From Victivallis vadensis (GTDB lineage Bacteria; Verrucomicrobiota; Lentisphaeria; Victivallales; Victivallaceae), in the NCBI RefSeq assembly GCF_003096415.1, contig NZ_QEKH01000012.1:62001-126000 (forward strand): 64,000 nucleotides of DNA, written 5' to 3'. This document shows positions 1 to 64,000 of the stretch, in pieces. Each line of letters opens with the position of its first letter. Position 1 is the first letter of the stretch. Below the pieces are notes generated by a model. The model did not search any database. It worked only from the letters and a program-made list of their open reading frames with translations, and had not been told where the DNA came from. The translations under genes and the position numbers were made by a program.

Positions 1-1
1 G

Positions 2-682
2 GCGCTGCTGGCGGCGGTGCTGCTGGCCGGGTGCCGCAGCGATGTGTTTGAGGCGCCGGAGTACCCTCCGCTGGAACTTTCGCCAGCCGAAACGGCGGCG
101 GAGCTGGCGGAGTGGAACCGGACGGCGCTGCCCCGGTTCCGCGCGCAGGCGAATCTGTCGATCGAATACTGGCGGGTCACGGTTCCGGCGCTGGCGCTGG
201 TGCGCGGCGATTTGCCGGCGGAGCGGCTGGCCGCCGCCGGGCTGGCCCCCGCCGGGGCGAAGGTATTCGAGGCGGCGGGGGCGGGCGGCGTTCTGGAGCG
301 GTGGGAACTGGCCCCGTACTTCCCCGGCGGCGACCGCGAGGCGGCGGCGCAAAGTGTGTACCGCGATCTGGCGGCGGTCTGGCTCGGCAATGCGCCGCAG
401 CCGCAGGAGGGGATCGCGCCGGAGGGGCGTTTCGTGGAGTTTTCGCTGCCGCTGCCGGATGGGGACGAATTGCGTTACCGCTTCGCCGGAAAGCCGTTGC
501 AGCTGGTGGAAAAGAGCTGCCGCGGTTTCTGGAAAAGGCGTTGGCGGGTGCGCTATTACGACTGGAAACGGACCGGCGGGCGCTGGAGCGTCGGCAATGC
601 GGTTCTGGATGATGACGCTTCCGGGTGCCGGATCGTGGTCCGCACCCGCACGGTGACGCCGGAAGGAGGAAAAATTGAGTGA
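2..682 (+). CDS. Partial lipoprotein of the lipid cluster (DUF3261-like), 5' end outside window
   Basis: The frame is open from the window edge, so the true start is upstream. The visible N-terminus is the end of a type II signal peptide: a run of Ala, Leu and Val, then L-A-G-C with the lipidated Cys at codon 32-34. The mature part (about 210 residues) has no catalytic motif that I recognise. Its layout, with a pattern like GLAPAGAKVF in the middle and a YRDLAAVWL helix after it, recalls DUF3261 lipoproteins that accompany aryl-polyene clusters. It overlaps the dehydratase gene by 8 nt and so belongs to the same operon. A role in moving or anchoring the lipid product in the outer membrane is inference. 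Confidence 0.6.
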   Translation, partial: ALLAAVLLAGCRSDVFEAPEYPPLELSPAETAAELAEWNRTALPRFRAQANLSIEYWRVTVPALALVRGDLPAERLAAAGLAPAGAKVFEAAGAGGVLERWELAPYFPGGDREAAAQSVYRDLAAVWLGNAPQPQEGIAPEGRFVEFSLPLPDGDELRYRFAGKPLQLVEKSCRGFWKRRWRVRYYDWKRTGGRWSVGNAVLDDDASGCRIVVRTRTVTPEGGKIE

Positions 683-1046
683 AAAATCATTGTTGGCCAA
701 AGCGTTGGAGGAGCGGATCGTCCGTTTCGGCGCGGCGGGGGAGGGAAAATTCGAGGCGGAACTCCGGTTCGACCCGGAGTTCCCGGGCTTTGCCGGGCAT
801 TTCGAGGGCAATCCGCTGGTTCCCGGCGTCTGCCTGATTCAGGCGGCGGAGCTGCTGGCGGAACGGGCGCTGCAAAAGCCGGTCGCGATCCGTTCGATCG
901 GGCAGGTGAAGTTTTTCCGCCCGCTGCAGCCGGGTGACAGCGGCGTGTTCACGCTGGCGGTTGAGGGAAGCCGCCTTTCCGGCTCGGTCGCGACCGGGCC
1001 GGGGGAACGGGTCTGCAAATTCACGATGGAGCTGGAAATGAAATGA
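675..1046 (+). CDS. FabZ/FabA-like 3-hydroxyacyl-ACP dehydratase
   Basis: 123-residue single hotdog-fold protein. The block GHFEGNPLVPGV matches the FabZ signature (GHFPGxPxxPGV), with catalytic His at residue 42. The acidic residue of the FabZ active-site helix appears as the Glu in LIQAAE. It should dehydrate 3-hydroxyacyl-ACP to the trans-2-enoyl form in the cytoplasm, which is the step that builds conjugated double bonds in polyene lipids when no enoyl reductase acts. The start is TTG at 675, supported by GGAAGGAGG at 661-669; no ATG lies nearby. It overlaps the previous stop codon and the next start. Confidence 0.85.
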   Translation: MSEKSLLAKALEERIVRFGAAGEGKFEAELRFDPEFPGFAGHFEGNPLVPGVCLIQAAELLAERALQKPVAIRSIGQVKFFRPLQPGDSGVFTLAVEGSRLSGSVATGPGERVCKFTMELEMK

Positions 1047-1516
1047 GAAGGCGCAAGCACTATTTCGACGCCTTGCCGGGCGATCCGGCCCCGGTGGCCG
1101 TGGAGGTGAAACGCAAACTGCGCTTCAGCGAGGTGGATGCGCTCGCGATCGCGTGGCACGGCCGCTATCTGCAGTTTTTCGAGGACGCGCACACCGAACT
1201 GATGCGCAAAGTCGGCCTGACCTATGAGAACTACGGCAAAAGCGACATCGGCGCGCCGATCGTGCAGTGTCATGTGGACTACTATATCCCGCTGGTGCTG
1301 GACGAGGAGTTCACGGTGCGCGCCTCGCTGTGCTGGAGCGACGGCGCACGGCTCAACGTGGAGTACCTGATCCTGAATGAAAAGGGTGAAACGGCGGCGA
1401 CCGGCTATACGGTGCAGATGTTTTTCCATGTGCGCACCCATGAACCGTATCTGTTGACTCCGCCGTTGTTTGAAGCCTGCCGCGAGCGGTGGCGGAAAGG
1501 GGAATTCCATGCGTGA
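1043..1516 (+). CDS. Hotdog thioesterase of the 4-hydroxybenzoyl-CoA/YbgC type
   Basis: 157 residues. The segment RFSEVDALAIAWHGRYLQFFEDA has the layout of the 4HBT family (acidic residue, then H-x-x-Y-x-x-f-E-x-A), with the Asp of SEVD in the catalytic position. Such enzymes hydrolyse acyl-CoA or acyl-ACP thioesters. Aryl-polyene clusters also carry one of these proteins. ATGA overlap with the preceding stop indicates translational coupling, and the 3' end overlaps the next ketosynthase start. Substrate is unknown; release or editing of the polyketide-like chain is inferred from the neighbours. Confidence 0.8.
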   Translation: MRRRKHYFDALPGDPAPVAVEVKRKLRFSEVDALAIAWHGRYLQFFEDAHTELMRKVGLTYENYGKSDIGAPIVQCHVDYYIPLVLDEEFTVRASLCWSDGARLNVEYLILNEKGETAATGYTVQMFFHVRTHEPYLLTPPLFEACRERWRKGEFHA

Positions 1517-2615
1517 CGCGGTGATCGCCGCCGCCGGGATGGCGACCGCCCTCGGCGACGGCGTGCGGGAAAATGTCGCAGCGCTGCTGGCCGGGAAGCG
1601 CGCTTTTTCGGAGCCGCGCCACTTCGACGGCAAGGGCGTGAAGCTCGGACTGTGTCACGAGCTGGACGGCGGTGACGGTTCCCGTGCGGGAAAGCTGCTT
1701 GATCTGCTGGCGGCCTCTTTCCCGGAAGCCGCGAAGCTGCCGCAGGAAGCGCCGCTCTATCTTGCGACCACCGTCGGCGCAATCGACCTGCTGGAACGGC
1801 AGGATTCAGAGGCGGAGCCGGCGGACGGCAGCGATGCGCTGCTGAAGCTCGCCCTCGATCGTTTCGGGCGGAGGCGGGGGATGCTGGTCGCAGCGGCGTG
1901 CGCCTCCGGCCAGCAGGCGATTGTGCTGGCCGCCGGAGCGGTCCGGCGCGGCGAACTCGATTGCGCGCTGGCGGCAGGCTGCGATATCGCGAGCGAATTT
2001 GTGACCTCCGGCTTCGCGTCGCTCGGGGCTTTGTCGGCGTCGGCGGCGCGTCCCTATGACGCGGAGCGCGACGGGCTGACCCTCGGCGAAGCGGCGGCGG
2101 CGGTGATTCTCATGTCGCCGGAAGCGGCGGAACGGCACGGTTTTACGCCGCTCGGACGGATCATCGGCTGGGGCGAAAGCTGCGACGCCGCCCACATCAC
2201 CGCGCCCGATCTCTCCGGGCGGCATCTGGCCGGAGCGATCCGGCGGGCGCTGGAAGCCGCCGGGAATCCGGCGGTCGCCGGAGTGATCGGCCACGGCACC
2301 GGCACGCGCTACAACGACGAGGCTGAAATCAATGCGCTGCACACGGTGTTCGGCGGGAATGTACCGCCGCTTTTTTCGCTGAAGGGCAATCTCGGCCACA
2401 CCCTCGGCGCCACGGGAGTGATTCAATCGGTGGTCGCGGCAGAGCTGCTGAAACTGCACCGGATGCCGCCGCAGGCGGGGCTTCGCACTCCGGCCCCCGG
2501 TGCGGAAAAGATGGTATCGGGCGCGGCGCGTCCGCTCGGAGCGGGCGCGATCCTGTCGCTGAATGTCGGTTTCGGCGGACTCAATTCCGCTTTGATCGTG
2601 GAGGAACTGCAATGA
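1509..2615 (+). CDS. Beta-ketoacyl-ACP synthase (KAS II/FabF type), complete catalytic triad
   Basis: 368 residues from the ATG at 1509, preceded by GGAAAGGGGAA; an in-frame ATG at 1470 has poorer context and lies in the previous gene. Catalytic Cys131 sits in AAACASG, His262 in GHGTGT, and the Lys/His pair in SLKGNLGHTLGATG (His297), so all three KS active-site elements are present. It should perform decarboxylative Claisen condensation of malonyl-ACP with a growing acyl chain. It is followed with a 4-nt overlap by a short KS-like protein without the Cys, the same order as the second pair at 8185-10100. This suggests KS/chain-length-factor heterodimers. Confidence 0.9.
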   Translation: MRDAVIAAAGMATALGDGVRENVAALLAGKRAFSEPRHFDGKGVKLGLCHELDGGDGSRAGKLLDLLAASFPEAAKLPQEAPLYLATTVGAIDLLERQDSEAEPADGSDALLKLALDRFGRRRGMLVAAACASGQQAIVLAAGAVRRGELDCALAAGCDIASEFVTSGFASLGALSASAARPYDAERDGLTLGEAAAAVILMSPEAAERHGFTPLGRIIGWGESCDAAHITAPDLSGRHLAGAIRRALEAAGNPAVAGVIGHGTGTRYNDEAEINALHTVFGGNVPPLFSLKGNLGHTLGATGVIQSVVAAELLKLHRMPPQAGLRTPAPGAEKMVSGAARPLGAGAILSLNVGFGGLNSALIVEELQ

Positions 2616-3214
2616 GTATCGTAGCCGGAGGCGCATGGATCGCGCCGGGCGTCGCCGAAACCCTGCGGAGCGCCCGCCGCCTGGAAGGGTTCGCTACGCT
2701 CGCGGAATTGAAAACGCTCGTCGCCGGAGCCGACTGGGTGCCGGCGGGGGATCTGGAGGATTTCCGGCGCGGCTGCGAGGCGGTGCGGCTCGCCCAGCTT
2801 GCGGCGCTGCTGGCCGCCGCCGACGCCGGGGAGGCGTGGCGTCCGGAACGGGCGGCGGTGCTGGGCTGGAACGGTTCCGGCTGCGCCGCTGAAAACCGCC
2901 GTTACTGGCAGGATTATCTTGCGAACGGCCGCGACCTCGGCCGGGGCGGGCTGTTCGTCGCGACGCTCGCCTCCACGCCGGTCTGCGAGGCGGCGATCAC
3001 GCTTGGCGCGCACGGCTCCGGCTGTTACGTGAAGGGGGCCGCTTCGACGCGCGAGCTGGCGAAGCTGTGCGGCGAAACGCTGACGATGGCGATTGAAATC
3101 GGTAAGGAACGGGCGGCGGCTCTGGTTTTCGCGCCCGGAGCGGGGCCGGAATACCCCGATTGTGCAAGTCTGGAACAGTTGTTTGAAGAGATGAGGTATC
3201 GGAAATGGAAATGA
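2612..3214 (+). CDS. Short ketosynthase-like protein without catalytic Cys (chain-length-factor-like)
   Basis: 200 residues. The part FVATLASTPVCEAAITLG resembles the KS N-terminal dimer region, as in the Ketoacyl-synt_2 family. No HGTGT or second His motif exists, and the protein is half the length of a KS, so it is unlikely to condense on its own. ATGA overlap with the KS before it suggests a stoichiometric partner, as in the KS-CLF pairs of aryl polyene and type II polyketide systems. The Cys in the TPVCEAA stretch is not in the usual nucleophile context. Assignment rests on position and partial similarity. Confidence 0.6.
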   Translation: MSIVAGGAWIAPGVAETLRSARRLEGFATLAELKTLVAGADWVPAGDLEDFRRGCEAVRLAQLAALLAAADAGEAWRPERAAVLGWNGSGCAAENRRYWQDYLANGRDLGRGGLFVATLASTPVCEAAITLGAHGSGCYVKGAASTRELAKLCGETLTMAIEIGKERAAALVFAPGAGPEYPDCASLEQLFEEMRYRKWK

Positions 3215-4458
3215 AGTTGATCTACCCGAAATGGCCGAAGCTGCCGAACCAGCCGGAGTTCAATCTCCCGCCGGTCGGCCCGACGGTGTTCGCCGCCGCG
3301 CTGCCGGAACGGGTGAAAGTGCGTTTCTACGACGAAAACGTCGAGCCGATCGATTTCGGCGGGAGTTGCGACCTGGTCGGCATCTCCTGCATGCTGACCT
3401 GCCAGACGCCGCGCGCGTTCGAGCTGGCCGACCGCTTCCGTTCCGAGGGCAAAACGGTGATGATGGGCGGCATCGCTGTGATGCTTCACGCCGAGGAGGC
3501 GGCGGAACATGCGGACTGCGTGTTTCTGGGCGAGGCGGAGGGGCGGATGGAAACGGTGATCTCCGACTTTGAAAACGGCCGTCTCAAAAAGGTCTACAAC
3601 TATCTCGGCGACTTCCCGGACACCCGCCTGATCGGCACCGCCCGGCGCGACATCCTCAAGCGCGACCTCTACAACTACCGGGGGATTCAGATGGTGGATC
3701 TGGTGCATGCGTCGCGCGGCTGCCGTTTCAACTGCTTCCCGTGCTGCACGCCCTACCTCGGCGGGCGGCGGTTCCGGCCGCGCCCGATCGACAAGGTGGT
3801 CGAGGAGCTTGAGTCGATCGACAACAACCGGCTGTTCATCGTGGACAACTCCCTCGCGCAGGACGACGAGTGGGAAAAGGAGCTGTTCCGCGCGATCGCC
3901 CCGCTGAAGAAGAAGTGGATCTCCCACCCGATCAAGGATGACGAGGAGATTCTGAAGCTGGCGGAAAAGGCGGGCTGCTGGTACGTCTATCAGGCGGTGT
4001 TCGACACTTCCGACTACATCCGCGACCGGATCAGGCGCTATAAGGACCACGGCATCGGCGTGGAGGGGACCATCATCCTCGGCACCGATGACCAGACGCT
4101 CGACGACATCCGGCGGCTGGTGGACTTCCTGCTGGAAATCGACCTCGACCTCGCCGAATTCACGGTGCTGACCCCGTTCCCGCATTCGTCGATCGCGGCG
4201 AGCCTTGAGGAGCAGGGGCGGATTCTGCACCGTGACTGGAAACGCTATACCGCCGGGGAGGTGGTGTTCAAGCCCGCGAAGATGACCGTCGACGAACTGC
4301 AGTGGGCCTATCAGTACGCGTGGGACACCTTCTACTACGACTGCAGCAAGGAGTTCAAGATGGCCAAGCTCTATCTGGACGTGATGAAAAAAGAGGAAGC
4401 CGACGGCAGCGCCCGTGAACTGCGGCCGAACCGCCGCCGCTGGGGCAGGGAGGCGTGA
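3205..4458 (+). CDS. Cobalamin-binding-domain radical SAM protein 1
   Basis: 417 residues. The N-terminal ~140 residues form a B12-binding-like Rossmann domain (VRFYDENVEPIDF, DLVGISCMLTC, MMGGIAVMLH, GEAEG) without the DxHxxG cobalamin ligand motif. The radical SAM core follows with the 4Fe-4S cysteines Cys173, Cys177 and Cys180 (C-RFN-C-FP-C). A GIGVEGTIILGTDDQT strand fits the SAM-binding region. This architecture is typical of enzymes that methylate, cyclise or couple carbon at unactivated positions. It overlaps the previous gene by 10 nt and precedes a second, different member of the class. The reaction is unknown. Confidence 0.85.
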   Translation: MEMKLIYPKWPKLPNQPEFNLPPVGPTVFAAALPERVKVRFYDENVEPIDFGGSCDLVGISCMLTCQTPRAFELADRFRSEGKTVMMGGIAVMLHAEEAAEHADCVFLGEAEGRMETVISDFENGRLKKVYNYLGDFPDTRLIGTARRDILKRDLYNYRGIQMVDLVHASRGCRFNCFPCCTPYLGGRRFRPRPIDKVVEELESIDNNRLFIVDNSLAQDDEWEKELFRAIAPLKKKWISHPIKDDEEILKLAEKAGCWYVYQAVFDTSDYIRDRIRRYKDHGIGVEGTIILGTDDQTLDDIRRLVDFLLEIDLDLAEFTVLTPFPHSSIAASLEEQGRILHRDWKRYTAGEVVFKPAKMTVDELQWAYQYAWDTFYYDCSKEFKMAKLYLDVMKKEEADGSARELRPNRRRWGREA

Positions 4459-4462
4459 CGGG

Positions 4463-5794
4463 ATGCGCATTCTGCTTTCGGCCGCCAATTTCTGTTCCGA
4501 CCCGTATCCGGTCTATCCGCTCGGCATGAGCGTGATCGCCGGGGCGCTAGCCGCTGCCGGACACGAGGTGGAGCAGTTCGACCCGATGCCGTTCGGGCCG
4601 GAGAAGTACCGCGAGGAGGTCGCGAAACGGGTCGCCGCATTCCGTCCCGAACTGATCGGCGTCAGCATCCGCAATCTCGACAACATCGACAGCCGCGCGG
4701 ACGACGACGAACTGATCCGCGACAGCGTGAAGGTGATCCGTTTCCTGCGCACGCTCGCGGCGGCGCCGATGATCCTGGGCGGGCCGGGCTATTCGCTCTA
4801 CCCGGAGCGGATCCTTGAGTTGACCGGGGCCGAATACGGCGTCGCGGGGGAGGGGGAAAGCGCCGTGGTGGAACTCGCCGCCGCGCTGGCCCGGGGCGAA
4901 CGGCCCGCGCCGGGCGTCTACCGGAAAAAGTCGGAGCGGCAGGCTCCGCCGCTGTATTCGCCGGAAATCGCCGGCTTCTACCACGGCGAGACCCACATCA
5001 TCCCGATCCAGACCAAGCGCGGCTGCCCGTTCCGCTGCGCCTACTGCACCTACCCGATGCTGGAGGGGCATGAGATGCGCCTGCGCGACCTCGATGAGGT
5101 GCTGCGCGACATCGAACGGATCCGCTCCGAATGGCCTGACGCGATGCTCTATTTCGTCGATGCGGTGTTCAACGATCCCGGCCGCTGCTACGTGCCGCTG
5201 GTCGAGGCGATGATCGAACGCAGGCTCACCGTGCCGTGGACCGGCTTCGTGACTCCTGCCCGGCTGCGCGACGGCGACCTCGAACGGATGGCCGAATCCG
5301 GCATGGTCGCGGTCGACCTCGGCGTGGATGCCGCCAGCGACGCGACGCTGGCCGGGCTGGGCAAGGCTTTCTCTTTCGACGAGGTGCGGCGCTGCTGCGG
5401 GAAACTGCTGGAACTCAACGTCGGCGTGACCACCAGCGTGATGTTCGGCGGCCCCGGCGAGACTTACGAAACCGTCGCCGAGGGCATCCGCAACCTGCGC
5501 GAAATCGAACCGGCCTACTCGATCGCGTTTTCCGGAATCCGGGTGCTGGACGGCGCGCCGCTGGTCGACGTCGCCCGCCGCGAGGGGAAAGTCGCGCCCG
5601 ACTGGGACGGGCTTGGTTCACTGTACTACTTCGCGCCCGGCCTCGATCCCGACCGCGTCCATGAGATGCTTCTGGAGGGATTCAAGGGGAGCCGGTTCTG
5701 CGTCTATCCGCCCGGCAGCCGCAACCGCGACTTGCAGATGATCCACAAATTCGGCTATGTGAAGCTGCGCAACCTCCAGCTGGCGAGGAACTGA
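4463..5794 (+). CDS. Cobalamin-binding-domain radical SAM protein 2
   Basis: 443 residues from ATG 4463, four bases after the previous stop. The N-terminal B12-binding fold has the motifs YPLGMSVIAGAL, LIGVSIRN, MILGGPGYSL and GVAGEGE. The radical SAM core has C-PFR-C-AY-C at Cys188, Cys192 and Cys195, followed by FVDAVFND and a GGPGET segment (SAM ribose contact). It differs clearly from its neighbour, so it is not a recent duplicate. Two such proteins beside ketosynthases and ACPs recall gene sets proposed for ladderane lipid synthesis in anammox planctomycetes. That link is by analogy only. Confidence 0.87.
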   Translation: MRILLSAANFCSDPYPVYPLGMSVIAGALAAAGHEVEQFDPMPFGPEKYREEVAKRVAAFRPELIGVSIRNLDNIDSRADDDELIRDSVKVIRFLRTLAAAPMILGGPGYSLYPERILELTGAEYGVAGEGESAVVELAAALARGERPAPGVYRKKSERQAPPLYSPEIAGFYHGETHIIPIQTKRGCPFRCAYCTYPMLEGHEMRLRDLDEVLRDIERIRSEWPDAMLYFVDAVFNDPGRCYVPLVEAMIERRLTVPWTGFVTPARLRDGDLERMAESGMVAVDLGVDAASDATLAGLGKAFSFDEVRRCCGKLLELNVGVTTSVMFGGPGETYETVAEGIRNLREIEPAYSIAFSGIRVLDGAPLVDVARREGKVAPDWDGLGSLYYFAPGLDPDRVHEMLLEGFKGSRFCVYPPGSRNRDLQMIHKFGYVKLRNLQLARN

Positions 5795-6976
5795 ATGGGG
5801 ACGTCGCCGAACAATATCTGGTGTGTGATCCCGGTCTACAACAACGGCTCGACTGTCGCCGACGTCGTCCGCCGCTGCCGCGCGCAGATGGAGCAGGTGC
5901 TGGTCGTGGACGACGGCAGCACCGACCTGCCGCTCGGGTTTTACGAGATGCTTGAAAGCATGGGCGTGCGCTATCTGATTCACGGCCGCAACCGGGGCAA
6001 GGGGGCTGCGATCCTGACCGCGCTCGCGTTCCTCGAAGGGGAGAAGGCCGACTATATGATCACGATCGACGCCGACGGCCAGCACTACCCGGAGGACCTG
6101 CCGGCGTTTCTGGAACTGCTGGAACGACAGGAGGACCTGCTGGTCGTCGGCTGCCGGAAATTCGAGGGGGACAACGTGCCGGGCGGCAGCCGTTTCGGGC
6201 GTGCTTTCGCGAACTTCTGGCTGAAGGTCGAAACCGGTGCGTCATGCGGCGACTGCCAGAGCGGGTTCCGGGCCTATCCGGTCGCGGCGCTGGCGAAGTT
6301 GCGGTTCCGCTGCCGTCACTACAACTTTGAAACCGAAGTGCTGACCCGCTGCATCTGGGGCGGGCTGAAGCTGCGCGAGGTGCCGGTGCGGGTGCACTAT
6401 CCGGCGCGGGAAGAACGGGTCAGCCACTTCCGGCCGTGGCTGGACAACTTGCGTATTTCATTGATCCACGTCCATCTGGTCGGGTTGCGGCTGCTGCCGT
6501 GGAACGCGAAGCGGATCGCGAAAGCAAAGCCGGAGAAAGGGCCGGGGTGGGGCGTGCTGCTGCATCCGGCCGCTTTCCTCAAGCAGCTGCTGCGCGAAAA
6601 CGCGACGCCGGGCGGGCTGGCCGCGGCGGCGGCGGTCGGAACTTTTCTTGCGGTGCTGCCGCTGCCGGGCGTTCACACGCTGGCGATCCTGTACGTGACG
6701 GTGCGGCTGAACCTGAACAAGATCATGGCGCTGGCGATCCAGAACCTTTTCATGCCGCCGCTGACGCCGTTTCTGTGCATCGAACTTGGCTACTATCTGC
6801 GGCACGGCCATTGGTGGACGGAGCTGACCTTCGACTCCGTGGTGCGCGAGATGCCGTACCGGCTCTGGGAGTGGCTGCTCGGCAGTTTGGTGCTGGCGCC
6901 GGTGTTCGCGGCGGCGGCGTTCGTCGCGGTGTTCGCGGCGGCGCGGCTGCTCGCCGGGAGGCGGGGCGATGAGTGA
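5795..6976 (+). CDS. GT2 glycosyltransferase fused to a DUF2062 membrane domain
   Basis: 393 residues. Residues ~5-230 are a dolichol-phosphate-mannose-synthase-like GT2 domain: VIPVYNNGSTVADVV, VVDDGSTD, NRGKGAAILTA and the DxD-like ITIDADGQH for metal and nucleotide-sugar binding. Residues ~260-390 are DUF2062, with hydrophobic helices around GTFLAVLPLPGVHTLAILY and ALAIQNLFMPPLTPF. It probably transfers a sugar to a lipid carrier or to the cluster's lipid at the inner membrane. The same fusion type is found in other polyene-like lipid clusters. The start directly abuts the previous stop. Confidence 0.85.
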   Translation: MGTSPNNIWCVIPVYNNGSTVADVVRRCRAQMEQVLVVDDGSTDLPLGFYEMLESMGVRYLIHGRNRGKGAAILTALAFLEGEKADYMITIDADGQHYPEDLPAFLELLERQEDLLVVGCRKFEGDNVPGGSRFGRAFANFWLKVETGASCGDCQSGFRAYPVAALAKLRFRCRHYNFETEVLTRCIWGGLKLREVPVRVHYPAREERVSHFRPWLDNLRISLIHVHLVGLRLLPWNAKRIAKAKPEKGPGWGVLLHPAAFLKQLLRENATPGGLAAAAAVGTFLAVLPLPGVHTLAILYVTVRLNLNKIMALAIQNLFMPPLTPFLCIELGYYLRHGHWWTELTFDSVVREMPYRLWEWLLGSLVLAPVFAAAAFVAVFAAARLLAGRRGDE

Positions 6977-7862
6977 GCGGCAGAACCTCAGCGCGACGCG
7001 GGGGAGCTCGGCGGGAATCCGGTTTTTCCGGGTGTTCATGCGGTTGTTCGGGTTGAAGCACGCGTGCAATTTCGTGTGGTTCGTGGTGCTGTTCTACGCG
7101 CTGTTCGACCGGAGGGCGAACCGGGCGGCGCTGCCGTATGTGCAACTGCGCTTCCCGGAGGCGCGCGGTTTCACGCGGTGGCTGCACTGCTACCGGCTGA
7201 TGGCCTCGCAGGGCGAAGCCTTGCTGATCGCGGGCTGGATCGGCGCGCACGGCTGGAAGTTCCCGCACCGCGCGGAGAACCGCGACGGCATGGCGGCGCT
7301 GCTGGCCGACCGGAGCCGGGGATTCGTGATGGTGACCAGCCACTTCGGCTGCTGGCAGGCGGCGCTGGCCGGGCTGGCGGGGTTCGGCCGCACCGTGAAT
7401 CTGCTGGCGCAGCCCGACGCGAAGGCGGAGCTGGACAAGCGCATGGCGGTGCCGGACTGCGCGGATCAGTTCAAGCTGATTCCGGCGGACGGCTTCATGG
7501 GCGGCCTGCTGGAGTGCATCGAGGCGGTGCGGCGCGGCGAAGTGGTCTGCGTGATGGGCGACCGGGTCGCTGGCGGTGCGTCGCGCCCCGCAAAATTTTT
7601 CAGCGGCGCGATGGAGTTCCCGCTTTCGCCGTGGCTGGTCGCGGCGCGGAGCGGCTGCCCGGTGGTGCCGCTTTTCATCGCATTCGAGCCGGACTGCTCG
7701 GAACTGCTGTTCCGCTTCGGCGATGTGATCCGGGTTTCCGGCGATCCCGACCGGCGGGTCAGGCCGGAGGAGCTGGCCGCGCCGATGGCGGAGTATGCGC
7801 GCGGGCTGGAGAATATGGCCCGGCGCTATCCGTATCAGGTATTCCGCTTCGAACCGGATTGA
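6969..7862 (+). CDS. LpxL/LpxM-like lysophospholipid (lipid A type) acyltransferase
   Basis: 297 residues with an N-terminal membrane-anchor segment (NFVWFVVLFYALF) and the acyltransferase core MVTSHFGCWQAAL. The family's HX4(D/E) catalytic pair appears as His125...Gln130, so the usual acidic residue is Gln. Further typical blocks are VVCVMGDRVAGGA and a PVVPLFIAFEPD strand. It would transfer an acyl group from ACP to a hydroxyl of a lipid at the inner membrane. It overlaps the glycosyltransferase gene by 8 nt and ends just before an internal promoter and the first ACP gene. The Gln may change activity or reflect a subfamily variant. Confidence 0.8.
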   Translation: MSERQNLSATRGSSAGIRFFRVFMRLFGLKHACNFVWFVVLFYALFDRRANRAALPYVQLRFPEARGFTRWLHCYRLMASQGEALLIAGWIGAHGWKFPHRAENRDGMAALLADRSRGFVMVTSHFGCWQAALAGLAGFGRTVNLLAQPDAKAELDKRMAVPDCADQFKLIPADGFMGGLLECIEAVRRGEVVCVMGDRVAGGASRPAKFFSGAMEFPLSPWLVAARSGCPVVPLFIAFEPDCSELLFRFGDVIRVSGDPDRRVRPEELAAPMAEYARGLENMARRYPYQVFRFEPD

Positions 7863-7887
7863 AAAAACGGCAAAACGGTGTTACAAT
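7859..7887 (+). promoter_or_regulatory. Sigma-70-type promoter before the ACP/KS sub-operon
   Basis: TTGAAA at 7859-7864 and TACAAT at 7882-7887 are separated by exactly 17 nt. The predicted start is near 7894, giving a short leader before the ACP ATG at 7916 (GAGGGA ribosome site at 7906-7911). It would let the ACP-KS-CLF-ACP block be expressed separately from the upstream genes. Confidence 0.6.
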
Positions 7888-7915
7888 AGCTGAATGACAA
7901 ACGTGAGGGAAAAAT

Positions 7916-8185
7916 ATGGACGAAGCTACTGCGAAATTCCGGCTGGAATTCAAGAAAAATCTGATCGAATGGCTCCAACTGGAGGAGAAGGCACCGGAGG
8001 AGATCAAAGACGACGAACCGCTGTTCGGCTCCGGCCTCGGCCTCGATTCGCTGGACGCGGTCGAGATCGTGATCATGCTTCAGCGCAAATATAACATCCC
8101 GCAGCGCGATGTGGATCAGAAGCGTGAAATCTTCGCGACCTTTGCGACGTTGAGCGACTTCGTGCAGGCGAGGAGCATGCAGTAA
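7916..8185 (+). CDS. Acyl carrier protein 1
   Basis: 89 residues, four-helix ACP. The phosphopantetheine site is Ser45 in GLGLDSLDAVEI, a near-perfect DSL motif at the start of helix II. The C-terminal half (KYNIPQRDVDQKREIFATFATLSDFV) matches helices III-IV. It carries the growing chain for the neighbouring ketosynthase, whose ATG overlaps this stop codon. It follows a 53-nt gap with its own promoter, which is unusual in this otherwise overlapping cluster. Confidence 0.92.
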   Translation: MDEATAKFRLEFKKNLIEWLQLEEKAPEEIKDDEPLFGSGLGLDSLDAVEIVIMLQRKYNIPQRDVDQKREIFATFATLSDFVQARSMQ

Positions 8186-9363
8186 TGGGAGTGATTCCGG
8201 TCGGGGTTTCCGGTTTCGGCGCGGTTTCCGCCGTCGGAGTCGGAGTGGAAGCGACGCGGGCGGGGCTGTTTGCGCCGCCGCCGCGTCCCGCCCTGCCGCG
8301 CCGGTTCGGGACCGTGCTGGAACTGCCGGTCTTTGAAATCGCCTCGCTGCCCGGCACGCCCGGCATCGCGGGCGGTTTCACGATGGAGCTGCTGCGGCTC
8401 GCGCTCGACGAGGCGCTGCGGGAAGCCGGATTGACGGAGGAGGAGCTGGCCGGAAAACGGGTCGGCGTCTGCATCGGCACCACCGTCGCGTGCCAGTTGA
8501 ACAACATTCCGTTTTACGCCGATCTGCGCGCCGGGCGCGCCGCGCCGCGCGAGGCGTTCAGAAGTTACGTGAAGGGCGATCCGGCCGAATGGGTGCGCCG
8601 CCGCTATCGGCTGGAAGGCCCGGCCCTGACCGTGTCGAATGCGTGCACTTCGGGCGCGGACGCGGTCGGGATCGCCTCCTTGTGGATTCGCGAAGGGGTG
8701 TGCGACCTCGCGATCGCGGGCGGCGCGGACGAATTGAATCAGGTGCCGCTGGACGGTTTTCACGCGCTCGGCGTCTGCTCGGCTGAGCCTTGCCGCCCGT
8801 TCGATGCGGACCGCTCCGGGCTGAACCTCGGCGAGGGGGCGGGCGTGGTGATTCTGGAGTCGCCCGGCTCCGCGAAACGGCGCGGGATCGGCCGGAAATT
8901 CATCGTCGGCGGTTTCGGCAAGTCGGCGGACGCCTACCACATCACCCAGCCCCACCCGGAAGGGATCGGGCTGGAACGGGCGGTCCGGCAGGCGCTGGAG
9001 AGTGCCGGGCTGACTCCGGCCAGGATCGCTTTCGTGAATGCGCACGGCACCGGCACGCCCGCCAACGACCGGGTGGAGGCGCAGACGCTGGCGCGGGTGT
9101 TCGGGCCGGAACTGAAGTATATGTCGACCAAGTCGATGACCGGCCATACGCTCGGAGCGGCCGGGGCGCTGGAGTTCATCTTCTGCTGTCTGATGCTCGA
9201 AGCGCGCCGCGCGGTGAAAAATCACGGTTACCGGACGCCGTCGGAGGAGATTCCGGTGCCGCCGCTGACGGAGGATTTCGCGACGGACGGCGCATGGGCG
9301 CTTTCGACCTCGCTGGCGTTCGGCGGCTCGAATACCGCATTGGCGGTCGGGAGGATACCGTGA
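8185..9363 (+). CDS. Beta-ketoacyl-ACP synthase 2 (FabF type), complete catalytic triad
   Basis: 392 residues. Catalytic Cys154 is in SNACTSGADA, His287 in NAHGTGTPAND and His321 in STKSMTGHTLGAAG, the standard KAS II arrangement. GLNLGEGAGVVILE and the C-terminal AFGGSNTAL are also family blocks. It is clearly different from the first KS, so the cluster carries two condensing enzymes that may act at different chain lengths or on different starters. The start overlaps the ACP stop (TAATG) and the end overlaps the next ATG. Confidence 0.93.
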   Translation: MGVIPVGVSGFGAVSAVGVGVEATRAGLFAPPPRPALPRRFGTVLELPVFEIASLPGTPGIAGGFTMELLRLALDEALREAGLTEEELAGKRVGVCIGTTVACQLNNIPFYADLRAGRAAPREAFRSYVKGDPAEWVRRRYRLEGPALTVSNACTSGADAVGIASLWIREGVCDLAIAGGADELNQVPLDGFHALGVCSAEPCRPFDADRSGLNLGEGAGVVILESPGSAKRRGIGRKFIVGGFGKSADAYHITQPHPEGIGLERAVRQALESAGLTPARIAFVNAHGTGTPANDRVEAQTLARVFGPELKYMSTKSMTGHTLGAAGALEFIFCCLMLEARRAVKNHGYRTPSEEIPVPPLTEDFATDGAWALSTSLAFGGSNTALAVGRIP

Positions 9364-10100
9364 TGTATATCGCATCGAAATGCCTGTTCGGACCGGCGGA
9401 GGCGCCGGGCGCCGCCGAATTGAATACGGCGGAGCTGAAACGGATTCGCGAAGCCTATTCGCTGCGCCGGGCGGACCGCTATACGGCGCTGGTGGTCGGC
9501 GCGGCGGTGCGGGCGGCGCAGGGCGTGGAGGTCGCCGGAACCGGCACGGCGCTGGTGACCGCGACCGCGTTCGGACCGCACCGCACCACGTTTGCGACGC
9601 TGGACGACATCCTCGACTACCCGGAGGACCAGATTCTGCCGACGCGTTTTTCGCACTCGGTGCACAACGCCGCCGCCTCCTATGTCGGGGTGGCGCTGCA
9701 GATTCAGGGGCCGACGCTGGCGCTGGCGGGCTTCGAGGATGTGTGGTTCGAGGCGCTGGAGCTGGCGCGGACGCTGCTGGACGGAGGGCTGTGCCGCCGG
9801 GCGCTGGTGATCGGCGCGGAGGAGCGGGCGCTGCTGACGGAGCACGCCCATGAGTTGTGGCCGGAACGGTTCGAGGCGGAGCCGCGCGAGGGTGCTGCGG
9901 CATTGCTGCTGAGCCTCGACCCGGCGGAGAACCGGTACGGGGAGTTGAAACTCGACCGGACGGCGGCGGAAGGGCCGGGATTGTTTTACTTCGGCGGAAG
10001 CCGGGAATTTTTCGAGTCGCTGGAGCGGGCGGAGGCGGGCGGCGTGCTGACGCTGCGCCGTCGGGAGCCGTGGCGCGGCGACGGGGAGACGATGCTGTGA
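9363..10100 (+). CDS. Ketosynthase-like chain-length-factor protein (Ketoacyl-synt_2 type)
   Basis: 245 residues. The middle FSHSVHNAAASYVGVALQIQ matches the KS dimer region, and the nucleophile position reads LALAGFEDVW, so no Cys is present. The HGTGT half of a KS is missing. Proteins of this size and pattern are the KS-like N-terminal family (PF13723) encoded beside the KS in aryl polyene clusters. ATG 9363 overlaps the TGA of the KS. It probably forms a heterodimer with the KS at 8185 and sets chain length. Confidence 0.75.
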   Translation: MYIASKCLFGPAEAPGAAELNTAELKRIREAYSLRRADRYTALVVGAAVRAAQGVEVAGTGTALVTATAFGPHRTTFATLDDILDYPEDQILPTRFSHSVHNAAASYVGVALQIQGPTLALAGFEDVWFEALELARTLLDGGLCRRALVIGAEERALLTEHAHELWPERFEAEPREGAAALLLSLDPAENRYGELKLDRTAAEGPGLFYFGGSREFFESLERAEAGGVLTLRRREPWRGDGETML

Positions 10101-10345
10101 AGAATCAGGATGAAGTGCTGAAGGCGCTGATGGAGGAGATTTCGGTGATCACGGGAGCGCCGGAGGCGACATTGTCTCCGGGGGCGCCGCTGGGGGTGAA
10201 CCGGATCAATTCGCTGGGTTTTGTGGAACTGCTGCTGTTCATCAGGCGGAAGTGGAATCTGGACTACGCGGCGGCAGGGCTGCCGATGACGGATGTGGAG
10301 TCGCCGGAGGCGCTGGCGGCGAGGATCGCGCGGGACGCGGAGTGA
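10097..10345 (+). CDS. Acyl carrier protein 2
   Basis: 82 residues from a GTG start that overlaps the preceding TGA. The likely phosphopantetheine site is Ser39 in NRINSLGFVELL; Asn replaces the usual Asp of DSL, as in some dedicated polyene ACPs. The C-terminal helix region is GLPMTDVESPEALAARI. It is quite different from ACP 1, so the two carriers probably serve different steps. It is the last gene of this part of the cluster; a convergent AraC gene ends 9 bp beyond, and no terminator hairpin is visible between them. Confidence 0.85.
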   Translation: MKNQDEVLKALMEEISVITGAPEATLSPGAPLGVNRINSLGFVELLLFIRRKWNLDYAAAGLPMTDVESPEALAARIARDAE

Positions 10346-10354
10346 CCGGCCAGT

Positions 10355-11257
10355 TCACCGGATCAGGTTCAGGGGGACGTGAAAGAAGTCTTTGTAGGGT
10401 TCTCGGGCCTTTTTCCGGAATTCCGAGGGGGACAGTCCCGTGTACGCCTTGAATTTAGCGGAAAAATCGAATACGGAGCAGTAGCCGAGTTCTCCGGCGA
10501 TGCTTTCGACTGAACGGTAGGTCTGCGCCAGCAGCGACCGGGCGGCCGCCATCCGCCGCTGAATCCGATAGCGGTTCGGCGAGATTCCCACCCGGTCGGT
10601 GAAGAGCTTGCGGAACCGTTCGTACCCCCAGCCGTTCCTGCGGCAGAAGGTGCGCAGGTCGCGGTTTTCCGCGAAGTTCGTGCCGAGAAATTCGCAGCCG
10701 CGGTGAATCATATCCTCCTCCTCGCCGCCGCCGCGGGTCCGGCGGACGCAGTCGGCGGCGAACATGCACAGCTCCATCGCGCGTTCCAGCAGCGCGTCTT
10801 CCGGCGAGGCTTCCAGACGGTCCATCAGCGTGTCGAAACGGCTGAACCACTCCGGGGACGGTGCGAACTGCCCGGTCAGGCTGTCGTCGCGCAGCGAGAG
10901 GTAATTCCGGAAAAACGGCCATGCGAAATTTCCGAGGTGGAGCCAGTATTCCAGCCAGCCGCTTCCGGTATCCACATGGACGCGATGCTCCACGCCCGGC
11001 TGGCGCAGGAAAACGGATCCGGCGGCCAGCGGCCGGCACTGTCCGGTGAGGCTGTTTTCGTAGCTGCCGTTTCCGCGCGCCAGCCAGGAGACGGAAAAAA
11101 AGGAAAAGCAGGCCGGAGCCGGCACCTGATCCTCCGGCCCGGTCTTGTTCTGTATTCCCATCCCGATCCGGTCGTTGTAATTGCGGTTGTCGCGAAAGAC
11201 GATCCGCGTCGGAACCTCGATACCGGAAAACATATTTTCAACTACCATTTTACGCAA
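10355..11257 (-). CDS. AraC-family transcriptional regulator
   Basis: Up to 300 residues. The start given is TTG at 11257; ATG at 11248 or 11233 are alternatives. An N-terminal cupin-like sensing domain (PGVEHRVHVDTGSGW) is followed by two HTH motifs: LRTFCRRNGWGYERFRKLFTDRVG and ESIAGELGYCSVFDFSAKFKAYTGLSP, the typical AraC C-terminus. It is transcribed away from the prepilin-like, GH5 and beta-helix genes, which makes it their likely sugar-responsive regulator. Similar AraC-hydrolase pairs occur elsewhere in the window. Confidence 0.9.
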   Translation of the reverse strand: MRKMVVENMFSGIEVPTRIVFRDNRNYNDRIGMGIQNKTGPEDQVPAPACFSFFSVSWLARGNGSYENSLTGQCRPLAAGSVFLRQPGVEHRVHVDTGSGWLEYWLHLGNFAWPFFRNYLSLRDDSLTGQFAPSPEWFSRFDTLMDRLEASPEDALLERAMELCMFAADCVRRTRGGGEEEDMIHRGCEFLGTNFAENRDLRTFCRRNGWGYERFRKLFTDRVGISPNRYRIQRRMAAARSLLAQTYRSVESIAGELGYCSVFDFSAKFKAYTGLSPSEFRKKAREPYKDFFHVPLNLIR

Positions 11258-11267
11258 CTTACCCCGC

Positions 11268-11296
11268 TTGCTTTTTGCTTTGTTTCAGTCCATAAT
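11268..11296 (+). promoter_or_regulatory. Promoter TTGCTT-N17-CATAAT upstream of the prepilin-like gene
   Basis: TTGCTT at 11268-11273 and CATAAT at 11291-11296 with a 17-nt spacer. The same hexamer pair occurs twice upstream of the TolC operon (27349 and 27538). It lies in the 196-bp divergent region between the AraC gene and the prepilin-like gene, which otherwise shows only AT-rich sequence. Confidence 0.5.
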
Positions 11297-11453
11297 ATTA
11301 ACATAACATTCCTGAAATGGAAATGCAAAAAACATAAATGACAAGAGGACGTTGATGGCGTGTGCAAATTTTTCAGCAGTTGGGACTGTTTTGCGAAAAC
11401 AGGCTGTTATCCCTGTAATCAGCGGGAAGAACATGGCAGAAAAGGATGGAAAA

Positions 11454-12128
11454 ATGCGAAGAAAATTTACACTTATTGAATTGTTGATAGTGATAGCCAT
11501 CATCTCGATTCTTGCGGGAATGCTGTTGCCGGCTTTGAACCGGGCGCGTGCTTCCGCCAAAGTGTCCAACTGTCTCAGCAATTTGAAACAGCTTGGATAT
11601 GGGCTGCTTCAATATGCGGATGATTATAATGGACTGCCGCCGCGATACAGTGAGCCGATGAGGTTCAAATCTTCTGTAATGGCCACAGAAGGGGTTGGGA
11701 TCGGTATCCCGCTGAGTTTGAATTATTTCGGTGGTAAAAAAAATAATATGAATGTTCCGAATCGCCAGGAGTGTCCGAAAAACATCACCTGTCCCGCCTG
11801 GAAAGGACCGGATACAGAATCAAATTTCTGGGGGAAAAGTGATTATATGTATACGCGCGACCAATATGATGCGGCCGGATGGCTGGATGCGGGCAAGCTG
11901 CCTTCCTGGAGTATGTGCCGCCGTCAGGTACTGCTCTATTGCCGCAGTACCGGGGACATGCCGTTCTATCAACCTCATGTGAGAGAATATCATGGCGGAA
12001 GTGCGACTTTTCTCCATGCGGACGGGTCCGTCAGGAAACATGCGCAGGCCACGATTCTGAAAAGCCAGGCTCCGTGGTGGTGGGGATATGACATGGGAAA
12101 GTTCTTCAAGTTTGTCGAAGAGCTTTAA
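11454..12128 (+). CDS. Prepilin-like protein with type IV pilin N-terminal methylation motif
   Basis: 224 residues from ATG 11454 (AAGGATGG upstream; ATG 11433 is possible). A short charged leader MRRKFT is followed by [23 protein letters not shown], the N-methylation and hydrophobic helix of type II pseudopilins in the Lentisphaerota form. The C-terminus carries the HGGSATFLHADGSV signature (H-x9-DG) of the DUF1559-like group. It would be processed by a prepilin peptidase and displayed from the inner membrane. Lentisphaerota encode many such proteins beside secreted hydrolases; their role in polymer uptake is unproven. Codon use is clearly more AT-rich than the lipid cluster. Confidence 0.85.
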   Translation: MRRKFTLIELLIVIAIISILAGMLLPALNRARASAKVSNCLSNLKQLGYGLLQYADDYNGLPPRYSEPMRFKSSVMATEGVGIGIPLSLNYFGGKKNNMNVPNRQECPKNITCPAWKGPDTESNFWGKSDYMYTRDQYDAAGWLDAGKLPSWSMCRRQVLLYCRSTGDMPFYQPHVREYHGGSATFLHADGSVRKHAQATILKSQAPWWWGYDMGKFFKFVEEL

Positions 12129-12144
12129 GGAGGTTGCCGTAATT

Positions 12145-15100
12145 ATGAAATTTGCTTCTCTTTCCGGCGTGCTCTGTCTGATGATGCTTGTCGCGTTTCC
12201 GCTGAAAGCGGAGATTGGCCTGCCGTTTCCGGGAAATTGGCAGCTGCCGCCGGGGGCTGCGGTTTCCGCCGGAGTTCTGACCGTCGCTTCTACGGATCGG
12301 GAAGCCCGGCTCGCCCGGACGGAAATCGATTCACGCGATTATATCGGACGAACGCTGATCGTCCATTTCGATGTGAAATACACCGACGTCAGTACTCCCG
12401 CCCTTTCGCATAACGGTATCAAGCTGATGATACACACGAGGGTCAACGGCAAACAATTCTGGCGCAATTGCCCCCCGCTCAGCGGCAGCAGTGACGGTTG
12501 GAAGCGCATCACCGTCCGGGAAAATATTTCATGGGATACCGAGTGGATTTCCATCGAAGTCGGCCTTCAGGATTCGACCGGAATCCTTGAAGTGCGCAAT
12601 GTGGAAATTCAGGATTATGATCCGATGGTTCTCTTCAGAGAGCCACCCGTTCCGCTGCCGGAAAATTTCAAGTGTGCATATGATGAACGTCTCCGCAATC
12701 TCCCGCCGATGCGCGGGGTGATGTCGCCGGTCCGATATCGGGTGAATGACATTCCGGATCTGGCGAAATGGAATGCCAATCTGATCCGCTGGCAGTTGCG
12801 CCCTTCGCCGCAGAAAATCTATATTCCGGGTGTTGATCAGCAGAAAGCGGAACGGAACCGGACGACGGAAAACTTTCTTGATGCGCTTGATCGCGAGCTT
12901 CAAACGCTCGACAAGGTCATCAGTCAGTGCCGTGAAGCCGGCATCATGGTCATGATCGATATGCACCGCGTTCCAGGAGGAAGTGAAAACCTCGGAGAAA
13001 TACAGTCGGAAGCACGCATGTTCAATTCGGAAGAACTCGCGGCGGAATTCATCGAAGCATGGCGGCGAATCGCCAGGCGTTATCGGGGCAATCCGGTGAT
13101 CTACGGCTATGATCTCATCAACGAACCCAATCAGCGCCGCCCCTGCAAAATCGATTATCTGACGTTGCAATACCAGGCGGCGCAGGCGATCCGGGAAATC
13201 GATCCCGACACGCCGATCTGCATTGCCGCAAGCAATTGGAATGGACCGCGTGCTTTTGCATTTCTTCATCCGCTGCCGTTGAAGAACCTGATTTACAATG
13301 TCCACATGTATCATCCGCTGCGCTATACTCATCAGGGGGTGGGGGGAACATGGATTCGGAAGACTTGGCCCGGTGTCTTCTATGGGAAAAAGTGGGATAA
13401 AGAGGTGATGCGCGGTTATCTCGCTCCTGTCCGTGAATTCCAGCGGAAGTACGGAGCGAGGATCGTGATGAGCGAGTTCGGGGTGATCCGCTGGGCTCCG
13501 AACGGAGCGGACTATCTGCGTGACCTGCTGGAGATCGCCGAAGAATACGGCTGGGACTGGTGCTACCATGCCTATCGGGAATGGTCCGGCTGGAGTGCGG
13601 AACACTCCGATGACCGTGGCAGCGAGACGCCGGATCTCAACAATCCGCGCCTGAAAGTGCTGCTGGAGCATTTCCGTAAAAACACCCGGCCGGGAGGTGG
13701 TGCGCCTCCTCCCGAAGTTGCAGCGTTCGCCGCGGAAGTCGAACCGGAAAAATCCGAAGCCCCGTTGCCGGTGATCGACCTGAATTCCCCGGAATTCAGC
13801 GGAAAGCTGACGGCGGCGTTTCAAGTGAAAGAACTGGACGGCATTCCCGTGCTGACCGTCGCGAATTCAGACAAAGCGGCTGACGTCATCTTCCTGCCGC
13901 TGGATGAAAAACGGCTGGCCGGCAAGGAGATCATTCTGTCTGCGGATATCCGGCAGCACAATGTTTCACCCCGTCCAAGACCGTATAACGGTGTTAAACT
14001 GATGCTGGTGCTGACCGGTGCGGACGGCAAACGGAACTATCCGCAGGCTTCCACCGTCGACGGAACCTGCGACTGGACACGCCGTACCCTTTTGCTGAAC
14101 ATCCCGGCCGATGTCCGCAAAGCGGAACTTGCTCTCGGTCTGGAAAATGTGTGCGGGATAGCGGAATTCCGCAATATCAGAATCGAAAAGGCACTTCCCG
14201 CCGGCGATTATTCCCGGACTGTCGTTACCGGTCGTTGCGGCCGGGACGATGCACTCTATGCGCCGGGCGAAACGATGAAGTTCTGTTTTGATATCCTTGA
14301 CGGCGGTAAAAAAGTTTCAGGACGGTTGCGGGTGCTTTTCTCCGGTGACGACGGCAGCCGTGAGGAAAAGGAATTTGATGTTCCCGATGACAAGCCGCTT
14401 GAAGTAACAGCTTCCCTTGATGCGCCGGGATATATGATGGTTCGTGCTGCATTGCTGACGCCGCAGGGCGCGGTCATCAACCGTCGGGATGACCGCGGCG
14501 TCATGCGTCCGCTTCAATATGGACTCGCTGCCGCCGTTGAGCCGGACAAGCTCCGGCAGGGAAAACCGGAACCCGCCGATTTTGACGAATTCTGGCGGAA
14601 GTGCCGCCGGGAACTCGATCGCGTTCCAGTAAAGGTGTTGGAGCGGAAGCTTTTCAACACAACGGAGCACTGTCATATTTACGATGTGAAGATCGCCGCC
14701 CCGGGGCCCCGGCCGACTGTTGGTTATCTCGCCATTCCCCGGGAGGCCGCCGCGAAGTCTCTGCCGATCGACATCCGGTTCGACGGTTACGCGGTTCACG
14801 CGATCCGGCCGGTCGAACGCCGTGATGCCATTGTTTTCTTCGTTAATGCTCACGGCATTGAAAACAATCGCGAGCCGGAATATTACAGGCAGCTTGCCGA
14901 CAAAGAACTGTATGCCTATGGCTTTCGGGAAGAAGAAAACGAAGACCCGGATACATGCTATTTCAAATACATGATCCTCCGGGATCTTCGAGCTGTCGCC
15001 TATGCGATGTCGCTGCCGGAATGGAATGGTGGTGAAATCCTCGTATCCGGCGGCAGTCAGGGCGCGTTCCGGGCGGCTGCGGTTGCGGCGCTCACTCCTC

Positions 15101-15420
15101 AGGCGACCCGGTGCGAACTGCAGATTCCGTGGTTTTGCGATCTGGGGGGCGCCGGGTTGGGGCGTACAAGGGGGTGGCGACCTGTCTGGAAACGGGGACT
15201 CGGTTATTACGACACTGTGAATTTCGCTCGCCGCATTCAATGCCCGGTAGAGATTTCCGCCGGACTTTCGGACTGGATCTGCCCACCGTCCGGTGTTCAG
15301 ATACTCTACAATAACCTTACCGTGCCCAAACGGATGGTCATGTATCAAGGCTGGGATCATGCTCCGTATTTCGGATATGACCGCAGCAAAGCTCAGAAAA
15401 GTACTTTTTCGACAAGATGA
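12145..15420 (+). CDS. Secreted GH5-like glycoside hydrolase fused to a CE7/AXE1-like esterase
   Basis: 1091 residues from ATG 12145 (TAAGGAGG upstream), signal peptide ending near FPLKA. Residues ~30-180 and ~535-690 are beta-rich carbohydrate-binding-like modules; the second (EIILSADIRQH, NGVKLMLVL) repeats the pattern of the first (TLIVHFDVKYT, NGIKLMIHT). Residues ~190-500 form a GH5-like barrel with acid/base Glu327 in LINEPNQ and nucleophile Glu444 in VMSEFGV. Residues ~810-1085 are an acetyl-xylan-esterase-like alpha/beta hydrolase with Ser971 in VSGGSQG, Asp in AGLSDW and His in GWDHAPYF. One polypeptide would thus cut and deacetylate a beta-glycan, perhaps mannan or xylan. It overlaps the next gene by 4 nt. 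Confidence 0.82.
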   Translation: MKFASLSGVLCLMMLVAFPLKAEIGLPFPGNWQLPPGAAVSAGVLTVASTDREARLARTEIDSRDYIGRTLIVHFDVKYTDVSTPALSHNGIKLMIHTRVNGKQFWRNCPPLSGSSDGWKRITVRENISWDTEWISIEVGLQDSTGILEVRNVEIQDYDPMVLFREPPVPLPENFKCAYDERLRNLPPMRGVMSPVRYRVNDIPDLAKWNANLIRWQLRPSPQKIYIPGVDQQKAERNRTTENFLDALDRELQTLDKVISQCREAGIMVMIDMHRVPGGSENLGEIQSEARMFNSEELAAEFIEAWRRIARRYRGNPVIYGYDLINEPNQRRPCKIDYLTLQYQAAQAIREIDPDTPICIAASNWNGPRAFAFLHPLPLKNLIYNVHMYHPLRYTHQGVGGTWIRKTWPGVFYGKKWDKEVMRGYLAPVREFQRKYGARIVMSEFGVIRWAPNGADYLRDLLEIAEEYGWDWCYHAYREWSGWSAEHSDDRGSETPDLNNPRLKVLLEHFRKNTRPGGGAPPPEVAAFAAEVEPEKSEAPLPVIDLNSPEFSGKLTAAFQVKELDGIPVLTVANSDKAADVIFLPLDEKRLAGKEIILSADIRQHNVSPRPRPYNGVKLMLVLTGADGKRNYPQASTVDGTCDWTRRTLLLNIPADVRKAELALGLENVCGIAEFRNIRIEKALPAGDYSRTVVTGRCGRDDALYAPGETMKFCFDILDGGKKVSGRLRVLFSGDDGSREEKEFDVPDDKPLEVTASLDAPGYMMVRAALLTPQGAVINRRDDRGVMRPLQYGLAAAVEPDKLRQGKPEPADFDEFWRKCRRELDRVPVKVLERKLFNTTEHCHIYDVKIAAPGPRPTVGYLAIPREAAAKSLPIDIRFDGYAVHAIRPVERRDAIVFFVNAHGIENNREPEYYRQLADKELYAYGFREEENEDPDTCYFKYMILRDLRAVAYAMSLPEWNGGEILVSGGSQGAFRAAAVAALTPQATRCELQIPWFCDLGGAGLGRTRGWRPVWKRGLGYYDTVNFARRIQCPVEISAGLSDWICPPSGVQILYNNLTVPKRMVMYQGWDHAPYFGYDRSKAQKSTFSTR

Positions 15421-17279
15421 AAAATATGGTTGACATGCCGCAATTGTTCCCTGCGGAGGTTTCCGCGTGGGATGAAGACGAAAAGGAGCGCCGGGCCGCC
15501 GCCGGGCGCGAAGTACTGGAGCAGATCAGGCGCGCCGGGCGGGACGGTTCCGGCACGGTCCGCATTCCGCCCGGCGATTACCGCTTCCCCGGCCGGGAGG
15601 GGATGCTGCTGGAAAATCTGCGGGATATTTCGCTGGAAGCGGAAGGCGCAACCTTCTGGTTCTCTCCCGAAGTCACGGCGGGCGTGCATTTCCGCAACTG
15701 CCGCAACGTCCGGCTTTCCGGCCTCGCCCTTGACATGGAGGAACTGCCGTTTCTGCAGGGGATTCTGCTGGAAGTCGGGGAAGAACGGCTGGTGATCCGG
15801 CTGGAGGAGTATTTCCGCCGCCGCTTTCATGAACAGCGGGATCAGGATCACTTCCGGCTGATGTTTCTCGACGTGGCGGGCGAGTGCGAAACCGATAATC
15901 TCGACTTCATCGTCCCGCGGGAAAAACTTTCTCTCGACGCGGCGGGCAATCTCTTGGTTCCGGTGTCGGAACCGGTTGCCCGGCATTGGCGCTACCAGCT
16001 TCGGGTGCCCCGTCCCGGCGACCGGGTCGTGCTGGGAATGCGTCATGAAGGCGGCATGCTGCTGGTCGACGGCTGCGAAGCCATGTGCTTCGAGGCGGTC
16101 ACGGTCTACGCTTCGCCCTGTTTCGCGTTTTATGAGATCGGCCACGGCGGAGGAGGCAACACTTACCGCGGCTGCCGGCTGATCCGCCGTCCGGGGACGG
16201 ACCGGCTGCTGGCTTCTGCCGCCGACTGTTTCCACTCGATGAACCAGCGGCGCGGACCGCTGATCGAACAGTGCGAATTTTCCTGGGCGATGGATGATTT
16301 CGTGAACATCCACGGTTATTTTCATGTGGTGCTGGAACAGCTCTCCGAAGATGAACTGCTGATCGTCACCCCTTTCGGCACCGGTCTGCAGCCCGGTACG
16401 GAGCTGACCTTTTTCTCCGCTCCCTACGGAAGGGAGAAATTCCGGGCCGCGGTCGTCTCCCGACAGGAGAGCGCCGGGAGCGAACAGGAGGGATTGCGGC
16501 GGGTCAGGGAGCTTTACGGCCGGAAGTTCGGGATCGGCCTTCAGGGGTTTCCCGGCGGCTCTTTGTGCCGGGTCCGGTTCGACCGGCCGCTGGATACGGA
16601 GCCGGGCGACTTCGCGTGCGACTACGACAACTGCGGCTCCGGCGCGGTGATCCGCTGCAACCATTTTCACGACTGCCATGTGCGCGGCATCCTGCTGAAA
16701 GCCGCCGACTGCCGGATCGAAGACAACCGGATCGAACGCACCGCCCTCAACGGAATCATCCTGAAACCGGAGTTTTTCTGGCTGGAGGGGCCGATGCCCC
16801 GGAATATCGTGATTCGGGGCAATACCCTGACGGACTGCGCGTTCGGGCATACCGCCCTTGCGGCGATTCTGGTGATGTGCGGCTGCTGCGCACCGCCCGC
16901 AGACCGGATCACGCCGGTTGTCAACATGGAGGGCATCGTCGTGGCCGGCAACCTGATCCGCCGGTGCAACGCGGGCGCCGGAATCGCGGTTTTCAACAGC
17001 CGGGCTCCCAGAGTTTCCGACAATCGGATCGAAGCGCCGTTCGCCAATCCGACGGCGGCCGGCCGGATCGATCTCGGCGAACGGCTGGACCTCTCCGTGG
17101 AAAAGATTTCCCCGGAAGAACGGGGGCGGTTGAAGGAATCCCGCTCCGCGATCGTTTTTCTGGGCTGCGCCGGAGCGGAGTGCCGGGGCAATACCGTGCC
17201 GGGGAGAGGAGAAGGCGACCGGGCGGTGGTCTATGCCGGTTCATGGGGGAACGCGCAGGGGCAGCCCGCCGGAATTTGA
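15417..17279 (+). CDS. Right-handed parallel beta-helix protein, possibly GH110-like
   Basis: 620 residues. The N-terminal part (GTVRIPPGDYRF, LRDISLEAEGATF, FRNCRNVRLSGLALD) begins a pectin-lyase-like beta-helix, and many rungs follow up to residue ~560 (IRCNHFHDCHVRGILLK, IEDNRIERTALNGIIL, IVVAGNLIRRCNAGAGI). The DDFVNIHGYFHVV block resembles a segment in GH110 alpha-1,3-galactosidases, but I cannot confirm the family. No signal peptide is visible from ATG 15417. ATGA overlap with the GH5-esterase gene points to the same transcript, so it probably acts on the same glycan or its oligosaccharides. Confidence 0.7.
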   Translation: MKNMVDMPQLFPAEVSAWDEDEKERRAAAGREVLEQIRRAGRDGSGTVRIPPGDYRFPGREGMLLENLRDISLEAEGATFWFSPEVTAGVHFRNCRNVRLSGLALDMEELPFLQGILLEVGEERLVIRLEEYFRRRFHEQRDQDHFRLMFLDVAGECETDNLDFIVPREKLSLDAAGNLLVPVSEPVARHWRYQLRVPRPGDRVVLGMRHEGGMLLVDGCEAMCFEAVTVYASPCFAFYEIGHGGGGNTYRGCRLIRRPGTDRLLASAADCFHSMNQRRGPLIEQCEFSWAMDDFVNIHGYFHVVLEQLSEDELLIVTPFGTGLQPGTELTFFSAPYGREKFRAAVVSRQESAGSEQEGLRRVRELYGRKFGIGLQGFPGGSLCRVRFDRPLDTEPGDFACDYDNCGSGAVIRCNHFHDCHVRGILLKAADCRIEDNRIERTALNGIILKPEFFWLEGPMPRNIVIRGNTLTDCAFGHTALAAILVMCGCCAPPADRITPVVNMEGIVVAGNLIRRCNAGAGIAVFNSRAPRVSDNRIEAPFANPTAAGRIDLGERLDLSVEKISPEERGRLKESRSAIVFLGCAGAECRGNTVPGRGEGDRAVVYAGSWGNAQGQPAGI

Positions 17280-17301
17280 CGGCCTCTTTTTTTCATGACT
17301 G

Positions 17302-17330
17302 CTTTACTTTCCATCCGGGGAGGCTATATT
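17302..17330 (+). promoter_or_regulatory. Likely promoter for the acyltransferase-AMP ligase-methyltransferase operon
   Basis: TTTACT at 17303-17308 and TATATT at 17325-17330, spacer 16 nt, in the 88-bp gap. Just before it a short GCCG/CGGC stem followed by CTCTTTTTTTTC (about 17269-17295) may end transcription of the beta-helix gene. The next CDS starts at 17368. Confidence 0.45.
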
Positions 17331-17367
17331 ACAGCGGAAACGCGGTAAATTTGATCGGGAAAGTTGC

Positions 17368-18627
17368 ATGAGGAGAAGCTACGCGAACGGCATGGACTGG
17401 GTCGCCGCCGGGCTCGGTGCGGAATGCGCCGCCACCCCCGGCGGTTCCAACCATTTTCTGTTGCTGCTGACTCCCGCCGGGAGGGTCGAGCCGGAGGCCG
17501 TGCGCGCTTTGCTCGGCTCCATCCCGGAGGCCGCTCGCGCCCTGCTGCACGGCCGCTGGGTCCGCGCGTGGCATCTCGCGCCTTACTGGAAGCCGGGGCC
17601 GCCCGCTCCCGTCGCCTTCTCCTGCGTCGCCTCCTCCGACTGGCTCAGGGCGGCGCGGATTTATGCGGACGAGCCGCTGCCGCCCCGCGCCGCGCTGGCG
17701 GTGCGGGTCATCGACGGCGGCGGCGAGTGGCGGATCGCTTTCAAATTCAGTCACCGGCTTTTCGACGGCGGCGGCGCGGAGCTTTTCCTGAAAGCGTTGT
17801 TCACCGGCGACGAAACGCTGTGGAGTGTTTTCCCCGGCTGTAAGGAGCCCGGCCTGAACCGCTGGGGAGAGCTGTTCGGCTCCGGCACGCGGGTCAACCG
17901 GGCGCTGCGCGCACTCTCCGCCGAACCGATTTCGGAGCTTCCGAATCCGGAGGGAGAGAGCGCCGGAGTCCGGTTCCGGGTCGCGGAGCTTGACGCGGAG
18001 CAGATCAAAGCGAAGATCGGGCAGCACGCCGGCCCCTTTATGTTCGGCACGGCGGCGGCGGCGCTGATCGCGCGCGCTTTCGACCTCTGGCGGCGGGAAC
18101 GGTTTTCGCCGGGGCGGGTCTTTTTCCCGATGTCGATCGATATGCGGCTGCCGGGTGACCCGGAGCCGAACATGTGGTTCAACCAGTGGAGCTGCCTGCC
18201 GCTCTGGTGGGAGCCGGGCGAAGCCGCGCCGGAACGGGCGTGGTGGATCGCCGAGTGCCGCAGACGGATGCTCGAAGCGATGGGCGCGGGGCTGCCGAAG
18301 GATTTCCGCGATGCGAACCTGCTGATGCGGATTCTGCCGGTCGGTCTGGAGGGAAAATTGGCGGCGAGCCGGTTCCGGGGCGGTGCGGGCAGCGCGATGT
18401 TTTCGCTGATTCCCGCCTCGTCGGTTCCGGCGGCGTGGGAGGGGCGGGAGTTCCGGAATCTGGTGCATTTGCCGGTGATGCCGCCCCGGCCCGCGCTCGG
18501 CATTTTCTGCAACGTCTTTGCGGATCGGCTGAATCTGGTGCTGTCGTGGCGCGGCGGCCTGTTCAGGCCGGAGGAAGCCGACGGGCTGCTCCGGCTGATC
18601 CGTCGCGAACTGCAATGGGAGGAGTGA
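17368..18627 (+). CDS. Condensation-domain-like (CoA/ACP-dependent) acyltransferase
   Basis: 419 residues. The motif FSHRLFDGGGAEL contains HxxxDG (His129, Asp133), the catalytic signature of the NRPS condensation, wax-ester and alcohol acyltransferase superfamily. GRVFFPMSIDMRL and the NMWFNQWSCLPLWW region fit the second half of the two-lobed fold. It would form an ester or amide between a chain from CoA or ACP and a hydroxyl or amine acceptor. It is the first gene of a three-gene operon (ATG of the next gene overlaps its TGA). The acceptor is unknown, perhaps a glycolipid or aryl group made by the rest of the cluster. Confidence 0.72.
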   Translation: MRRSYANGMDWVAAGLGAECAATPGGSNHFLLLLTPAGRVEPEAVRALLGSIPEAARALLHGRWVRAWHLAPYWKPGPPAPVAFSCVASSDWLRAARIYADEPLPPRAALAVRVIDGGGEWRIAFKFSHRLFDGGGAELFLKALFTGDETLWSVFPGCKEPGLNRWGELFGSGTRVNRALRALSAEPISELPNPEGESAGVRFRVAELDAEQIKAKIGQHAGPFMFGTAAAALIARAFDLWRRERFSPGRVFFPMSIDMRLPGDPEPNMWFNQWSCLPLWWEPGEAAPERAWWIAECRRRMLEAMGAGLPKDFRDANLLMRILPVGLEGKLAASRFRGGAGSAMFSLIPASSVPAAWEGREFRNLVHLPVMPPRPALGIFCNVFADRLNLVLSWRGGLFRPEEADGLLRLIRRELQWEE

Positions 18628-20054
18628 TGAATATCTACGCTGAAATCCGCCGCGAGGTCGGCGCTTACAATGGCGTCGCGGTCGCCGACGGCGGCGCCGA
18701 ACTCACCTATCAGGGGCTGTTCAGGCTGGTCGATGCGACCGCCGCGCGGCTGCGCGCTTTCGGGATCGGGCGTGATTTCCGGGTCGGGGTGGAGGTGGAA
18801 AATTCCGCCGGGTACATCGCGCTGTCGCTGGCGATCCTGTCGCTGGATGCGGTGATCGTGCCGGTTTCGGTGAACGTCCCGGCGGAGGAGACGCTGGAGA
18901 TTGTGCGCCGCATCGAATTGAATGCGCTGATCGCGTCGCAGCCGCTCCCCGGCGTGGCCGGGCGGGAGTTCGAGGTCACGCCGGAGCTGAAACTTCAGGC
19001 GGCGGTCTTTGAAGGCGTGCCGGTCGCGTCGCTGGCGCTGGGGGAGGGGAAGCAGGCGGCGTTCATCCGCTTTTCGAGCGGCACCACCGGGCTTTCCAAA
19101 GGGGTGGTGCTCTCCCACCGGGCGGTGCTGGAACGGACCGCCGCCTGTACCCGGCTGCGGATCGGCGAGGGCGAGACCGTGCTGTGGGTGCTGGATATGG
19201 CGTTTCACTTCGTGGTCACGATCATCCTGTTCCTGCGCCGCCGCGCGTTGATCGCGGTCGCCCGCGCGCCGCTGGAGCGCACGATGGCCGAAACCCTCCG
19301 GCTCCGGCCGGTGCGGCTGCTCTATGCGACCCCGTACCACTACCGGCTGATGACCGGTTCGCCGGATTTCCCGCCGGAGTGCCTGAACAGTGTGAAGCAG
19401 GCGGTTTCGACCGCGATGCGGCTGACCGCCGCCGAGGCGGAGGCGTTTACGCGCAAGTTCAACGTGCCGCTGACGCAGGCATACGGCATCATCGAGGTCG
19501 GACTCCCCTGCCTGAACGACGACATCGCCGGGGAGCGGGTCGATTCGGTGGGGCGTTTGCAGCAGGCGTACCGGCTGCGGCTCGACGGAGCCGGGGCGGA
19601 CGGCGTCGGTGAAATCCTGCTGCGCGGGCCGGGGATGTTCGACGCGTACTTTTCGCCGTTCGCGCTGCGCACCGAACTCGAACCGGACGGCTGGTTCCGC
19701 ACCGGCGATCTCGGGCGGGTCGATTCCGAGGGGTATCTTTTCATCGTCGGCCGGGCCAAGAACCTGATCAATTTCATGGGCATGAAAATCTTTCCGTATG
19801 AGGTGGAAACGGTGCTCAATGCGTTTCCGGGCGTGAAGGAGTCGCGCGTTTCCGGCGTCGAAACCCCCGGCTACGGCGAGCTTCCGGCGGCGGAGCTGGT
19901 GCTGGAGCCCGGCGCGGAGTGGTCGGAGGAGTTCCGGCAGCGGCTGCGGCGGCACTGCTTCGCGCGGCTTTCCGGCTACAAGGTGCCGAAGGAGTTCGCG
20001 GTGGTCGCGTCGATTCCGCGCACCGCCAGCGGCAAGATCGTCAGGAAAAAGTGA
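18627..20054 (+). CDS. AMP-dependent acyl/aryl-CoA or ACP ligase
   Basis: 475 residues with all core adenylation motifs: FSSGTTGLSKGVVLSH (P-loop A3), YGIIEVG (A5), GWFRTGDLG (A7), GRAKNLINFMGMKIFPYEVE (A8) and the C-terminal RTASGKIVRKK with catalytic Lys (A10). It activates a carboxylic acid with ATP and passes it to CoA or an ACP thiol. In aryl polyene clusters such a ligase loads the aromatic starter. The substrate here cannot be read from sequence. It overlaps the gene before and the gene after. Confidence 0.88.
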   Translation: MNIYAEIRREVGAYNGVAVADGGAELTYQGLFRLVDATAARLRAFGIGRDFRVGVEVENSAGYIALSLAILSLDAVIVPVSVNVPAEETLEIVRRIELNALIASQPLPGVAGREFEVTPELKLQAAVFEGVPVASLALGEGKQAAFIRFSSGTTGLSKGVVLSHRAVLERTAACTRLRIGEGETVLWVLDMAFHFVVTIILFLRRRALIAVARAPLERTMAETLRLRPVRLLYATPYHYRLMTGSPDFPPECLNSVKQAVSTAMRLTAAEAEAFTRKFNVPLTQAYGIIEVGLPCLNDDIAGERVDSVGRLQQAYRLRLDGAGADGVGEILLRGPGMFDAYFSPFALRTELEPDGWFRTGDLGRVDSEGYLFIVGRAKNLINFMGMKIFPYEVETVLNAFPGVKESRVSGVETPGYGELPAAELVLEPGAEWSEEFRQRLRRHCFARLSGYKVPKEFAVVASIPRTASGKIVRKK

Positions 20055-20848
20055 TGAAACGCTGGAACTGCCGCGAATTTCACGAGACGAAGTTCTGTCC
20101 CGCCGTGCTGCGGGACGGCCTGACCGATTTTCTGAGTTTTTTCGTGCTTTATTCGCACATCTACGACCCCGCCGTGAAGCGGATCGCAACGCTGCTGGAG
20201 CGCAGCCGCGAATCCCGGCTGACGGACCTGTGCGCGGGCGGCGGCCTCTACGACCGGATGCTGGTCGGAAAACTGCGGAAACTGACCGGAGACAGCGCGA
20301 TCCGCTGTACCCTGACCGACCTTTATCCGAACCGGAACTGGGCGCGGGTGAAGGAGTTGTCAGGCGGCATGGTCGATTTCGCGGCGGTGCCGCTGTCGGC
20401 GGAGCGGGCGGTGGCCGGGCTGCCGGGCGTGCATCTGATGTTTTCCGCGCTGCATCATTTTTCGCCGGAGGAGATTGCCGGGCTGCTCCGCGCGGGGGCG
20501 GCGAAGGGGCGGACGCTCGCGTTCTTCGACTATTCCCGCCGGGAGCTGCTGCCGGAACTTCCGCCGGTATTGCTGTCGCCGGTGCTGCTGTGGTGCGTGT
20601 CGTTTCTGGTGTTTCCGTTCTCGTGGAGACGGCTGTTCTTCACCTATCTGATTCCGGTTCTGCCGCTGGTATTGCTGGTTGACGGCTTCCTGTCGCGGAT
20701 GCGCAGCTATACCGCCGCCGAGCTGGAGGAGATCGCGCGCGGCGCGGGGCTGCCGGAGGGATACCGGGTAGTAGTCGAGGTGCTGCCGGTCTACGGCGGA
20801 GCGGCGAAAATCCACTGTTTGATCGCCCGGCCCTTGCAAAACAGCTGA
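20054..20848 (+). CDS. Class I SAM-dependent methyltransferase-like membrane protein
   Basis: 264 residues. LTDLCAGGGLYDRML is motif I (D-x-C-x-G-x-G type SAM loop), CTLTDLYPN fits motif II and LMFSALHHFSPEE fits motif IV. Residues ~185-225 (LLSPVLLWCVSFLVFPF and YLIPVLPLVLLVDGFL) are two strongly hydrophobic helices inserted before the last strands, so the enzyme is probably anchored at the inner membrane. It is the last gene of the operon. Methylation of the cluster's lipid head or aryl group is inferred from context. Confidence 0.7.
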   Translation: MKRWNCREFHETKFCPAVLRDGLTDFLSFFVLYSHIYDPAVKRIATLLERSRESRLTDLCAGGGLYDRMLVGKLRKLTGDSAIRCTLTDLYPNRNWARVKELSGGMVDFAAVPLSAERAVAGLPGVHLMFSALHHFSPEEIAGLLRAGAAKGRTLAFFDYSRRELLPELPPVLLSPVLLWCVSFLVFPFSWRRLFFTYLIPVLPLVLLVDGFLSRMRSYTAAELEEIARGAGLPEGYRVVVEVLPVYGGAAKIHCLIARPLQNS

Positions 20849-20915
20849 AATGATACCATATTATAGGGTGCGTTTCCGCACGCGAATCGTTATTTTACGC
20901 AAGGAGGCAAGGAAG

Positions 20916-21473
20916 ATGAAGAAAACTGTGAAATGGATGGGAAGCATTGCCGTTGTCTGCATGTCGGTATTGGGATTGACCGGCTGCAGTTCGCTGTCGT
21001 CGATTCCGAATAACGTCGCTCCGGGTGTTGCGAACAAAACCGGGGTGGTGCAGGTGTCCAGCTCCTGTCTGAACGCCGAATATCCGAAAACCTTCTATGT
21101 GGTCGCCGACAAGGCCGTGAAAAACTCCCCGTATCTGGAGGAGGTCAAAGCCTATACCGTGAACGGCCTCAAGTACATCGGCATGACCGAAGCAGCCGGC
21201 GAATCCGCCGCGAAGCTGATCGTGACGATCAATTTCAGCAGCACCCAGGCCAACCGGATGGTGGTGCGCTATTCGATGAGCGCCGCGGAAAAGGGCAAAA
21301 TCTGCTGGACGGTCAATGCGAACTGTTCGACCCGCCCCGGCGACATCCGGAATTACCTGCCCGGACTGGTCGCTGCCGCGATGCCGAGCGTCGGCGTGGA
21401 CCGCGCCGTATCGGTCACGAACCTGCGCAAGTATCCGCAGTATGTGAAAGCGGTGATGGGAAGTCTGGAGTAA
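20916..21473 (+). CDS. Small lipoprotein of unknown function
   Basis: 185 residues from ATG 20916, with AAGGAGG at 20901-20907. The signal peptide ends in VLGLTGC, so Cys is lipidated. The mature part has an alternating beta pattern (GVVQVSSS, TFYVVADKAVK, LIVTINFSST, RMVVRYSMSA) somewhat like DUF4136 lipoproteins. An upstream TTGCAA-N19-TATTAT pair (20834-20864) could be its promoter with a long spacer. Its stop codon TAA forms one copy of the flanking triplet of the inserted element that follows, and its terminator now lies 177 bp downstream. Confidence 0.75.
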   Translation: MKKTVKWMGSIAVVCMSVLGLTGCSSLSSIPNNVAPGVANKTGVVQVSSSCLNAEYPKTFYVVADKAVKNSPYLEEVKAYTVNGLKYIGMTEAAGESAAKLIVTINFSSTQANRMVVRYSMSAAEKGKICWTVNANCSTRPGDIRNYLPGLVAAAMPSVGVDRAVSVTNLRKYPQYVKAVMGSLE

Positions 21474-21630
21474 TACTATTTTGCTTTCAAACATAGATCC
21501 AGCCTTGCCCTTCCGGTTTGCTTTTTGCCTTGTGTCCTCGTGCGATACTCTGTATCGCCCTGCGGGACAAAACAAAAATCAAATCCGGAATATCAGCGGC
21601 TTCATGTCTATGTTTGAAAGCGAAATAGTA
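21474..21630 (+). mobile_element. MITE-like element, 157 bp with 24-bp terminal inverted repeats
   Basis: The left end TACTATTTTGCTTTCAAACA at 21474 continues to TAGA, and the right end 21607-21630 is its reverse complement with one mismatch (24 bp). TAA triplets flank both ends (21471-21473 and 21631-21633), like a 3-bp target duplication; the left one is the stop codon of the lipoprotein gene. No coding frame is inside. It separates the gene from its terminator. It could also be a large hairpin of host origin; copies elsewhere in the genome would decide. Confidence 0.6.
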
Positions 21631-21649
21631 TAAACATACGTCGTCGCTG

Positions 21650-21678
21650 CGGCCCGGTTTCTGCCGGGCCGTTTTTTT
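21650..21678 (+). terminator. Rho-independent terminator of the lipoprotein gene
   Basis: Perfect 8-bp stem CGGCCCGG / CCGGGCCG (21650-21657 and 21664-21671) with loop TTTCTG, followed by seven T. It presumably followed the lipoprotein gene directly before the 157-bp element entered. Confidence 0.85.
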
Positions 21679-21686
21679 GTCCGGGG

Positions 21687-21746
21687 TGTGTCATGGCACA
21701 CTCCGGGCGTGTCACGGTGTGACAAAATGGCACAGTAAGGTGTGCC
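21687..21746 (+). promoter_or_regulatory. Three palindromic activator-type sites upstream of dnaK
   Basis: Site 1, TGTGTCATGGCACA (21687-21700), is a palindrome with one mismatched pair. Site 2, GTCAC-GGT-GTGAC (21711-21723), is perfect. Site 3, GGCACA-N6-TGTGCC (21729-21746), is perfect. They share TGTG/CACA half-sites and lie about 75-135 bp upstream of the sigma-54 promoter, the usual place for enhancer-binding-protein sites. Activator function is inference. Confidence 0.6.
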
Positions 21747-21820
21747 GGAAACAGCCGGATACCGGGACAATCAAAGGGAAAACGGCGGTTTTCGAGGAAA
21801 AGCTGCGGCAGAAGAAAAGT

Positions 21821-21836
21821 TGGCACGCCCTTTGCT
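21821..21836 (+). promoter_or_regulatory. Sigma-54 (-24/-12) promoter of dnaK
   Basis: TGGCAC-GCCCT-TTGCT matches the sigma-54 consensus TGGCAC-N5-TTGCW at every position, with GG (21822-21823) and GC (21834-21835) separated by ten bases. The start would be near 21847, leaving a leader of about 47 nt with AAGGAGG just before the dnaK ATG at 21894. No sigma-32 or CIRCE-type element is seen in this gap. Confidence 0.75.
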
Positions 21837-21893
21837 ATTATCCGAAACGTTATTTTGAATGATTAAAAAATTACTTTTCAAGGAGGATGTATT

Positions 21894-23807
<1,914 letters not shown>

Positions 23808-23854
23808 GCAAATCCCGGCTACGGAATAGGACGTAGACGAGTATCAATGAAGAG

Positions 23855-23887
23855 CCCCGCCCGGGGCGGCCCGGGCGGGGAATTTTT
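23855..23887 (+). terminator. Rho-independent terminator after dnaK
   Basis: CCCCGCCCGG at 23855-23864 pairs with CCGGGCGGGG at 23871-23880 around a GGCGGC loop, followed by AATTTTT. It isolates dnaK from groES. Confidence 0.85.
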
Positions 23888-23915
23888 CCGGAAAAATTTG
23901 AATTTCAAAAAGAGT

Positions 23916-23930
23916 AAGCACGTTGTGCTT
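23916..23930. promoter_or_regulatory. Palindrome upstream of groES, possible operator
   Basis: Perfect 6-3-6 palindrome AAGCAC-GTT-GTGCTT, 32 bp before the groES start. It is not the CIRCE sequence (TTAGCACTC-N9-GAGTGCTAA), though both contain GCAC/GTGC. A second AT-rich palindrome TTTGA-N3-TCAAA lies at 23897-23909. They could bind a heat-shock repressor or form a short leader hairpin. Confidence 0.4.
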
Positions 23931-23961
23931 CTTTAACCCAAAAACAAAGGAGTTTTCAGAA

Positions 23962-24258
23962 ATGTCGAATGTCAACATCAAGCCGCTTGGCGACCGTGTC
24001 CTCCTCGAGATCTGCGAGAACCGCGACCAGATGAAGGGCGGAATTCTGATCCCGGATTCCGCGAAGGAAAAACCGCAGGAATACAAAGTGATCGCGCTCG
24101 GCACCGGCAAGACCGACGACAATGGCAACAAGGTTCCGTTTGACGTGAAGGTCGGCGATATCGTGCTGACCAGCCGTTACGGCGGCAGCGAAGTCAAGGT
24201 TGACGACAAGGAGTACAAAGTGGTCAACCAGGACGATATCCTCGCGATCGTCGGCTGA
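23962..24258 (+). CDS. groES: Co-chaperonin GroES
   Basis: 98 residues from ATG 23962 with AAAGGAG at 23947-23953. It opens with [12 protein letters not shown], carries the mobile-loop region [17 protein letters not shown] and ends with [12 protein letters not shown], all GroES hallmarks. It forms the heptameric lid of GroEL. It is 54 bp upstream of groEL with no terminator between, so the two are one operon. Confidence 0.97.
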
Positions 24259-24306
24259 CGGAATTTCAGGTTTCTGAACGTATTTGAATTTTAAAAGGAG
24301 TTTTAG

Positions 24307-25950
<1,644 letters not shown>

Positions 25951-25977
25951 TTCATCCTCCTGCTGTTACAGCACAAA

Positions 25978-26010
25978 ACGCATCCGAAGCAATTCGGGTG
26001 CGTTTTTTTT
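25978..26010 (+). terminator. Rho-independent terminator of groES-groEL
   Basis: ACGCATCCGA (25978-25987) pairs with TCGGGTGCGT (25994-26003) with one G-U pair, then seven T. Confidence 0.85.
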
Positions 26011-26043
26011 GCGGAAAGCTGCGATTTCCCGTTTCGGGCAATG

Positions 26044-26082
26044 AAAAACATCCCGGTTCGGAGGGGATCCGGCCGGGATGTT
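26044..26082 (-). terminator. Terminator of the fur-queD-like operon (minus strand)
   Basis: AACATCCCGG (26047-26056) pairs with CCGGGATGTT (26073-26082). Read on the minus strand the stem is followed by TTTTT (26048-26044). It lies 33 bp beyond the QueD-like stop codon. Confidence 0.75.
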
Positions 26083-26114
26083 CGTGTTTTCGGTTCAGAG
26101 CGGAAGCGAACCGG

Positions 26115-26678
26115 TCAGTGTTTCCGGTAGCCGCATTTCGGGCAGACTCCGTTGACCAGCGCGACGCCGCACAGCGGACAGCGGTCGACGGTTTTGTCCG
26201 GAGCGTACTCCTGCGTGGCGGCGTTGACTCCGCTGGTGAAGGTCAGCCTGGCGATGTTGAGCTTGTCTTTCAGCAGGTCGTAAACGATCTTGATCATGCC
26301 TTCGACGGTCATCGTCTCTTTCGTGACGACCAGGCGGCAGTCGGGATAGGCAGTCGCAAGTTCGGTTTTGAAGGCCGCTCCCTTCATCTTGTTGTTGGGA
26401 GAACCGTTTCTGATTCCCTGCTTGTCGTAAACGTCAAGGATGGCCGGGAGCAGCGGGTCATCCTCGCGCAGCACGAGGGCGTGATCGAAATTTTTCAACA
26501 CATCCCATGCGACTTTCTGGATCTCATTGCAGGGGAAAACCATGTTGACGCCGGGGTCGACAGTGTCCTCGACCTCGATCGTCAGGACGCCGGTGTGACC
26601 GTGCAGGTACTGGGCTTCGCCCTGAAATTTGTAGAACCTGTGCGCATACTGCAGTTCGATCTTCGTGATGCTTCTCAT
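26115..26678 (-). CDS. 6-pyruvoyl-tetrahydropterin synthase/QueD-like protein with a zinc ribbon
   Basis: 187 residues. The zinc-binding histidines of the PTPS fold are present: His13 in YAHRFYKF and the pair in YLHGHTG (His26, His28), plus the TMTVEGM segment with the pterin-anchoring Glu. The catalytic Cys that QueD has four residues before HGH is replaced by Ala22. The C-terminus adds a four-Cys zinc ribbon (CPLCG...CPKCGY), absent from ordinary QueD. It is downstream of fur by 12 bp on the same strand. It may be a non-canonical PTPS homologue with changed chemistry rather than the queuosine enzyme. Confidence 0.78.
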   Translation of the reverse strand: MRSITKIELQYAHRFYKFQGEAQYLHGHTGVLTIEVEDTVDPGVNMVFPCNEIQKVAWDVLKNFDHALVLREDDPLLPAILDVYDKQGIRNGSPNNKMKGAAFKTELATAYPDCRLVVTKETMTVEGMIKIVYDLLKDKLNIARLTFTSGVNAATQEYAPDKTVDRCPLCGVALVNGVCPKCGYRKH

Positions 26679-26690
26679 GTTTCTTTCTCC

Positions 26691-27161
26691 TTATTTTGGT
26701 TGGTTGTTGGGGAAATCGTTTGCCTGTGACGGTGCGGACCCGCCGGTTGCGGCGGCGCACCGTCTGCAGATTCCGACGAGCCGGATTTCCATGTGGCTGA
26801 CGCCGCGCGACAGCATTTCCGGCGGAATTACCGCGCCTTCCGGCCAGTCGAAGTCCGAAATCTCTCCGCATTGTCCGCAGATGAAATGCCCGTGCGCGCC
26901 CACCCGGGAGTCGTAGCGGGCGTTGTCGATATGATCCAGACGCCCGATGATCCCCATTTCGGTAAATTCATTGAGAATCCGGTATACGCTTTCACGGGTG
27001 ATCGTCGGCAGGGCGCTGCGCACTGCGAACCAGACCGTATCCACGTCAGGATGTGCGTGGTTTCCCTGCAGAAACTCGTAGACGGCCAGACGCTGGGAGG
27101 TGCACTTCCAGCCGATCTTCCGGCAAAGTTTCAAAAATTCAGCATGTGTCGCGGTCTGCAT
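26691..27161 (-). CDS. Fur/PerR-family metal-dependent repressor
   Basis: 156 residues. The N-terminal winged helix is CTSQRLAVYEFLQGNHAHPDVDTVW...ITRESVYRILNEFTEMGII, the C-terminal dimer domain has HGHFICGQCGEISDF with the metal His cluster, and CGQC plus CRRC form the structural zinc site. It represses iron or peroxide genes depending on the metal; Fur or PerR cannot be told apart from the residues I can see. It is transcribed first in an operon with the QueD-like gene. The AT-rich palindrome upstream (27198-27216) may allow self-control. Confidence 0.88.
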   Translation of the reverse strand: MQTATHAEFLKLCRKIGWKCTSQRLAVYEFLQGNHAHPDVDTVWFAVRSALPTITRESVYRILNEFTEMGIIGRLDHIDNARYDSRVGAHGHFICGQCGEISDFDWPEGAVIPPEMLSRGVSHMEIRLVGICRRCAAATGGSAPSQANDFPNNQPK

Positions 27162-27187
27162 GAAAATTCAAATCCAGTTATATAAAT

Positions 27188-27216
27188 TTTAAATCTAAAT
27201 AAATATAACATTTATT
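27188..27216. promoter_or_regulatory. AT-rich palindrome upstream of fur, possible Fur/PerR box
   Basis: AATAAAT-N5-ATTTATT (27198-27216) is a perfect 19-bp inverted repeat, about 40 bp upstream of the fur ATG. The overlapping 14-mer TTTAAATCTAAATA (27188-27201) recurs at 55795-55808 in another AT-rich gap. Confidence 0.45.
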
Positions 27217-27348
27217 TATTGGGATATCAAGGGCCGGTCCTGTTTTTATTTGTTTTTCATCACGGGACGGGCAGAGGGAGGGGGATGAGGCCGGCGCGGT
27301 GCGAATTGCCGAATGATAAAGAAATAATATAAATTGTTCTTATTTTAT

Positions 27349-27376
27349 TTGCTTTTGCCGTGATTCTAAACATAAT
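27349..27376 (+). promoter_or_regulatory. Promoter P1 of the TolC-adhesin operon
   Basis: TTGCTT 27349-27354 and CATAAT 27371-27376, spacer 16 nt, inside duplicated copy A. Confidence 0.5.
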
Positions 27377-27537
27377 AATATTCGGAAAAATAGGGGGCGG
27401 TCGCGTGGATTTCATGCGGACAGGGGACGTATGACAATTCGGAGCCGGAAGCTGTTCAGGGGGATTTCCCTGTTTCGCGCCGGATTTCGACAGGCGTGCG
27501 AAAATAAAGAAAAAATATAAATTCCCCTTAATTTTAT

Positions 27538-27566
27538 TTGCTTTTATATAAAAATATATACATAAT
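27538..27566 (+). promoter_or_regulatory. Promoter P2 of the TolC-adhesin operon
   Basis: TTGCTT 27538-27543 and CATAAT 27561-27566, spacer 17 nt, inside duplicated copy B. The start would be near 27574, leaving a leader of about 130 nt before the ATG at 27702. Confidence 0.55.
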
Positions 27567-27701
27567 AAATATTGGATAAATGGAGGTCTGCGTGCGGTTT
27601 TCCGTCAGGAGAGGGCTGGCGCAGCCGTCCTGAAATCCTGCGTTTGAAACATTCAATTCACGTCAACGGCGTAGATCAGTAACATCAGGGAAAATCAGGG
27701 A

Positions 27702-29273
27702 ATGAAATATCGGAATGTATTGGTTGGCGGTTCTGTCGGCTTAGTGTTTTTGGCCGGGTGCAAATCGTTCGATGACTATCAGGAAGAGCGCGTGGCCTAT
27801 GCGGTGAAGCATTTCGAGCGTGCGCGATATGACAATATTGACGCGGAGCGCGTTCTTTCGCTCGACGAATGCGTCCGTCTCGCCGTGAAAAACAATCTCG
27901 ATCTGAAGGTGTTCGGGCTTGAAGAGCAGGTCGCGAAGGAGATGCGGACCAGCGAAATGCTCGGAATGCTGCCGGAGCTGAACGTCTCCGACAACCTGAC
28001 CGGGCGCAGCAACACCCCCGCTTCGAGCAGCCGGCAGGTTCACGGCACCGGGCCGGGCACGTACACCTATTCCCAGAGCCAGGACCGGAATGTGAACTAT
28101 CTGAACGTCGATCTGGCGTTGAGCGTGCTGGACTTCGGGCTTGCCTTCTTCAACACCCAGCAGTCGCAGGACCGCATGCTGCTGCGGCAGCAGCGCACCC
28201 GCCGGGCGGAACAGAATCTGGTGCTCGATACGGTGCGGGTCTACTTTCAGGTGGCGGCGGCGCAGCGCGCGATCAACGTCGCCGGGAAGCTGCTGGAGGA
28301 GTGCCGGAACCGTTACGAGCTGATCGAGCAGATGGGCGATTCGGGGCAGATCACGCCGTTCCGGGCCTTCGACGAGGTCAAGCAGTTTGTCGAGATGGAA
28401 AAACGGCTGACGAATTATATCCGCAGCTATGAGAACTCCTGCGTGGAACTGCGTTCTCTGCTCGGATTCTATCCGAATGCCGCGATCAGGGTGGATGATT
28501 CGGTGCTCGACACGGTTCCGGAATTTGATTTCCCGGAGATGGAGCTGATGGAGCAGATCGCGCTGATGAAACGCCCGGAGCTGTATGAGGTCGACATGCA
28601 AAAGCACATCAACGTGCTGGAGTGCCGGAAAACGCTGGTGATGATGTTCCCGAATGTGCGCATGTTCGTCGACTTCACCAACAGCAACAACAGTTTCCTC
28701 TATCACTCGACCTGGTGGGAGCTTGGAATCCGCGCCGCGTACAATCTGCTGAAGCTGCCGCAGCACATCGCCCGTTATCAGGCTTACAGCGCGCAGGTGG
28801 ATGCGGAGGAGGCCCGCACCTATGCGCAGGCGATCGCGGTGATGGCGCAGGTCCGCATCGCGCACGCCAATCTGGTCGCGACCCGCGAGCGGCTCAATAT
28901 CGACACGCGGGTCAACGCCGCTTACCGGAAGAATCTGGAGAAGGCGGAGGGCAGCAGCCGGGTTTCCGGCGAACTCTCGCAGCTGGAGCTTGCCCACATG
29001 CGCCTTGCCGCCGCCGAAACCGAAATTGAAAAATATCTGTCGCTCGGCAACTATTATGTCGCGTATTTCCGCATCCTGAATACCCTCGGCATCGAAAATC
29101 TGCATGAAGCCACGGTTGCCGAACTGAAAAAGCGTCTGGAGGACGAACGGATCCGCGCCGCGGAAGAATTGGCGCGCGCCAAGGCGGAGTATGAGGCGGA
29201 ACAAGCGAAGATCCGCGAGGCGGAGCAGCAGTTGGAAACTCCGGTGGAACCGCCTGCCGAACCTGCCGCCTGA
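27702..29273 (+). CDS. TolC-family outer-membrane channel lipoprotein
   Basis: 523 residues. The lipobox is FLAGC (Cys ~20), so it is anchored like OprM-type channels. SLDECVRLAVKNNLDLK is the typical first OEP helix, and long coiled-coil helices with two internal repeats follow (RTRRAEQNLVLDTVRVYFQV and AQAIAVMAQVRIAHANLV). The last ~60 residues form a charged Glu/Ala/Lys helix and a Pro-rich tail (ETPVEPPAEPAA), unusual for TolC and perhaps periplasmic. It is the first gene of an operon with the giant surface protein 24 bp downstream and three HlyD-like proteins, so it is probably the exit duct for that protein. Confidence 0.87.
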   Translation: MKYRNVLVGGSVGLVFLAGCKSFDDYQEERVAYAVKHFERARYDNIDAERVLSLDECVRLAVKNNLDLKVFGLEEQVAKEMRTSEMLGMLPELNVSDNLTGRSNTPASSSRQVHGTGPGTYTYSQSQDRNVNYLNVDLALSVLDFGLAFFNTQQSQDRMLLRQQRTRRAEQNLVLDTVRVYFQVAAAQRAINVAGKLLEECRNRYELIEQMGDSGQITPFRAFDEVKQFVEMEKRLTNYIRSYENSCVELRSLLGFYPNAAIRVDDSVLDTVPEFDFPEMELMEQIALMKRPELYEVDMQKHINVLECRKTLVMMFPNVRMFVDFTNSNNSFLYHSTWWELGIRAAYNLLKLPQHIARYQAYSAQVDAEEARTYAQAIAVMAQVRIAHANLVATRERLNIDTRVNAAYRKNLEKAEGSSRVSGELSQLELAHMRLAAAETEIEKYLSLGNYYVAYFRILNTLGIENLHEATVAELKKRLEDERIRAAEELARAKAEYEAEQAKIREAEQQLETPVEPPAEPAA

Positions 29274-29297
29274 TGCAAATGTGGGAGGAGTTGAACA

Positions 29298-32200
29298 ATG
29301 AAACTGAATGACTGGGATATGTTCCGGTTGGAAGACCGGGTGCTTTTTGAAGCCGCCGCCGCCGCCGAAATCGTCGACGCGGCGGAAGCGGCGCAGGACA
29401 ACCCGAATGCGAATGTGAGCGAAAGCGAAAAGCAAGCGCAGGAGGAGCGGGAGGCGTTGAAAAATGCGCCGCCTGAAAACCCGTCGCAGGCGCGTCCGAA
29501 CGGCGAGTCACAGAATATTCCCGGCGAACCCGCCGGAATCGACGCGGAGCTGGATAAGCTGATCAACGGGGAGATCGGTTCCGCCGACCTTGCCGCTGAC
29601 GCCGTTTTTTCCGATCCGGGAGTTGAGAATGGCGATGTCCCGACGGTCACGGTGGATTTTATCGACCGGGGCGGCACGGTTTCCACCGGCCGGGAGCTGG
29701 TGGTCATCAACTCCAGTGTCGCCGATGCGGACGACATTGTCGCGTCGCTGAAGCCGAATCAGGAGGCGTTGCTTCTGGATCCCGACCGCGATGCGATGGA
29801 GCAGATCAACGATTACTTCAACCGCCACGACGGCGTGAAATATGAGGCGCTTCACATTCTCAGCCACGGCAATGACGGTTACTTCGTGCTGAACGGCGAA
29901 GTTTTCAATGCGGAAAACTTCGATGCGGCGGAGTGGGCAGAGGTCGGCGAGCACCTGACCGGGGGAGGCGACATCCTGCTGTACGGCTGCAATCTCGCCG
30001 ACGGCAAAGCCGGGCGCGAGCTGATCGGGCTGATTGCCGACGCGAGCGGAGCCGACGTCGCCGCCAGCGACGACGCGACGGGCGTCTCCGGCGACTGGGA
30101 ACTGGAGTACCGGTTCGGCACGGTGGAGGCCGAAAGCATTGCGGTCGACGGCTATATGCACAACCTGACCAACTATCTTGTCGTGAATGAAAACAGCTCC
30201 GGCGAGGGATCGTTCGCGTGGGCGGTCAGCGAGGCGAACAAACATGCCGGAACCGATGAGATCACGTTCGCCGACAATGTTACGGAAATTCGGCTCTCCG
30301 GGGCTTTGACGATCGATGATTCGGTCACCATTTCCGGATACCTGAGCGGCGACGGAGAAAACATTGTCACCATCACCGCTGCCGCCAGCCGGAGGATCTT
30401 TTCGATCGACTCCGGCGCGAATGTCGTGCTGGAAAACCTCAATTTCGAGGGGAACGGCACCGTCAACTCCAATGGGGGAGCGATCTACAACTCCGGCAAC
30501 CTGACGTTGAATCACACCGATTTTTCAGGGTTCCATCTTTCCAGCGGCAATCGCGGCGGCGTGATCTACAATTATGCGGAAGGCAGTATTACGCTGAATA
30601 TCAACGACAGTGTTTTCCATGACAACTCGACCAGCGGCGCTGGAGGCGGAGTACTTTACAATACCGCCGATTCCTGGTACGGCGGTTATGCGACGATCAA
30701 CATTACCGATTCTTTATTTTTCGACAATCACGCTTCCGGCCATGCGGGGGGCGCGATCTATCTTAATACGAGTTCGGGGACATTGACTGTCGATGGCTGC
30801 ATATTCCGGGAAAACAGTGCCGACGGCGGCGGCGCGATCGCCAATTACGCCAAGCTGATCCTGAAGGATACTCTGTTCGAAAGCAATCATGCCGATTCCT
30901 ATGCGGGTGCGCTGATCAGCGGCAGCTCCGCCACGGTGACCGCTTCCGGAGTCCGTTTTGCCGGCAACTCGGCGACCGGGGACGGCGGTGCGGTGATGAA
31001 CTATAATGTCGGGACTTTCAAACAGTGTGTGTTTGAGGGCAATATCGCTTATGAGGGCAGTTCCGGTTTATTCGATGCAACCTGCGGCGGCGGAGCGATC
31101 TTCAACCAGAAAGGCAGCGGGAGTGCTTATCTGTCGATCACGGACTGCCTTTTTGCCGACAACCGGGTGGACGGCGGCAGCCATGCCGGCGGTGCGATCA
31201 ACAATTACGGCGGCGCGACCCTTGTAGTTGTCAATACGACGTTTCACGGGAACGGAGCGGCTTCCGGCGGTGCGGTCTACAATGACGCCAAAAGTAAATT
31301 TTACGCGGCCAACTCCACCTTTGCTTTCAATGAGGCGGTACAGGGCGACGGAGCGATTCGCAGTCTGGGAACGGCGTTTGTCCTGAACAGCATCGCCGTC
31401 GGCAACGGCAGCGGCGCCGACATCACGAACTCCGGGAAGCTGGAGATCCGGTATTCCGCTTACGGTTCCATCGACGGCTTTGCGGACGAGGCGGCGTTCC
31501 GGAATCACGCCGGGGAGAGTGTGGAGAGCATGTTTGAAAACGGCGGCGCGCTCACGGACAACGGCGGGCATTCAAAATCGGTTGCCCTGAGCGAGTATGC
31601 CGCCGGCTTTGCCGCGGCGGCGGTCCGTATGCAGACGGGGGACTCCGACGGGAGAATCTACGCCTTCTTCTACGGCGACGGCACTTCGGAAAATGAGGTG
31701 ACGGTGAGGGTTTCCACGCCGGGCTATTCCACCGCGACAACGGAACGGCAGCTCGACCATGACCAGCGCGGTTATCTTTACGGCAGCGCGCCCGGCAATA
31801 TCGGCGCAGTCCTGCGGGAGGGATATGTCGCATGGAGCGGCGCCGAAGCCGCCGGAGACGCAACGCATTTCTACACGGTTGCCGGACTTCAGGCGGCGCT
31901 GGATGACGAGAGCGTCGACACGCTCTACTGGCTGGATACGCGCATTTTGCTGAACGGGCAATTGACCATCGGCCGCGACCTTGCCATCGTCGGGCAGGGG
32001 AGCGGTGAAACGATTCTGGTTTCCGCCGGGAATGGAATTTTCCAGATACAGGCGGGCGACGTGACGATATCCGACCTCGCCATGACGGGAAACGGCAGGA
32101 GCATGTCGGGGGACGGCGGCGCGGTGGTGAACCGGGGGACGCTGACGCTTGCCGATGTCGAATTTTCCGGCCTGACGGTGACCGGCAATGGCGGCGCAGT

Positions 32201-35200
32201 CTGGAATGCCGGAGTGCTCACCGCGGTCAATGTCCTGTTTGCGGGCAACGCCGCCGCTTCCGGCGGTGCGGTGTTCAATCGCGGCAGCCTTTCGATTGAC
32301 AAGGGAATTTTTACCGGGAACAAAGCTTCCGGCAGCGGCGGGGCAATTGCGAACGCCGCCGGCACGGTGCGCATCGACAACTCTTATTTCAGCGCGAATG
32401 CCGCCGTCGACGGCGGCGCGGTCTGGAATGCCGGAACCGCGGCGGCAGTCAATTCTACCTTTGACGGCAATACGGCGGCCGGGAAGGGGAGCGCGTGGTT
32501 TGCGGCTTCCGGCGTCTCCTCGCTGGTCAACAATACGATTACGGCATTCAGCGATGATGCCGCACAGCAGAGTGCGGGCGTCTATGCCGCTTCCGGATCG
32601 AAACTGCTGGCGCTCAACAATCTGGCTGTCTCGAACGGCGCGTTCGATTTCTTTGCGGAGGATGGAGCGGCGGCGAATCTGAAGTACAATGTCGTTTCCA
32701 ACGCGGCGGGCATGGACGGCACCAACCTCGGCGGAGCCGATTCCCAATCGGAATTCGGCGGCAGCCGCTATACGGCCAACGGCGGCGACATGCCCGGCCT
32801 TCGCGTGCTTCCCGGCGCTTTCGCGTCGCAGGAACGGAACCTGATCGTCGGTGAAAAGGACGGCAGCTTTTACTTCACCACCGGCCGCGATACCGGGCAA
32901 ATGCAGTGGATCGCGCTCGACCCGGCGGGGACGGATCTCGTGACCGGATCCGTCGCGGAGGCCGAGGCGATGTACATCAGCCGGGACGGACGCGGCGCCG
33001 CGCGCATGTTGGCGGGTTTTTACGGAGCCGGAGCCTATGCGGGCAAGGCGATCTGGGGATACTATTTCACGGATCCGGCCAAAGATGTCACCGACATTCT
33101 GGAGGCGGATGTCTTTCTGTACATGCCGGAGCGGGGCGGCGTCAATGTGATGCTTACTCCGGCGATCAGCGACTACGCCTCGCTGGTCGGGAAAACCATC
33201 TATCTGGCGGATGGTTATATCGATGTGAAGTCGATCACGGTTTCCAACGACGCCGATTTCCAATATGATCCGGCGAATCCGGAGGCGGCGAATGTGGAGT
33301 TCCATTTCGTCGGCGGGGAGCATACGGTGCTTTCGGCGGTTTCCGGCGGCAGCATCCTGACCGTCAATTCGAGCAGGCTTCCGGATGGTTCAACCCGTTA
33401 TGACGCCGCATTGCCTCAGGTTGTCGTCACAATTGAAAATGTCGCGATGACGCGCGAAAATGTGTCGGCCGCGCCGGAAGCAGGCGGCTGCATCTATGTG
33501 GAGGGCAACGTTGTCCTGACTCTTAACGAATGCGAGTTCTACGGCAGTTCCGCCTCGTTCGGCGGTGCGGTCTACGGTTCGAGCGCGCTGTTTATTCAGG
33601 CGGACCGGGCCGGATATATCGGCCCGGCGATCACGCTTGACCGGTGTGAATTCCGCAACTGCTCCGCGAGCTACATGGGCGGGGCGGTTTATATCAACGA
33701 CATCATGGCGGGCAGCAGCGGACAGGCGTCCCTGGGGAGCAGTGCTTCCCGCCCCGGCAGCTTCACTCCGACCGGACGGGGCGATTATGAGGCAGGAAAA
33801 CTGACGGTGACCGGTTCGGTGTTCGACGGCAATTCCGCGGAAAAGGCGGGGGGGGCGATCGCCGTTGCGCCGGTTTCGCTCAACGATATGAGGTCTGAGG
33901 GGAAATATTCCTATTACATCCAGACCTCGTTTGTGAACTCGGAAAGCTATTTTCTAGTGGAGATCCGCGATTCCGTATTCAGCGGCAATGCCGCAACCCT
34001 TACGGCAAGCGGCGGCGGCGCGATTTTCATGGATCTGACCGGGCGGCAGAACGACGGTGCGGGGAAGAATTTCGTACTGGCCGATTCGACTTTTTCCGGC
34101 AATACCGCCGGGACTTACGGCGGCGGAGCGGTATTTTTCTGTGGCTACACCGCCGGTATGAGCGAGGTCGGCGTTGATGTGGAAATCGACGGCAACTTCT
34201 TCAGCGGCAACTCGACAGCCGGAGATGGCGGAGCGATCCGGTTGACGGAGGATTCCAACGGAGGATTCTATTCGTTCTTCATGAGTATCAGGATCAATGT
34301 GCTGAGCTGGCACGTCGTGGAGCAGGAGATTGAGTTGCGCATGGCTTCTGCGCCTGCTCCGGCGGCGATGGCCGTATCGCGGTCTGGAACTTCTTCCGGG
34401 ATCACTTTTGAACTGGATCGCAACACGTTCAGCGAAAACAGCGCCCTGCGGGCCGGCGGAGCCTTTTCGTCGTCGATCAGGAGCACCTCTTTGCAGGTGG
34501 ATATGATCAACTCCACACTGGCGTTCAACGCGGCCGGGACGAATGGCGGCGCAATTGATACGCGGTATGAAATGCGCCTGAATCTGATCGATTCCACTGT
34601 GGCATGCAATACGGCGGCGAATGGCGGAATTTCTGCCGACGCGGTCGTGGTCAATGTGATCAACTCGATCGTGCTCGGCAACGGCGGCGGAGAGTTCGCC
34701 GTCGCCAACGGCGGAGAGATCCATACCGCCTATTCGATTTACGGCCGGGAGGCCGCCGGAACGGTCGCGACGGATACTCATTCGCAATACGCGGTATTGA
34801 ATGAGGTGTTCGGCAAGGATTTGCTTGCGGCATCGGATTTGACCGCATACGGCACGCTGGCGATCAGTGCGGCGGGGCTTGCCTTCACCTCGGGAACGCA
34901 GGTGGCCAAAGTGGGTGATGATTTCTATTTCCTGCAGGATGGAGCGTGGGTTGATATGAAAGGCAACACCACGACGGTTTCACGGGCTGATTACATCATG
35001 GCGGCACAGGATTCAAGCGCCGCGAATGGAATCGTCCGCGTGGAAACCAGCCGGGGCGGGTTCAATGTCGGCGCCCATGCGATGGTGGAAATTTCCGTGG
35101 AAGTCAGCACCGAAAAGAGCTACGACGGCACCACCGCCGCACCGGTTGACGGAAACGGCGGTTACATTTACAGCGTCGACGGTATCGTTTCAACCAATGA

Positions 35201-36797
35201 CGGACTGCTGATTGGTGCGGAGCGGGTTGAACTGGAACAACTGGAATACACCGATAAGAATGCGGGCAGGGATATTCCGCTTAATGTCAAGGGCGTTCTG
35301 GGGGGATTCGAGGACGGCTCTCTTTATATCGTCACTTTCAGCGGCAAGGGGGATATCCATAAAGCGCAGTTGACCGTAACCGGCAATACCGATACACAAA
35401 TCTATAACGGCAAGGAACATGCGGTCGTCGGCTGGTCGGATGTCACTGGTCTGGTTTCCGGTGATGCCCTGCAAAGCGTAGCGGGCGTCGCCGCCGGAAC
35501 GGATGTCGGCGAGTATGATCAGGTGCTTTCGGATGCGGTGGTTGTGGATGCCGACGGCAACGACATGAGCGGCAACTACGAGATCAGCTACATCGACGGC
35601 AAGCTGACGATCAACCCGGCGAAGGTCATTGTAACCGTCGATGCCGTAAAAACCTATGACGGAACTACCGGCTACGACGTCGCAAGCGGCAACCATACGG
35701 TTACGGTGAACAGCGACGAGTCGGGGCTGCTGGATGCGGATGATTTCGTGCTGGAATCCTTCGAGTACGGCGGCAAGAATGTCGGGCAGTATACCGGAGC
35801 GGACGGCACGAACGGCAACGCCGGTTATATCGGCAAGTATGGCGAGAATAATTTCATCATTGAATATGTCTATACCGGCACGATTCGCCATGCCGTCATC
35901 ACGGTCGATGTCAATGCGGAAAAGGTGTACGATGCGAATACCCGTCTTGGTCACGATGAAGCGGATTATGCACTGGCCGGCAGGATCGGCAATGATGATG
36001 TGGATTTCGATATGGATTCGCTGCAGGCGGAATATGCGGATGCCAATGTCCATTCCGGCCGGGAGCTGACCGGAATGGCGGGCAGTCTGACCGGCGGCGA
36101 CAGCGGCAATTATATTCTGGTCCTGACGGGGAAAGGCGCCGTCACGCCGCGGCACATTACGGTGACGGCGGATGAGCAGAGCAAGCAGCGGGGAGACGAC
36201 GATCCGATACTGACCTGGAAGCATACCGGCGGTGTCCTGCTGGAAGGCGATTCCATCGATGGAACGCTGGTCCGGGAACCGGGCGAGGAGGTCGGGGACT
36301 ACACCATCCTCAACGATACGCTGCAGGTGAACAACCCCAATTATATCCTTCACTATGTGGAAAACCTGCTGCATATCACGGAAAATCCGCGCGACAACCA
36401 GCCGGAGAGGATTCCGGACAGCAGCATCAATGAATGGCAGCAGCCGTATATTTACAATCTGAATTATACGATGTCCACCGAGGCCCTCGGACCGGGCAGC
36501 GCCGGTTTTTACTGGGAACCGCGCGGGATTTATCGGTTCGAGGCTCCGACTTCGGTTCTTGATCCGATCCCGGATGGTGAAAATTCTGTCAGCGGCAGTT
36601 TGAACCTCCGTGAGGCGGATGACTCCCTGGAGGATTATCTGGAAATCGGCGGCGTCCGGTGGGAAACCATCCTGAATCGGCACACCGCGTTCAAGGATGA
36701 TTTCGAACTTCTGCTGGATGATTATATCGGCGATGCGTTTTATGAAAATGCCCGGGCGGAGGCGGAAATGGCGAAATTTTCCCGGGCGCTCTACTGA
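29298..36797 (+). CDS. Giant surface protein: LEPR-like N-terminus, DUF4347, Pmp-like GGAI/FxxN repeats, MBG/YDG domains
   Basis: 2499 residues. There is no Sec signal; the N-terminus reads FRLEDRVLFEAAAAA (residues 9-23), similar to the LEPR-XLL motif on giant exported proteins. Residues ~30-110 are Glu/Ala-rich. Residues ~130-290 are a DUF4347 domain (LHILSHGNDGYF, ILLYGCNLADG). Residues ~300-1900 form a long beta-helix with dozens of chlamydial Pmp-like motifs (GGAIYN, GGAIAN, GGAVYN with FxxN). Residues ~1930-2365 are three or four MBG/YDG-type beta domains (KSYDGTT, KTYDGTTGYD, KVYDANT). The last ~135 residues have no LPXTG, sortase or beta-barrel anchor. It is probably an adhesin exported by the flanking genes. 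Confidence 0.85.
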   Translation: MKLNDWDMFRLEDRVLFEAAAAAEIVDAAEAAQDNPNANVSESEKQAQEEREALKNAPPENPSQARPNGESQNIPGEPAGIDAELDKLINGEIGSADLAADAVFSDPGVENGDVPTVTVDFIDRGGTVSTGRELVVINSSVADADDIVASLKPNQEALLLDPDRDAMEQINDYFNRHDGVKYEALHILSHGNDGYFVLNGEVFNAENFDAAEWAEVGEHLTGGGDILLYGCNLADGKAGRELIGLIADASGADVAASDDATGVSGDWELEYRFGTVEAESIAVDGYMHNLTNYLVVNENSSGEGSFAWAVSEANKHAGTDEITFADNVTEIRLSGALTIDDSVTISGYLSGDGENIVTITAAASRRIFSIDSGANVVLENLNFEGNGTVNSNGGAIYNSGNLTLNHTDFSGFHLSSGNRGGVIYNYAEGSITLNINDSVFHDNSTSGAGGGVLYNTADSWYGGYATINITDSLFFDNHASGHAGGAIYLNTSSGTLTVDGCIFRENSADGGGAIANYAKLILKDTLFESNHADSYAGALISGSSATVTASGVRFAGNSATGDGGAVMNYNVGTFKQCVFEGNIAYEGSSGLFDATCGGGAIFNQKGSGSAYLSITDCLFADNRVDGGSHAGGAINNYGGATLVVVNTTFHGNGAASGGAVYNDAKSKFYAANSTFAFNEAVQGDGAIRSLGTAFVLNSIAVGNGSGADITNSGKLEIRYSAYGSIDGFADEAAFRNHAGESVESMFENGGALTDNGGHSKSVALSEYAAGFAAAAVRMQTGDSDGRIYAFFYGDGTSENEVTVRVSTPGYSTATTERQLDHDQRGYLYGSAPGNIGAVLREGYVAWSGAEAAGDATHFYTVAGLQAALDDESVDTLYWLDTRILLNGQLTIGRDLAIVGQGSGETILVSAGNGIFQIQAGDVTISDLAMTGNGRSMSGDGGAVVNRGTLTLADVEFSGLTVTGNGGAVWNAGVLTAVNVLFAGNAAASGGAVFNRGSLSIDKGIFTGNKASGSGGAIANAAGTVRIDNSYFSANAAVDGGAVWNAGTAAAVNSTFDGNTAAGKGSAWFAASGVSSLVNNTITAFSDDAAQQSAGVYAASGSKLLALNNLAVSNGAFDFFAEDGAAANLKYNVVSNAAGMDGTNLGGADSQSEFGGSRYTANGGDMPGLRVLPGAFASQERNLIVGEKDGSFYFTTGRDTGQMQWIALDPAGTDLVTGSVAEAEAMYISRDGRGAARMLAGFYGAGAYAGKAIWGYYFTDPAKDVTDILEADVFLYMPERGGVNVMLTPAISDYASLVGKTIYLADGYIDVKSITVSNDADFQYDPANPEAANVEFHFVGGEHTVLSAVSGGSILTVNSSRLPDGSTRYDAALPQVVVTIENVAMTRENVSAAPEAGGCIYVEGNVVLTLNECEFYGSSASFGGAVYGSSALFIQADRAGYIGPAITLDRCEFRNCSASYMGGAVYINDIMAGSSGQASLGSSASRPGSFTPTGRGDYEAGKLTVTGSVFDGNSAEKAGGAIAVAPVSLNDMRSEGKYSYYIQTSFVNSESYFLVEIRDSVFSGNAATLTASGGGAIFMDLTGRQNDGAGKNFVLADSTFSGNTAGTYGGGAVFFCGYTAGMSEVGVDVEIDGNFFSGNSTAGDGGAIRLTEDSNGGFYSFFMSIRINVLSWHVVEQEIELRMASAPAPAAMAVSRSGTSSGITFELDRNTFSENSALRAGGAFSSSIRSTSLQVDMINSTLAFNAAGTNGGAIDTRYEMRLNLIDSTVACNTAANGGISADAVVVNVINSIVLGNGGGEFAVANGGEIHTAYSIYGREAAGTVATDTHSQYAVLNEVFGKDLLAASDLTAYGTLAISAAGLAFTSGTQVAKVGDDFYFLQDGAWVDMKGNTTTVSRADYIMAAQDSSAANGIVRVETSRGGFNVGAHAMVEISVEVSTEKSYDGTTAAPVDGNGGYIYSVDGIVSTNDGLLIGAERVELEQLEYTDKNAGRDIPLNVKGVLGGFEDGSLYIVTFSGKGDIHKAQLTVTGNTDTQIYNGKEHAVVGWSDVTGLVSGDALQSVAGVAAGTDVGEYDQVLSDAVVVDADGNDMSGNYEISYIDGKLTINPAKVIVTVDAVKTYDGTTGYDVASGNHTVTVNSDESGLLDADDFVLESFEYGGKNVGQYTGADGTNGNAGYIGKYGENNFIIEYVYTGTIRHAVITVDVNAEKVYDANTRLGHDEADYALAGRIGNDDVDFDMDSLQAEYADANVHSGRELTGMAGSLTGGDSGNYILVLTGKGAVTPRHITVTADEQSKQRGDDDPILTWKHTGGVLLEGDSIDGTLVREPGEEVGDYTILNDTLQVNNPNYILHYVENLLHITENPRDNQPERIPDSSINEWQQPYIYNLNYTMSTEALGPGSAGFYWEPRGIYRFEAPTSVLDPIPDGENSVSGSLNLREADDSLEDYLEIGGVRWETILNRHTAFKDDFELLLDDYIGDAFYENARAEAEMAKFSRALY

Positions 36798-36811
36798 CGG
36801 GGAGAAGCGAA

Positions 36812-37516
36812 GTGAGATGGTGTGCGTTTTTTCTGCTGCTGTTTGCCGCCCCGGCATACGGCGAGGCGGTGAAGGCGGTGCTTTTTCCGTTCCGCGAGGC
36901 AGTCATTGCGGCGCGGGCGGAATCCACTTTGCTGCCTTACCGTTTCAAGCTCGGCGAGCCGTTCAAGGCGGGGGAGGTTCTCACTGCACTGGACGACTCC
37001 CGGTATGCGCTGGAAGTCAGGCGGGCAACGGAACAGGCCGACTTTGCCCGGGCTGTATTCGAGGACAGGAAGCAGTTGCGGGCCAAGAACTTCACCAGCG
37101 ATCACGAGCTTAAAAAAGCAGAATTTGACTTGTCTGTTGCGGAAAGCAGCCTGGCGGATGCAAAGCTGAATCTTTCGTATTGCATCGTGAAAGCTCCGTT
37201 CGCGGGCAAGCTCGCGGAAATCCGGACGCAGGAGTACGAAACGGTTCGTCCGGGGCAGCCGCTGTTTCGGATCATCGACGACAACCGGCTGCTGGCGGTG
37301 ATGAACGTTCCGTTGAACGATGCCGCGCTGACGACGGTGGGCAATCCGGTTGTCGTTTCGGTTTCGGGAACGGACCGGAAGGCGAAGGGAACCGTATATG
37401 AGGTGGCTCCGCAGGCCGACCACCGTACCGGCACCGTCCGCATCCGTGTGCTGATCGACAACGGCGACGGCAAACTGCGCGCCGGCATGACCGGGGAATT
37501 GATCCATGACGAATGA
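36812..37516 (+). CDS. Periplasmic adaptor (RND/HlyD-type membrane-fusion protein)
   Basis: 234 residues from GTG 36812 (GGGGAGAAG upstream), with a cleavable signal ending AAPAYG. The lipoyl-like half-motifs LGEPFKAGEVLTALDD and YCIVKAPFAGKLAEI flank a short helical hairpin (RRATEQADFARAVFEDRKQL...AESSLADAKLNL), then a beta-barrel segment ends in KLRAGMTGELIHDE. This is the layout of a minimal RND-type adaptor. It should bridge the inner-membrane partner and the TolC-like channel. It overlaps the following GAF-HlyD gene by 11 nt. Confidence 0.85.
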   Translation: MRWCAFFLLLFAAPAYGEAVKAVLFPFREAVIAARAESTLLPYRFKLGEPFKAGEVLTALDDSRYALEVRRATEQADFARAVFEDRKQLRAKNFTSDHELKKAEFDLSVAESSLADAKLNLSYCIVKAPFAGKLAEIRTQEYETVRPGQPLFRIIDDNRLLAVMNVPLNDAALTTVGNPVVVSVSGTDRKAKGTVYEVAPQADHRTGTVRIRVLIDNGDGKLRAGMTGELIHDE

Positions 37517-38846
37517 GGAACTTTCCGCCCGGCTGAAAGCCTTTGCTTTGATGCTGAAATACGGACACGACCTCTTCGGGGCCGGGGATTTCATGGATGC
37601 GGCGGCGCTGGCGGTCAACAACAGCCGCCAACTGCTGAATTTCCGCACCGCCACGCTGCTGGAACTTGCCGGCGGCAAAGCCCGCGTGATTGCGCAGTAT
37701 GGGCTGGCGGAGGCGAATCCGCACTCGCAGCTGGCGGTGCGGCAATGCCGGTTTGCGGAGTCGCTGCAGCTTGCCGATGAACCGCAAACCGTCACGCGGG
37801 AAAACGGCCTGCCGGATGAACTGGCGGAACATGACGCGGTCTATTGCTGTGTGAAACTGCGTCCGCCCGCGAACCTTGAGGAAACGGATTTTACTTTCAT
37901 CTGGCTGCTCGAATATGAAAAGAGAGTGCCGCCTTATGTCTCGAACACGGTGAAACTGCTGGCGGCTTCGGTTTCCGAAGCGCTTTATTACCAGCGGCTT
38001 TGCAAGAGCCGGTTCCGCCGGATGAAGCGCCATGTGAAAAAAAGGTGGATCTGGGGCGTGATTCTCGCCATGCTGACCGGCGCAATGTTCGTGCGCGTTC
38101 CCGAAAATGTCACGGCGGAGTTTACGCTGAAAGCGCCGGAAATCACGAGCGCCTACGCCTGGTTCGACGGGCTGATCGCGAAGTGTCTGGTTCAGGATGG
38201 AGAAACCGTGAAGCGGGGCGATGTGGTTGCGGAATATGACACGGAACAGCTCGCCTACCGGCTTTCCGGCGCCCGGAGCGCGCTTCGCGAAGTTGAGGCG
38301 GAGCTTGCGCTTGAACAGCAGAATGCTTTTACCGACGAGACGCGGCTCGGACAGGTACGGCTGCTTGAAGCCCGCCGCGACACGGCGAAAGTCGCGGTTG
38401 AGGAGGCGCAGTGGTATCTGGAACACTCCGAAATTGCAGCTCCGGCCGAGGGGATCGTGGCGCTGGCGGATGACCGTGCCGAATTGCTTGCCGGGAAAGC
38501 GGTCAGGACCGGCGACAAGCTCTTCGAGATATTCGGCGGAAACGGAATGGTTGCGGAAATACCGGTCGATGAACGAGAGGCGTCGGTGCTGTCTCAACAT
38601 TTCCGGGTGACTTTATTTCTGCACACCGCGCCGGAAACGGCAATTCCGGCTGAGATTCTGGAAATTTCGCATTACCCGGAGCTGACCGAACAAAAGACCT
38701 ACTGCTATAAAGTCCGGGTAAAACTGCAGAACGCCCCGGCCGGACTGCGTTACGGCATGCGCGGCGTCGCAAGGCTTTCCGGCGGCCGGGTTCCCATCGG
38801 CTACCGGTTGTTCAAGAGCTCCGTACTTTACTTCCGGGGAATGTGA
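37506..38846 (+). CDS. GAF-like cytoplasmic sensor fused to a HlyD-type adaptor
   Basis: 446 residues. Residues ~1-170 are a GAF-like cytosolic domain (FMDAAALAVNNSRQLLNFRTATLLEL, ending in a helix LLAASVSEALYYQRL). One transmembrane helix follows (WIWGVILAMLTGAMFV, ~182-197). The C-terminal periplasmic part has lipoyl-like halves (GLIAKCLVQDGETVKRGDVVAEYD and HSEIAAPAEGIVALADD) around a coiled-coil hairpin. A sensor on the inner side of an adaptor is rare and suggests that export responds to a cytoplasmic signal. A single base separates it from the M50 gene. Confidence 0.78.
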   Translation: MTNEELSARLKAFALMLKYGHDLFGAGDFMDAAALAVNNSRQLLNFRTATLLELAGGKARVIAQYGLAEANPHSQLAVRQCRFAESLQLADEPQTVTRENGLPDELAEHDAVYCCVKLRPPANLEETDFTFIWLLEYEKRVPPYVSNTVKLLAASVSEALYYQRLCKSRFRRMKRHVKKRWIWGVILAMLTGAMFVRVPENVTAEFTLKAPEITSAYAWFDGLIAKCLVQDGETVKRGDVVAEYDTEQLAYRLSGARSALREVEAELALEQQNAFTDETRLGQVRLLEARRDTAKVAVEEAQWYLEHSEIAAPAEGIVALADDRAELLAGKAVRTGDKLFEIFGGNGMVAEIPVDEREASVLSQHFRVTLFLHTAPETAIPAEILEISHYPELTEQKTYCYKVRVKLQNAPAGLRYGMRGVARLSGGRVPIGYRLFKSSVLYFRGM

Positions 38847-38847
38847 A

Positions 38848-40914
38848 ATGGCCGCCGCGGAACCGATGACCGGCATGTTGAGAACGGATGTCGAACTGAT
38901 CCGGGGCGGGACGCCGTTGCTTTTCGACCGGCAGGCGGATGCCTATTACCGGATTCCTCCGGCCATGCTCGATGTCGCGGCGTTCCTGACGGAATCCATG
39001 CCGGTTTCACAGTTCCTCGATAAACTCAGGTGCAACGGCATTTCGCTGGAGCGGAGCGAGCTTGTGAAACTGCTGGCATTCCTCCGGCAGAACAACCTGC
39101 TCGCTCCCGAATACGGCCAGATCGGCGTCAGGCGCGAGCGTCGGGCGGAGCAGAGGGAGAAGACCGCTTTTCTGCGTTTTTCGGCGGCATACCTTTTTTT
39201 CAGGCTGCCGCCGTGGCGCCCGGAGCGCTTTTTTGAGGCCATCAGGCCGTATGCGGGCTGGATCGCATCGAAACCGGTGGTTCTGGCGCTGCTGTTTCCC
39301 GCCCTGCTGGGGTATCTGCTGGTGGTCCGGGAGTTCGGGACGGTACGCACGACGTTTCTGGATTCGCTTTCATGGGCGGGGCTGGCGAAGTACTTCGCGG
39401 CGATTTTGTTCCTGAAACTGATCCATGAGGCGGCGCACTCGCTGGCGGCGATCCGTTTCGGCTGCCGGGTGCGCGGGATCGGGGTGGGGTTCATGGTGTT
39501 CTATCCGAAGCTGTACACGGATACCACCGACAGCTGGCGGCTGCCGCGCGGGAAACGGCTGCTGATCGACGCGGCGGGAATCATTACCGAGCTGCTGCTC
39601 GGCGGCATCGCGGCCCTGCTGTGGGCCTATTTGCCGCCGGGCGCATGGAAGTCGACGATGTTCTATGTCTTTGCGGTCAGCACCATTTCGACCCTTTTCG
39701 TGAACGGCAACCCGTTCATCCGCTACGACGGCTACTACATCTTCTGCGACCTGGTGAATATCGAAAACCTGATGGCGCGTTCCGGCGAATACGTCAGGCA
39801 GTGCTGGCGCTGGCATTTCCTCCGGCTCGGCGCAAAACCGCGCGGCGAACACGGCGTGCTGCTGTTCTGTTTCGGCGTCGGGGCGTTCCTTTACCGGATT
39901 TTCCTGTACACTTCGATCGTTCTGGTCATCTATCACAGCTTTGTAAAGGCGGTGGCCGTGGTGATGATGGTTCTGGAGCTTTACAGCATTCTGATTTATC
40001 CGTGCTGGCGGGAGATCTGGACGATCCGGGCGCTGTCGAAGCGTTCCGCCGGACGGGCGCGCTGGTTTCCGGGCGCAGCCGCGCTGGTGATTCTGGCGGG
40101 AATCCTGTTTCTGCCGCTGTCGTGGAGCATCTCGCTGCCGGGGGAGACGGTTCCGGCGGCGCGCCGGCTCGTGACCGTTTCCGAGGGCGGCTACCTGACG
40201 GCGAAGCTGCCGCGCCGGGCAAGGGCGGTCAGGGAGGGGGATATCCTGTTCCGGCTGCGTTCCCCGCAGTTGGAAAACGGAATCGAACGGCTGAAAACGG
40301 TTCTCAAATACGACCGGACGCTTTACGATCTTCAACAGCTTGATGAAAAGCTGTTTTCCGAAAGCCGGGTGACGGCTGAAAAAATCGCTTCGGACCGGCT
40401 CGGACTGGAAGAACTGGAACGCCGCCGGGAAAAACTGACGGTGCGGGCCGGAGCGGACGGCGTGTTTGTCCCGGCCCTGCCGGATATGTCGGAGGGGGCG
40501 TATCTGCCGAAAGGATTGCAAGCCGGCGAGGTCGTTTCCGAGAGGCTGATGGTTTACGCCTATGCGCAGGATCGCGATATCGGCAAGCTGAAAGAGGGAG
40601 GCCGGGCCGTCGTCTTCGTCCGGGATTCGCCGGCGGAGCATCCGGCCCGGATTACGCAGGTCAACCGGATTGCGGCGCGGCTGAAGGATTCACCGCTGCT
40701 TCAACACTACGGCGGGCCGGTTCCGGTTTACGCCGACGGGCAAAATCCGGGAGAATATTCGTCGGTTCTCGCTCTTTACCGGATCGAACTGGTGCTGACG
40801 GAGGCCGCCGGCCTGCTGCCGGGGCGCTGCGTCAGTGTGGAAATACGAAATGCGGAACGGCTGGGCGAACGCATCGGGAAGCTGATCCTTTCCGTCATCC
40901 GGAGAGAGTTCTGA
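38848..40914 (+). CDS. PqqD-like domain + M50 site-2-protease + HlyD-type membrane protein
   Basis: 688 residues. Residues ~12-90 resemble PqqD/RiPP-recognition modules (LLFDRQADAYYRIPPAMLDVAAFL). Residues ~130-430 are a polytopic M50 metalloprotease core with HEAAH (His193-His197) and the second metal motif NPFIRYDGYY (Asn288, Asp293). Residues ~440-670 are a HlyD-like arm (GGYLTAKLPRRARAVREGDILFRLRSPQ, helical hairpin, LTVRAGADGVFVPAL). The protein may recognise the substrate N-terminus, process it in the membrane and join the adaptor ring. It ends the operon. A small TCCCG-GAAA-CGGGA hairpin (40948-40961) lies beyond, without a T run. Confidence 0.82.
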   Translation: MAAAEPMTGMLRTDVELIRGGTPLLFDRQADAYYRIPPAMLDVAAFLTESMPVSQFLDKLRCNGISLERSELVKLLAFLRQNNLLAPEYGQIGVRRERRAEQREKTAFLRFSAAYLFFRLPPWRPERFFEAIRPYAGWIASKPVVLALLFPALLGYLLVVREFGTVRTTFLDSLSWAGLAKYFAAILFLKLIHEAAHSLAAIRFGCRVRGIGVGFMVFYPKLYTDTTDSWRLPRGKRLLIDAAGIITELLLGGIAALLWAYLPPGAWKSTMFYVFAVSTISTLFVNGNPFIRYDGYYIFCDLVNIENLMARSGEYVRQCWRWHFLRLGAKPRGEHGVLLFCFGVGAFLYRIFLYTSIVLVIYHSFVKAVAVVMMVLELYSILIYPCWREIWTIRALSKRSAGRARWFPGAAALVILAGILFLPLSWSISLPGETVPAARRLVTVSEGGYLTAKLPRRARAVREGDILFRLRSPQLENGIERLKTVLKYDRTLYDLQQLDEKLFSESRVTAEKIASDRLGLEELERRREKLTVRAGADGVFVPALPDMSEGAYLPKGLQAGEVVSERLMVYAYAQDRDIGKLKEGGRAVVFVRDSPAEHPARITQVNRIAARLKDSPLLQHYGGPVPVYADGQNPGEYSSVLALYRIELVLTEAAGLLPGRCVSVEIRNAERLGERIGKLILSVIRREF

Positions 40915-40962
40915 TCCCGCGGCGCAGGCCCGTTGCCGCCCTGCAATTCCCGGAAACGGGAG

Positions 40963-42177
<1,215 letters not shown>

Positions 42178-42189
42178 GGTGAACCTCCT

Positions 42190-43176
42190 TTATATGGTTT
42201 CAAAATGGAATTCAAGGCGGGTGTGGACCGCTTCGCCGGGGGCGAGGCGGCGGGCGACGCCGTCGGCGATATCGGCGGAACGGCCGCGCAGCGAGGCGTT
42301 GGTCGGTTCAAGGCCGAGCGCGTAGGCTCCGGCGAGGCAGTTTTTCCACTGCACGAAATCGGGCAGTACGTCGGTGTTCCAGACGAGGGTCACTTTGACG
42401 CCGAGCTTCCGGTTCAGTACCGCGATCCTGCCCTCCGGCAGTTTGTGGAAGAAGCACTGTTCGCGGTAGTCCGGCGCCGGTTCGTCGAGCCGGTCCCATT
42501 CGGCCAGCCCGGCGGCGGCTTCGGCGTCGCGCGGCACGACTTCATGGGGCGGCGCCTCGAATTCGAGGTCGGGCGACGCGAAAGGATAGCCGAAGTTGCA
42601 GTGGTACAGGAGTTCGAGGTAGTCCTCACGGGGGGCGAGGTTGGTGATGGTGTCGCAAAGTGTGATCGAGTTGTCGCCGAAACCGGTGGAGACGGAACGC
42701 TCCAGTTGCAAATATTCGCCGAACATCGCGCTTTCGCGCAGCGTGCCGACGGCTTCGAGCCGGTAACTGCCTCCGGAAGCGCCGCGCCGGATGCCGACAT
42801 CTTCGGCGGCGAGGTGGGAGGCGCGGCCGTGCAGGCCGTGTTCCCCGTCCGGCACTCCCGCGTTGCGCAAGCCGGAGGTGGTCATCAGTCCGCCCTGCCA
42901 GCTGCGCAGCCAGCCGGTCCCCTGCGGTTCGTAGCGTTCGCCGGAAACGTAGCCCGCCGGGGCGCGGAACACCAATGGAATCCCGCGGAACGAACAGTCC
43001 ACCAGATCCATTCCCCGGTCCGGCGCGACCGTGAACGCCAGCCCGGAACCGTTGCGGAATTCGATCAGCCTTGAGCCGCGACCGGGGCCTTCGGCAAGTT
43101 CGACCAGTCGGGCGTCGGCGAGCTGTTCCATGCTGCCCGCGTAGCGGCGGGCGTCGGAGAGGTTGCAGTAAGTCAT
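42190..43176 (-). CDS. Aldose-1-epimerase-like protein (DUF4432 family)
   Basis: 328 residues, no signal peptide. GSGLAFTVAPDRGMDLVDCSFRGIPL is the typical opening of DUF4432 proteins, GEHGLHGRASHLAAEDV carries the catalytic-type His pair of galactose mutarotases, and LEPTNASLRGR lies near the C-terminal Glu position. It would interconvert anomers of a sugar. It sits 12 bp from the isomerase-like gene and 3 bp from the hydrolase gene, so all three are co-transcribed. Confidence 0.8.
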   Translation of the reverse strand: MTYCNLSDARRYAGSMEQLADARLVELAEGPGRGSRLIEFRNGSGLAFTVAPDRGMDLVDCSFRGIPLVFRAPAGYVSGERYEPQGTGWLRSWQGGLMTTSGLRNAGVPDGEHGLHGRASHLAAEDVGIRRGASGGSYRLEAVGTLRESAMFGEYLQLERSVSTGFGDNSITLCDTITNLAPREDYLELLYHCNFGYPFASPDLEFEAPPHEVVPRDAEAAAGLAEWDRLDEPAPDYREQCFFHKLPEGRIAVLNRKLGVKVTLVWNTDVLPDFVQWKNCLAGAYALGLEPTNASLRGRSADIADGVARRLAPGEAVHTRLEFHFETI

Positions 43177-43179
43177 AAT

Positions 43180-45237
43180 TCATTCCTCCATCGTGAGTTC
43201 AAAGAGTTCGGCGTCGCGGAAGCGGTCGAAAGTCAGCGCGAGTTCGCCGCCGGTGAAGCGGAACGGCACGGTTTTGCCGTCCGAGGTGCGCCGCACCCGC
43301 TTCGGCGTGAACCCTTCCGGCAGCTTCACGGTCAGTTCGACATCGGCGAGGGTGATGTTCGGCAGCTCCTCCTGATAGTCCACCATGCCGAGCAGCAGCG
43401 TGCCGGGGACGGCGCACTCCAGCAGCGTCAGTTCGACCGACGCGGGCAGGTTCCGGGAGGCCGTCACGAACATCGGCAGGTGGCGGCGGAACAGCGTTTC
43501 GCCGAAGCTCTGCTGGGCGTACTGCCGTTCGGCGAGCAGCCCGGAGTAGAGGTAGACGCAGCGCCCGCTGCCGTAAATGTGTTCGGTCAGCCCCGCATAA
43601 GCGGTTGCGACGCCGGGCGGATTGGAGTGGATCGACGCGTAAAGTTCGGGATCGTTGACCGGGAAATCCGGCAGTGTGACGGTGCCGTCCACCCGCGTTC
43701 CGTCATGCGCTTCGACCAGCGGGTAACAGGTGCCGGAGCAGGAGATCAGTTCATCCCCGGCGGCGAGGTAGCAGACCTTGTCGGTATCCTTGCCGGTGTA
43801 GCTCACTCCGAATACGTCGGCGAGCTGAAAGTCGCCGTCCGTGTTGCCGAACCGGTCGTAGAGCGAGGTCTTGCCGGTCGCGATCAGGGTGCCGCCGGTG
43901 GCGACGAACCGGCGCAGCCGTTCCGCTTCCTCCGGCGACAGGTAGGCGGCATGGTTCACGATGATCGCCTTGAAGCCGGAATAGTCGCTGGTCCGGTCGG
44001 TGATGACCTTGTAGGGGACGTGCAGGCGGTTCAGCAGTGCGGCGGTGCCGAGCACCTCGTCGAGCACCGCGTTGTGGCGGATGTCCATATTCGCGCCCTG
44101 TTCAAAGAGTTCGAGCAGGGGCAGGCGGTTTTTCGACTCGTCCACGCAGCTGGACATCGAATAGTAAAGGCCGACCTCCGCCCGCAGCACCGGCCGCAGC
44201 CGGGCGGCGGCCCGGCGGAAGGGTTCGAGCTTCCGCACGATCTTGCCGAGGCGTTTGTAGAAGTGCTCGTTCAGCGTGCCGTCGGGGTTGATCGCGTCGA
44301 TGAAGAAGTAAGCGCCGCCGTTGGCCAGCGTGGTCGCGGCATGCAGGTAAAGTTCCTCGTCGGATTTGGTCGAGGTGTGGTCGTGCAGCGACACGCAGCG
44401 CGAGGTCATGAATTCATAGGGCTGCATATTCGTGTAGGCTGAAAACGCCTTGGCGCCGAACCGCTGCTGGAGCCTGCCGCCGTAAAAATCGCCGGAGGTG
44501 TAGTCCGACGCTTCCGCGATGCCGGAACTGGCGCCGAGGAACCAGCCGTGCAGCACCGGCGAAAACTGGTGGGTCACGGTCACGCCGGGCCGCGCCTTGC
44601 GGGCATGGCCGGTCAGCTTCATCGCGTATTCCGCCATCGAATCCTCGCGCCAGCGCTGGAAACGGACCCATGCCGGGTCTCTCCAGTCGATTACCTCCGG
44701 GATTTCTGCTCCGGTTGCGGCGCGGAATTTGGCGCGGCAGGAGTCGCAGCAGCAGACCGTCGGCCAGAAGGTCATGTCGATGAAGATGCCCGCGACCGGA
44801 TAGGCGAGGATTTCGGAAATTTCCGTGCAGCAGAACTCCACGTACTCGTCGTTGTTCGGGCAGCTCCAGTAGTAGCGGTTGCCGTGGTTGTTGCCGGTGC
44901 GGTCGCGCATCTGCCACTGCGGATGGGTTTTGGCGGACCAGTTATGGTGGATGATGGTGTGGTAGGCGACCGGGATGATCCCCGCGTCGGCGAGTCCCCG
45001 GACGGTTTCGCCGAAGATATCGCGTCCGTTGAGTCCGGCGTGCATGTGGCCGACTTTGGTCGGATAGTAGCTGTTGCCGTTATGGTCGCAGGCGTAGACC
45101 ATCGAACTCTCGACGCCGGAAAGCTTCAGCATCCTGACATACTCCGCCGGGTCGAAACGGCTCATGAATCTGGGGTTCAGGTCGGTGATGTGGTTGTCGA
45201 TCAGCATTCGGGAATAGCATTTTTCCAACCAGGACAT
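43180..45237 (-). CDS. Cytoplasmic glycoside hydrolase, GH29/GH42-like TIM barrel with beta-galactosidase-trimerisation-like domain
   Basis: 685 residues, no signal peptide. Residues ~1-350 are a TIM barrel of the fucosidase/GH42 type (AYHTIIHHNWSAKTHPQW, YPVAGIFIDMTFWPTVCCC, ANGGAYFFIDAINPDGTL). A CDSCRAKF cluster with nearby Cys could bind zinc, as in GH42. Residues ~370-560 are a GATase-like trimerisation fold (YSGFKAIIVNHAAYLSPEEAERLRRFV). A small beta domain closes the protein. The Asp in GIFIDMTFW is a likely catalytic residue. It is first in the operon, behind a TATAAT promoter, and would cleave imported oligosaccharide. Confidence 0.75.
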   Translation of the reverse strand: MSWLEKCYSRMLIDNHITDLNPRFMSRFDPAEYVRMLKLSGVESSMVYACDHNGNSYYPTKVGHMHAGLNGRDIFGETVRGLADAGIIPVAYHTIIHHNWSAKTHPQWQMRDRTGNNHGNRYYWSCPNNDEYVEFCCTEISEILAYPVAGIFIDMTFWPTVCCCDSCRAKFRAATGAEIPEVIDWRDPAWVRFQRWREDSMAEYAMKLTGHARKARPGVTVTHQFSPVLHGWFLGASSGIAEASDYTSGDFYGGRLQQRFGAKAFSAYTNMQPYEFMTSRCVSLHDHTSTKSDEELYLHAATTLANGGAYFFIDAINPDGTLNEHFYKRLGKIVRKLEPFRRAAARLRPVLRAEVGLYYSMSSCVDESKNRLPLLELFEQGANMDIRHNAVLDEVLGTAALLNRLHVPYKVITDRTSDYSGFKAIIVNHAAYLSPEEAERLRRFVATGGTLIATGKTSLYDRFGNTDGDFQLADVFGVSYTGKDTDKVCYLAAGDELISCSGTCYPLVEAHDGTRVDGTVTLPDFPVNDPELYASIHSNPPGVATAYAGLTEHIYGSGRCVYLYSGLLAERQYAQQSFGETLFRRHLPMFVTASRNLPASVELTLLECAVPGTLLLGMVDYQEELPNITLADVELTVKLPEGFTPKRVRRTSDGKTVPFRFTGGELALTFDRFRDAELFELTMEE

Positions 45238-45275
45238 GGCAATACCTCTTTCGTTGTGAGATGTTTCCTGACTAT

Positions 45276-45304
45276 ATTATACTCGAATGTAGCGAAAATG
45301 ACAG
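45276..45304 (-). promoter_or_regulatory. Promoter of the minus-strand sugar operon
   Basis: On the minus strand, CTGTCA (45304-45299) and a perfect TATAAT (45281-45276) with a 17-nt spacer. The rest of the 498-bp divergent gap (45238-45735) shows one further sign, a 6-3-6 palindrome CCGGGC-AAA-GCCCGG at 45431-45445, a possible regulator site, plus the AraC promoter. Confidence 0.6.
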
Positions 45305-45675
45305 GCGACAAAACCGATATTCCTAGCACGGATCACGGATTTTTAGTGGTTTTACCTGCCATTCCGTGAGAAAATACAGGCTTTTTGAGGATTTTTTCAG
45401 CCGGAATGGATTCAGTCCCTTCTCCGATATCCGGGCAAAGCCCGGTTCTCCGTTTTCCGGCAGTTCTTTGGGGATTCACCCCTGCCTCGGACGCCGGAGC
45501 AGCCGGGCAGATGGACGATTTCTGGAAGTGCTGTTTTGTAAGATGTTTGAATGAAACAGGTTGATCCAATTTTCCGGTTCTCCGGTGTTGCTGGTTGCGG
45601 TAGATTCGGAGGGGGATATAATTTTCGGCAGCCGCTTGTCAGGCGTATTTCGGCGGGAAAACCGGAAAGAACAGG

Positions 45676-45704
45676 TTGCATTCGCTCCGTTCCGGTTTTA
45701 TAGT
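45676..45704 (+). promoter_or_regulatory. Promoter of the AraC-family gene
   Basis: TTGCAT 45676-45681 and TATAGT 45699-45704, spacer 17 nt. AAGGAG at 45721-45726 precedes the ATG at 45736. Confidence 0.5.
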
Positions 45705-45735
45705 ACGGCTGAAACCGCCGAAGGAGCCGCTGAAA

Positions 45736-46641
45736 ATGGAACATGAGTTTGAACGCCGCCGCCTGTTTCTGGGCGGCGGTCCCGTGTGGCACTCGACCTG
45801 GCCTCCGGGCCGCGTCGAGCCGAACCGCCGGATTTACGATTATGAACTGGTCTATTTCGCGAACGGCAGCGGCCGGATCATCACCGGTGAGCGGGTTTAT
45901 GAATGCAGTACCGGCTCCGCGATCATCATTCCGCCGGGGCTGGTGCACTGCACAGTCGGAGTGCCCCAGCTGGAACGGTGGTGCATCCATTTCGACTGGT
46001 TCGGGGATTGCGGGGCGCACCGCGACAACCCGAAAGCGGAGGATGTGTTCGTCTACAACGACGATCCCGCCCCGTACCGGGAAGAGCTGGCGGCGAAGGA
46101 CCCGGAACTGCCCGGCGTGTCGTTTCCGGTTTTCCGCGAGACGGTTCCTCAGGAGATTCTGCTGTTTCTGCGGCGCTACTTCCTGCCGGAGTCGAAAGGG
46201 GTCGGCGGAATGCTGATGCGCCAGGGAGTTCTGATGCAGATTCTCGGGCTGGTCCTGCGCGGCGAGGAGCCGGAGGCCGCTCAGACGCCGGAATCCGGCA
46301 AGCTCTTTTTCAAGGCCAAGAACCTGATCGATGCCCGCTATCTGGACGGCGGCCTGCGCGTGGCGGGAGTCGCCGCCGAATTCCAGATCACCGCCAACCA
46401 CCTGACCAAGCTGTTTCACGCCGCGCTGGGAATGTCGGTGATGGACTACATCCAGACCCGCCGCGTGGACTACAGCCGCAAGCTGCTGCTGGAAAGCAAC
46501 CTGACCGTGCGGGAGGTGGCTTTCGCCTCCGGCTTCAACGATCCGAACTACTTCACGCGCTTCTTTCAGCAGAAAACCGGTATGACCCCCTCCCGCTTCC
46601 GCCGCGAGTGGGAAATCCGCTTCGACGGGAATGAAGCGTGA
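45736..46641 (+). CDS. AraC-family regulator, divergent from the sugar operon
   Basis: 301 residues from ATG 45736. The N-terminal cupin domain (YELVYFANGSGRIITGERVYECSTGS, IIPPGLVHCTVG) senses a ligand. The C-terminal HTH pair is LRVAGVAAEFQITANHLTKLF and LTVREVAFASGFNDPNYFTRFFQQKTGMTPSRFR. It is transcribed away from the isomerase-mutarotase-hydrolase operon, the usual layout for its specific activator. A control of the downstream prepilin-like and large hydrolase genes is also possible. Confidence 0.92.
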   Translation: MEHEFERRRLFLGGGPVWHSTWPPGRVEPNRRIYDYELVYFANGSGRIITGERVYECSTGSAIIIPPGLVHCTVGVPQLERWCIHFDWFGDCGAHRDNPKAEDVFVYNDDPAPYREELAAKDPELPGVSFPVFRETVPQEILLFLRRYFLPESKGVGGMLMRQGVLMQILGLVLRGEEPEAAQTPESGKLFFKAKNLIDARYLDGGLRVAGVAAEFQITANHLTKLFHAALGMSVMDYIQTRRVDYSRKLLLESNLTVREVAFASGFNDPNYFTRFFQQKTGMTPSRFRREWEIRFDGNEA

Positions 46642-46692
46642 TATCTGCCCGGCGGATTCCTTATTTGTGCTAGAGATGATGGTTTTATCGTC

Positions 46693-46721
46693 TGTGCATT
46701 TCGATGATTTTCTGGTATAAT
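46693..46721 (+). promoter_or_regulatory. Extended -10 promoter reading into repeat copy 1 and the prepilin-like gene
   Basis: TGGTATAAT (TATAAT at 46716-46721) is a perfect extended -10; the -35 region TGTGCA (46693-46698) is weak. Transcripts would run through a 9-bp hairpin (46740-46766) and the whole structured repeat before reaching the prepilin-like gene at 47357. Confidence 0.4.
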
Positions 46722-46764
46722 ATACATGGAAAGGCGGTACCGGCGACAAAAAACAACTGTCGCC

Positions 46765-47285
46765 GGACTTGCCGGAAAAGTGCTAAGGGCGGCAAAGCGC
46801 CGCTGCTGGGGGGCGTGCGGCTGCCGGTACAGGCGAGCCTTGGTTGGTCTCCAAGACCATTTACGCGGCGCACAATAAGCGCGGTCAGCGCCGCGAACGA
46901 ATGTGAGGGAATTATTTTGTGGTAGCAAAATAACGAGGAACGATAGTGACGAAGCCGAACGTAGAGAGCGAAGCCCCCCTGGCGTAGTGAGCGTAGCGAA
47001 CGATGAAGGGTTGGCGGGCGTAGCCCGACAAGTAAGGGGCGCTAGCCCCGCCCGCGAATGGAAGTGCTTTGCAAGTCAGCGGGAGTTCCGAGGCGAGCGG
47101 GGAGGTCCGGAGGGCGGTTGGCCCTCCGGAGCCATCCGCATAAGACATAACAACCAGTTTGTGAACTGTAATGATGCGAAAAGGCAGACCAAACTTATGA
47201 GTAAGTGCATGATCACGTGCGATTGGAAAGCGGAGCTGAAGTCGGCTTCGCCGCCCTTTCGGGCTCCGCACTCCAAGGTTGACCT
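46765..47285 (-). repeat. Copy 1 of a ~520-bp structured dispersed repeat
   Basis: Read on the minus strand it is colinear with 59412-59930. Shared blocks in order: TTGGAGTGCGGAGCC, CTCCGCTTTC, GCGGATGGCTCCGG, CGCCAGGGGGGCTTCGCT, CGTTCGGCTTCGTC, CACATTCGTTCGCGGCGC, CCGCGCTTA, AAATGG...GGAGACC. Hairpins at 47106-47130 (10-bp stem TCCGGAGGGC) and 46912-46933 (8-bp stem TTATTTTG) fall where copy 2 has hairpins of different sequence. Open frames across it show no recognisable protein. It fills the gap between the AraC and prepilin-like genes. Confidence 0.75.
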
Positions 47286-47356
47286 CGGGTGGCATTGGAT
47301 TCAGGAGATGATAAATGGCCGATAAAAACAACGCAACAATTGATAATGGAGGGACA

Positions 47357-48157
47357 ATGAAGAACCAGCGGTTTACTTTGATCGAGCTGCTCGTCGTGAT
47401 AGCGATCATCGCGATTCTGGCGGGGATGCTGCTTCCGGCGCTGAACAAGGCGCGGGCGACCGCGCAGTCGGCGAGCTGCCTTGCGAATATGAAGCAATTC
47501 GGACAGGCGGCGAATCTGTACACCGGCGACAGCAACGGCATTACGGTGCCGCATGTGATGGACGGCAGTTTCAAATTCACGATGGGGGACTTCACGACGG
47601 ATCAGCCTTCGTGGCAGCATTTTCTGGCCTCCTACCTCGGACTCGGGGTGGATGTGCTGAACTACACCTCCGCAAAGCGGGGCAGCCACATCTACCGCTG
47701 TCCGGCGGTTCCGTACAATGCGGATGCGAACGGCAGCGATGACAGCTACTGGGGCTATCCGGGGCCGACCGACTGCGGGCCGGAGCGGTTCTGTTATGCG
47801 ATCAACGGCATGGGATATGCAACGGTGGTCGGCTATCCGGACGCCGCCTATAACAAACCCAAGAGGATCGAAAAACTGCGCAATCCCTCCACGCTGTTCG
47901 CGATCGTCGAAGGCGGACGGCAGGGGGCGATCCTGAGCGAATGCAACCTCGACAACGGCGACGACACGCTGCCGCGCGTGGCGACCGGCGTGGGACGGGC
48001 CCGCTATCCGCACGGCAATGTCTCCTCGAACCAGCTTTATGCCGACGGCCATTGCGGTTCCCGGCAGGGGCTGCTGCGTAAATTCGTGGACAGCGACCTC
48101 GGCAACGAGTGGACGCAGGCCTGGGGCTGGCCCGGCTGGGACGCCTGGTTGAGGTGA
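47357..48157 (+). CDS. Prepilin-like protein with N-terminal methylation motif
   Basis: 266 residues from ATG 47357, GGAGGG at 47346-47351; an upstream in-frame ATG at 47315 has no good ribosome site. MKNQRFT is followed by [23 protein letters not shown] (pseudopilin helix). The C-terminal [19 protein letters not shown] matches the H-x-DG signature. It is the second such gene in the window placed directly before a large secreted hydrolase (4-bp gap to the next CDS). Its role may be to present or assist that enzyme or a polymer-binding pseudopilus; unproven. Confidence 0.87.
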
Positions 48158-48161
48158 TTGA

Positions 48162-51100
48162 ATGAATCAGATACGGTTTGCCGTCCTGCTGGGGATGCTG
48201 ATCGGTTTCGGAGCACTTGCCGGGGAGAGCCGGGGGGCCGCCGACTTGCGCGGCCTCGGGAAAATCGAGGCGCTCTGCCGGGAGTCCGGCGGCGGGAAAA
48301 GTTCGTGGACCACCCTGAAAACCGGGAGCGCGGAACTGGCCGCCGCGTGCGGCTCGAAGCTGCTGGCCGACCTGACCGGTTTCGGGGATGTGAAAATATG
48401 GGACGGAGGACTCCCCGGAACCAATCTGAAGCTGGATGGAACCGGCTGCTGGCTGCTCGGCCTGGACGGCGACCGGGTGCAGGTGCTGTTTGCCCGCGAT
48501 CCGGAGGGACTGGGCGCGCTGGCGAAGCAGGCGAATGCGGAAAACTGGAAGCCGGTGACGCCGGGCGTCCATCCGCGCTGGCTCGACCGCTTCGACAACG
48601 ACGCATTCGCGATCGGCCTGCTCGGGTGGGGAAAGCTGCCGAAGGATTACCGCAAGGGGGCGGACTGGCTGGGCGAAAAGCAATTCAACCTGATCGGCGA
48701 CGTGCTGAATCCCAATATCCAGCTGGCTCCCGGTGTGTACGACTTCTCGGTGGCGGACTGGTTCGCGGCGTTGGCGAAGCGGCACGGCACCGCGTATCAT
48801 ATCTACCAGCCGTGGGGCAACCCGGAACGTCCGGCATGGCTGTGGAACCGCACGCCGCTGCCGCATGTGTCTGCGGAGCCGGGTTTCGTTTCCTATCCCG
48901 ATCTCGATTACCAGAAAAACGCGGTCTGCGCGGCGTTCGATCCGGTGCGCCCGACCGATGCGGCGCTCGCCGCCTCGCTGCGCGGCATTGCGGCGCACAA
49001 TGCGGAAAATCCAGACTTCAACAACCATTTCGGCGGCGTTGAAATCGGCCACAACGTGATGCTGGCGATTCCGACCTACGCCGGAGATCCCGGTGCGGTC
49101 GCGGCCTATGCCGCGTTTACCGGCCGGAACCCGGAGCGTGAGAAAGTGGAGATTCCGACCATGCGCACTTTTGCCGGATGGAATCCGGAAACCTGTCTCG
49201 ACCTGCGCGGCGAGTGGCAATTGAAGGCCGATCCCGCCGGCGGGAAAACGCCTCCGGACGGGGGGGCGGGCTGGAGCGCAATCCGCAGCGACGACCCGCT
49301 GCTGCTGTTGTACGATTATTACTCCGGTTCGGTGTGGCTGAAGCGGAATTTCCGCGCGGCGGACCCGGCGAAGCTGAACTATCTGCACATCTCCCGGAAT
49401 GCGTGGCACGGGCGCGTCTCCAAGGTTCAGGCGGCGTTCCTGAACGGGAAACCACTGAAGGACCTGACGCACGACGATCCGATCACCGGCGACTTCGACG
49501 AGTGTTTCGAGCTGGGCGGAGCGGTGCGCGCCGGGGAGAACACCATTGTGCTGAAACTCGACGGCAAGCCGGTTCCCGGCTATATCTTCCTCGGACCGAA
49601 AGGGCGGTGGAGCTATCCGTCGGACGATCCGGGACTGAACAGACTCTATTTCGACACCATCGAATTCGCATCGCGCTACCGGATGCGCGGCATCGAAAAC
49701 TGGCTGAAGGCGACCCGCGGCGGCGATCCGCAGGGGCGTCCCCAGCTGCTGATGGCGACCTGGGATTTCATCGATCACACTTTCGACCTCTGCCGGAAAT
49801 ACGGCGCGACCGCGCAGGATACCGGGCAGGGCGGAGCCTGTTGGGCGCCGTGGCTGGCCCGCTACTATGTCGCGCGCGGACTGCCGATCACCTGCGAACC
49901 GGGCAATGCGCCGGGCAGCGCGTGGGAGATGCGCAAAATGATGACGCTGTACATGCTGCTCGGCAACGAGGGCATCAATGCGCTGTTCGACGCGGAGCAA
50001 TATATGGGCAACGAGGAGGTGCGCCGCTGGATCGACGCGAATCCCGAGGTGATCCGCAGCGCCGGGAAATTCGAGATGAACCGTTCCGACCTCGGAGTGA
50101 TGCGATCGGTACGCAATGCGTCGCGTCTCCACTTCCCTGCGGTGTGGAGCTGGGATGTCAGCCGCGGTGAACTTCAGGCCGCCGGGCGCACCGTGAACCT
50201 CGCCGATCCGTCGGACTTTGAGAAGGATCGGGCCGGAGCGTGGTTCGACGTGGTGTTCGACGCGGCCAGCGAGTTGCTGACCGACGGCGAAATCGCCGGA
50301 ATCGAGCGGTTTTGCCGCAACGGCGGCACCTTTATCGCGATGCACGAGACCGGCAAGCATTCGCCGGAACGCGGCTGGTCGTGGCCGGTTTCAAAATTGA
50401 ACGGCCTGCGCGTAGTCGGCCGCAGCCGGGGCGGCTGGGGCAAACTGCGGTTCAGCAAGGAGCAGGAGCTGTGGCCGGAACTGCGCGGCAGGGAGATCGA
50501 CGCCTGGGGCGTGGTCTACGACTGGACCGGAGCCGACGTGACCGGTTCTTCCCTCGGCATGGAGCCGGCGGCTTCCGACGTCGAGGTGATCGCCGAATGG
50601 GCGGACCGCAAGCCGGGGGAGGGGCGCATCGCGATCGCCGCCCGGAAGATCGGCAAGGGGCGGATCATCACGCTCGGCTCGACCTTCTGGCGCGAGGCGC
50701 GCGACCGCAGCGGCCGGTTTGAAACCGATCCGGCGGCGCGTCCGTACCTTGCGCAACTGCTGGATGCGCTGAAGGTGCCGCGCAGTTCTTACAACAACGG
50801 AGCGAAGGGGACGGCGGATATTTTCTCGGAACGCTGGCGGAGCAAGAACGGCCTTTACGACCTCTATCTTGCCGCCAAGGTCAACGACAAGGAGGGCGTG
50901 CGGGATGTGGCTCTGACCTTCGCCGCGCCGGACCGGCCGCAGACGCTGCGGGAGGTGACGGCGAACGGCCATCCCGCAACGCCGTTCCGGTACGAGGGAG
51001 GAAAGCTGACGCTGGCGGGCCTTTCCTTTGAACCGATGCAACTGCGCATGTTCGCCGCGCCGCGCCGGGATATCGCCCGCGCGCCGCTGGCGTGGCTGAA

Positions 51101-51989
51101 GAGTCTGGAGCAGCGCTGGTACCGGCTGCCGGAGATCCCGGCGGACGAGCTGCCGCCTCCCGAAGTCGCGGATGGAAACACGGTTTCCCTGGCCGACGGC
51201 TGGCAAATGACGGTCGGCGGTCCGGTCTGGGGCGAAGCGCCGCCGCCGGATCACGACTGGAAGGCCGGGCGTACCGTGAAGCTCGGCGCCTACCTGACAA
51301 TGGGAGTGCCGGATGAGGAAGCGGTCACTCACTTCCGCCGGGAGTTTACGGTTCCGGCTTCATGGCGGGGGCGGCGGGCGTCGCTGGTTTTCGCGTCGCA
51401 GTACTGGTTCTACGGCATCGAACCGCAGGGGCGGCTGTGGGTCAACGGCAAGCCGGCTCCGATCGAACAGCCTTTCGGAGACCGGACGAACGGCTGTTTC
51501 ATGTTCGATCTGACGCCGGGCGAAAAGGTGGTGCTGGAGCTGGAGGTGAATGGGGCGCTGCGCCACAAGGAGCAGCTTCGCAGCCGTCCGAGCGGCGTGA
51601 CCGGGCTGTTTTTCCTGCAGAGCGATCCGGTTCCGTTGAAAACCGTGCCGGTGACCGGCTGGCGGGCGGCGCGCGAGGTGAATGTGCTGTCGCCTTTCGA
51701 CGGGAAGCAGCCGGGCGGATTCCTCTATCTGGAAACGGTGTTCCAAACGCCGTCCGGCCCGTCGCGGCGGATCTTTCTGGAGGCTCCCGGCCACCTCGGC
51801 TGGCTGATGTTGAACGGGCATGTGATTTCCACGCCCGGCTGGATGCGCCGCCTCGACGTCAGCAACCTGCTGCGGCGTGACGGCGGCGAAAACAGATTGC
51901 GCTGGTGGCCGCTCCTGTGCAAGGAAAAGCCGCTGCACAACCGGCAGCTCAGCCGGACGCAGCCGCTTTGGCTGGCGTGGCATCCGTAA
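48162..51989 (+). CDS. Very large secreted glycoside-hydrolase-like protein
   Basis: 1275 residues with a signal peptide (LLGMLIGFGALAGE). Residues ~180-330 look like part of a TIM barrel (FNLIGDVLNPNIQL, YHIYQPWGNPERPAWLWNR). Residues ~340-480 are a GH2-type jelly roll (DLRGEWQLKADPAGG, GSVWLKRNFRAADPAKLNYLHIS, VQAAFLNGKPL). Further barrel-like sequence with EPGNAPGSAWEMRKM and INALFDAEQY follows. Residues ~680-870 are GATase-like (ELLTDGEIAGIERFCRNGGTF). A second jelly roll near residue 1040 closes the protein (HFRREFTVPASWRGRRASLVF). The parts suggest a beta-glycosidase of the GH2/GH42 clan, but I cannot place the family or assign the catalytic acids. Confidence 0.65.
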   Translation: MNQIRFAVLLGMLIGFGALAGESRGAADLRGLGKIEALCRESGGGKSSWTTLKTGSAELAAACGSKLLADLTGFGDVKIWDGGLPGTNLKLDGTGCWLLGLDGDRVQVLFARDPEGLGALAKQANAENWKPVTPGVHPRWLDRFDNDAFAIGLLGWGKLPKDYRKGADWLGEKQFNLIGDVLNPNIQLAPGVYDFSVADWFAALAKRHGTAYHIYQPWGNPERPAWLWNRTPLPHVSAEPGFVSYPDLDYQKNAVCAAFDPVRPTDAALAASLRGIAAHNAENPDFNNHFGGVEIGHNVMLAIPTYAGDPGAVAAYAAFTGRNPEREKVEIPTMRTFAGWNPETCLDLRGEWQLKADPAGGKTPPDGGAGWSAIRSDDPLLLLYDYYSGSVWLKRNFRAADPAKLNYLHISRNAWHGRVSKVQAAFLNGKPLKDLTHDDPITGDFDECFELGGAVRAGENTIVLKLDGKPVPGYIFLGPKGRWSYPSDDPGLNRLYFDTIEFASRYRMRGIENWLKATRGGDPQGRPQLLMATWDFIDHTFDLCRKYGATAQDTGQGGACWAPWLARYYVARGLPITCEPGNAPGSAWEMRKMMTLYMLLGNEGINALFDAEQYMGNEEVRRWIDANPEVIRSAGKFEMNRSDLGVMRSVRNASRLHFPAVWSWDVSRGELQAAGRTVNLADPSDFEKDRAGAWFDVVFDAASELLTDGEIAGIERFCRNGGTFIAMHETGKHSPERGWSWPVSKLNGLRVVGRSRGGWGKLRFSKEQELWPELRGREIDAWGVVYDWTGADVTGSSLGMEPAASDVEVIAEWADRKPGEGRIAIAARKIGKGRIITLGSTFWREARDRSGRFETDPAARPYLAQLLDALKVPRSSYNNGAKGTADIFSERWRSKNGLYDLYLAAKVNDKEGVRDVALTFAAPDRPQTLREVTANGHPATPFRYEGGKLTLAGLSFEPMQLRMFAAPRRDIARAPLAWLKSLEQRWYRLPEIPADELPPPEVADGNTVSLADGWQMTVGGPVWGEAPPPDHDWKAGRTVKLGAYLTMGVPDEEAVTHFRREFTVPASWRGRRASLVFASQYWFYGIEPQGRLWVNGKPAPIEQPFGDRTNGCFMFDLTPGEKVVLELEVNGALRHKEQLRSRPSGVTGLFFLQSDPVPLKTVPVTGWRAAREVNVLSPFDGKQPGGFLYLETVFQTPSGPSRRIFLEAPGHLGWLMLNGHVISTPGWMRRLDVSNLLRRDGGENRLRWWPLLCKEKPLHNRQLSRTQPLWLAWHP

Positions 51990-52022
51990 GGGCGGGGGAC
52001 ATATCGGTTCCGCGTATGAAAT

Positions 52023-52526
52023 CTACGTGAGATTATTTCCATAGATTTTGCGGAATCTCCCCCTGCATTCGCAGAAGTCCGCACAGGACGGCTCCGGCGA
52101 GATTCCGCGCGGCGCGACCATCGGCGCTTCCACGAAAATGACTTTTGGTGCTTCCCGCTTCAAAACTTGACAGAATCCGATGGATTCGATGCCGTTGGTG
52201 CCCAATGGAACGGCGGCAAGTATCTTAGGCTTCATCAGGCGTTTCCTCCACGGCAGAGGTTGCCGGGCGTGATGAATCATTGTCAAATTTTGTACTGCCA
52301 TGATCTCTGGATCATCGAATAAAATTTCGGCAGGAGGCGTGAAACCACAGTAGTTCGGGTGATCGTTCAATAGCTGTTTTGCATCATTATCCACGGCGCA
52401 CACCGGCCCGCGTTTCGACGGCGGCACCGCGAGATTCGGACAGGAGAATACCTCATCGCCGGCCGTCCAGCGTAAAGTTTCCGTTCCCCAATCCACCGGA
52501 ATCGTCGTATTGAACATATCGGGCAT
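52023..52526 (-). CDS. Truncated MreB/actin-like protein
   Basis: 167 residues. IPVDWGTETLRWTAGDEVF mimics the MreB opening (IDLGTANTLVYVKG), then CPNLAVPPSKRGPVCAVDNDAKQLL matches the NEPSVVA...VGxxAKxML region, and KPKILAAVPLGTNGIESIGF with VIFVEAPMVAPRGI matches KPRVVVGVPSGIT...EEPMAAAIG. The similarity stops there; the VDIGGGTT phosphate-2 loop and the rest of the ~340-residue fold are missing, so it cannot be a normal filament protein. It follows the SUKH-like gene by 2 bp. It is either a decayed copy or a short actin-fold protein with a new role. Confidence 0.6.
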   Translation of the reverse strand: MPDMFNTTIPVDWGTETLRWTAGDEVFSCPNLAVPPSKRGPVCAVDNDAKQLLNDHPNYCGFTPPAEILFDDPEIMAVQNLTMIHHARQPLPWRKRLMKPKILAAVPLGTNGIESIGFCQVLKREAPKVIFVEAPMVAPRGISPEPSCADFCECRGRFRKIYGNNLT

Positions 52527-52528
52527 GG

Positions 52529-53908
52529 TTATTGTTTCTCCTCCGCGTTTCGTACAAACAGGGGCGGGTTGTTTTCCATCCCGTTTTCGTCGAAAATCAC
52601 TGCCGCGTTAAAGGGACGATCGGAAAGTTCCAGTGCTTTTCCCAAAAGCGGATTCAATCCGGTATCTTCGTCGCCGAGCACCGTCAGCAAATATACCGGG
52701 ACTCCATCCATAATGGCCGGATTGAGCCATGCTTTCCGGATTGACGGATAGTCTGAACAACATTGTTTCAGACATTCCCGCAAATTTTCCGGAACATCTT
52801 CTGCCGGACCGATTTTGTATGTCAGATCCTCCGTTAAAACATCCTTGACGATACTCGCGGATCTCAAAGAAAGTCGCTTCTTTTTCGGCAGCCGCCAGTT
52901 GCAATGGTCATTGACATAGAGGAATTTCAGACATCCGGAATCATCCAATGTTGTCCGAAGCAAAACGGAACATTGTTTCTTTGCCGAATACCGTATGACA
53001 GCAAATCCGGGGAAGTAAAGCGCTCCGTCTGCATCGGAAATCAGATCATAGCGGCCCTGACAAAAACGATTCGGTCCGTCATGAAGCGCCACTTCCGGAT
53101 TGAATTCCACACTGCCGCATTCATAGGCGCTCCAGAGATCCGGACGGTTCCAGCGCAAATACTGCAAGGTCTGCTCAAGAGTCTGGAGAAACAATTTGTC
53201 GCCCAGATCGGTAAAGCGAACGTTGTCGCTCCAGTGAATCCAGACGTTCCAGTAAAAGTAAATTCGCCCGATACTGTAAACAGGAACGGCGGTCAACACC
53301 ATGAAAAACAGGACAGACAGCCCGCCCCATTTGGGATAGCGCGCGACCAATGTAAATGAAATTCCGGATTGAATGAAAACAACCAGCAAGCAGAGTATCA
53401 GGACGTTCAACAACAACTCCCGTTTGCGGGTAATATGAGAAAACGCATTGCGGACGGTATTCCAGAAACCGTGTCGAACGGTCTGCTGGAGTTCTGCCGT
53501 TTTCCGGGCGGATTCCGCAATCAGATTGGCCATCTGGACCGCGAGCCTGGTTGTACCGTCATTTGCGAAAATCCAGATATCCGTTCCATCCGCTTCTTCA
53601 CGGTGTTCGGTCATCACCTGAAGAATCGGATTTTCTTCTGTCAGATCTTTAGCCTGAATTGCCCAGATTCGGTCTTGGCTCTTCTGGACAAGCACCATGT
53701 TTTCCACACAAAACAATTCCTCTGGCATAGGGAGCAGTGTGTGCATTGTGCAAATGCGTTCCGTCCCGAGTGCAAGATAAAGTGCTTTCAAGGCAGCGGG
53801 AACTGTTTCCAGTGCACAGCGCCGGTCAAATTCCTCGGAGGACATTTCCGGGAACTCTCCGCCATACACTTTTTGAAGCGCCAATTTGTAATATGCCAGA
53901 TAATCCAA
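52529..53908 (-). CDS. SUKH/SMI1-KNR4-like domain, two membrane helices and an SseB-like C-terminus
   Basis: 459 residues from a TTG start (AAAAGGAG upstream). Residues ~30-125 match the SMI1/KNR4 layout: VPAALKALYLALG, LLPMPEELFCVENMVLV, RIWAIQAKDLTEENPILQV. Two transmembrane helices are near 165-187 and 193-213 (NVLILCLLVVFIQSGISF, LSVLFFMVLTAVPVYSIG). The C-terminal ~80 residues (SIRKAWLNPAIMDGVPVYLLTVLGDE) look like an SseB-type domain. SUKH proteins are commonly immunity factors of polymorphic toxins; no toxin gene is seen here. Base composition is more AT-rich than the surroundings. Confidence 0.55.
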   Translation of the reverse strand: MDYLAYYKLALQKVYGGEFPEMSSEEFDRRCALETVPAALKALYLALGTERICTMHTLLPMPEELFCVENMVLVQKSQDRIWAIQAKDLTEENPILQVMTEHREEADGTDIWIFANDGTTRLAVQMANLIAESARKTAELQQTVRHGFWNTVRNAFSHITRKRELLLNVLILCLLVVFIQSGISFTLVARYPKWGGLSVLFFMVLTAVPVYSIGRIYFYWNVWIHWSDNVRFTDLGDKLFLQTLEQTLQYLRWNRPDLWSAYECGSVEFNPEVALHDGPNRFCQGRYDLISDADGALYFPGFAVIRYSAKKQCSVLLRTTLDDSGCLKFLYVNDHCNWRLPKKKRLSLRSASIVKDVLTEDLTYKIGPAEDVPENLRECLKQCCSDYPSIRKAWLNPAIMDGVPVYLLTVLGDEDTGLNPLLGKALELSDRPFNAAVIFDENGMENNPPLFVRNAEEKQ

Positions 53909-54078
53909 GATTAACTTACTCCTTTTGCATTCTCGGCAAACTGCGTTGCGTTCCAGTCCGCACTATTTGCAGCCGGAAGAACGGTTGATGATCGCTTGGC
54001 TCAACCATAACGGACAAGCTGTTTTTTTCGATTTTTCCACAGCGATTGACAGTCTTTGCCGCAATAGAGGGGGAATGT

Positions 54079-54435
54079 TCATAATGTTCCCAATCTCCAA
54101 TCCAGCCCCATCATCGGAAGCAGAAATGCCGCAATGATGCAGACCAGCCACAATATGGAGAGGCTCCATGAAACAAGAACGACCGCATCCTGAATGCTTT
54201 TTCGCTTTCGCGCCGCGATCAACAGGAGTCCGATACAAACGGGAACAAGCCAGAAAACATGAGCCGCACTAAGAACCCATTCCGTCAAATTCGGCAGCGG
54301 GGCATTTTTCCCAAGCAATTCGTCAAAGAAAGTTTTACCCCATGTCCCCGCACCTGATGACATCAAAGCCGCCAAGATATTGCCCAGCCAGGCTAAAGAA
54401 ATTCCGGCCTCCCGCAAATTTATTAATTTTTCCAA
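54079..54435 (-). CDS. Small membrane protein of unknown function
   Basis: 118 residues, probable TTG start with GAGGAGAAGG upstream. Hydrophobic helices at ~10-28, ~56-75 and ~85-110 (SAAHVFWLVPVCIGLLLIA, WSLSILWLVCIIAAFLLPMM). I do not recognise a family. It belongs to the AT-rich SUKH/MreB-like island, same strand. The 170-bp gap between it and the SUKH-like gene (53909-54078) holds only short open frames that I could not assign. Confidence 0.55.
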   Translation of the reverse strand: MEKLINLREAGISLAWLGNILAALMSSGAGTWGKTFFDELLGKNAPLPNLTEWVLSAAHVFWLVPVCIGLLLIAARKRKSIQDAVVLVSWSLSILWLVCIIAAFLLPMMGLDWRLGTL

Positions 54436-54448
54436 TATGTCCTTCTCC

Positions 54449-54664
54449 TCAACGGTACTTCATAATCAACCAATCCCGGTCAAAGCGCTGGATGTCCAAA
54501 TCTTCAGGTCTGATCCGGAAAAACAGATGGTCACAGGTGCATCACATCCAGTCTGGAACAGTTTTATCATTGCCGGAATCAAGCTGGAGCAATAAAAATT
54601 TACCAGGAGCCATTGTATCTCCGCCGGAAAATCCCGTTCGATGCTTTTCGAGTTTTTGGGTCAT
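54449..54664 (-). pseudogene. Short ORF interrupted by one in-frame TGA (decayed gene or possible selenoprotein)
   Basis: Read from ATG 54664 on the minus strand, 40 codons (opening MTQKLEKHRTGF) lead to TGA at 54544-54542; the same frame continues for 30 more codons (CTCDHLFFRIRPEDL..., ending LIMKYR) to TGA at 54451-54449. The second half is protein-like in composition and ends 14 bp before the next gene. A TGG-to-TGA change is the simplest explanation. Selenocysteine is possible in principle, but I see no convincing SECIS hairpin. The rest of the 54665-55009 gap holds only the terminator of the next gene. Confidence 0.35.
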
Positions 54665-54950
54665 GGAACGTTGGGCTCTTATTTTCACAACGACACCGCC
54701 TTTCTTTCATGAGCGGAATGCGGCTTGTTAACAATAACCCTTTTTTATGTATATTACAAGGCTGCCCAGTGTGATTTTTCTTTCCGGTTGCGTGTGAAGA
54801 GGCAATGTGCATCTTCAGAAAATATGGGGAATCCGGTACATCCCCTGCCGGATTTTAAGTATTCAGCACCAGTACTTGCCGGTCGGGGGATGGGGCACTC
54901 CTGCTCGTCAAAGGCGAAATTCCTGTTGCCGCAGGGGGGGAGGAGGGGAA

Positions 54951-54993
54951 ATAAAAAATGCCGCTTTTCGGGAGTGCTCCGTGAAAAGCGGCA
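54951..54993 (-). terminator. Terminator of the exported-protein gene (minus strand)
   Basis: TGCCGCTTTTC (54959-54969) pairs perfectly with GAAAAGCGGCA (54983-54993); on the minus strand it is followed by TTTTTTA (54958-54951). It lies 17 bp beyond the stop codon. Confidence 0.85.
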
Positions 54994-55009
54994 GGGAGTG
55001 GGGGCGGAT

Positions 55010-55678
55010 TCAACAGGCCCGGCGGCGGTACAGTCTGCGGCCGGTCGCGACGGCGCCGCCGATCAGCAGGGTAGCCAGCACTCCGGGAAGCGGCTGGCCG
55101 GTCGGAGCCGTGCCGCCGACCTGAACATCCATGACAAAGGCGGATTCACCGTAAATCTGATCCGGATTCCTGGAATTGATATATTGACCGTATTCACCGA
55201 AACCGATCATGTAGGTATCCTGATCTTTGATCCAGGTGGCGTTGTAGGTCTGGCGGTGCTCGCCTTCGAGTCCGGGGGTATTGTACACGATCTTGCCGTT
55301 GGCGTCCTCGTACCAGAAGCCGATCGCGTCGCCGGGATTGAACTGAACGGCGTTGCCGTCGGCGTCGAAAGCCGAATATCTGCCGTCGGCGGTCAGCTGC
55401 AGGTTCAGGTCAGCTCCGCGTGTGGCGCCGTCGAGATAATAAGCTCCGAAATTCGCGCCCGCCCCTTTGGCGATGTCCAAATAGAGGTAGGACTCATGAT
55501 TGAAATAGAGCGTGTTCTGCAGGCCGGCACTGCCGCCGCGGTCGGCATAGGCGGTATATTTGCTGTCCGGCCTCTTATCACTCGATGCGCCGCTGATTGT
55601 GCCGTAATCGTACTGATAAGCCGCAAAAAGCGGCACGGCGAACAGTCCGGCAATTAACGCAAAGAGAATTTTTTTCAT
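55010..55678 (-). CDS. Exported protein with C-terminal PEP-CTERM-like sorting tail
   Basis: 222 residues. The signal peptide MKKILFALIAGLFAVPLFAA is followed by a beta-rich, Tyr/Gly/Asp-rich body without recognised domain. The C-terminus has QPLPG, a hydrophobic helix (VLATLLIGGAVATG) and RRLYRRR, the tripartite form of exosortase substrates, with PLP in place of PEP. It should be cleaved and anchored by an exosortase; none is in this window. GGGGGG at 55687-55692 precedes the ATG. It is monocistronic with its own promoter and terminator. Confidence 0.7.
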   Translation of the reverse strand: MKKILFALIAGLFAVPLFAAYQYDYGTISGASSDKRPDSKYTAYADRGGSAGLQNTLYFNHESYLYLDIAKGAGANFGAYYLDGATRGADLNLQLTADGRYSAFDADGNAVQFNPGDAIGFWYEDANGKIVYNTPGLEGEHRQTYNATWIKDQDTYMIGFGEYGQYINSRNPDQIYGESAFVMDVQVGGTAPTGQPLPGVLATLLIGGAVATGRRLYRRRAC

Positions 55679-55732
55679 TTTTCAGCCCCCCATATAGTAA
55701 GAAATCATCACGCATTCATATTTATAATTCTC

Positions 55733-55760
55733 AATATATGCCGTTTCTTGGAAAATACAA
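55733..55760 (-). promoter_or_regulatory. Promoter of the exported-protein gene
   Basis: On the minus strand, TTGTAT (55760-55755) and TATATT (55738-55733), spacer 16 nt, about 50 bp upstream of the ATG. The rest of the 55761-56126 gap is an AT-rich stretch with the 14-mer TTTAAATCTAAATA at 55795-55808 (also upstream of fur) and then GC-rich sequence without a gene that I can support. Confidence 0.45.
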
Positions 55761-56126
55761 GTTGAAAGGAGAGAGAAATCAATGTTTTATCAAGTTTAAA
55801 TCTAAATATATAAATCTTATTGATTTATTTTGCAAGTGATATTAAAATATCCCATTTATTTCGGTTACGCGCTTTGCGGAGCCTGACTGGCATTCCGGCG
55901 CATCAACATGACGCCGGTGCTTTCGGCTTGCCTGCTGCCGGAAACGGCATTGGGACAGTATCTGTGGCGGCGCGGTGCTGTTCCCGGGGGGGGGCGGGAC
56001 GGCTCTTTTCGCTGCGGGAGGAGCGTCGGACCCGCCGCCGGTTCACTTGCCGAAGCAGAACTCCCCGGCCGCAGATGACGCTATATGCGGGTTTCCGGAA
56101 ATGGGATTTCTCATGAAAATGGGAAA

Positions 56127-56154
56127 GGCCGGTACGGGAGATTCCGCACCGGCC
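56127..56154 (-). terminator. Terminator of the lacI-GH50-like operon
   Basis: GGCCGGT (56127-56133) pairs with ACCGGCC (56148-56154), extended inside by further G-C pairs; on the minus strand a short T-rich tail follows. It is 18 bp beyond the hydrolase stop. Confidence 0.55.
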
Positions 56155-56171
56155 CGAAAGCAGGAGCCTGA

Positions 56172-58265
56172 TTACTTCATATCGTTGACGGCTTTGCCGT
56201 TCAGACGGTACTGGTACATGTGCTCACCCGTTTCGCGGGCGGATTCGCACAGCTCTCTGTAGGGAGTGTCGGCCACGTCGACGAAGCCGATCTGGTAGCC
56301 TTCACCGTCCCACCGGCCGGTCAGGGGCTGGTCGCGGAACTGGAAGTAATGGGTGCCGACGAGGTTGGGCTGGGTCAGCGCACCCTGTACGAACCGCATA
56401 TAGGAGGTCGCGCGCTCCTGCTGGGTTCCGACCGGACAGAGGCTCGGAGCGAACATGCCGCGGTCGTAGGTGCCGAAGTGGAATTCGCCGATCACCATCG
56501 GTTTGTCGTGGAAATCCCGGGCGGGGATGTTGGCGACGCAGTTGCTGTAGGTGTTCACGCTGAGCACGTCGCAGTACTTCGCGGCGCCCTTCCAGATGTT
56601 GCCGTTCTGGCGGAAGCCGACGAAACGGCAGCCGAGGTAGAGCCGGTGCGGCGCGACGCTCTTGATGCCTTTGCGGGCGACTTCAAAGTAACGGTCAACG
56701 AACTTCAGCAGGAAAGCCTGCGAATCGGCGTGAAATCCATCGGATTTCGGCACGATTTTGTTGTTGGCGATCAGGGCGTCCCAGTCGGCGAATTCGGTTT
56801 TCCACGCCTTGTTGAGCTTTTCGATGGAGTTCTCGTATTTCGCTTTGAGGTCTTTGACCCACTCCAGCTTGGCCGGCTGGTCCGGCACCGCCTTGATCGT
56901 GCCGGAGATGATGTCGTTGAACCGGAGCTCGTTGTCGACGAAGTAGCCGATGCACATCGGATCGGTCAGCGATTTTTCAGCCGCTTCACTCTGCTCGGCG
57001 CGGGTGCGCAGCAGATTGCCCATTTTCTCCTCGAAGGCCGGAGCGTAAACGTCATAGAAATTGATCCGCCTGACCTTGCCGTTCTCTTCCTTGATCTGGA
57101 GGCGGGGGATATCGCGCAGCGCCGGAGAGTTGATCTCCGCGAGGCACAGCGTATAGGGCATTTTGCCCAGCAGGATCAGGTCGTCGCTGCCCCAGTTGCC
57201 GATGGTGTTGATGCCCCAGGCGCGCAGCCGGCGGACGAGCACGTTATAATAATCGTTGAGGTAGTCCTTCTTGCCGTATTTCTTCTGCAGGTTCCAGTCG
57301 GTGAAGGGCAGCACGTAATCCTGCGGAACGTCTTTCGCGTACCACTCGGGGTGTTTGCGGTTGGGGGAGTCGGTGTTGTTGCGCAGCACGTCGATGCCGG
57401 TCGACCAGAAAAGCCTGCCGGAGGGATCGACGAAGAACCACTTGCCCTGATACTTCTCCACGCGGAACGAACCGGTCGCTTCCAGTTGCGGTCCCGTGGC
57501 CCAGCCGCCGTATTCATTCCAGTCGGCGATCGGGGGCAGGCTGTCCAGTTCGGCGAGTTCGCGCTGATGCTCCTTTACGAGCTGCTCGTCGCTGTGGATC
57601 TTCTCCGGCCAGTCGGAGTGGATGTACTGGCCGTAACGGTCGATGAACGGCAGGTAATCCTTGGAACCGGCGATTTTCTTGTCGTACTCCGGTTCCCCTT
57701 CCAGACGGATGTTGGAGATGCGGCAGTCGACCAGGTACTTCCGGGGAAGTTCGAACGGCCACTGAAGCTGGAATTCGATCGAATTGATCTTCGCGGTGTC
57801 GAGCACGCGCATGTGCTTGCCGCCTTCGGGAGCGAGGAAGAGCGATGCGTGCGGCAGGTAGATGCGCATCGTGCGCTTTTCACCCGGATTCAGGCCGATG
57901 CCGGTATTGACCTCGCGGTGGGGCAGGTCGACATGGCTGCTGCTTTTGGAGCCGCGCTCGCCGCTTGAAATGTGCATGGTCAGCCGCATCTGGCGGTCGC
58001 CGGTGTTTTCGACATCGCAGGCGAGGTAGCGGCCTTTGGAGAAGTCGAACTTCTGTCCGGCCGGCGGATTGATCCGGACGCCGCCGGACCACTCGGGGTT
58101 GTGAATCTTGAGGTCGAGAACCCCGTTTTTCCAGTTCACTTTCGCGCCGTTGCGGGCCTCGAACTGTTTCGCGTCGAGTGCGAGCGGCACGTCTGCGGCG
58201 AAGGCGCTTCCGGCCATCGCCAGCCCCGCGAGCAGCAGGGCGGTTTTCTTTTTCCAGTTGAACAT
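56172..58265 (-). CDS. Secreted GH50/agarase-like glycoside hydrolase
   Basis: 697 residues with a signal peptide (ALLLAGLAMAGSAFAA). Residues ~25-180 are a beta-sandwich. The catalytic TIM barrel opens with the agarase-type block KYQGKWFFVDPSGRLFWSTGID (~275). Glu in GYFVDNELRF is the likely acid/base and Glu in KPMVIGEFHFG the likely nucleophile, the GH50 arrangement. YLGCRFVGFRQNG and VGTHYFQFRDQPLTGRWDGEG fit later strands. It may cut a beta-galactan or related glycan. It lies 28 bp after the LacI-type gene, so both are probably on one transcript. Confidence 0.75.
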   Translation of the reverse strand: MFNWKKKTALLLAGLAMAGSAFAADVPLALDAKQFEARNGAKVNWKNGVLDLKIHNPEWSGGVRINPPAGQKFDFSKGRYLACDVENTGDRQMRLTMHISSGERGSKSSSHVDLPHREVNTGIGLNPGEKRTMRIYLPHASLFLAPEGGKHMRVLDTAKINSIEFQLQWPFELPRKYLVDCRISNIRLEGEPEYDKKIAGSKDYLPFIDRYGQYIHSDWPEKIHSDEQLVKEHQRELAELDSLPPIADWNEYGGWATGPQLEATGSFRVEKYQGKWFFVDPSGRLFWSTGIDVLRNNTDSPNRKHPEWYAKDVPQDYVLPFTDWNLQKKYGKKDYLNDYYNVLVRRLRAWGINTIGNWGSDDLILLGKMPYTLCLAEINSPALRDIPRLQIKEENGKVRRINFYDVYAPAFEEKMGNLLRTRAEQSEAAEKSLTDPMCIGYFVDNELRFNDIISGTIKAVPDQPAKLEWVKDLKAKYENSIEKLNKAWKTEFADWDALIANNKIVPKSDGFHADSQAFLLKFVDRYFEVARKGIKSVAPHRLYLGCRFVGFRQNGNIWKGAAKYCDVLSVNTYSNCVANIPARDFHDKPMVIGEFHFGTYDRGMFAPSLCPVGTQQERATSYMRFVQGALTQPNLVGTHYFQFRDQPLTGRWDGEGYQIGFVDVADTPYRELCESARETGEHMYQYRLNGKAVNDMK

Positions 58266-58293
58266 ACGTCACACCTCTCTTGGTTTATTGTCC

Positions 58294-59283
58294 TCAGGGT
58301 AAATTTTTTATCGAATTACGTTCAATCAGCTGAACCGGATATTCAATCTTCTCCAACTTCTTCAGATCGTCCCGCAGCACCAGCTCCACTGCTTTTTCCG
58401 CGATTTCACGCAGCGGACTGACCAGCGAAGTCTGCGCCGGGCAGAGAAAGCCGGTCATGCCGGGATGTTCAAAACCCAGAATAGAGAGATCCTCCGGAAT
58501 CCTTTTGCCCAGAAGTTCCCGGACCAGCCAGTAAACCTCAACCGATTTCATATCCTCGCCGGTGACCCAGACGGCGGTGCAGCCGCTGTCCATCACCCTT
58601 TTCACCGCCAGATGAAGCGGCTGGTCGTTGCAGAAGGCAAGCGGCGGAGTTTCTGCTCCCAGTTCGTCCAGAATCCGGCGCATGCCCTCCGCGCGGTTGA
58701 AGCCGATATAGTCGTTGTCGTGGATGACCGCGATCTTCCGGTGTCCTCTGTTCCACAGGTATTCTCCGGCGATCCGGCCGGTTTTATGCGCGTCGACGTA
58801 GACGCAGTGAAAAGAATCCGCATGTTCGTCGCTGAGCCAGACCACCGGGAGATTCCGGAACGCCTTCAGGATCCGGATGGTTTCGTCTTCCCATGCGATG
58901 CCGATGATCCCGTCGAACCAGCAGTCTTCCAGATTGCCGATCCGGTCTTCGGTGATCATCGTAATACCGGCCCCCTCGCGGGAAAGCGCAAAGCAAAGAT
59001 ACTGCGTCATCGTGTTCACATACCCCCCCATCACGGTTCTGTCGGGTGATTCCGTGACCAGCGCGATCTGCTTGTTCCGCACCCCGATGCGGGGACGGAA
59101 ACCGAGTTCACGGGCGGCGCGCAGCACCCGGCTCCGGGTTGCCGAGGGAACCAGTGAACTGTTGTTGAAAACACGGCTCACCGTTCCGGTCGAAACCTGC
59201 GCTCTTCCGGCAACCTGCTCCAGGATTGCTGCCGCCGAGTTTTTGTTTCTGGTTTCCATATCCGTCAGTATTCCACTTTCCAT
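58294..59283 (-). CDS. LacI-family transcriptional regulator
   Basis: 329 residues from ATG 59283 (GGATGGA upstream); ATG 59298 would lie only ~5 nt after the predicted transcription start, and ATG 59259 best matches the usual family start. The N-terminal HTH is AAILEQVAGRAQVSTGTVSRVFNNSS with the hinge ATRSRVLRAARELGFRP. The periplasmic-binding-like sensor follows (IALVTESPDRTVMGGYVN, GYDFNRAEG-type ribose-binding strands, MTGFLCPAQTSLVSPLREIAEKAVELVL). It should repress its own operon with the GH50-like gene until the inducing sugar binds. Confidence 0.92.
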   Translation of the reverse strand: MESGILTDMETRNKNSAAAILEQVAGRAQVSTGTVSRVFNNSSLVPSATRSRVLRAARELGFRPRIGVRNKQIALVTESPDRTVMGGYVNTMTQYLCFALSREGAGITMITEDRIGNLEDCWFDGIIGIAWEDETIRILKAFRNLPVVWLSDEHADSFHCVYVDAHKTGRIAGEYLWNRGHRKIAVIHDNDYIGFNRAEGMRRILDELGAETPPLAFCNDQPLHLAVKRVMDSGCTAVWVTGEDMKSVEVYWLVRELLGKRIPEDLSILGFEHPGMTGFLCPAQTSLVSPLREIAEKAVELVLRDDLKKLEKIEYPVQLIERNSIKNLP

Positions 59284-59309
59284 AAGCGGGATTTCCATCC
59301 GTTGCTTTT

Positions 59310-59338
59310 ATTATACCAAACTTTCTTGTAAATGTCAA
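59310..59338 (-). promoter_or_regulatory. Consensus sigma-70 promoter of the lacI-GH50-like operon
   Basis: TTGACA (59338-59333) and TATAAT (59315-59310) with a 17-nt spacer on the minus strand, a perfect match to the consensus at both boxes. The -35 borders an ACAATGCATTGT palindrome (59338-59349), which may be the operator. Confidence 0.85.
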
Positions 59339-59411
59339 CAATGCATTGTAATTTTTTTCGTTTTTTATGCAAATTTTGCAAAGAGGGGGCTTGCTCCTTT
59401 GACGCGAAGCG

Positions 59412-59930
59412 TCTTTGGAGTGCGGAGCCGAAGGGTCTGTTCCCGCTCTGCGGGAGTAAGATTCATCTCCGCTTTCAAATCGCGCATGAGTTTTATATTC
59501 GGCTTTGCATTGCCGCAAGAACAGGCAGAACTGCCCGGAGGGTAACAATTTTTGAGTGCAAGCACAGGCAGGCTGCCCGGAGGGTAGTGAGCACGGGATT
59601 GGCGGCCTGCGGATGGCTCCGGGGGACGTCGCGCACGTCCCCCGGACTCCCCGCCGGTGGCGGGGGCCGGGCCGGTTGCGAAGCACTTCCGCTTGCGGGC
59701 GCGGCTTCGCCAGGGGGGCTTCGCTTACTGCGTTCGGCTTCGTCGCACTTGCTCCTCGCTGCTTTGCTGATGCAAAGCAGTTCTCACATTCGTTCGCGGC
59801 GCTTGCCGCGCTTAGGTACGCAAGATAAATGGTTATGGAGACCGACCTTTGTTTGTATATGCCAGTCGCCGCGCGACCCCGGAGGGCGTAGAGCGCGAAT
59901 TCGGCGGCGGCACCTTGCCGCCCCTGCCGC
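59412..59930 (+). repeat. Copy 2 of the ~520-bp structured dispersed repeat
   Basis: Colinear with the reverse complement of 46765-47285. Hairpin 1 is CCGGGGGACGT-CGCGC-ACGTCCCCCGG (59619-59645, 11-bp stem). Hairpin 2 is CTGCTTTG-CTGATG-CAAAGCAG (59759-59780, 8-bp stem). A third hairpin GGCGGCA-CCT-TGCCGCC lies near the end. Stem sequences differ from copy 1 but pairing is kept. It fills the gap between the lacI promoter and the MATE gene; open frames across it show no recognisable protein. Confidence 0.75.
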
Positions 59931-59938
59931 CAGCTTGG

Positions 59939-61330
59939 TCAGGGAGAAACTTCGGAGAGCGGCGATTCAGTGCGGGAAATCTTTTTGATCCAGGTGTAGC
60001 GGTTAAGTTTGACGGCGGCGACGGCGCACTTCAGAATCTGGTCGGATTTGAGGCAGATAAAAACAATGGTGGGCGAGAGATGAAACACGAAGGCGGCGAG
60101 GGCGGCGGAGGGCAGTACGAGCAGCCACATGAAAACCAGGTCATTTTTCAGCACGAAATCGGTTTCTCCTCCGGCGCGGACGAGTCCGGTCAGCGCCGGC
60201 ATCTGGTAGGCGGTTCCGACGGTGGTGACGGAGAGAACCGTCATGAACTTCACCGAGAGCGCGGCCGAATCCGCCGACAGCTCCGAAAAAAGATGGATGA
60301 TCGGGTCTTTCAGGAAAAACAGGACTGCGCCGCTGCATATTCCATTGCAGAGGAACAGCGCCTGGAAGGTTCGCGTGCAGGGTTTGATCAGGTCGGTGTG
60401 TCCTTCGCCGATGGTTTTCCCGGTCATGACCGCCGCGGCGCTGGCGCTGGCGTAGATGAATACCGTGATGATCTGGAATACGGTGGTCGCCACGGAATTC
60501 GCCGGAATCGCGCTGCTGCCCATGTGACCGAGGATGCCGGTCTGGATCGCCATCGCCAGTCCCCAGATCGCGCCGGAGAGAAAGACCGGCGAACCGACCC
60601 GGATATAGTCGCGCAGCATTCCGGTATTCATACGCTTCAGCACATGGCCAAGCCGGAGCTTCACCTTGGAGTCGATGAACCGGGTGTAGCCGGCGATCAG
60701 CACGAGTTCCAGGCAGCGTGAACAGAGTGTGGCGATGGCCGCGCCCGGCCCGCCCAGCTCCGGGAAGCCGCAGTTGCCGAAAATCAGCAGATAGTTCAAG
60801 GTGACGTTCACGCAGAAAGTCACGATGGAAAGGTAGAAGCTGATCCTGACCGTTTCGACGCTGCGCAACATGATCATCAATATCTGCGATATCGCGAAAA
60901 CCGGATACGACCAGCCGATGATCCGGGCGTATTTCACCCCTTCCGCGACGATGGCCGGATCATTCGCCATCAACCGCAGCACCGGTTCGGGAAAAACGAG
61001 GATGGCGATGCTCATCAAAATCGCGATTGCAACGCCGAATTTCAACGCGATGCTGGTCACGTCGCGGATCGGTTCGAGCCGGTGTTCGCCCCAACTGCGC
61101 GATGAGAAGATCAGCGCTCCCTCCGCGACGCCGAAAACCAGCATCTGCAGCAGGAACTGGATCTGGTTGAGCAGTGCGACTCCGGCCAGCGCGGTTTCGG
61201 TGTAGCGCGACAGCATCACCGCATCCGCGAGGTTCACGGAGAATACGATCGCGCTCTGCATGGCGATGGTGGCGGTCATCGCGAAAAACGAGGTGTAGAA
61301 GCCGCGGTCCCGAACGAAAAATTCCGTCAT
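59939..61330 (-). CDS. MATE-family multidrug/toxin efflux transporter
   Basis: 463 residues with twelve predicted membrane helices in two similar halves (SFFAMTATIAMQSAIVFSVNLADAVMLSRYT early in half one; GSPVFLSGAIWGLAMAIQTGILGHMG in half two). The short cytoplasmic tail ends TWIKKISRTESPLSEVSP. MATE proteins export cationic compounds using Na+ or H+. It is monocistronic; its 3' end abuts the structured repeat. Confidence 0.92.
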   Translation of the reverse strand: MTEFFVRDRGFYTSFFAMTATIAMQSAIVFSVNLADAVMLSRYTETALAGVALLNQIQFLLQMLVFGVAEGALIFSSRSWGEHRLEPIRDVTSIALKFGVAIAILMSIAILVFPEPVLRLMANDPAIVAEGVKYARIIGWSYPVFAISQILMIMLRSVETVRISFYLSIVTFCVNVTLNYLLIFGNCGFPELGGPGAAIATLCSRCLELVLIAGYTRFIDSKVKLRLGHVLKRMNTGMLRDYIRVGSPVFLSGAIWGLAMAIQTGILGHMGSSAIPANSVATTVFQIITVFIYASASAAAVMTGKTIGEGHTDLIKPCTRTFQALFLCNGICSGAVLFFLKDPIIHLFSELSADSAALSVKFMTVLSVTTVGTAYQMPALTGLVRAGGETDFVLKNDLVFMWLLVLPSAALAAFVFHLSPTIVFICLKSDQILKCAVAAVKLNRYTWIKKISRTESPLSEVSP

Positions 61331-61409
61331 GATGTAACCTTGAAAGGAGGAGAGAAACTACTGCCGCCCCGCACGCCGGATATCCCGGAAGGGGGCGGAC
61401 CCTCTGCAT

Positions 61410-61437
61410 AATTTACTGCCGCAACCGTTTTTTGCAA
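61410..61437 (-). promoter_or_regulatory. Likely promoter of the MATE gene
   Basis: On the minus strand, TTGCAA (61437-61432) and TAAATT (61415-61410), spacer 16 nt, about 80 bp upstream of the ATG. The rest of the 230-bp divergent gap (61331-61560) shows nothing else clear. Confidence 0.35.
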
Positions 61438-61560
61438 GGCGGGAGTTCGCGGATTTTTTTATTTCGCCGTTTGCGGAGGAGAGTTTGAGGCGTTAAGTTA
61501 TCCCCGGGACCCTGCATGCCGGGGATTTTCTCTTATTTTGATTGTGATCAGGAGGTTGTC

Positions 61561-62328
61561 ATGAAAAATTGCGGTCTGGTTCCCGGTCTGGTTTCCGTGT
61601 CGTTCCGGCAGCTGCCGGCGGAGGAGATTGTGCGGCTTTGCGCCGAATGCGGCCTGGAGGCGGTCGAATGGGGCGGCGACATCCATGTGCCTCACGGCGA
61701 CTGCGCAACGGCGGAAAAGGTATCCGGTCTTACCGAAGCGGCCGGATTGCGGACCGCGGCTTACGGCTCCTATTACCGGTGCGGTGTGAGTGCTCCGGAG
61801 GAATTTGCGCGGGTGGTCGCCTGCGCCCGGGTGTTGCAGGCCCCCCTGATCCGGGTCTGGGCCGGAGACAAAGGAAGCATGGAGTGTGCGCCTCAGCAGC
61901 GCCTGGCGGTGGCCGCCGACCTGAAACGCTGTGTGGAGCTGGCCGGTGAATCCGGCATCCGGGTCGGCATGGAATTTCACTGTGGAACGCTGACCGATTC
62001 GCTGGACTCCTGCCTTGAGCTCCTCGACGGCTGCCCGGGGCTTTGCTCCGGCTGGCAGCCGTCCGTGGGACGGGAGCCGGAGCTTTGCCGGGAGGAGATC
62101 CGGCGGCTCGACGGCAGGCTTTCCACGGTGCACGCCTTCCAGTGGCGGCAGGCGGAACGGCTGCCGTTCGCGGACGGGATTCCGGTGTGGAGAAGCTATC
62201 TGGAAACGCTGGCCGGACAGGGGAGGCCGCTGGATATCCTGATGGAATTCGTGCGGAACGACTCCCCGGAGCAGCTGCGCGCGGATGCCCCGGTGCTGCG
62301 GCGGCTGCTTGAAGGGCTCGGCGACTGA
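61561..62328 (+). CDS. Sugar phosphate isomerase/epimerase-like TIM-barrel protein
   Basis: 255 residues from ATG 61561 (AGGAGG at 61551-61556). It has the AP-endonuclease-2-type fold: LCAECGLEAVEWGGDIHVPHGD, APLIRVWAGDKG, IRVGMEFHCGTLTDSL and STVHAFQWRQ. The metal-binding Glu and His are in MEFHCG and the later VHAF. Such proteins isomerise or epimerise keto-sugars. It stands alone, with a convergent acetyltransferase gene 9 bp downstream. The substrate is not readable. Confidence 0.8.
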   Translation: MKNCGLVPGLVSVSFRQLPAEEIVRLCAECGLEAVEWGGDIHVPHGDCATAEKVSGLTEAAGLRTAAYGSYYRCGVSAPEEFARVVACARVLQAPLIRVWAGDKGSMECAPQQRLAVAADLKRCVELAGESGIRVGMEFHCGTLTDSLDSCLELLDGCPGLCSGWQPSVGREPELCREEIRRLDGRLSTVHAFQWRQAERLPFADGIPVWRSYLETLAGQGRPLDILMEFVRNDSPEQLRADAPVLRRLLEGLGD

Positions 62329-62337
62329 AGCGCTTTT

Positions 62338-62940
62338 TCAGCGGATGTCGATTTTGAGCTCTTTGTAATAATACTCGCGGTCGCGGTCGCTGATTTCGCG
62401 CAGCACGCGGCAGGGATTCCCCAGCGCGACGACGTTGGCGGGGATGTCCTTGGTCACGATGCTGCCCGCGCCGATCACGCTGTTGTCGCCGATGTGCACG
62501 CCCGGCAGGAGCACCGCGCCCGCGCCGATCCAGACGTTGTTGCCGATATGGACGGGGATGTTGAACTGGGCGACCTTGCGGCGCAGCTCCGGATCGACCG
62601 GGTGGCCGGCGGTGGCGACCGTGACGTTCGGCCCGAACATCACGCTGTCGCCGACGTAGACATCCGTGTCGTCCACCAGCGTCAGGTTGAAGTTGGCGTA
62701 GACGTTGCTGCCGAAGTGGGTGTTCTTTCCCCAATTGGCGTGGAGCGGCGGCTCGACGTAGCAGTTTTCGCCGACCTCTGCGAGAATGCTTTTGAGAAGC
62801 TCCTGGCGCTTCTCCATTTCGGAGGGGCGGGTCTGGTTGAAGTCGTACAGCCGGTCCAGGCATTCCAGTTGTTCGCGGGCGATCTCCGGGTCGGTGCAGA
62901 AATAGAGCTTTCCGTTTTTCATTCGTTCTCTGACGTTCAT
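62338..62940 (-). CDS. Maltose/galactoside O-acetyltransferase-like (left-handed beta-helix)
   Basis: 200 residues from ATG 62940. The N-terminal MNVRERMKNGKLYFCTDPEI...DFNQTRPSEMEKRQELL is the Maa/LacA cap. Hexapeptide rungs follow (VYVGDSVMFGPNVTV, IGNNVWIGAGAVLLPGVHIGDNSVIGAGSIVTKDIP), and the catalytic His is in TAGHPVD. It acetylates a sugar hydroxyl with acetyl-CoA in the cytoplasm. An open frame extends upstream to 63378 but lies over the amidase gene and is rejected. Confidence 0.93.
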   Translation of the reverse strand: MNVRERMKNGKLYFCTDPEIAREQLECLDRLYDFNQTRPSEMEKRQELLKSILAEVGENCYVEPPLHANWGKNTHFGSNVYANFNLTLVDDTDVYVGDSVMFGPNVTVATAGHPVDPELRRKVAQFNIPVHIGNNVWIGAGAVLLPGVHIGDNSVIGAGSIVTKDIPANVVALGNPCRVLREISDRDREYYYKELKIDIR

Positions 62941-62985
62941 CGCGGTATTCTCCGAATTGGATGTTGGATTCGTATGCGGTCGGAT

Positions 62986-63014
62986 AACATAGCCGGGGTT
63001 GGCGGGAAGGTCAA
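62986..63014 (-). promoter_or_regulatory. Promoter of the acetyltransferase gene
   Basis: On the minus strand, TTGACC (63014-63009) and TATGTT (62991-62986), spacer 17 nt, 46 bp before the ATG. The -35 overlaps the last codons of the amidase gene. Confidence 0.5.
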
Positions 63015-63931
63015 GCTTCGGAGAGGCCGCGCAGCAGTTTTTTTTCTTCGCCGTCCGGCTTCCGGGCGAGGCGGGCGGCGACACGCGCCCGGAACTCCTC
63101 AAAACGATTCTCCTCCAAAAGCCGGTGCGGGCAGTATTTGCGCATCCAGTCCCGGTGCATGCGCAGATCCGCCGCGGTGAGTTTGAAGTGGCGCAGCAGC
63201 GCGGCGGCGAGGATTTCCGCATTCGCTTCACTGCGGCGGTACTGCCATTCCGCCGCTCCCCGGCACTGGCTGCGGCAGATTTCGACGCCGATGCTTTCGG
63301 TGTTGCCCGGCCCCCGCCCGTCCCCGGCGTGCCAGCCGTGAATGTCGAGCGGCAGGAGCTGCACGGCTTCACATTCATCGACCGCGAAATGAAAGGAGAC
63401 GCTCCGGCCGTCCCGTCGGAAATCCACCCGGTCGCGCTCCTGGCGGGCGGAAAACGGTTCGGCCGTGTTGTGGATCGTCACGTACTTCACCGCCCGGAAT
63501 TTCCCCGGCAGCTTATAGCGGCGGTTGTAGTCGTTGTCTTCGATCAGGGCCCGTACATAGCTGACGCTCCGGCTGCCGCTTTCCTCCGGCTCCGGCCCGG
63601 CCAGGTTCCGGCGGAACCACGCCGCTTTGCCCGGTTCCGGCACATAGCAGCGGACGACCCGGATTCCGGCATGGGACAGCGCATCGAGCAGGGCTTCACA
63701 ATCGATCTCGTTCGTCCAGGCGGAAAGGTCCGCTTCACGATAGCCGCTCTGCTTCAACTCGGCGGGAAGTCCGGCCAGTTCTCCAGTCGCGCCGGTTCCG
63801 AATACGAAAAAGGTTTCATGTCCCGTTCCGTCGCGGTTCAGGGCTACCGCCGCCGCTCCGGCCGGTTTCGCGGCTTCCGCCGAAAACAGACAGGCCAGCA
63901 CTCCCGCAGTCAGAATCGCCCGCAGTTTCAT
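63011..63931 (-). CDS. Exported N-acetylmuramoyl-L-alanine amidase (amidase_2)
   Basis: 306 residues with a signal peptide (LTAGVLACLFSAEA). The catalytic domain (~145-285) has the zinc ligands in VKYVTIHNTAEP and LRMHRDWMRKYCPHRL and the conserved HFAVDECEAVQLLPLDIHGWHAGDG segment. It cuts the amide between MurNAc and the stem peptide, here with a ~120-residue N-terminal part of unknown role. It could serve cell-wall recycling or attack on foreign peptidoglycan. The gap to the partial gene upstream is 23 bp. Confidence 0.9.
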   Translation of the reverse strand: MKLRAILTAGVLACLFSAEAAKPAGAAAVALNRDGTGHETFFVFGTGATGELAGLPAELKQSGYREADLSAWTNEIDCEALLDALSHAGIRVVRCYVPEPGKAAWFRRNLAGPEPEESGSRSVSYVRALIEDNDYNRRYKLPGKFRAVKYVTIHNTAEPFSARQERDRVDFRRDGRSVSFHFAVDECEAVQLLPLDIHGWHAGDGRGPGNTESIGVEICRSQCRGAAEWQYRRSEANAEILAAALLRHFKLTAADLRMHRDWMRKYCPHRLLEENRFEEFRARVAARLARKPDGEEKKLLRGLSEA

Positions 63932-63954
63932 TGAAAACTCCCGTTCATGAGCCT

Positions 63955-64000
63955 TTATCGGCTGTGCCCGGTGATGGGCGGGATGTCGAGCATGGTCAGC
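63955..64000 (-). CDS. Possible C-terminal end of a gene continuing beyond the window
   Basis: On the minus strand the frame ending LTMLDIPPITGHSR then TAA (63957-63955) is open to the window edge. Fifteen codons are too few to identify a protein. It would lie 23 bp upstream of the amidase gene in the same direction. Confidence 0.3.
   Translation of the reverse strand, partial: LTMLDIPPITGHSR

Follow-up and report, generated by a model that had tools for sequence, protein, structure and literature searches.

A conserved operon of Victivallis vadensis points to probable TolC-dependent export and processing of tagged giant proteins

We found a five-gene operon in Victivallis vadensis that probably encodes a dedicated TolC-dependent apparatus for the export and processing of giant proteins with an N-terminal LExRxLF[DE]AA tag, bearing in mind that co-occurrence with such giants is on its own no proof of export. 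The gene set is not a local oddity and lies far beyond chance, because the identical gene order recurs across phyla. The conserved parts, a leader-reading membrane protease and an export duct, travel with the tagged giants, which points to an export route for giant proteins that has not been described. The wider question is by what means a protein of thousands of residues leaves a bacterial cell when it has no Sec-like signal core and no ABC exporter serves it.

The window, which is the whole stretch of 64,000 nucleotides that was analysed, carries the five open reading frames on the + strand as one tight operon, in the order TolC lipoprotein, giant protein, adaptor (membrane-fusion protein, MFP), GAF-like-TM-MFP and RRE-M50-MFP. 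Their features are as follows:

27702..29273, + strand: TolC-family outer-membrane lipoprotein (OEP), PF02321 at 1.7e-23, lipobox-like
29298..36797, + strand: giant surface protein of 2499 aa, the proposed substrate, with DUF4347, Chlam_PMP, MBG_2 and YDG
29322..29375, + strand: N-terminal tag FRLEDRVLFEAAAAAEIV, residues 9-26 of the giant, LExRxLF[DE]AA or LEPR-XLL-type, found with profile A2
29697..30143, + strand: DUF4347 domain with a caspase/CHAT-like (clan CD) fold, from an AF2 model and structure comparison
36812..37516, + strand: periplasmic adaptor (MFP) with signal peptide and GTG start, TIGR01730
37506..38846, + strand: GAF-like domain, TM and MFP, HlyD_3 at 2.9e-13
38848..40914, + strand: fusion of RRE, site-2 protease and MFP, 688 aa, from domain matches and folds
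38863..39114, + strand: RRE (PqqD-like) domain, residues 6-89, from VIA-align fold matches
39196..39939, + strand: site-2 protease (M50) core, residues 117-364, 3b4r at Z 8.4 and Peptidase_M50
39424..39438, + strand: HEAAH zinc-binding motif, H193-H197, the HExxH being kept in relatives
39709..39732, + strand: NPFIRYDG with the third zinc ligand D294, following the NxNPxxRxDG pattern of relatives
40063..40887, + strand: adaptor (membrane-fusion) domain of the M50 protein, residues 406-680, with MacA/MexA/AcrA/EmrA folds

From 5' to 3' the genes are separated by 24 bp, 14 bp, an 11-bp overlap and 1 bp, and are flanked by genes for dnaK, groEL, PTPS, Fur, DUF4432, a glycosidase and an AraC regulator. 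The first-pass annotation had described five co-directional genes with overlaps or gaps of at most 24 bp and with no ABC, RND or MFS engine; the coordinates and spacing bear this out, and no ABC, RND or MFS protein was found in the operon or its flanks. Two further copies of the system are present in the same genome.

The three downstream genes (MFP, GAF-MFP and M50-MFP, hereafter the trio) sit side by side in 56 of the 65 non-redundant loci that could be tested. They occur in Lentisphaeria, other Verrucomicrobiota, SAR11, other Alpha- and Gammaproteobacteria and Desulfobacterota, in habitats that span gut Lentisphaerota to ocean SAR11; the phylum survey used full-length matches below about 1e-60, as distinct from the many generic adaptor matches near E 1e-5. 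Culturable carriers include Thalassospira and Methylobacterium haplocladii. In SAR11 we found loci with the identical order TolC-giant-MFP-GAF.MFP-M50.MFP. The protein trees of the trio mirror each other (r 0.93-0.96), and a TolC of the same family adjoins the trio in many relatives, its pairwise distances correlating with the M50 tree (r=0.88). A search for shared gene order in relatives, proposed at the outset together with a co-occurrence test against LEPR-XLL/DUF4347 giants, thus recovered the order in Lentisphaeria and in further phyla. The second proposal was also borne out: among 61 genomes, many of them incomplete MAGs, the tag (profile A2) was detected in 31 of 35 trio-positive and 1 of 26 trio-negative genomes, and DUF4347 in 30 and 2 of these, respectively (p=5e-10), counts that are not independent since the genomes are related. 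Within SAR11, the M50 protein of the trio and DUF4347 occur in the same 5 of 147 genomes.

A Pfam scan of the 2499-aa giant identified DUF4347 (4e-38) and Chlam_PMP, MBG_2 and YDG repeats, and no RTX family. Kyte-Doolittle-type window hydropathy (KD) failed to separate giants from true signals and was discarded, and therefore the longest uncharged run was used as the sole criterion. This run is 5 residues within the first 45 of the window giant, compared with 15 in neighbours, and by this measure the giants examined appear to have no Sec-like hydrophobic core. Instead, the giants of the system share the LExRxLF[DE]AA tag. The LEPR-XLL model NF012209 (cut-off 17 bits) gives no match in the window giant, whose tag is a close variant, and is passed by the homologous tags of SAR11 giants and of three Verrucomicrobiota giants. 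The AF2 model of DUF4347 (pLDDT 94) resembles Tce1 (Z 14.6), SAVED-CHAT (Z 9.2) and, at Z 6-7.5, C11, the MARTX CPD, legumain and caspases. A histidine (SHG) and a cysteine (YGC) lie at the clan CD positions at the ends of adjacent strands; in alignment A4 the cysteine is kept in 20/20 members and the histidine in 18/20, two members having none. DUF4347 is thus a putative clan CD cysteine peptidase-like domain of caspase/CHAT fold. We found no published function for LEPR-XLL tags or DUF4347 domains in the literature.

The last gene of the operon encodes, as modelled, a single chain that begins with a RiPP-leader-binding domain (RRE), continues as a site-2 protease and ends in a MacA/MexA-type adaptor. 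Its N-terminal domain matches the RREs of TigE, of TbiB1 with leader peptide and of lasso B1 with leader (VIA-align Z 8.4-8.6), which gives substance to the PqqD-like label of the first-pass annotation, and the PqqD Pfam model itself matches 1 of 20 family members. Peptidase_M50 matches all 20, and the core aligns with the M. jannaschii S2P (3b4r) at Z 8.4. The M50 motifs that had been noted are zinc ligands kept in the sequences checked: HExxH is present in 73/73 full-length relatives and the strict NxNPxxRxDG in 60/73, and 9 of the 13 departures were inspected, all with [KR][YF]DGY. The adaptor part matches MacA, MexA, AcrA and EmrA at Z 12-15 (Foldseek prob 1.00). Among NCBIfam models, the protease half is matched best, over residues 18-381, by the daptide protease model NF041824 (8.4e-42), at 143.6 bits and so below the curated equivalog cut-off of 300 bits. 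The fusion of an N-terminal RRE to a site-2 protease is the architecture of the daptide enzyme MpaP, an RRE-dependent intramembrane leader peptidase that takes off ELExMEAP leaders (PMC10036551). MpaP is the nearest characterised relative of this half, and it is a peptidase, not a translocase.

The TolC protein has a lipobox-like ...VFLAGC at residues 15-20. The soluble adaptor passes the RND_mfp model TIGR01730 (137.3 bits against a cut-off of 94.9); adaptor domain matches in the operon are to HlyD_3 and HlyD_D23, and none of its three HlyD-type domains passes TIGR01843 (type_I_hlyD). The GAF-like domain proposed earlier agrees with a GAF match (PF01590, 5.7e-10) in one Verrucomicrobiota relative and with GAF_2 matches in 2 of 19 family members; a profile of the region against PDB sequences gave no convincing match, and the assignment therefore rests on the Pfam matches in relatives. 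The protein is predicted to be an adaptor of the inner membrane whose cytoplasmic domain is sensor-like, and this domain may gate export, as the first-pass annotation suggested.

Taken with the folds and co-occurrence, these features suggest that the cytoplasmic RRE of the M50 protein would bind the tag. The site-2 protease domain would then trim the leader at the membrane, as its kept zinc ligands and the example of MpaP suggest. Given the folds and the shared operon, the soluble adaptor would join the MFP domains of the GAF-TM and M50 proteins in a mixed ring docked on the dedicated TolC, through which the unfolded giant might leave the cell in one step, driven by a motor encoded elsewhere than in the operon, possibly of the SecA family.

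A SecA-family ATPase is the leading motor candidate because the M50 gene of a sister clade has a truncated SecA paralogue as its neighbour. We scanned all trio loci for SecA (Walker-A TGEGKT), and such a gene adjoins the M50 gene in 10 of 15 loci of other Verrucomicrobiota, several of which also hold LEPR-XLL giants. No SecA-like gene was found near the trio in the window or in Lentisphaeria or SAR11 loci, except for a housekeeping-type SecA near locus L126. We tentatively propose, as a possible rather than a probable reading, a new TolC-dependent system in which the RRE-S2P-adaptor protein reads and removes the tag and a SecA-family ATPase drives export through the adaptor-TolC duct without an ABC protein, using a dedicated truncated paralogue in Verrucomicrobiota and the housekeeping SecA elsewhere.

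A rather unlikely alternative is type I secretion, where an ABC-HlyD pair would export the giant via the operon TolC and the trio would only trim, anchor or regulate. In five rumen Victivallales loci an ABC-HlyD pair does immediately precede TolC-giant-trio on the upstream side (L072, L080 and L081; L077, with only the HlyD part visible; L158, as far as its contig reaches). The window's own genome also encodes, at an unlinked site, a HlyB-type ABC (655.7 bits) together with a HlyD passing TIGR01843, with no TolC of their own nearby. Against this, genome co-occurrence gave no association between HlyB/LssB-type ABC proteins and the trio (61 genomes, p=0.18). These proteins are missing from 13 genomes with both trio and DUF4347, and 18 of 19 trio-negative genomes that have them encode no tagged protein. 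System-bearing SAR11 genomes have only an MsbA-type exporter, including a single-contig genome of 1.31 Mb; in one of them (G098), MsbA is the sole ABC exporter, alongside a single SecA and a giant of 7337 aa. An ABC partner was sought by neighbourhood scan, by co-occurrence and with the families TIGR03375, TIGR01842 and PF00664; it was linked in five loci only, and was rejected as a constant part but kept as a rival. A consistent link to an ABC, RND or MFS partner in relatives, named at the outset as a refuting result, was not seen: the ABC-HlyD genes are confined to the five rumen loci, and no RND or MFS transporter was found among neighbour groups recurring in at least three trio loci. Judged by absence from genomes, the system appears to need no dedicated type I ABC exporter.

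It is quite improbable that, as the first-pass annotation proposed, the M50/GAF/adaptor complex serves as channel and engine at once, powered by proton-motive force or by nothing, and needs no further motor. In its favour, the loci of Lentisphaeria and SAR11 show no other gene linked with any consistency, but we know of no site-2 protease that translocates proteins, and a truncated SecA ATPase lies within the operon of the sister clade. The "engine-free" description and the M50 protein as inner-membrane core or engine are not established, given this ATPase, the ABC-HlyD genes of the rumen loci and the peptidase nature of MpaP. Regulated proteolysis is a frequent role of M50 proteases such as RseP, and with the GAF-like domain it might suggest that the protease cuts a regulator when duct or giant is blocked, export following Sec or another route; this is very unlikely, as the RRE fold and the trio-tracking tag fit direct substrate recognition better and the giants seem to lack a Sec-like core. 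Export of a daptide-like ribosomal peptide with the giant as mere neighbour can hardly be right despite the NF041824 match, since giants with DUF4347 or the tag follow the trio in each of two separate samples and neighbour clustering (genes of at least 100 aa) revealed no recurring small gene.

If the preferred reading, a tag-reading TolC-dependent apparatus, is true, bacteria of several phyla, SAR11 among them, would possess a new export route in which TolC and three adaptors are joined with an intramembrane protease, an RRE and a tag at the substrate N-terminus, and LEPR-XLL tags and DUF4347 domains would gain a role. Very small SAR11 genomes hold the system, and the possible motors are therefore narrowed to few proteins. 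We found no earlier description in the open-licence PMC literature, and one may exist beyond it.

Among known systems, one close parallel is the type I route of giant adhesins (HlyBD-TolC, LapBCE-LapA), which shares the TolC-type duct, HlyD-type adaptors and a giant, repeat-rich surface protein that has no Sec-like signal core. The window locus has the HlyD-type adaptor and the TolC-family factor and lacks a linked ABC protein and RTX repeats; unlike type I systems, there is no ABC ATPase in the operon (in SAR11 none genome-wide beyond MsbA), and there are an N-terminal tag, an RRE-S2P fused to an adaptor and three adaptors. Multi-adaptor tripartite pumps (TriABC-OpmH) likewise have more than one adaptor per outer-membrane channel, but no RND, MFS or ABC transporter is present here. 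The accessory Sec system (SecA2) exports giant serine-rich adhesins in Gram-positives. It resembles the present system, in the Verrucomicrobiota sister clade only, in setting aside a SecA paralogue for giant surface proteins; here, however, the truncated SecA-like protein is without the wing/scaffold domain, no SecY2 was seen beside its gene, and it would be coupled to adaptors and TolC. Finally, daptide MpaP (PMC10036551) shares the RRE-site-2 protease fusion, and its ELExMEAP leader loosely resembles LExRxLF[DE]AA, whereas the protein described here carries an adaptor in the same chain, is linked to TolC and has a giant protein rather than a small peptide as its partner.

The first-pass annotation described five co-directional genes at 27702-40914 (forward strand), and this layout was borne out, with gaps of 24, 14, -11 and 1 bp between successive genes. 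By Pfam and NCBIfam, the first gene, encoding the TolC lipoprotein, belongs to OEP, the 2499-aa giant carries DUF4347 with Pmp, MBG and YDG repeats, the adaptor scores above the cut-off for RND_mfp (NCBIfam), the GAF-like protein has HlyD domains, and the last gene encodes M50 with a weak HlyD match. We refer to the last three genes, encoding the adaptor, GAF-adaptor and M50-adaptor, as the trio. The M50 protein occurs twice more in this genome (50 and 41% identity), in both cases next to a GAF-adaptor gene, with TolC and genes bearing the giants' N-terminal tag nearby. At the second copy in the genome, the tagged ORF (L004:7346-7957, reverse strand) has only 203 aa and is perhaps a decayed giant.

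An AlphaFold2 model of the M50 protein (pLDDT 79, pTM 0.51), compared with the PDB, has three parts:
Residues 6-89, RRE part: TbiB1 (5v1u, Z 8.5), lasso B1 (6jx3, Z 8.4), TigE (8vpo, Z 8.6)
Residues 117-364, site-2 protease (S2P) part: M. jannaschii site-2 protease (Z 8.4)
Residues 406-680, adaptor part: MacA, MexA, AcrA (Z 12-15; Foldseek probability 1.00)

The RRE structures were solved with leader peptides. For small domains taken singly, Z values of about 8.5 are on the modest side, but they agree with the PqqD secondary-structure order and with a match of residues 18-381 to the NCBIfam daptide protease (8e-42). HExxH is present in 73/73 full-length relatives and the strict third-ligand pattern in 60, with [KR][YF]DGY in all nine inspected of the 13 others. 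MpaP, the RRE-S2P protein of daptide biosynthesis, has been described as cutting off leaders with the motif ELExMEAP (PMC10036551). This motif loosely resembles the giants' tag, LExRxLF[DE]AA, which is consistent with related RRE-S2P readers.

Among 65 non-redundant loci with enough room to hold all three trio genes, 56 have them adjacent in the order adaptor, GAF-adaptor, M50-adaptor, and the trio distance matrices agree (r 0.93-0.96; TolC 0.88). Outside Lentisphaeria, the module occurs in Desulfobacterota, a planctomycete MAG, Methylobacterium, Thalassospira, Gammaproteobacteria and SAR11, with a divergent form in other families of Verrucomicrobiota. The tree comprises a Lentisphaeria-centred clade with Desulfobacterota nested inside, plus one proteobacterial and one Verrucomicrobiota clade. 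The complete order seen in the window, from TolC and giant to M50-adaptor, recurs in SAR11. In two small Verrucomicrobiota genomes (2.3-2.5 Mb; L205, L206), the RRE-M50-MFP gene has a different context, next to what may be a radical-SAM-like gene and a series of conserved genes with other functions, and the protein may serve another purpose there.

The giants' N-terminal tag reads [FY]xLE[DE]R[VI]LF[DE][AG]A, and a Sec-like hydrophobic core is absent. Across 61 Lentisphaeria genomes, a 31-column tag profile matched 31/35 trio-positive versus 1/26 trio-negative genomes, with matches roughly following the number of loci; DUF4347 occurred in 30/35 versus 2/26 (p=5e-10). Of 147 evenly drawn SAR11 genomes, 5 have the M50 protein and the same 5 have DUF4347 (about 2e-9 by simple counting that ignores relatedness). 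SAR11 giants begin with FIExLEQRIMLDGAGAS and Verrucomicrobiota giants with LEPLEQRMLLSGDG or LEALETRMLLSAT, and several pass the LEPR-XLL model (NF012209). The tag is missing in G003, where the M50 gene is broken, and in G002, where it is a remnant. In SAR11 genome G098, one 22-kb gene (895694-917707, L210-L275) between TolC and the trio encodes a tagged 7337-aa giant and takes up about 1.7% of the 1.31-Mb genome.

For the DUF4347 model (29697-30143; pLDDT 94), the nearest solved structure is Tce1, a T6SS protein of P. aeruginosa (9qpe, Z 14.6), followed by CHAT proteases, C11, MARTX CPD, legumain and caspases. Cys is kept in 20/20 and His in 18/20 aligned members. As modelled, DUF4347 adopts the caspase/CHAT fold of clan CD and conserves a His-Cys pair. 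In both Lentisphaeria and SAR11, the tagged giants therefore probably have, following the tag, a clan CD peptidase domain that may be active.

An ABC or Sec route could yet turn out to move the giants. In five rumen Victivallales loci (L158, L072, L077, L080, L081), an ABC-HlyD pair lies directly upstream of TolC-giant (only the HlyD part is visible in L077), with the trio downstream where the contig continues. These loci complicate the earlier proposal of ABC-free secretion. In the window, no neighbour of the operon is a transporter (flanking genes are housekeeping or sugar genes). Of the 61 Lentisphaeria genomes, 38 carry a HlyB-type ABC and a HlyD of its own, with no association with the trio (19/35 trio-positive versus 19/26 trio-negative, p=0.18), and 13 genomes with trio and DUF4347, including single-contig G017, have no HlyB-type ABC. 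In G098 (single contig, 1,308,759 bp, one masked stretch), the single ABC exporter is MsbA by best family, there is one SecA, and the operon with its giant is present; an RND-like protein paired with an adaptor of its own is encoded elsewhere in the genome. In genus g7, the adaptor gene is immediately preceded by genes for an ABC-2 type ATPase and permease-like proteins (L126:2778-7666; also L039).

The earlier ABC-free claim is also complicated by a SecA-like ATPase directly after the M50 gene in 10/15 loci of non-Lentisphaeria Verrucomicrobiota:
L195-L199, L201-L203, L208, L209 (e.g. L197:11952-13946), SecA-like ATPase

These proteins have about 620-680 aa and intact ATPase motifs. The four scanned with Pfam have SecA_DEAD, PPXD and P-loop domains and lack the wing/scaffold domain and SEC-C motif, as in a truncated SecA. 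TolC, adaptor and LEPR-XLL giants are neighbours. In Lentisphaeria and SAR11, no SecA-like ATPase gene of this kind lies near the trio. On our best reading, trio and TolC would form a duct with leader recognition and processing built in, powered by an ATPase that may be general or dedicated and plausibly belongs to the SecA family.

If this model is right, the system would work like a one-step TolC-dependent exporter. We rate it, with reservation, as a new kind with predicted export, because it lacks both the ABC feature that defines type I secretion and the RND or MFS partner of efflux pumps, because searches of the open literature turned up no description, and because, unlike the related daptide MpaP, its RRE-S2P half forms a fusion with an adaptor and has giants as partners.
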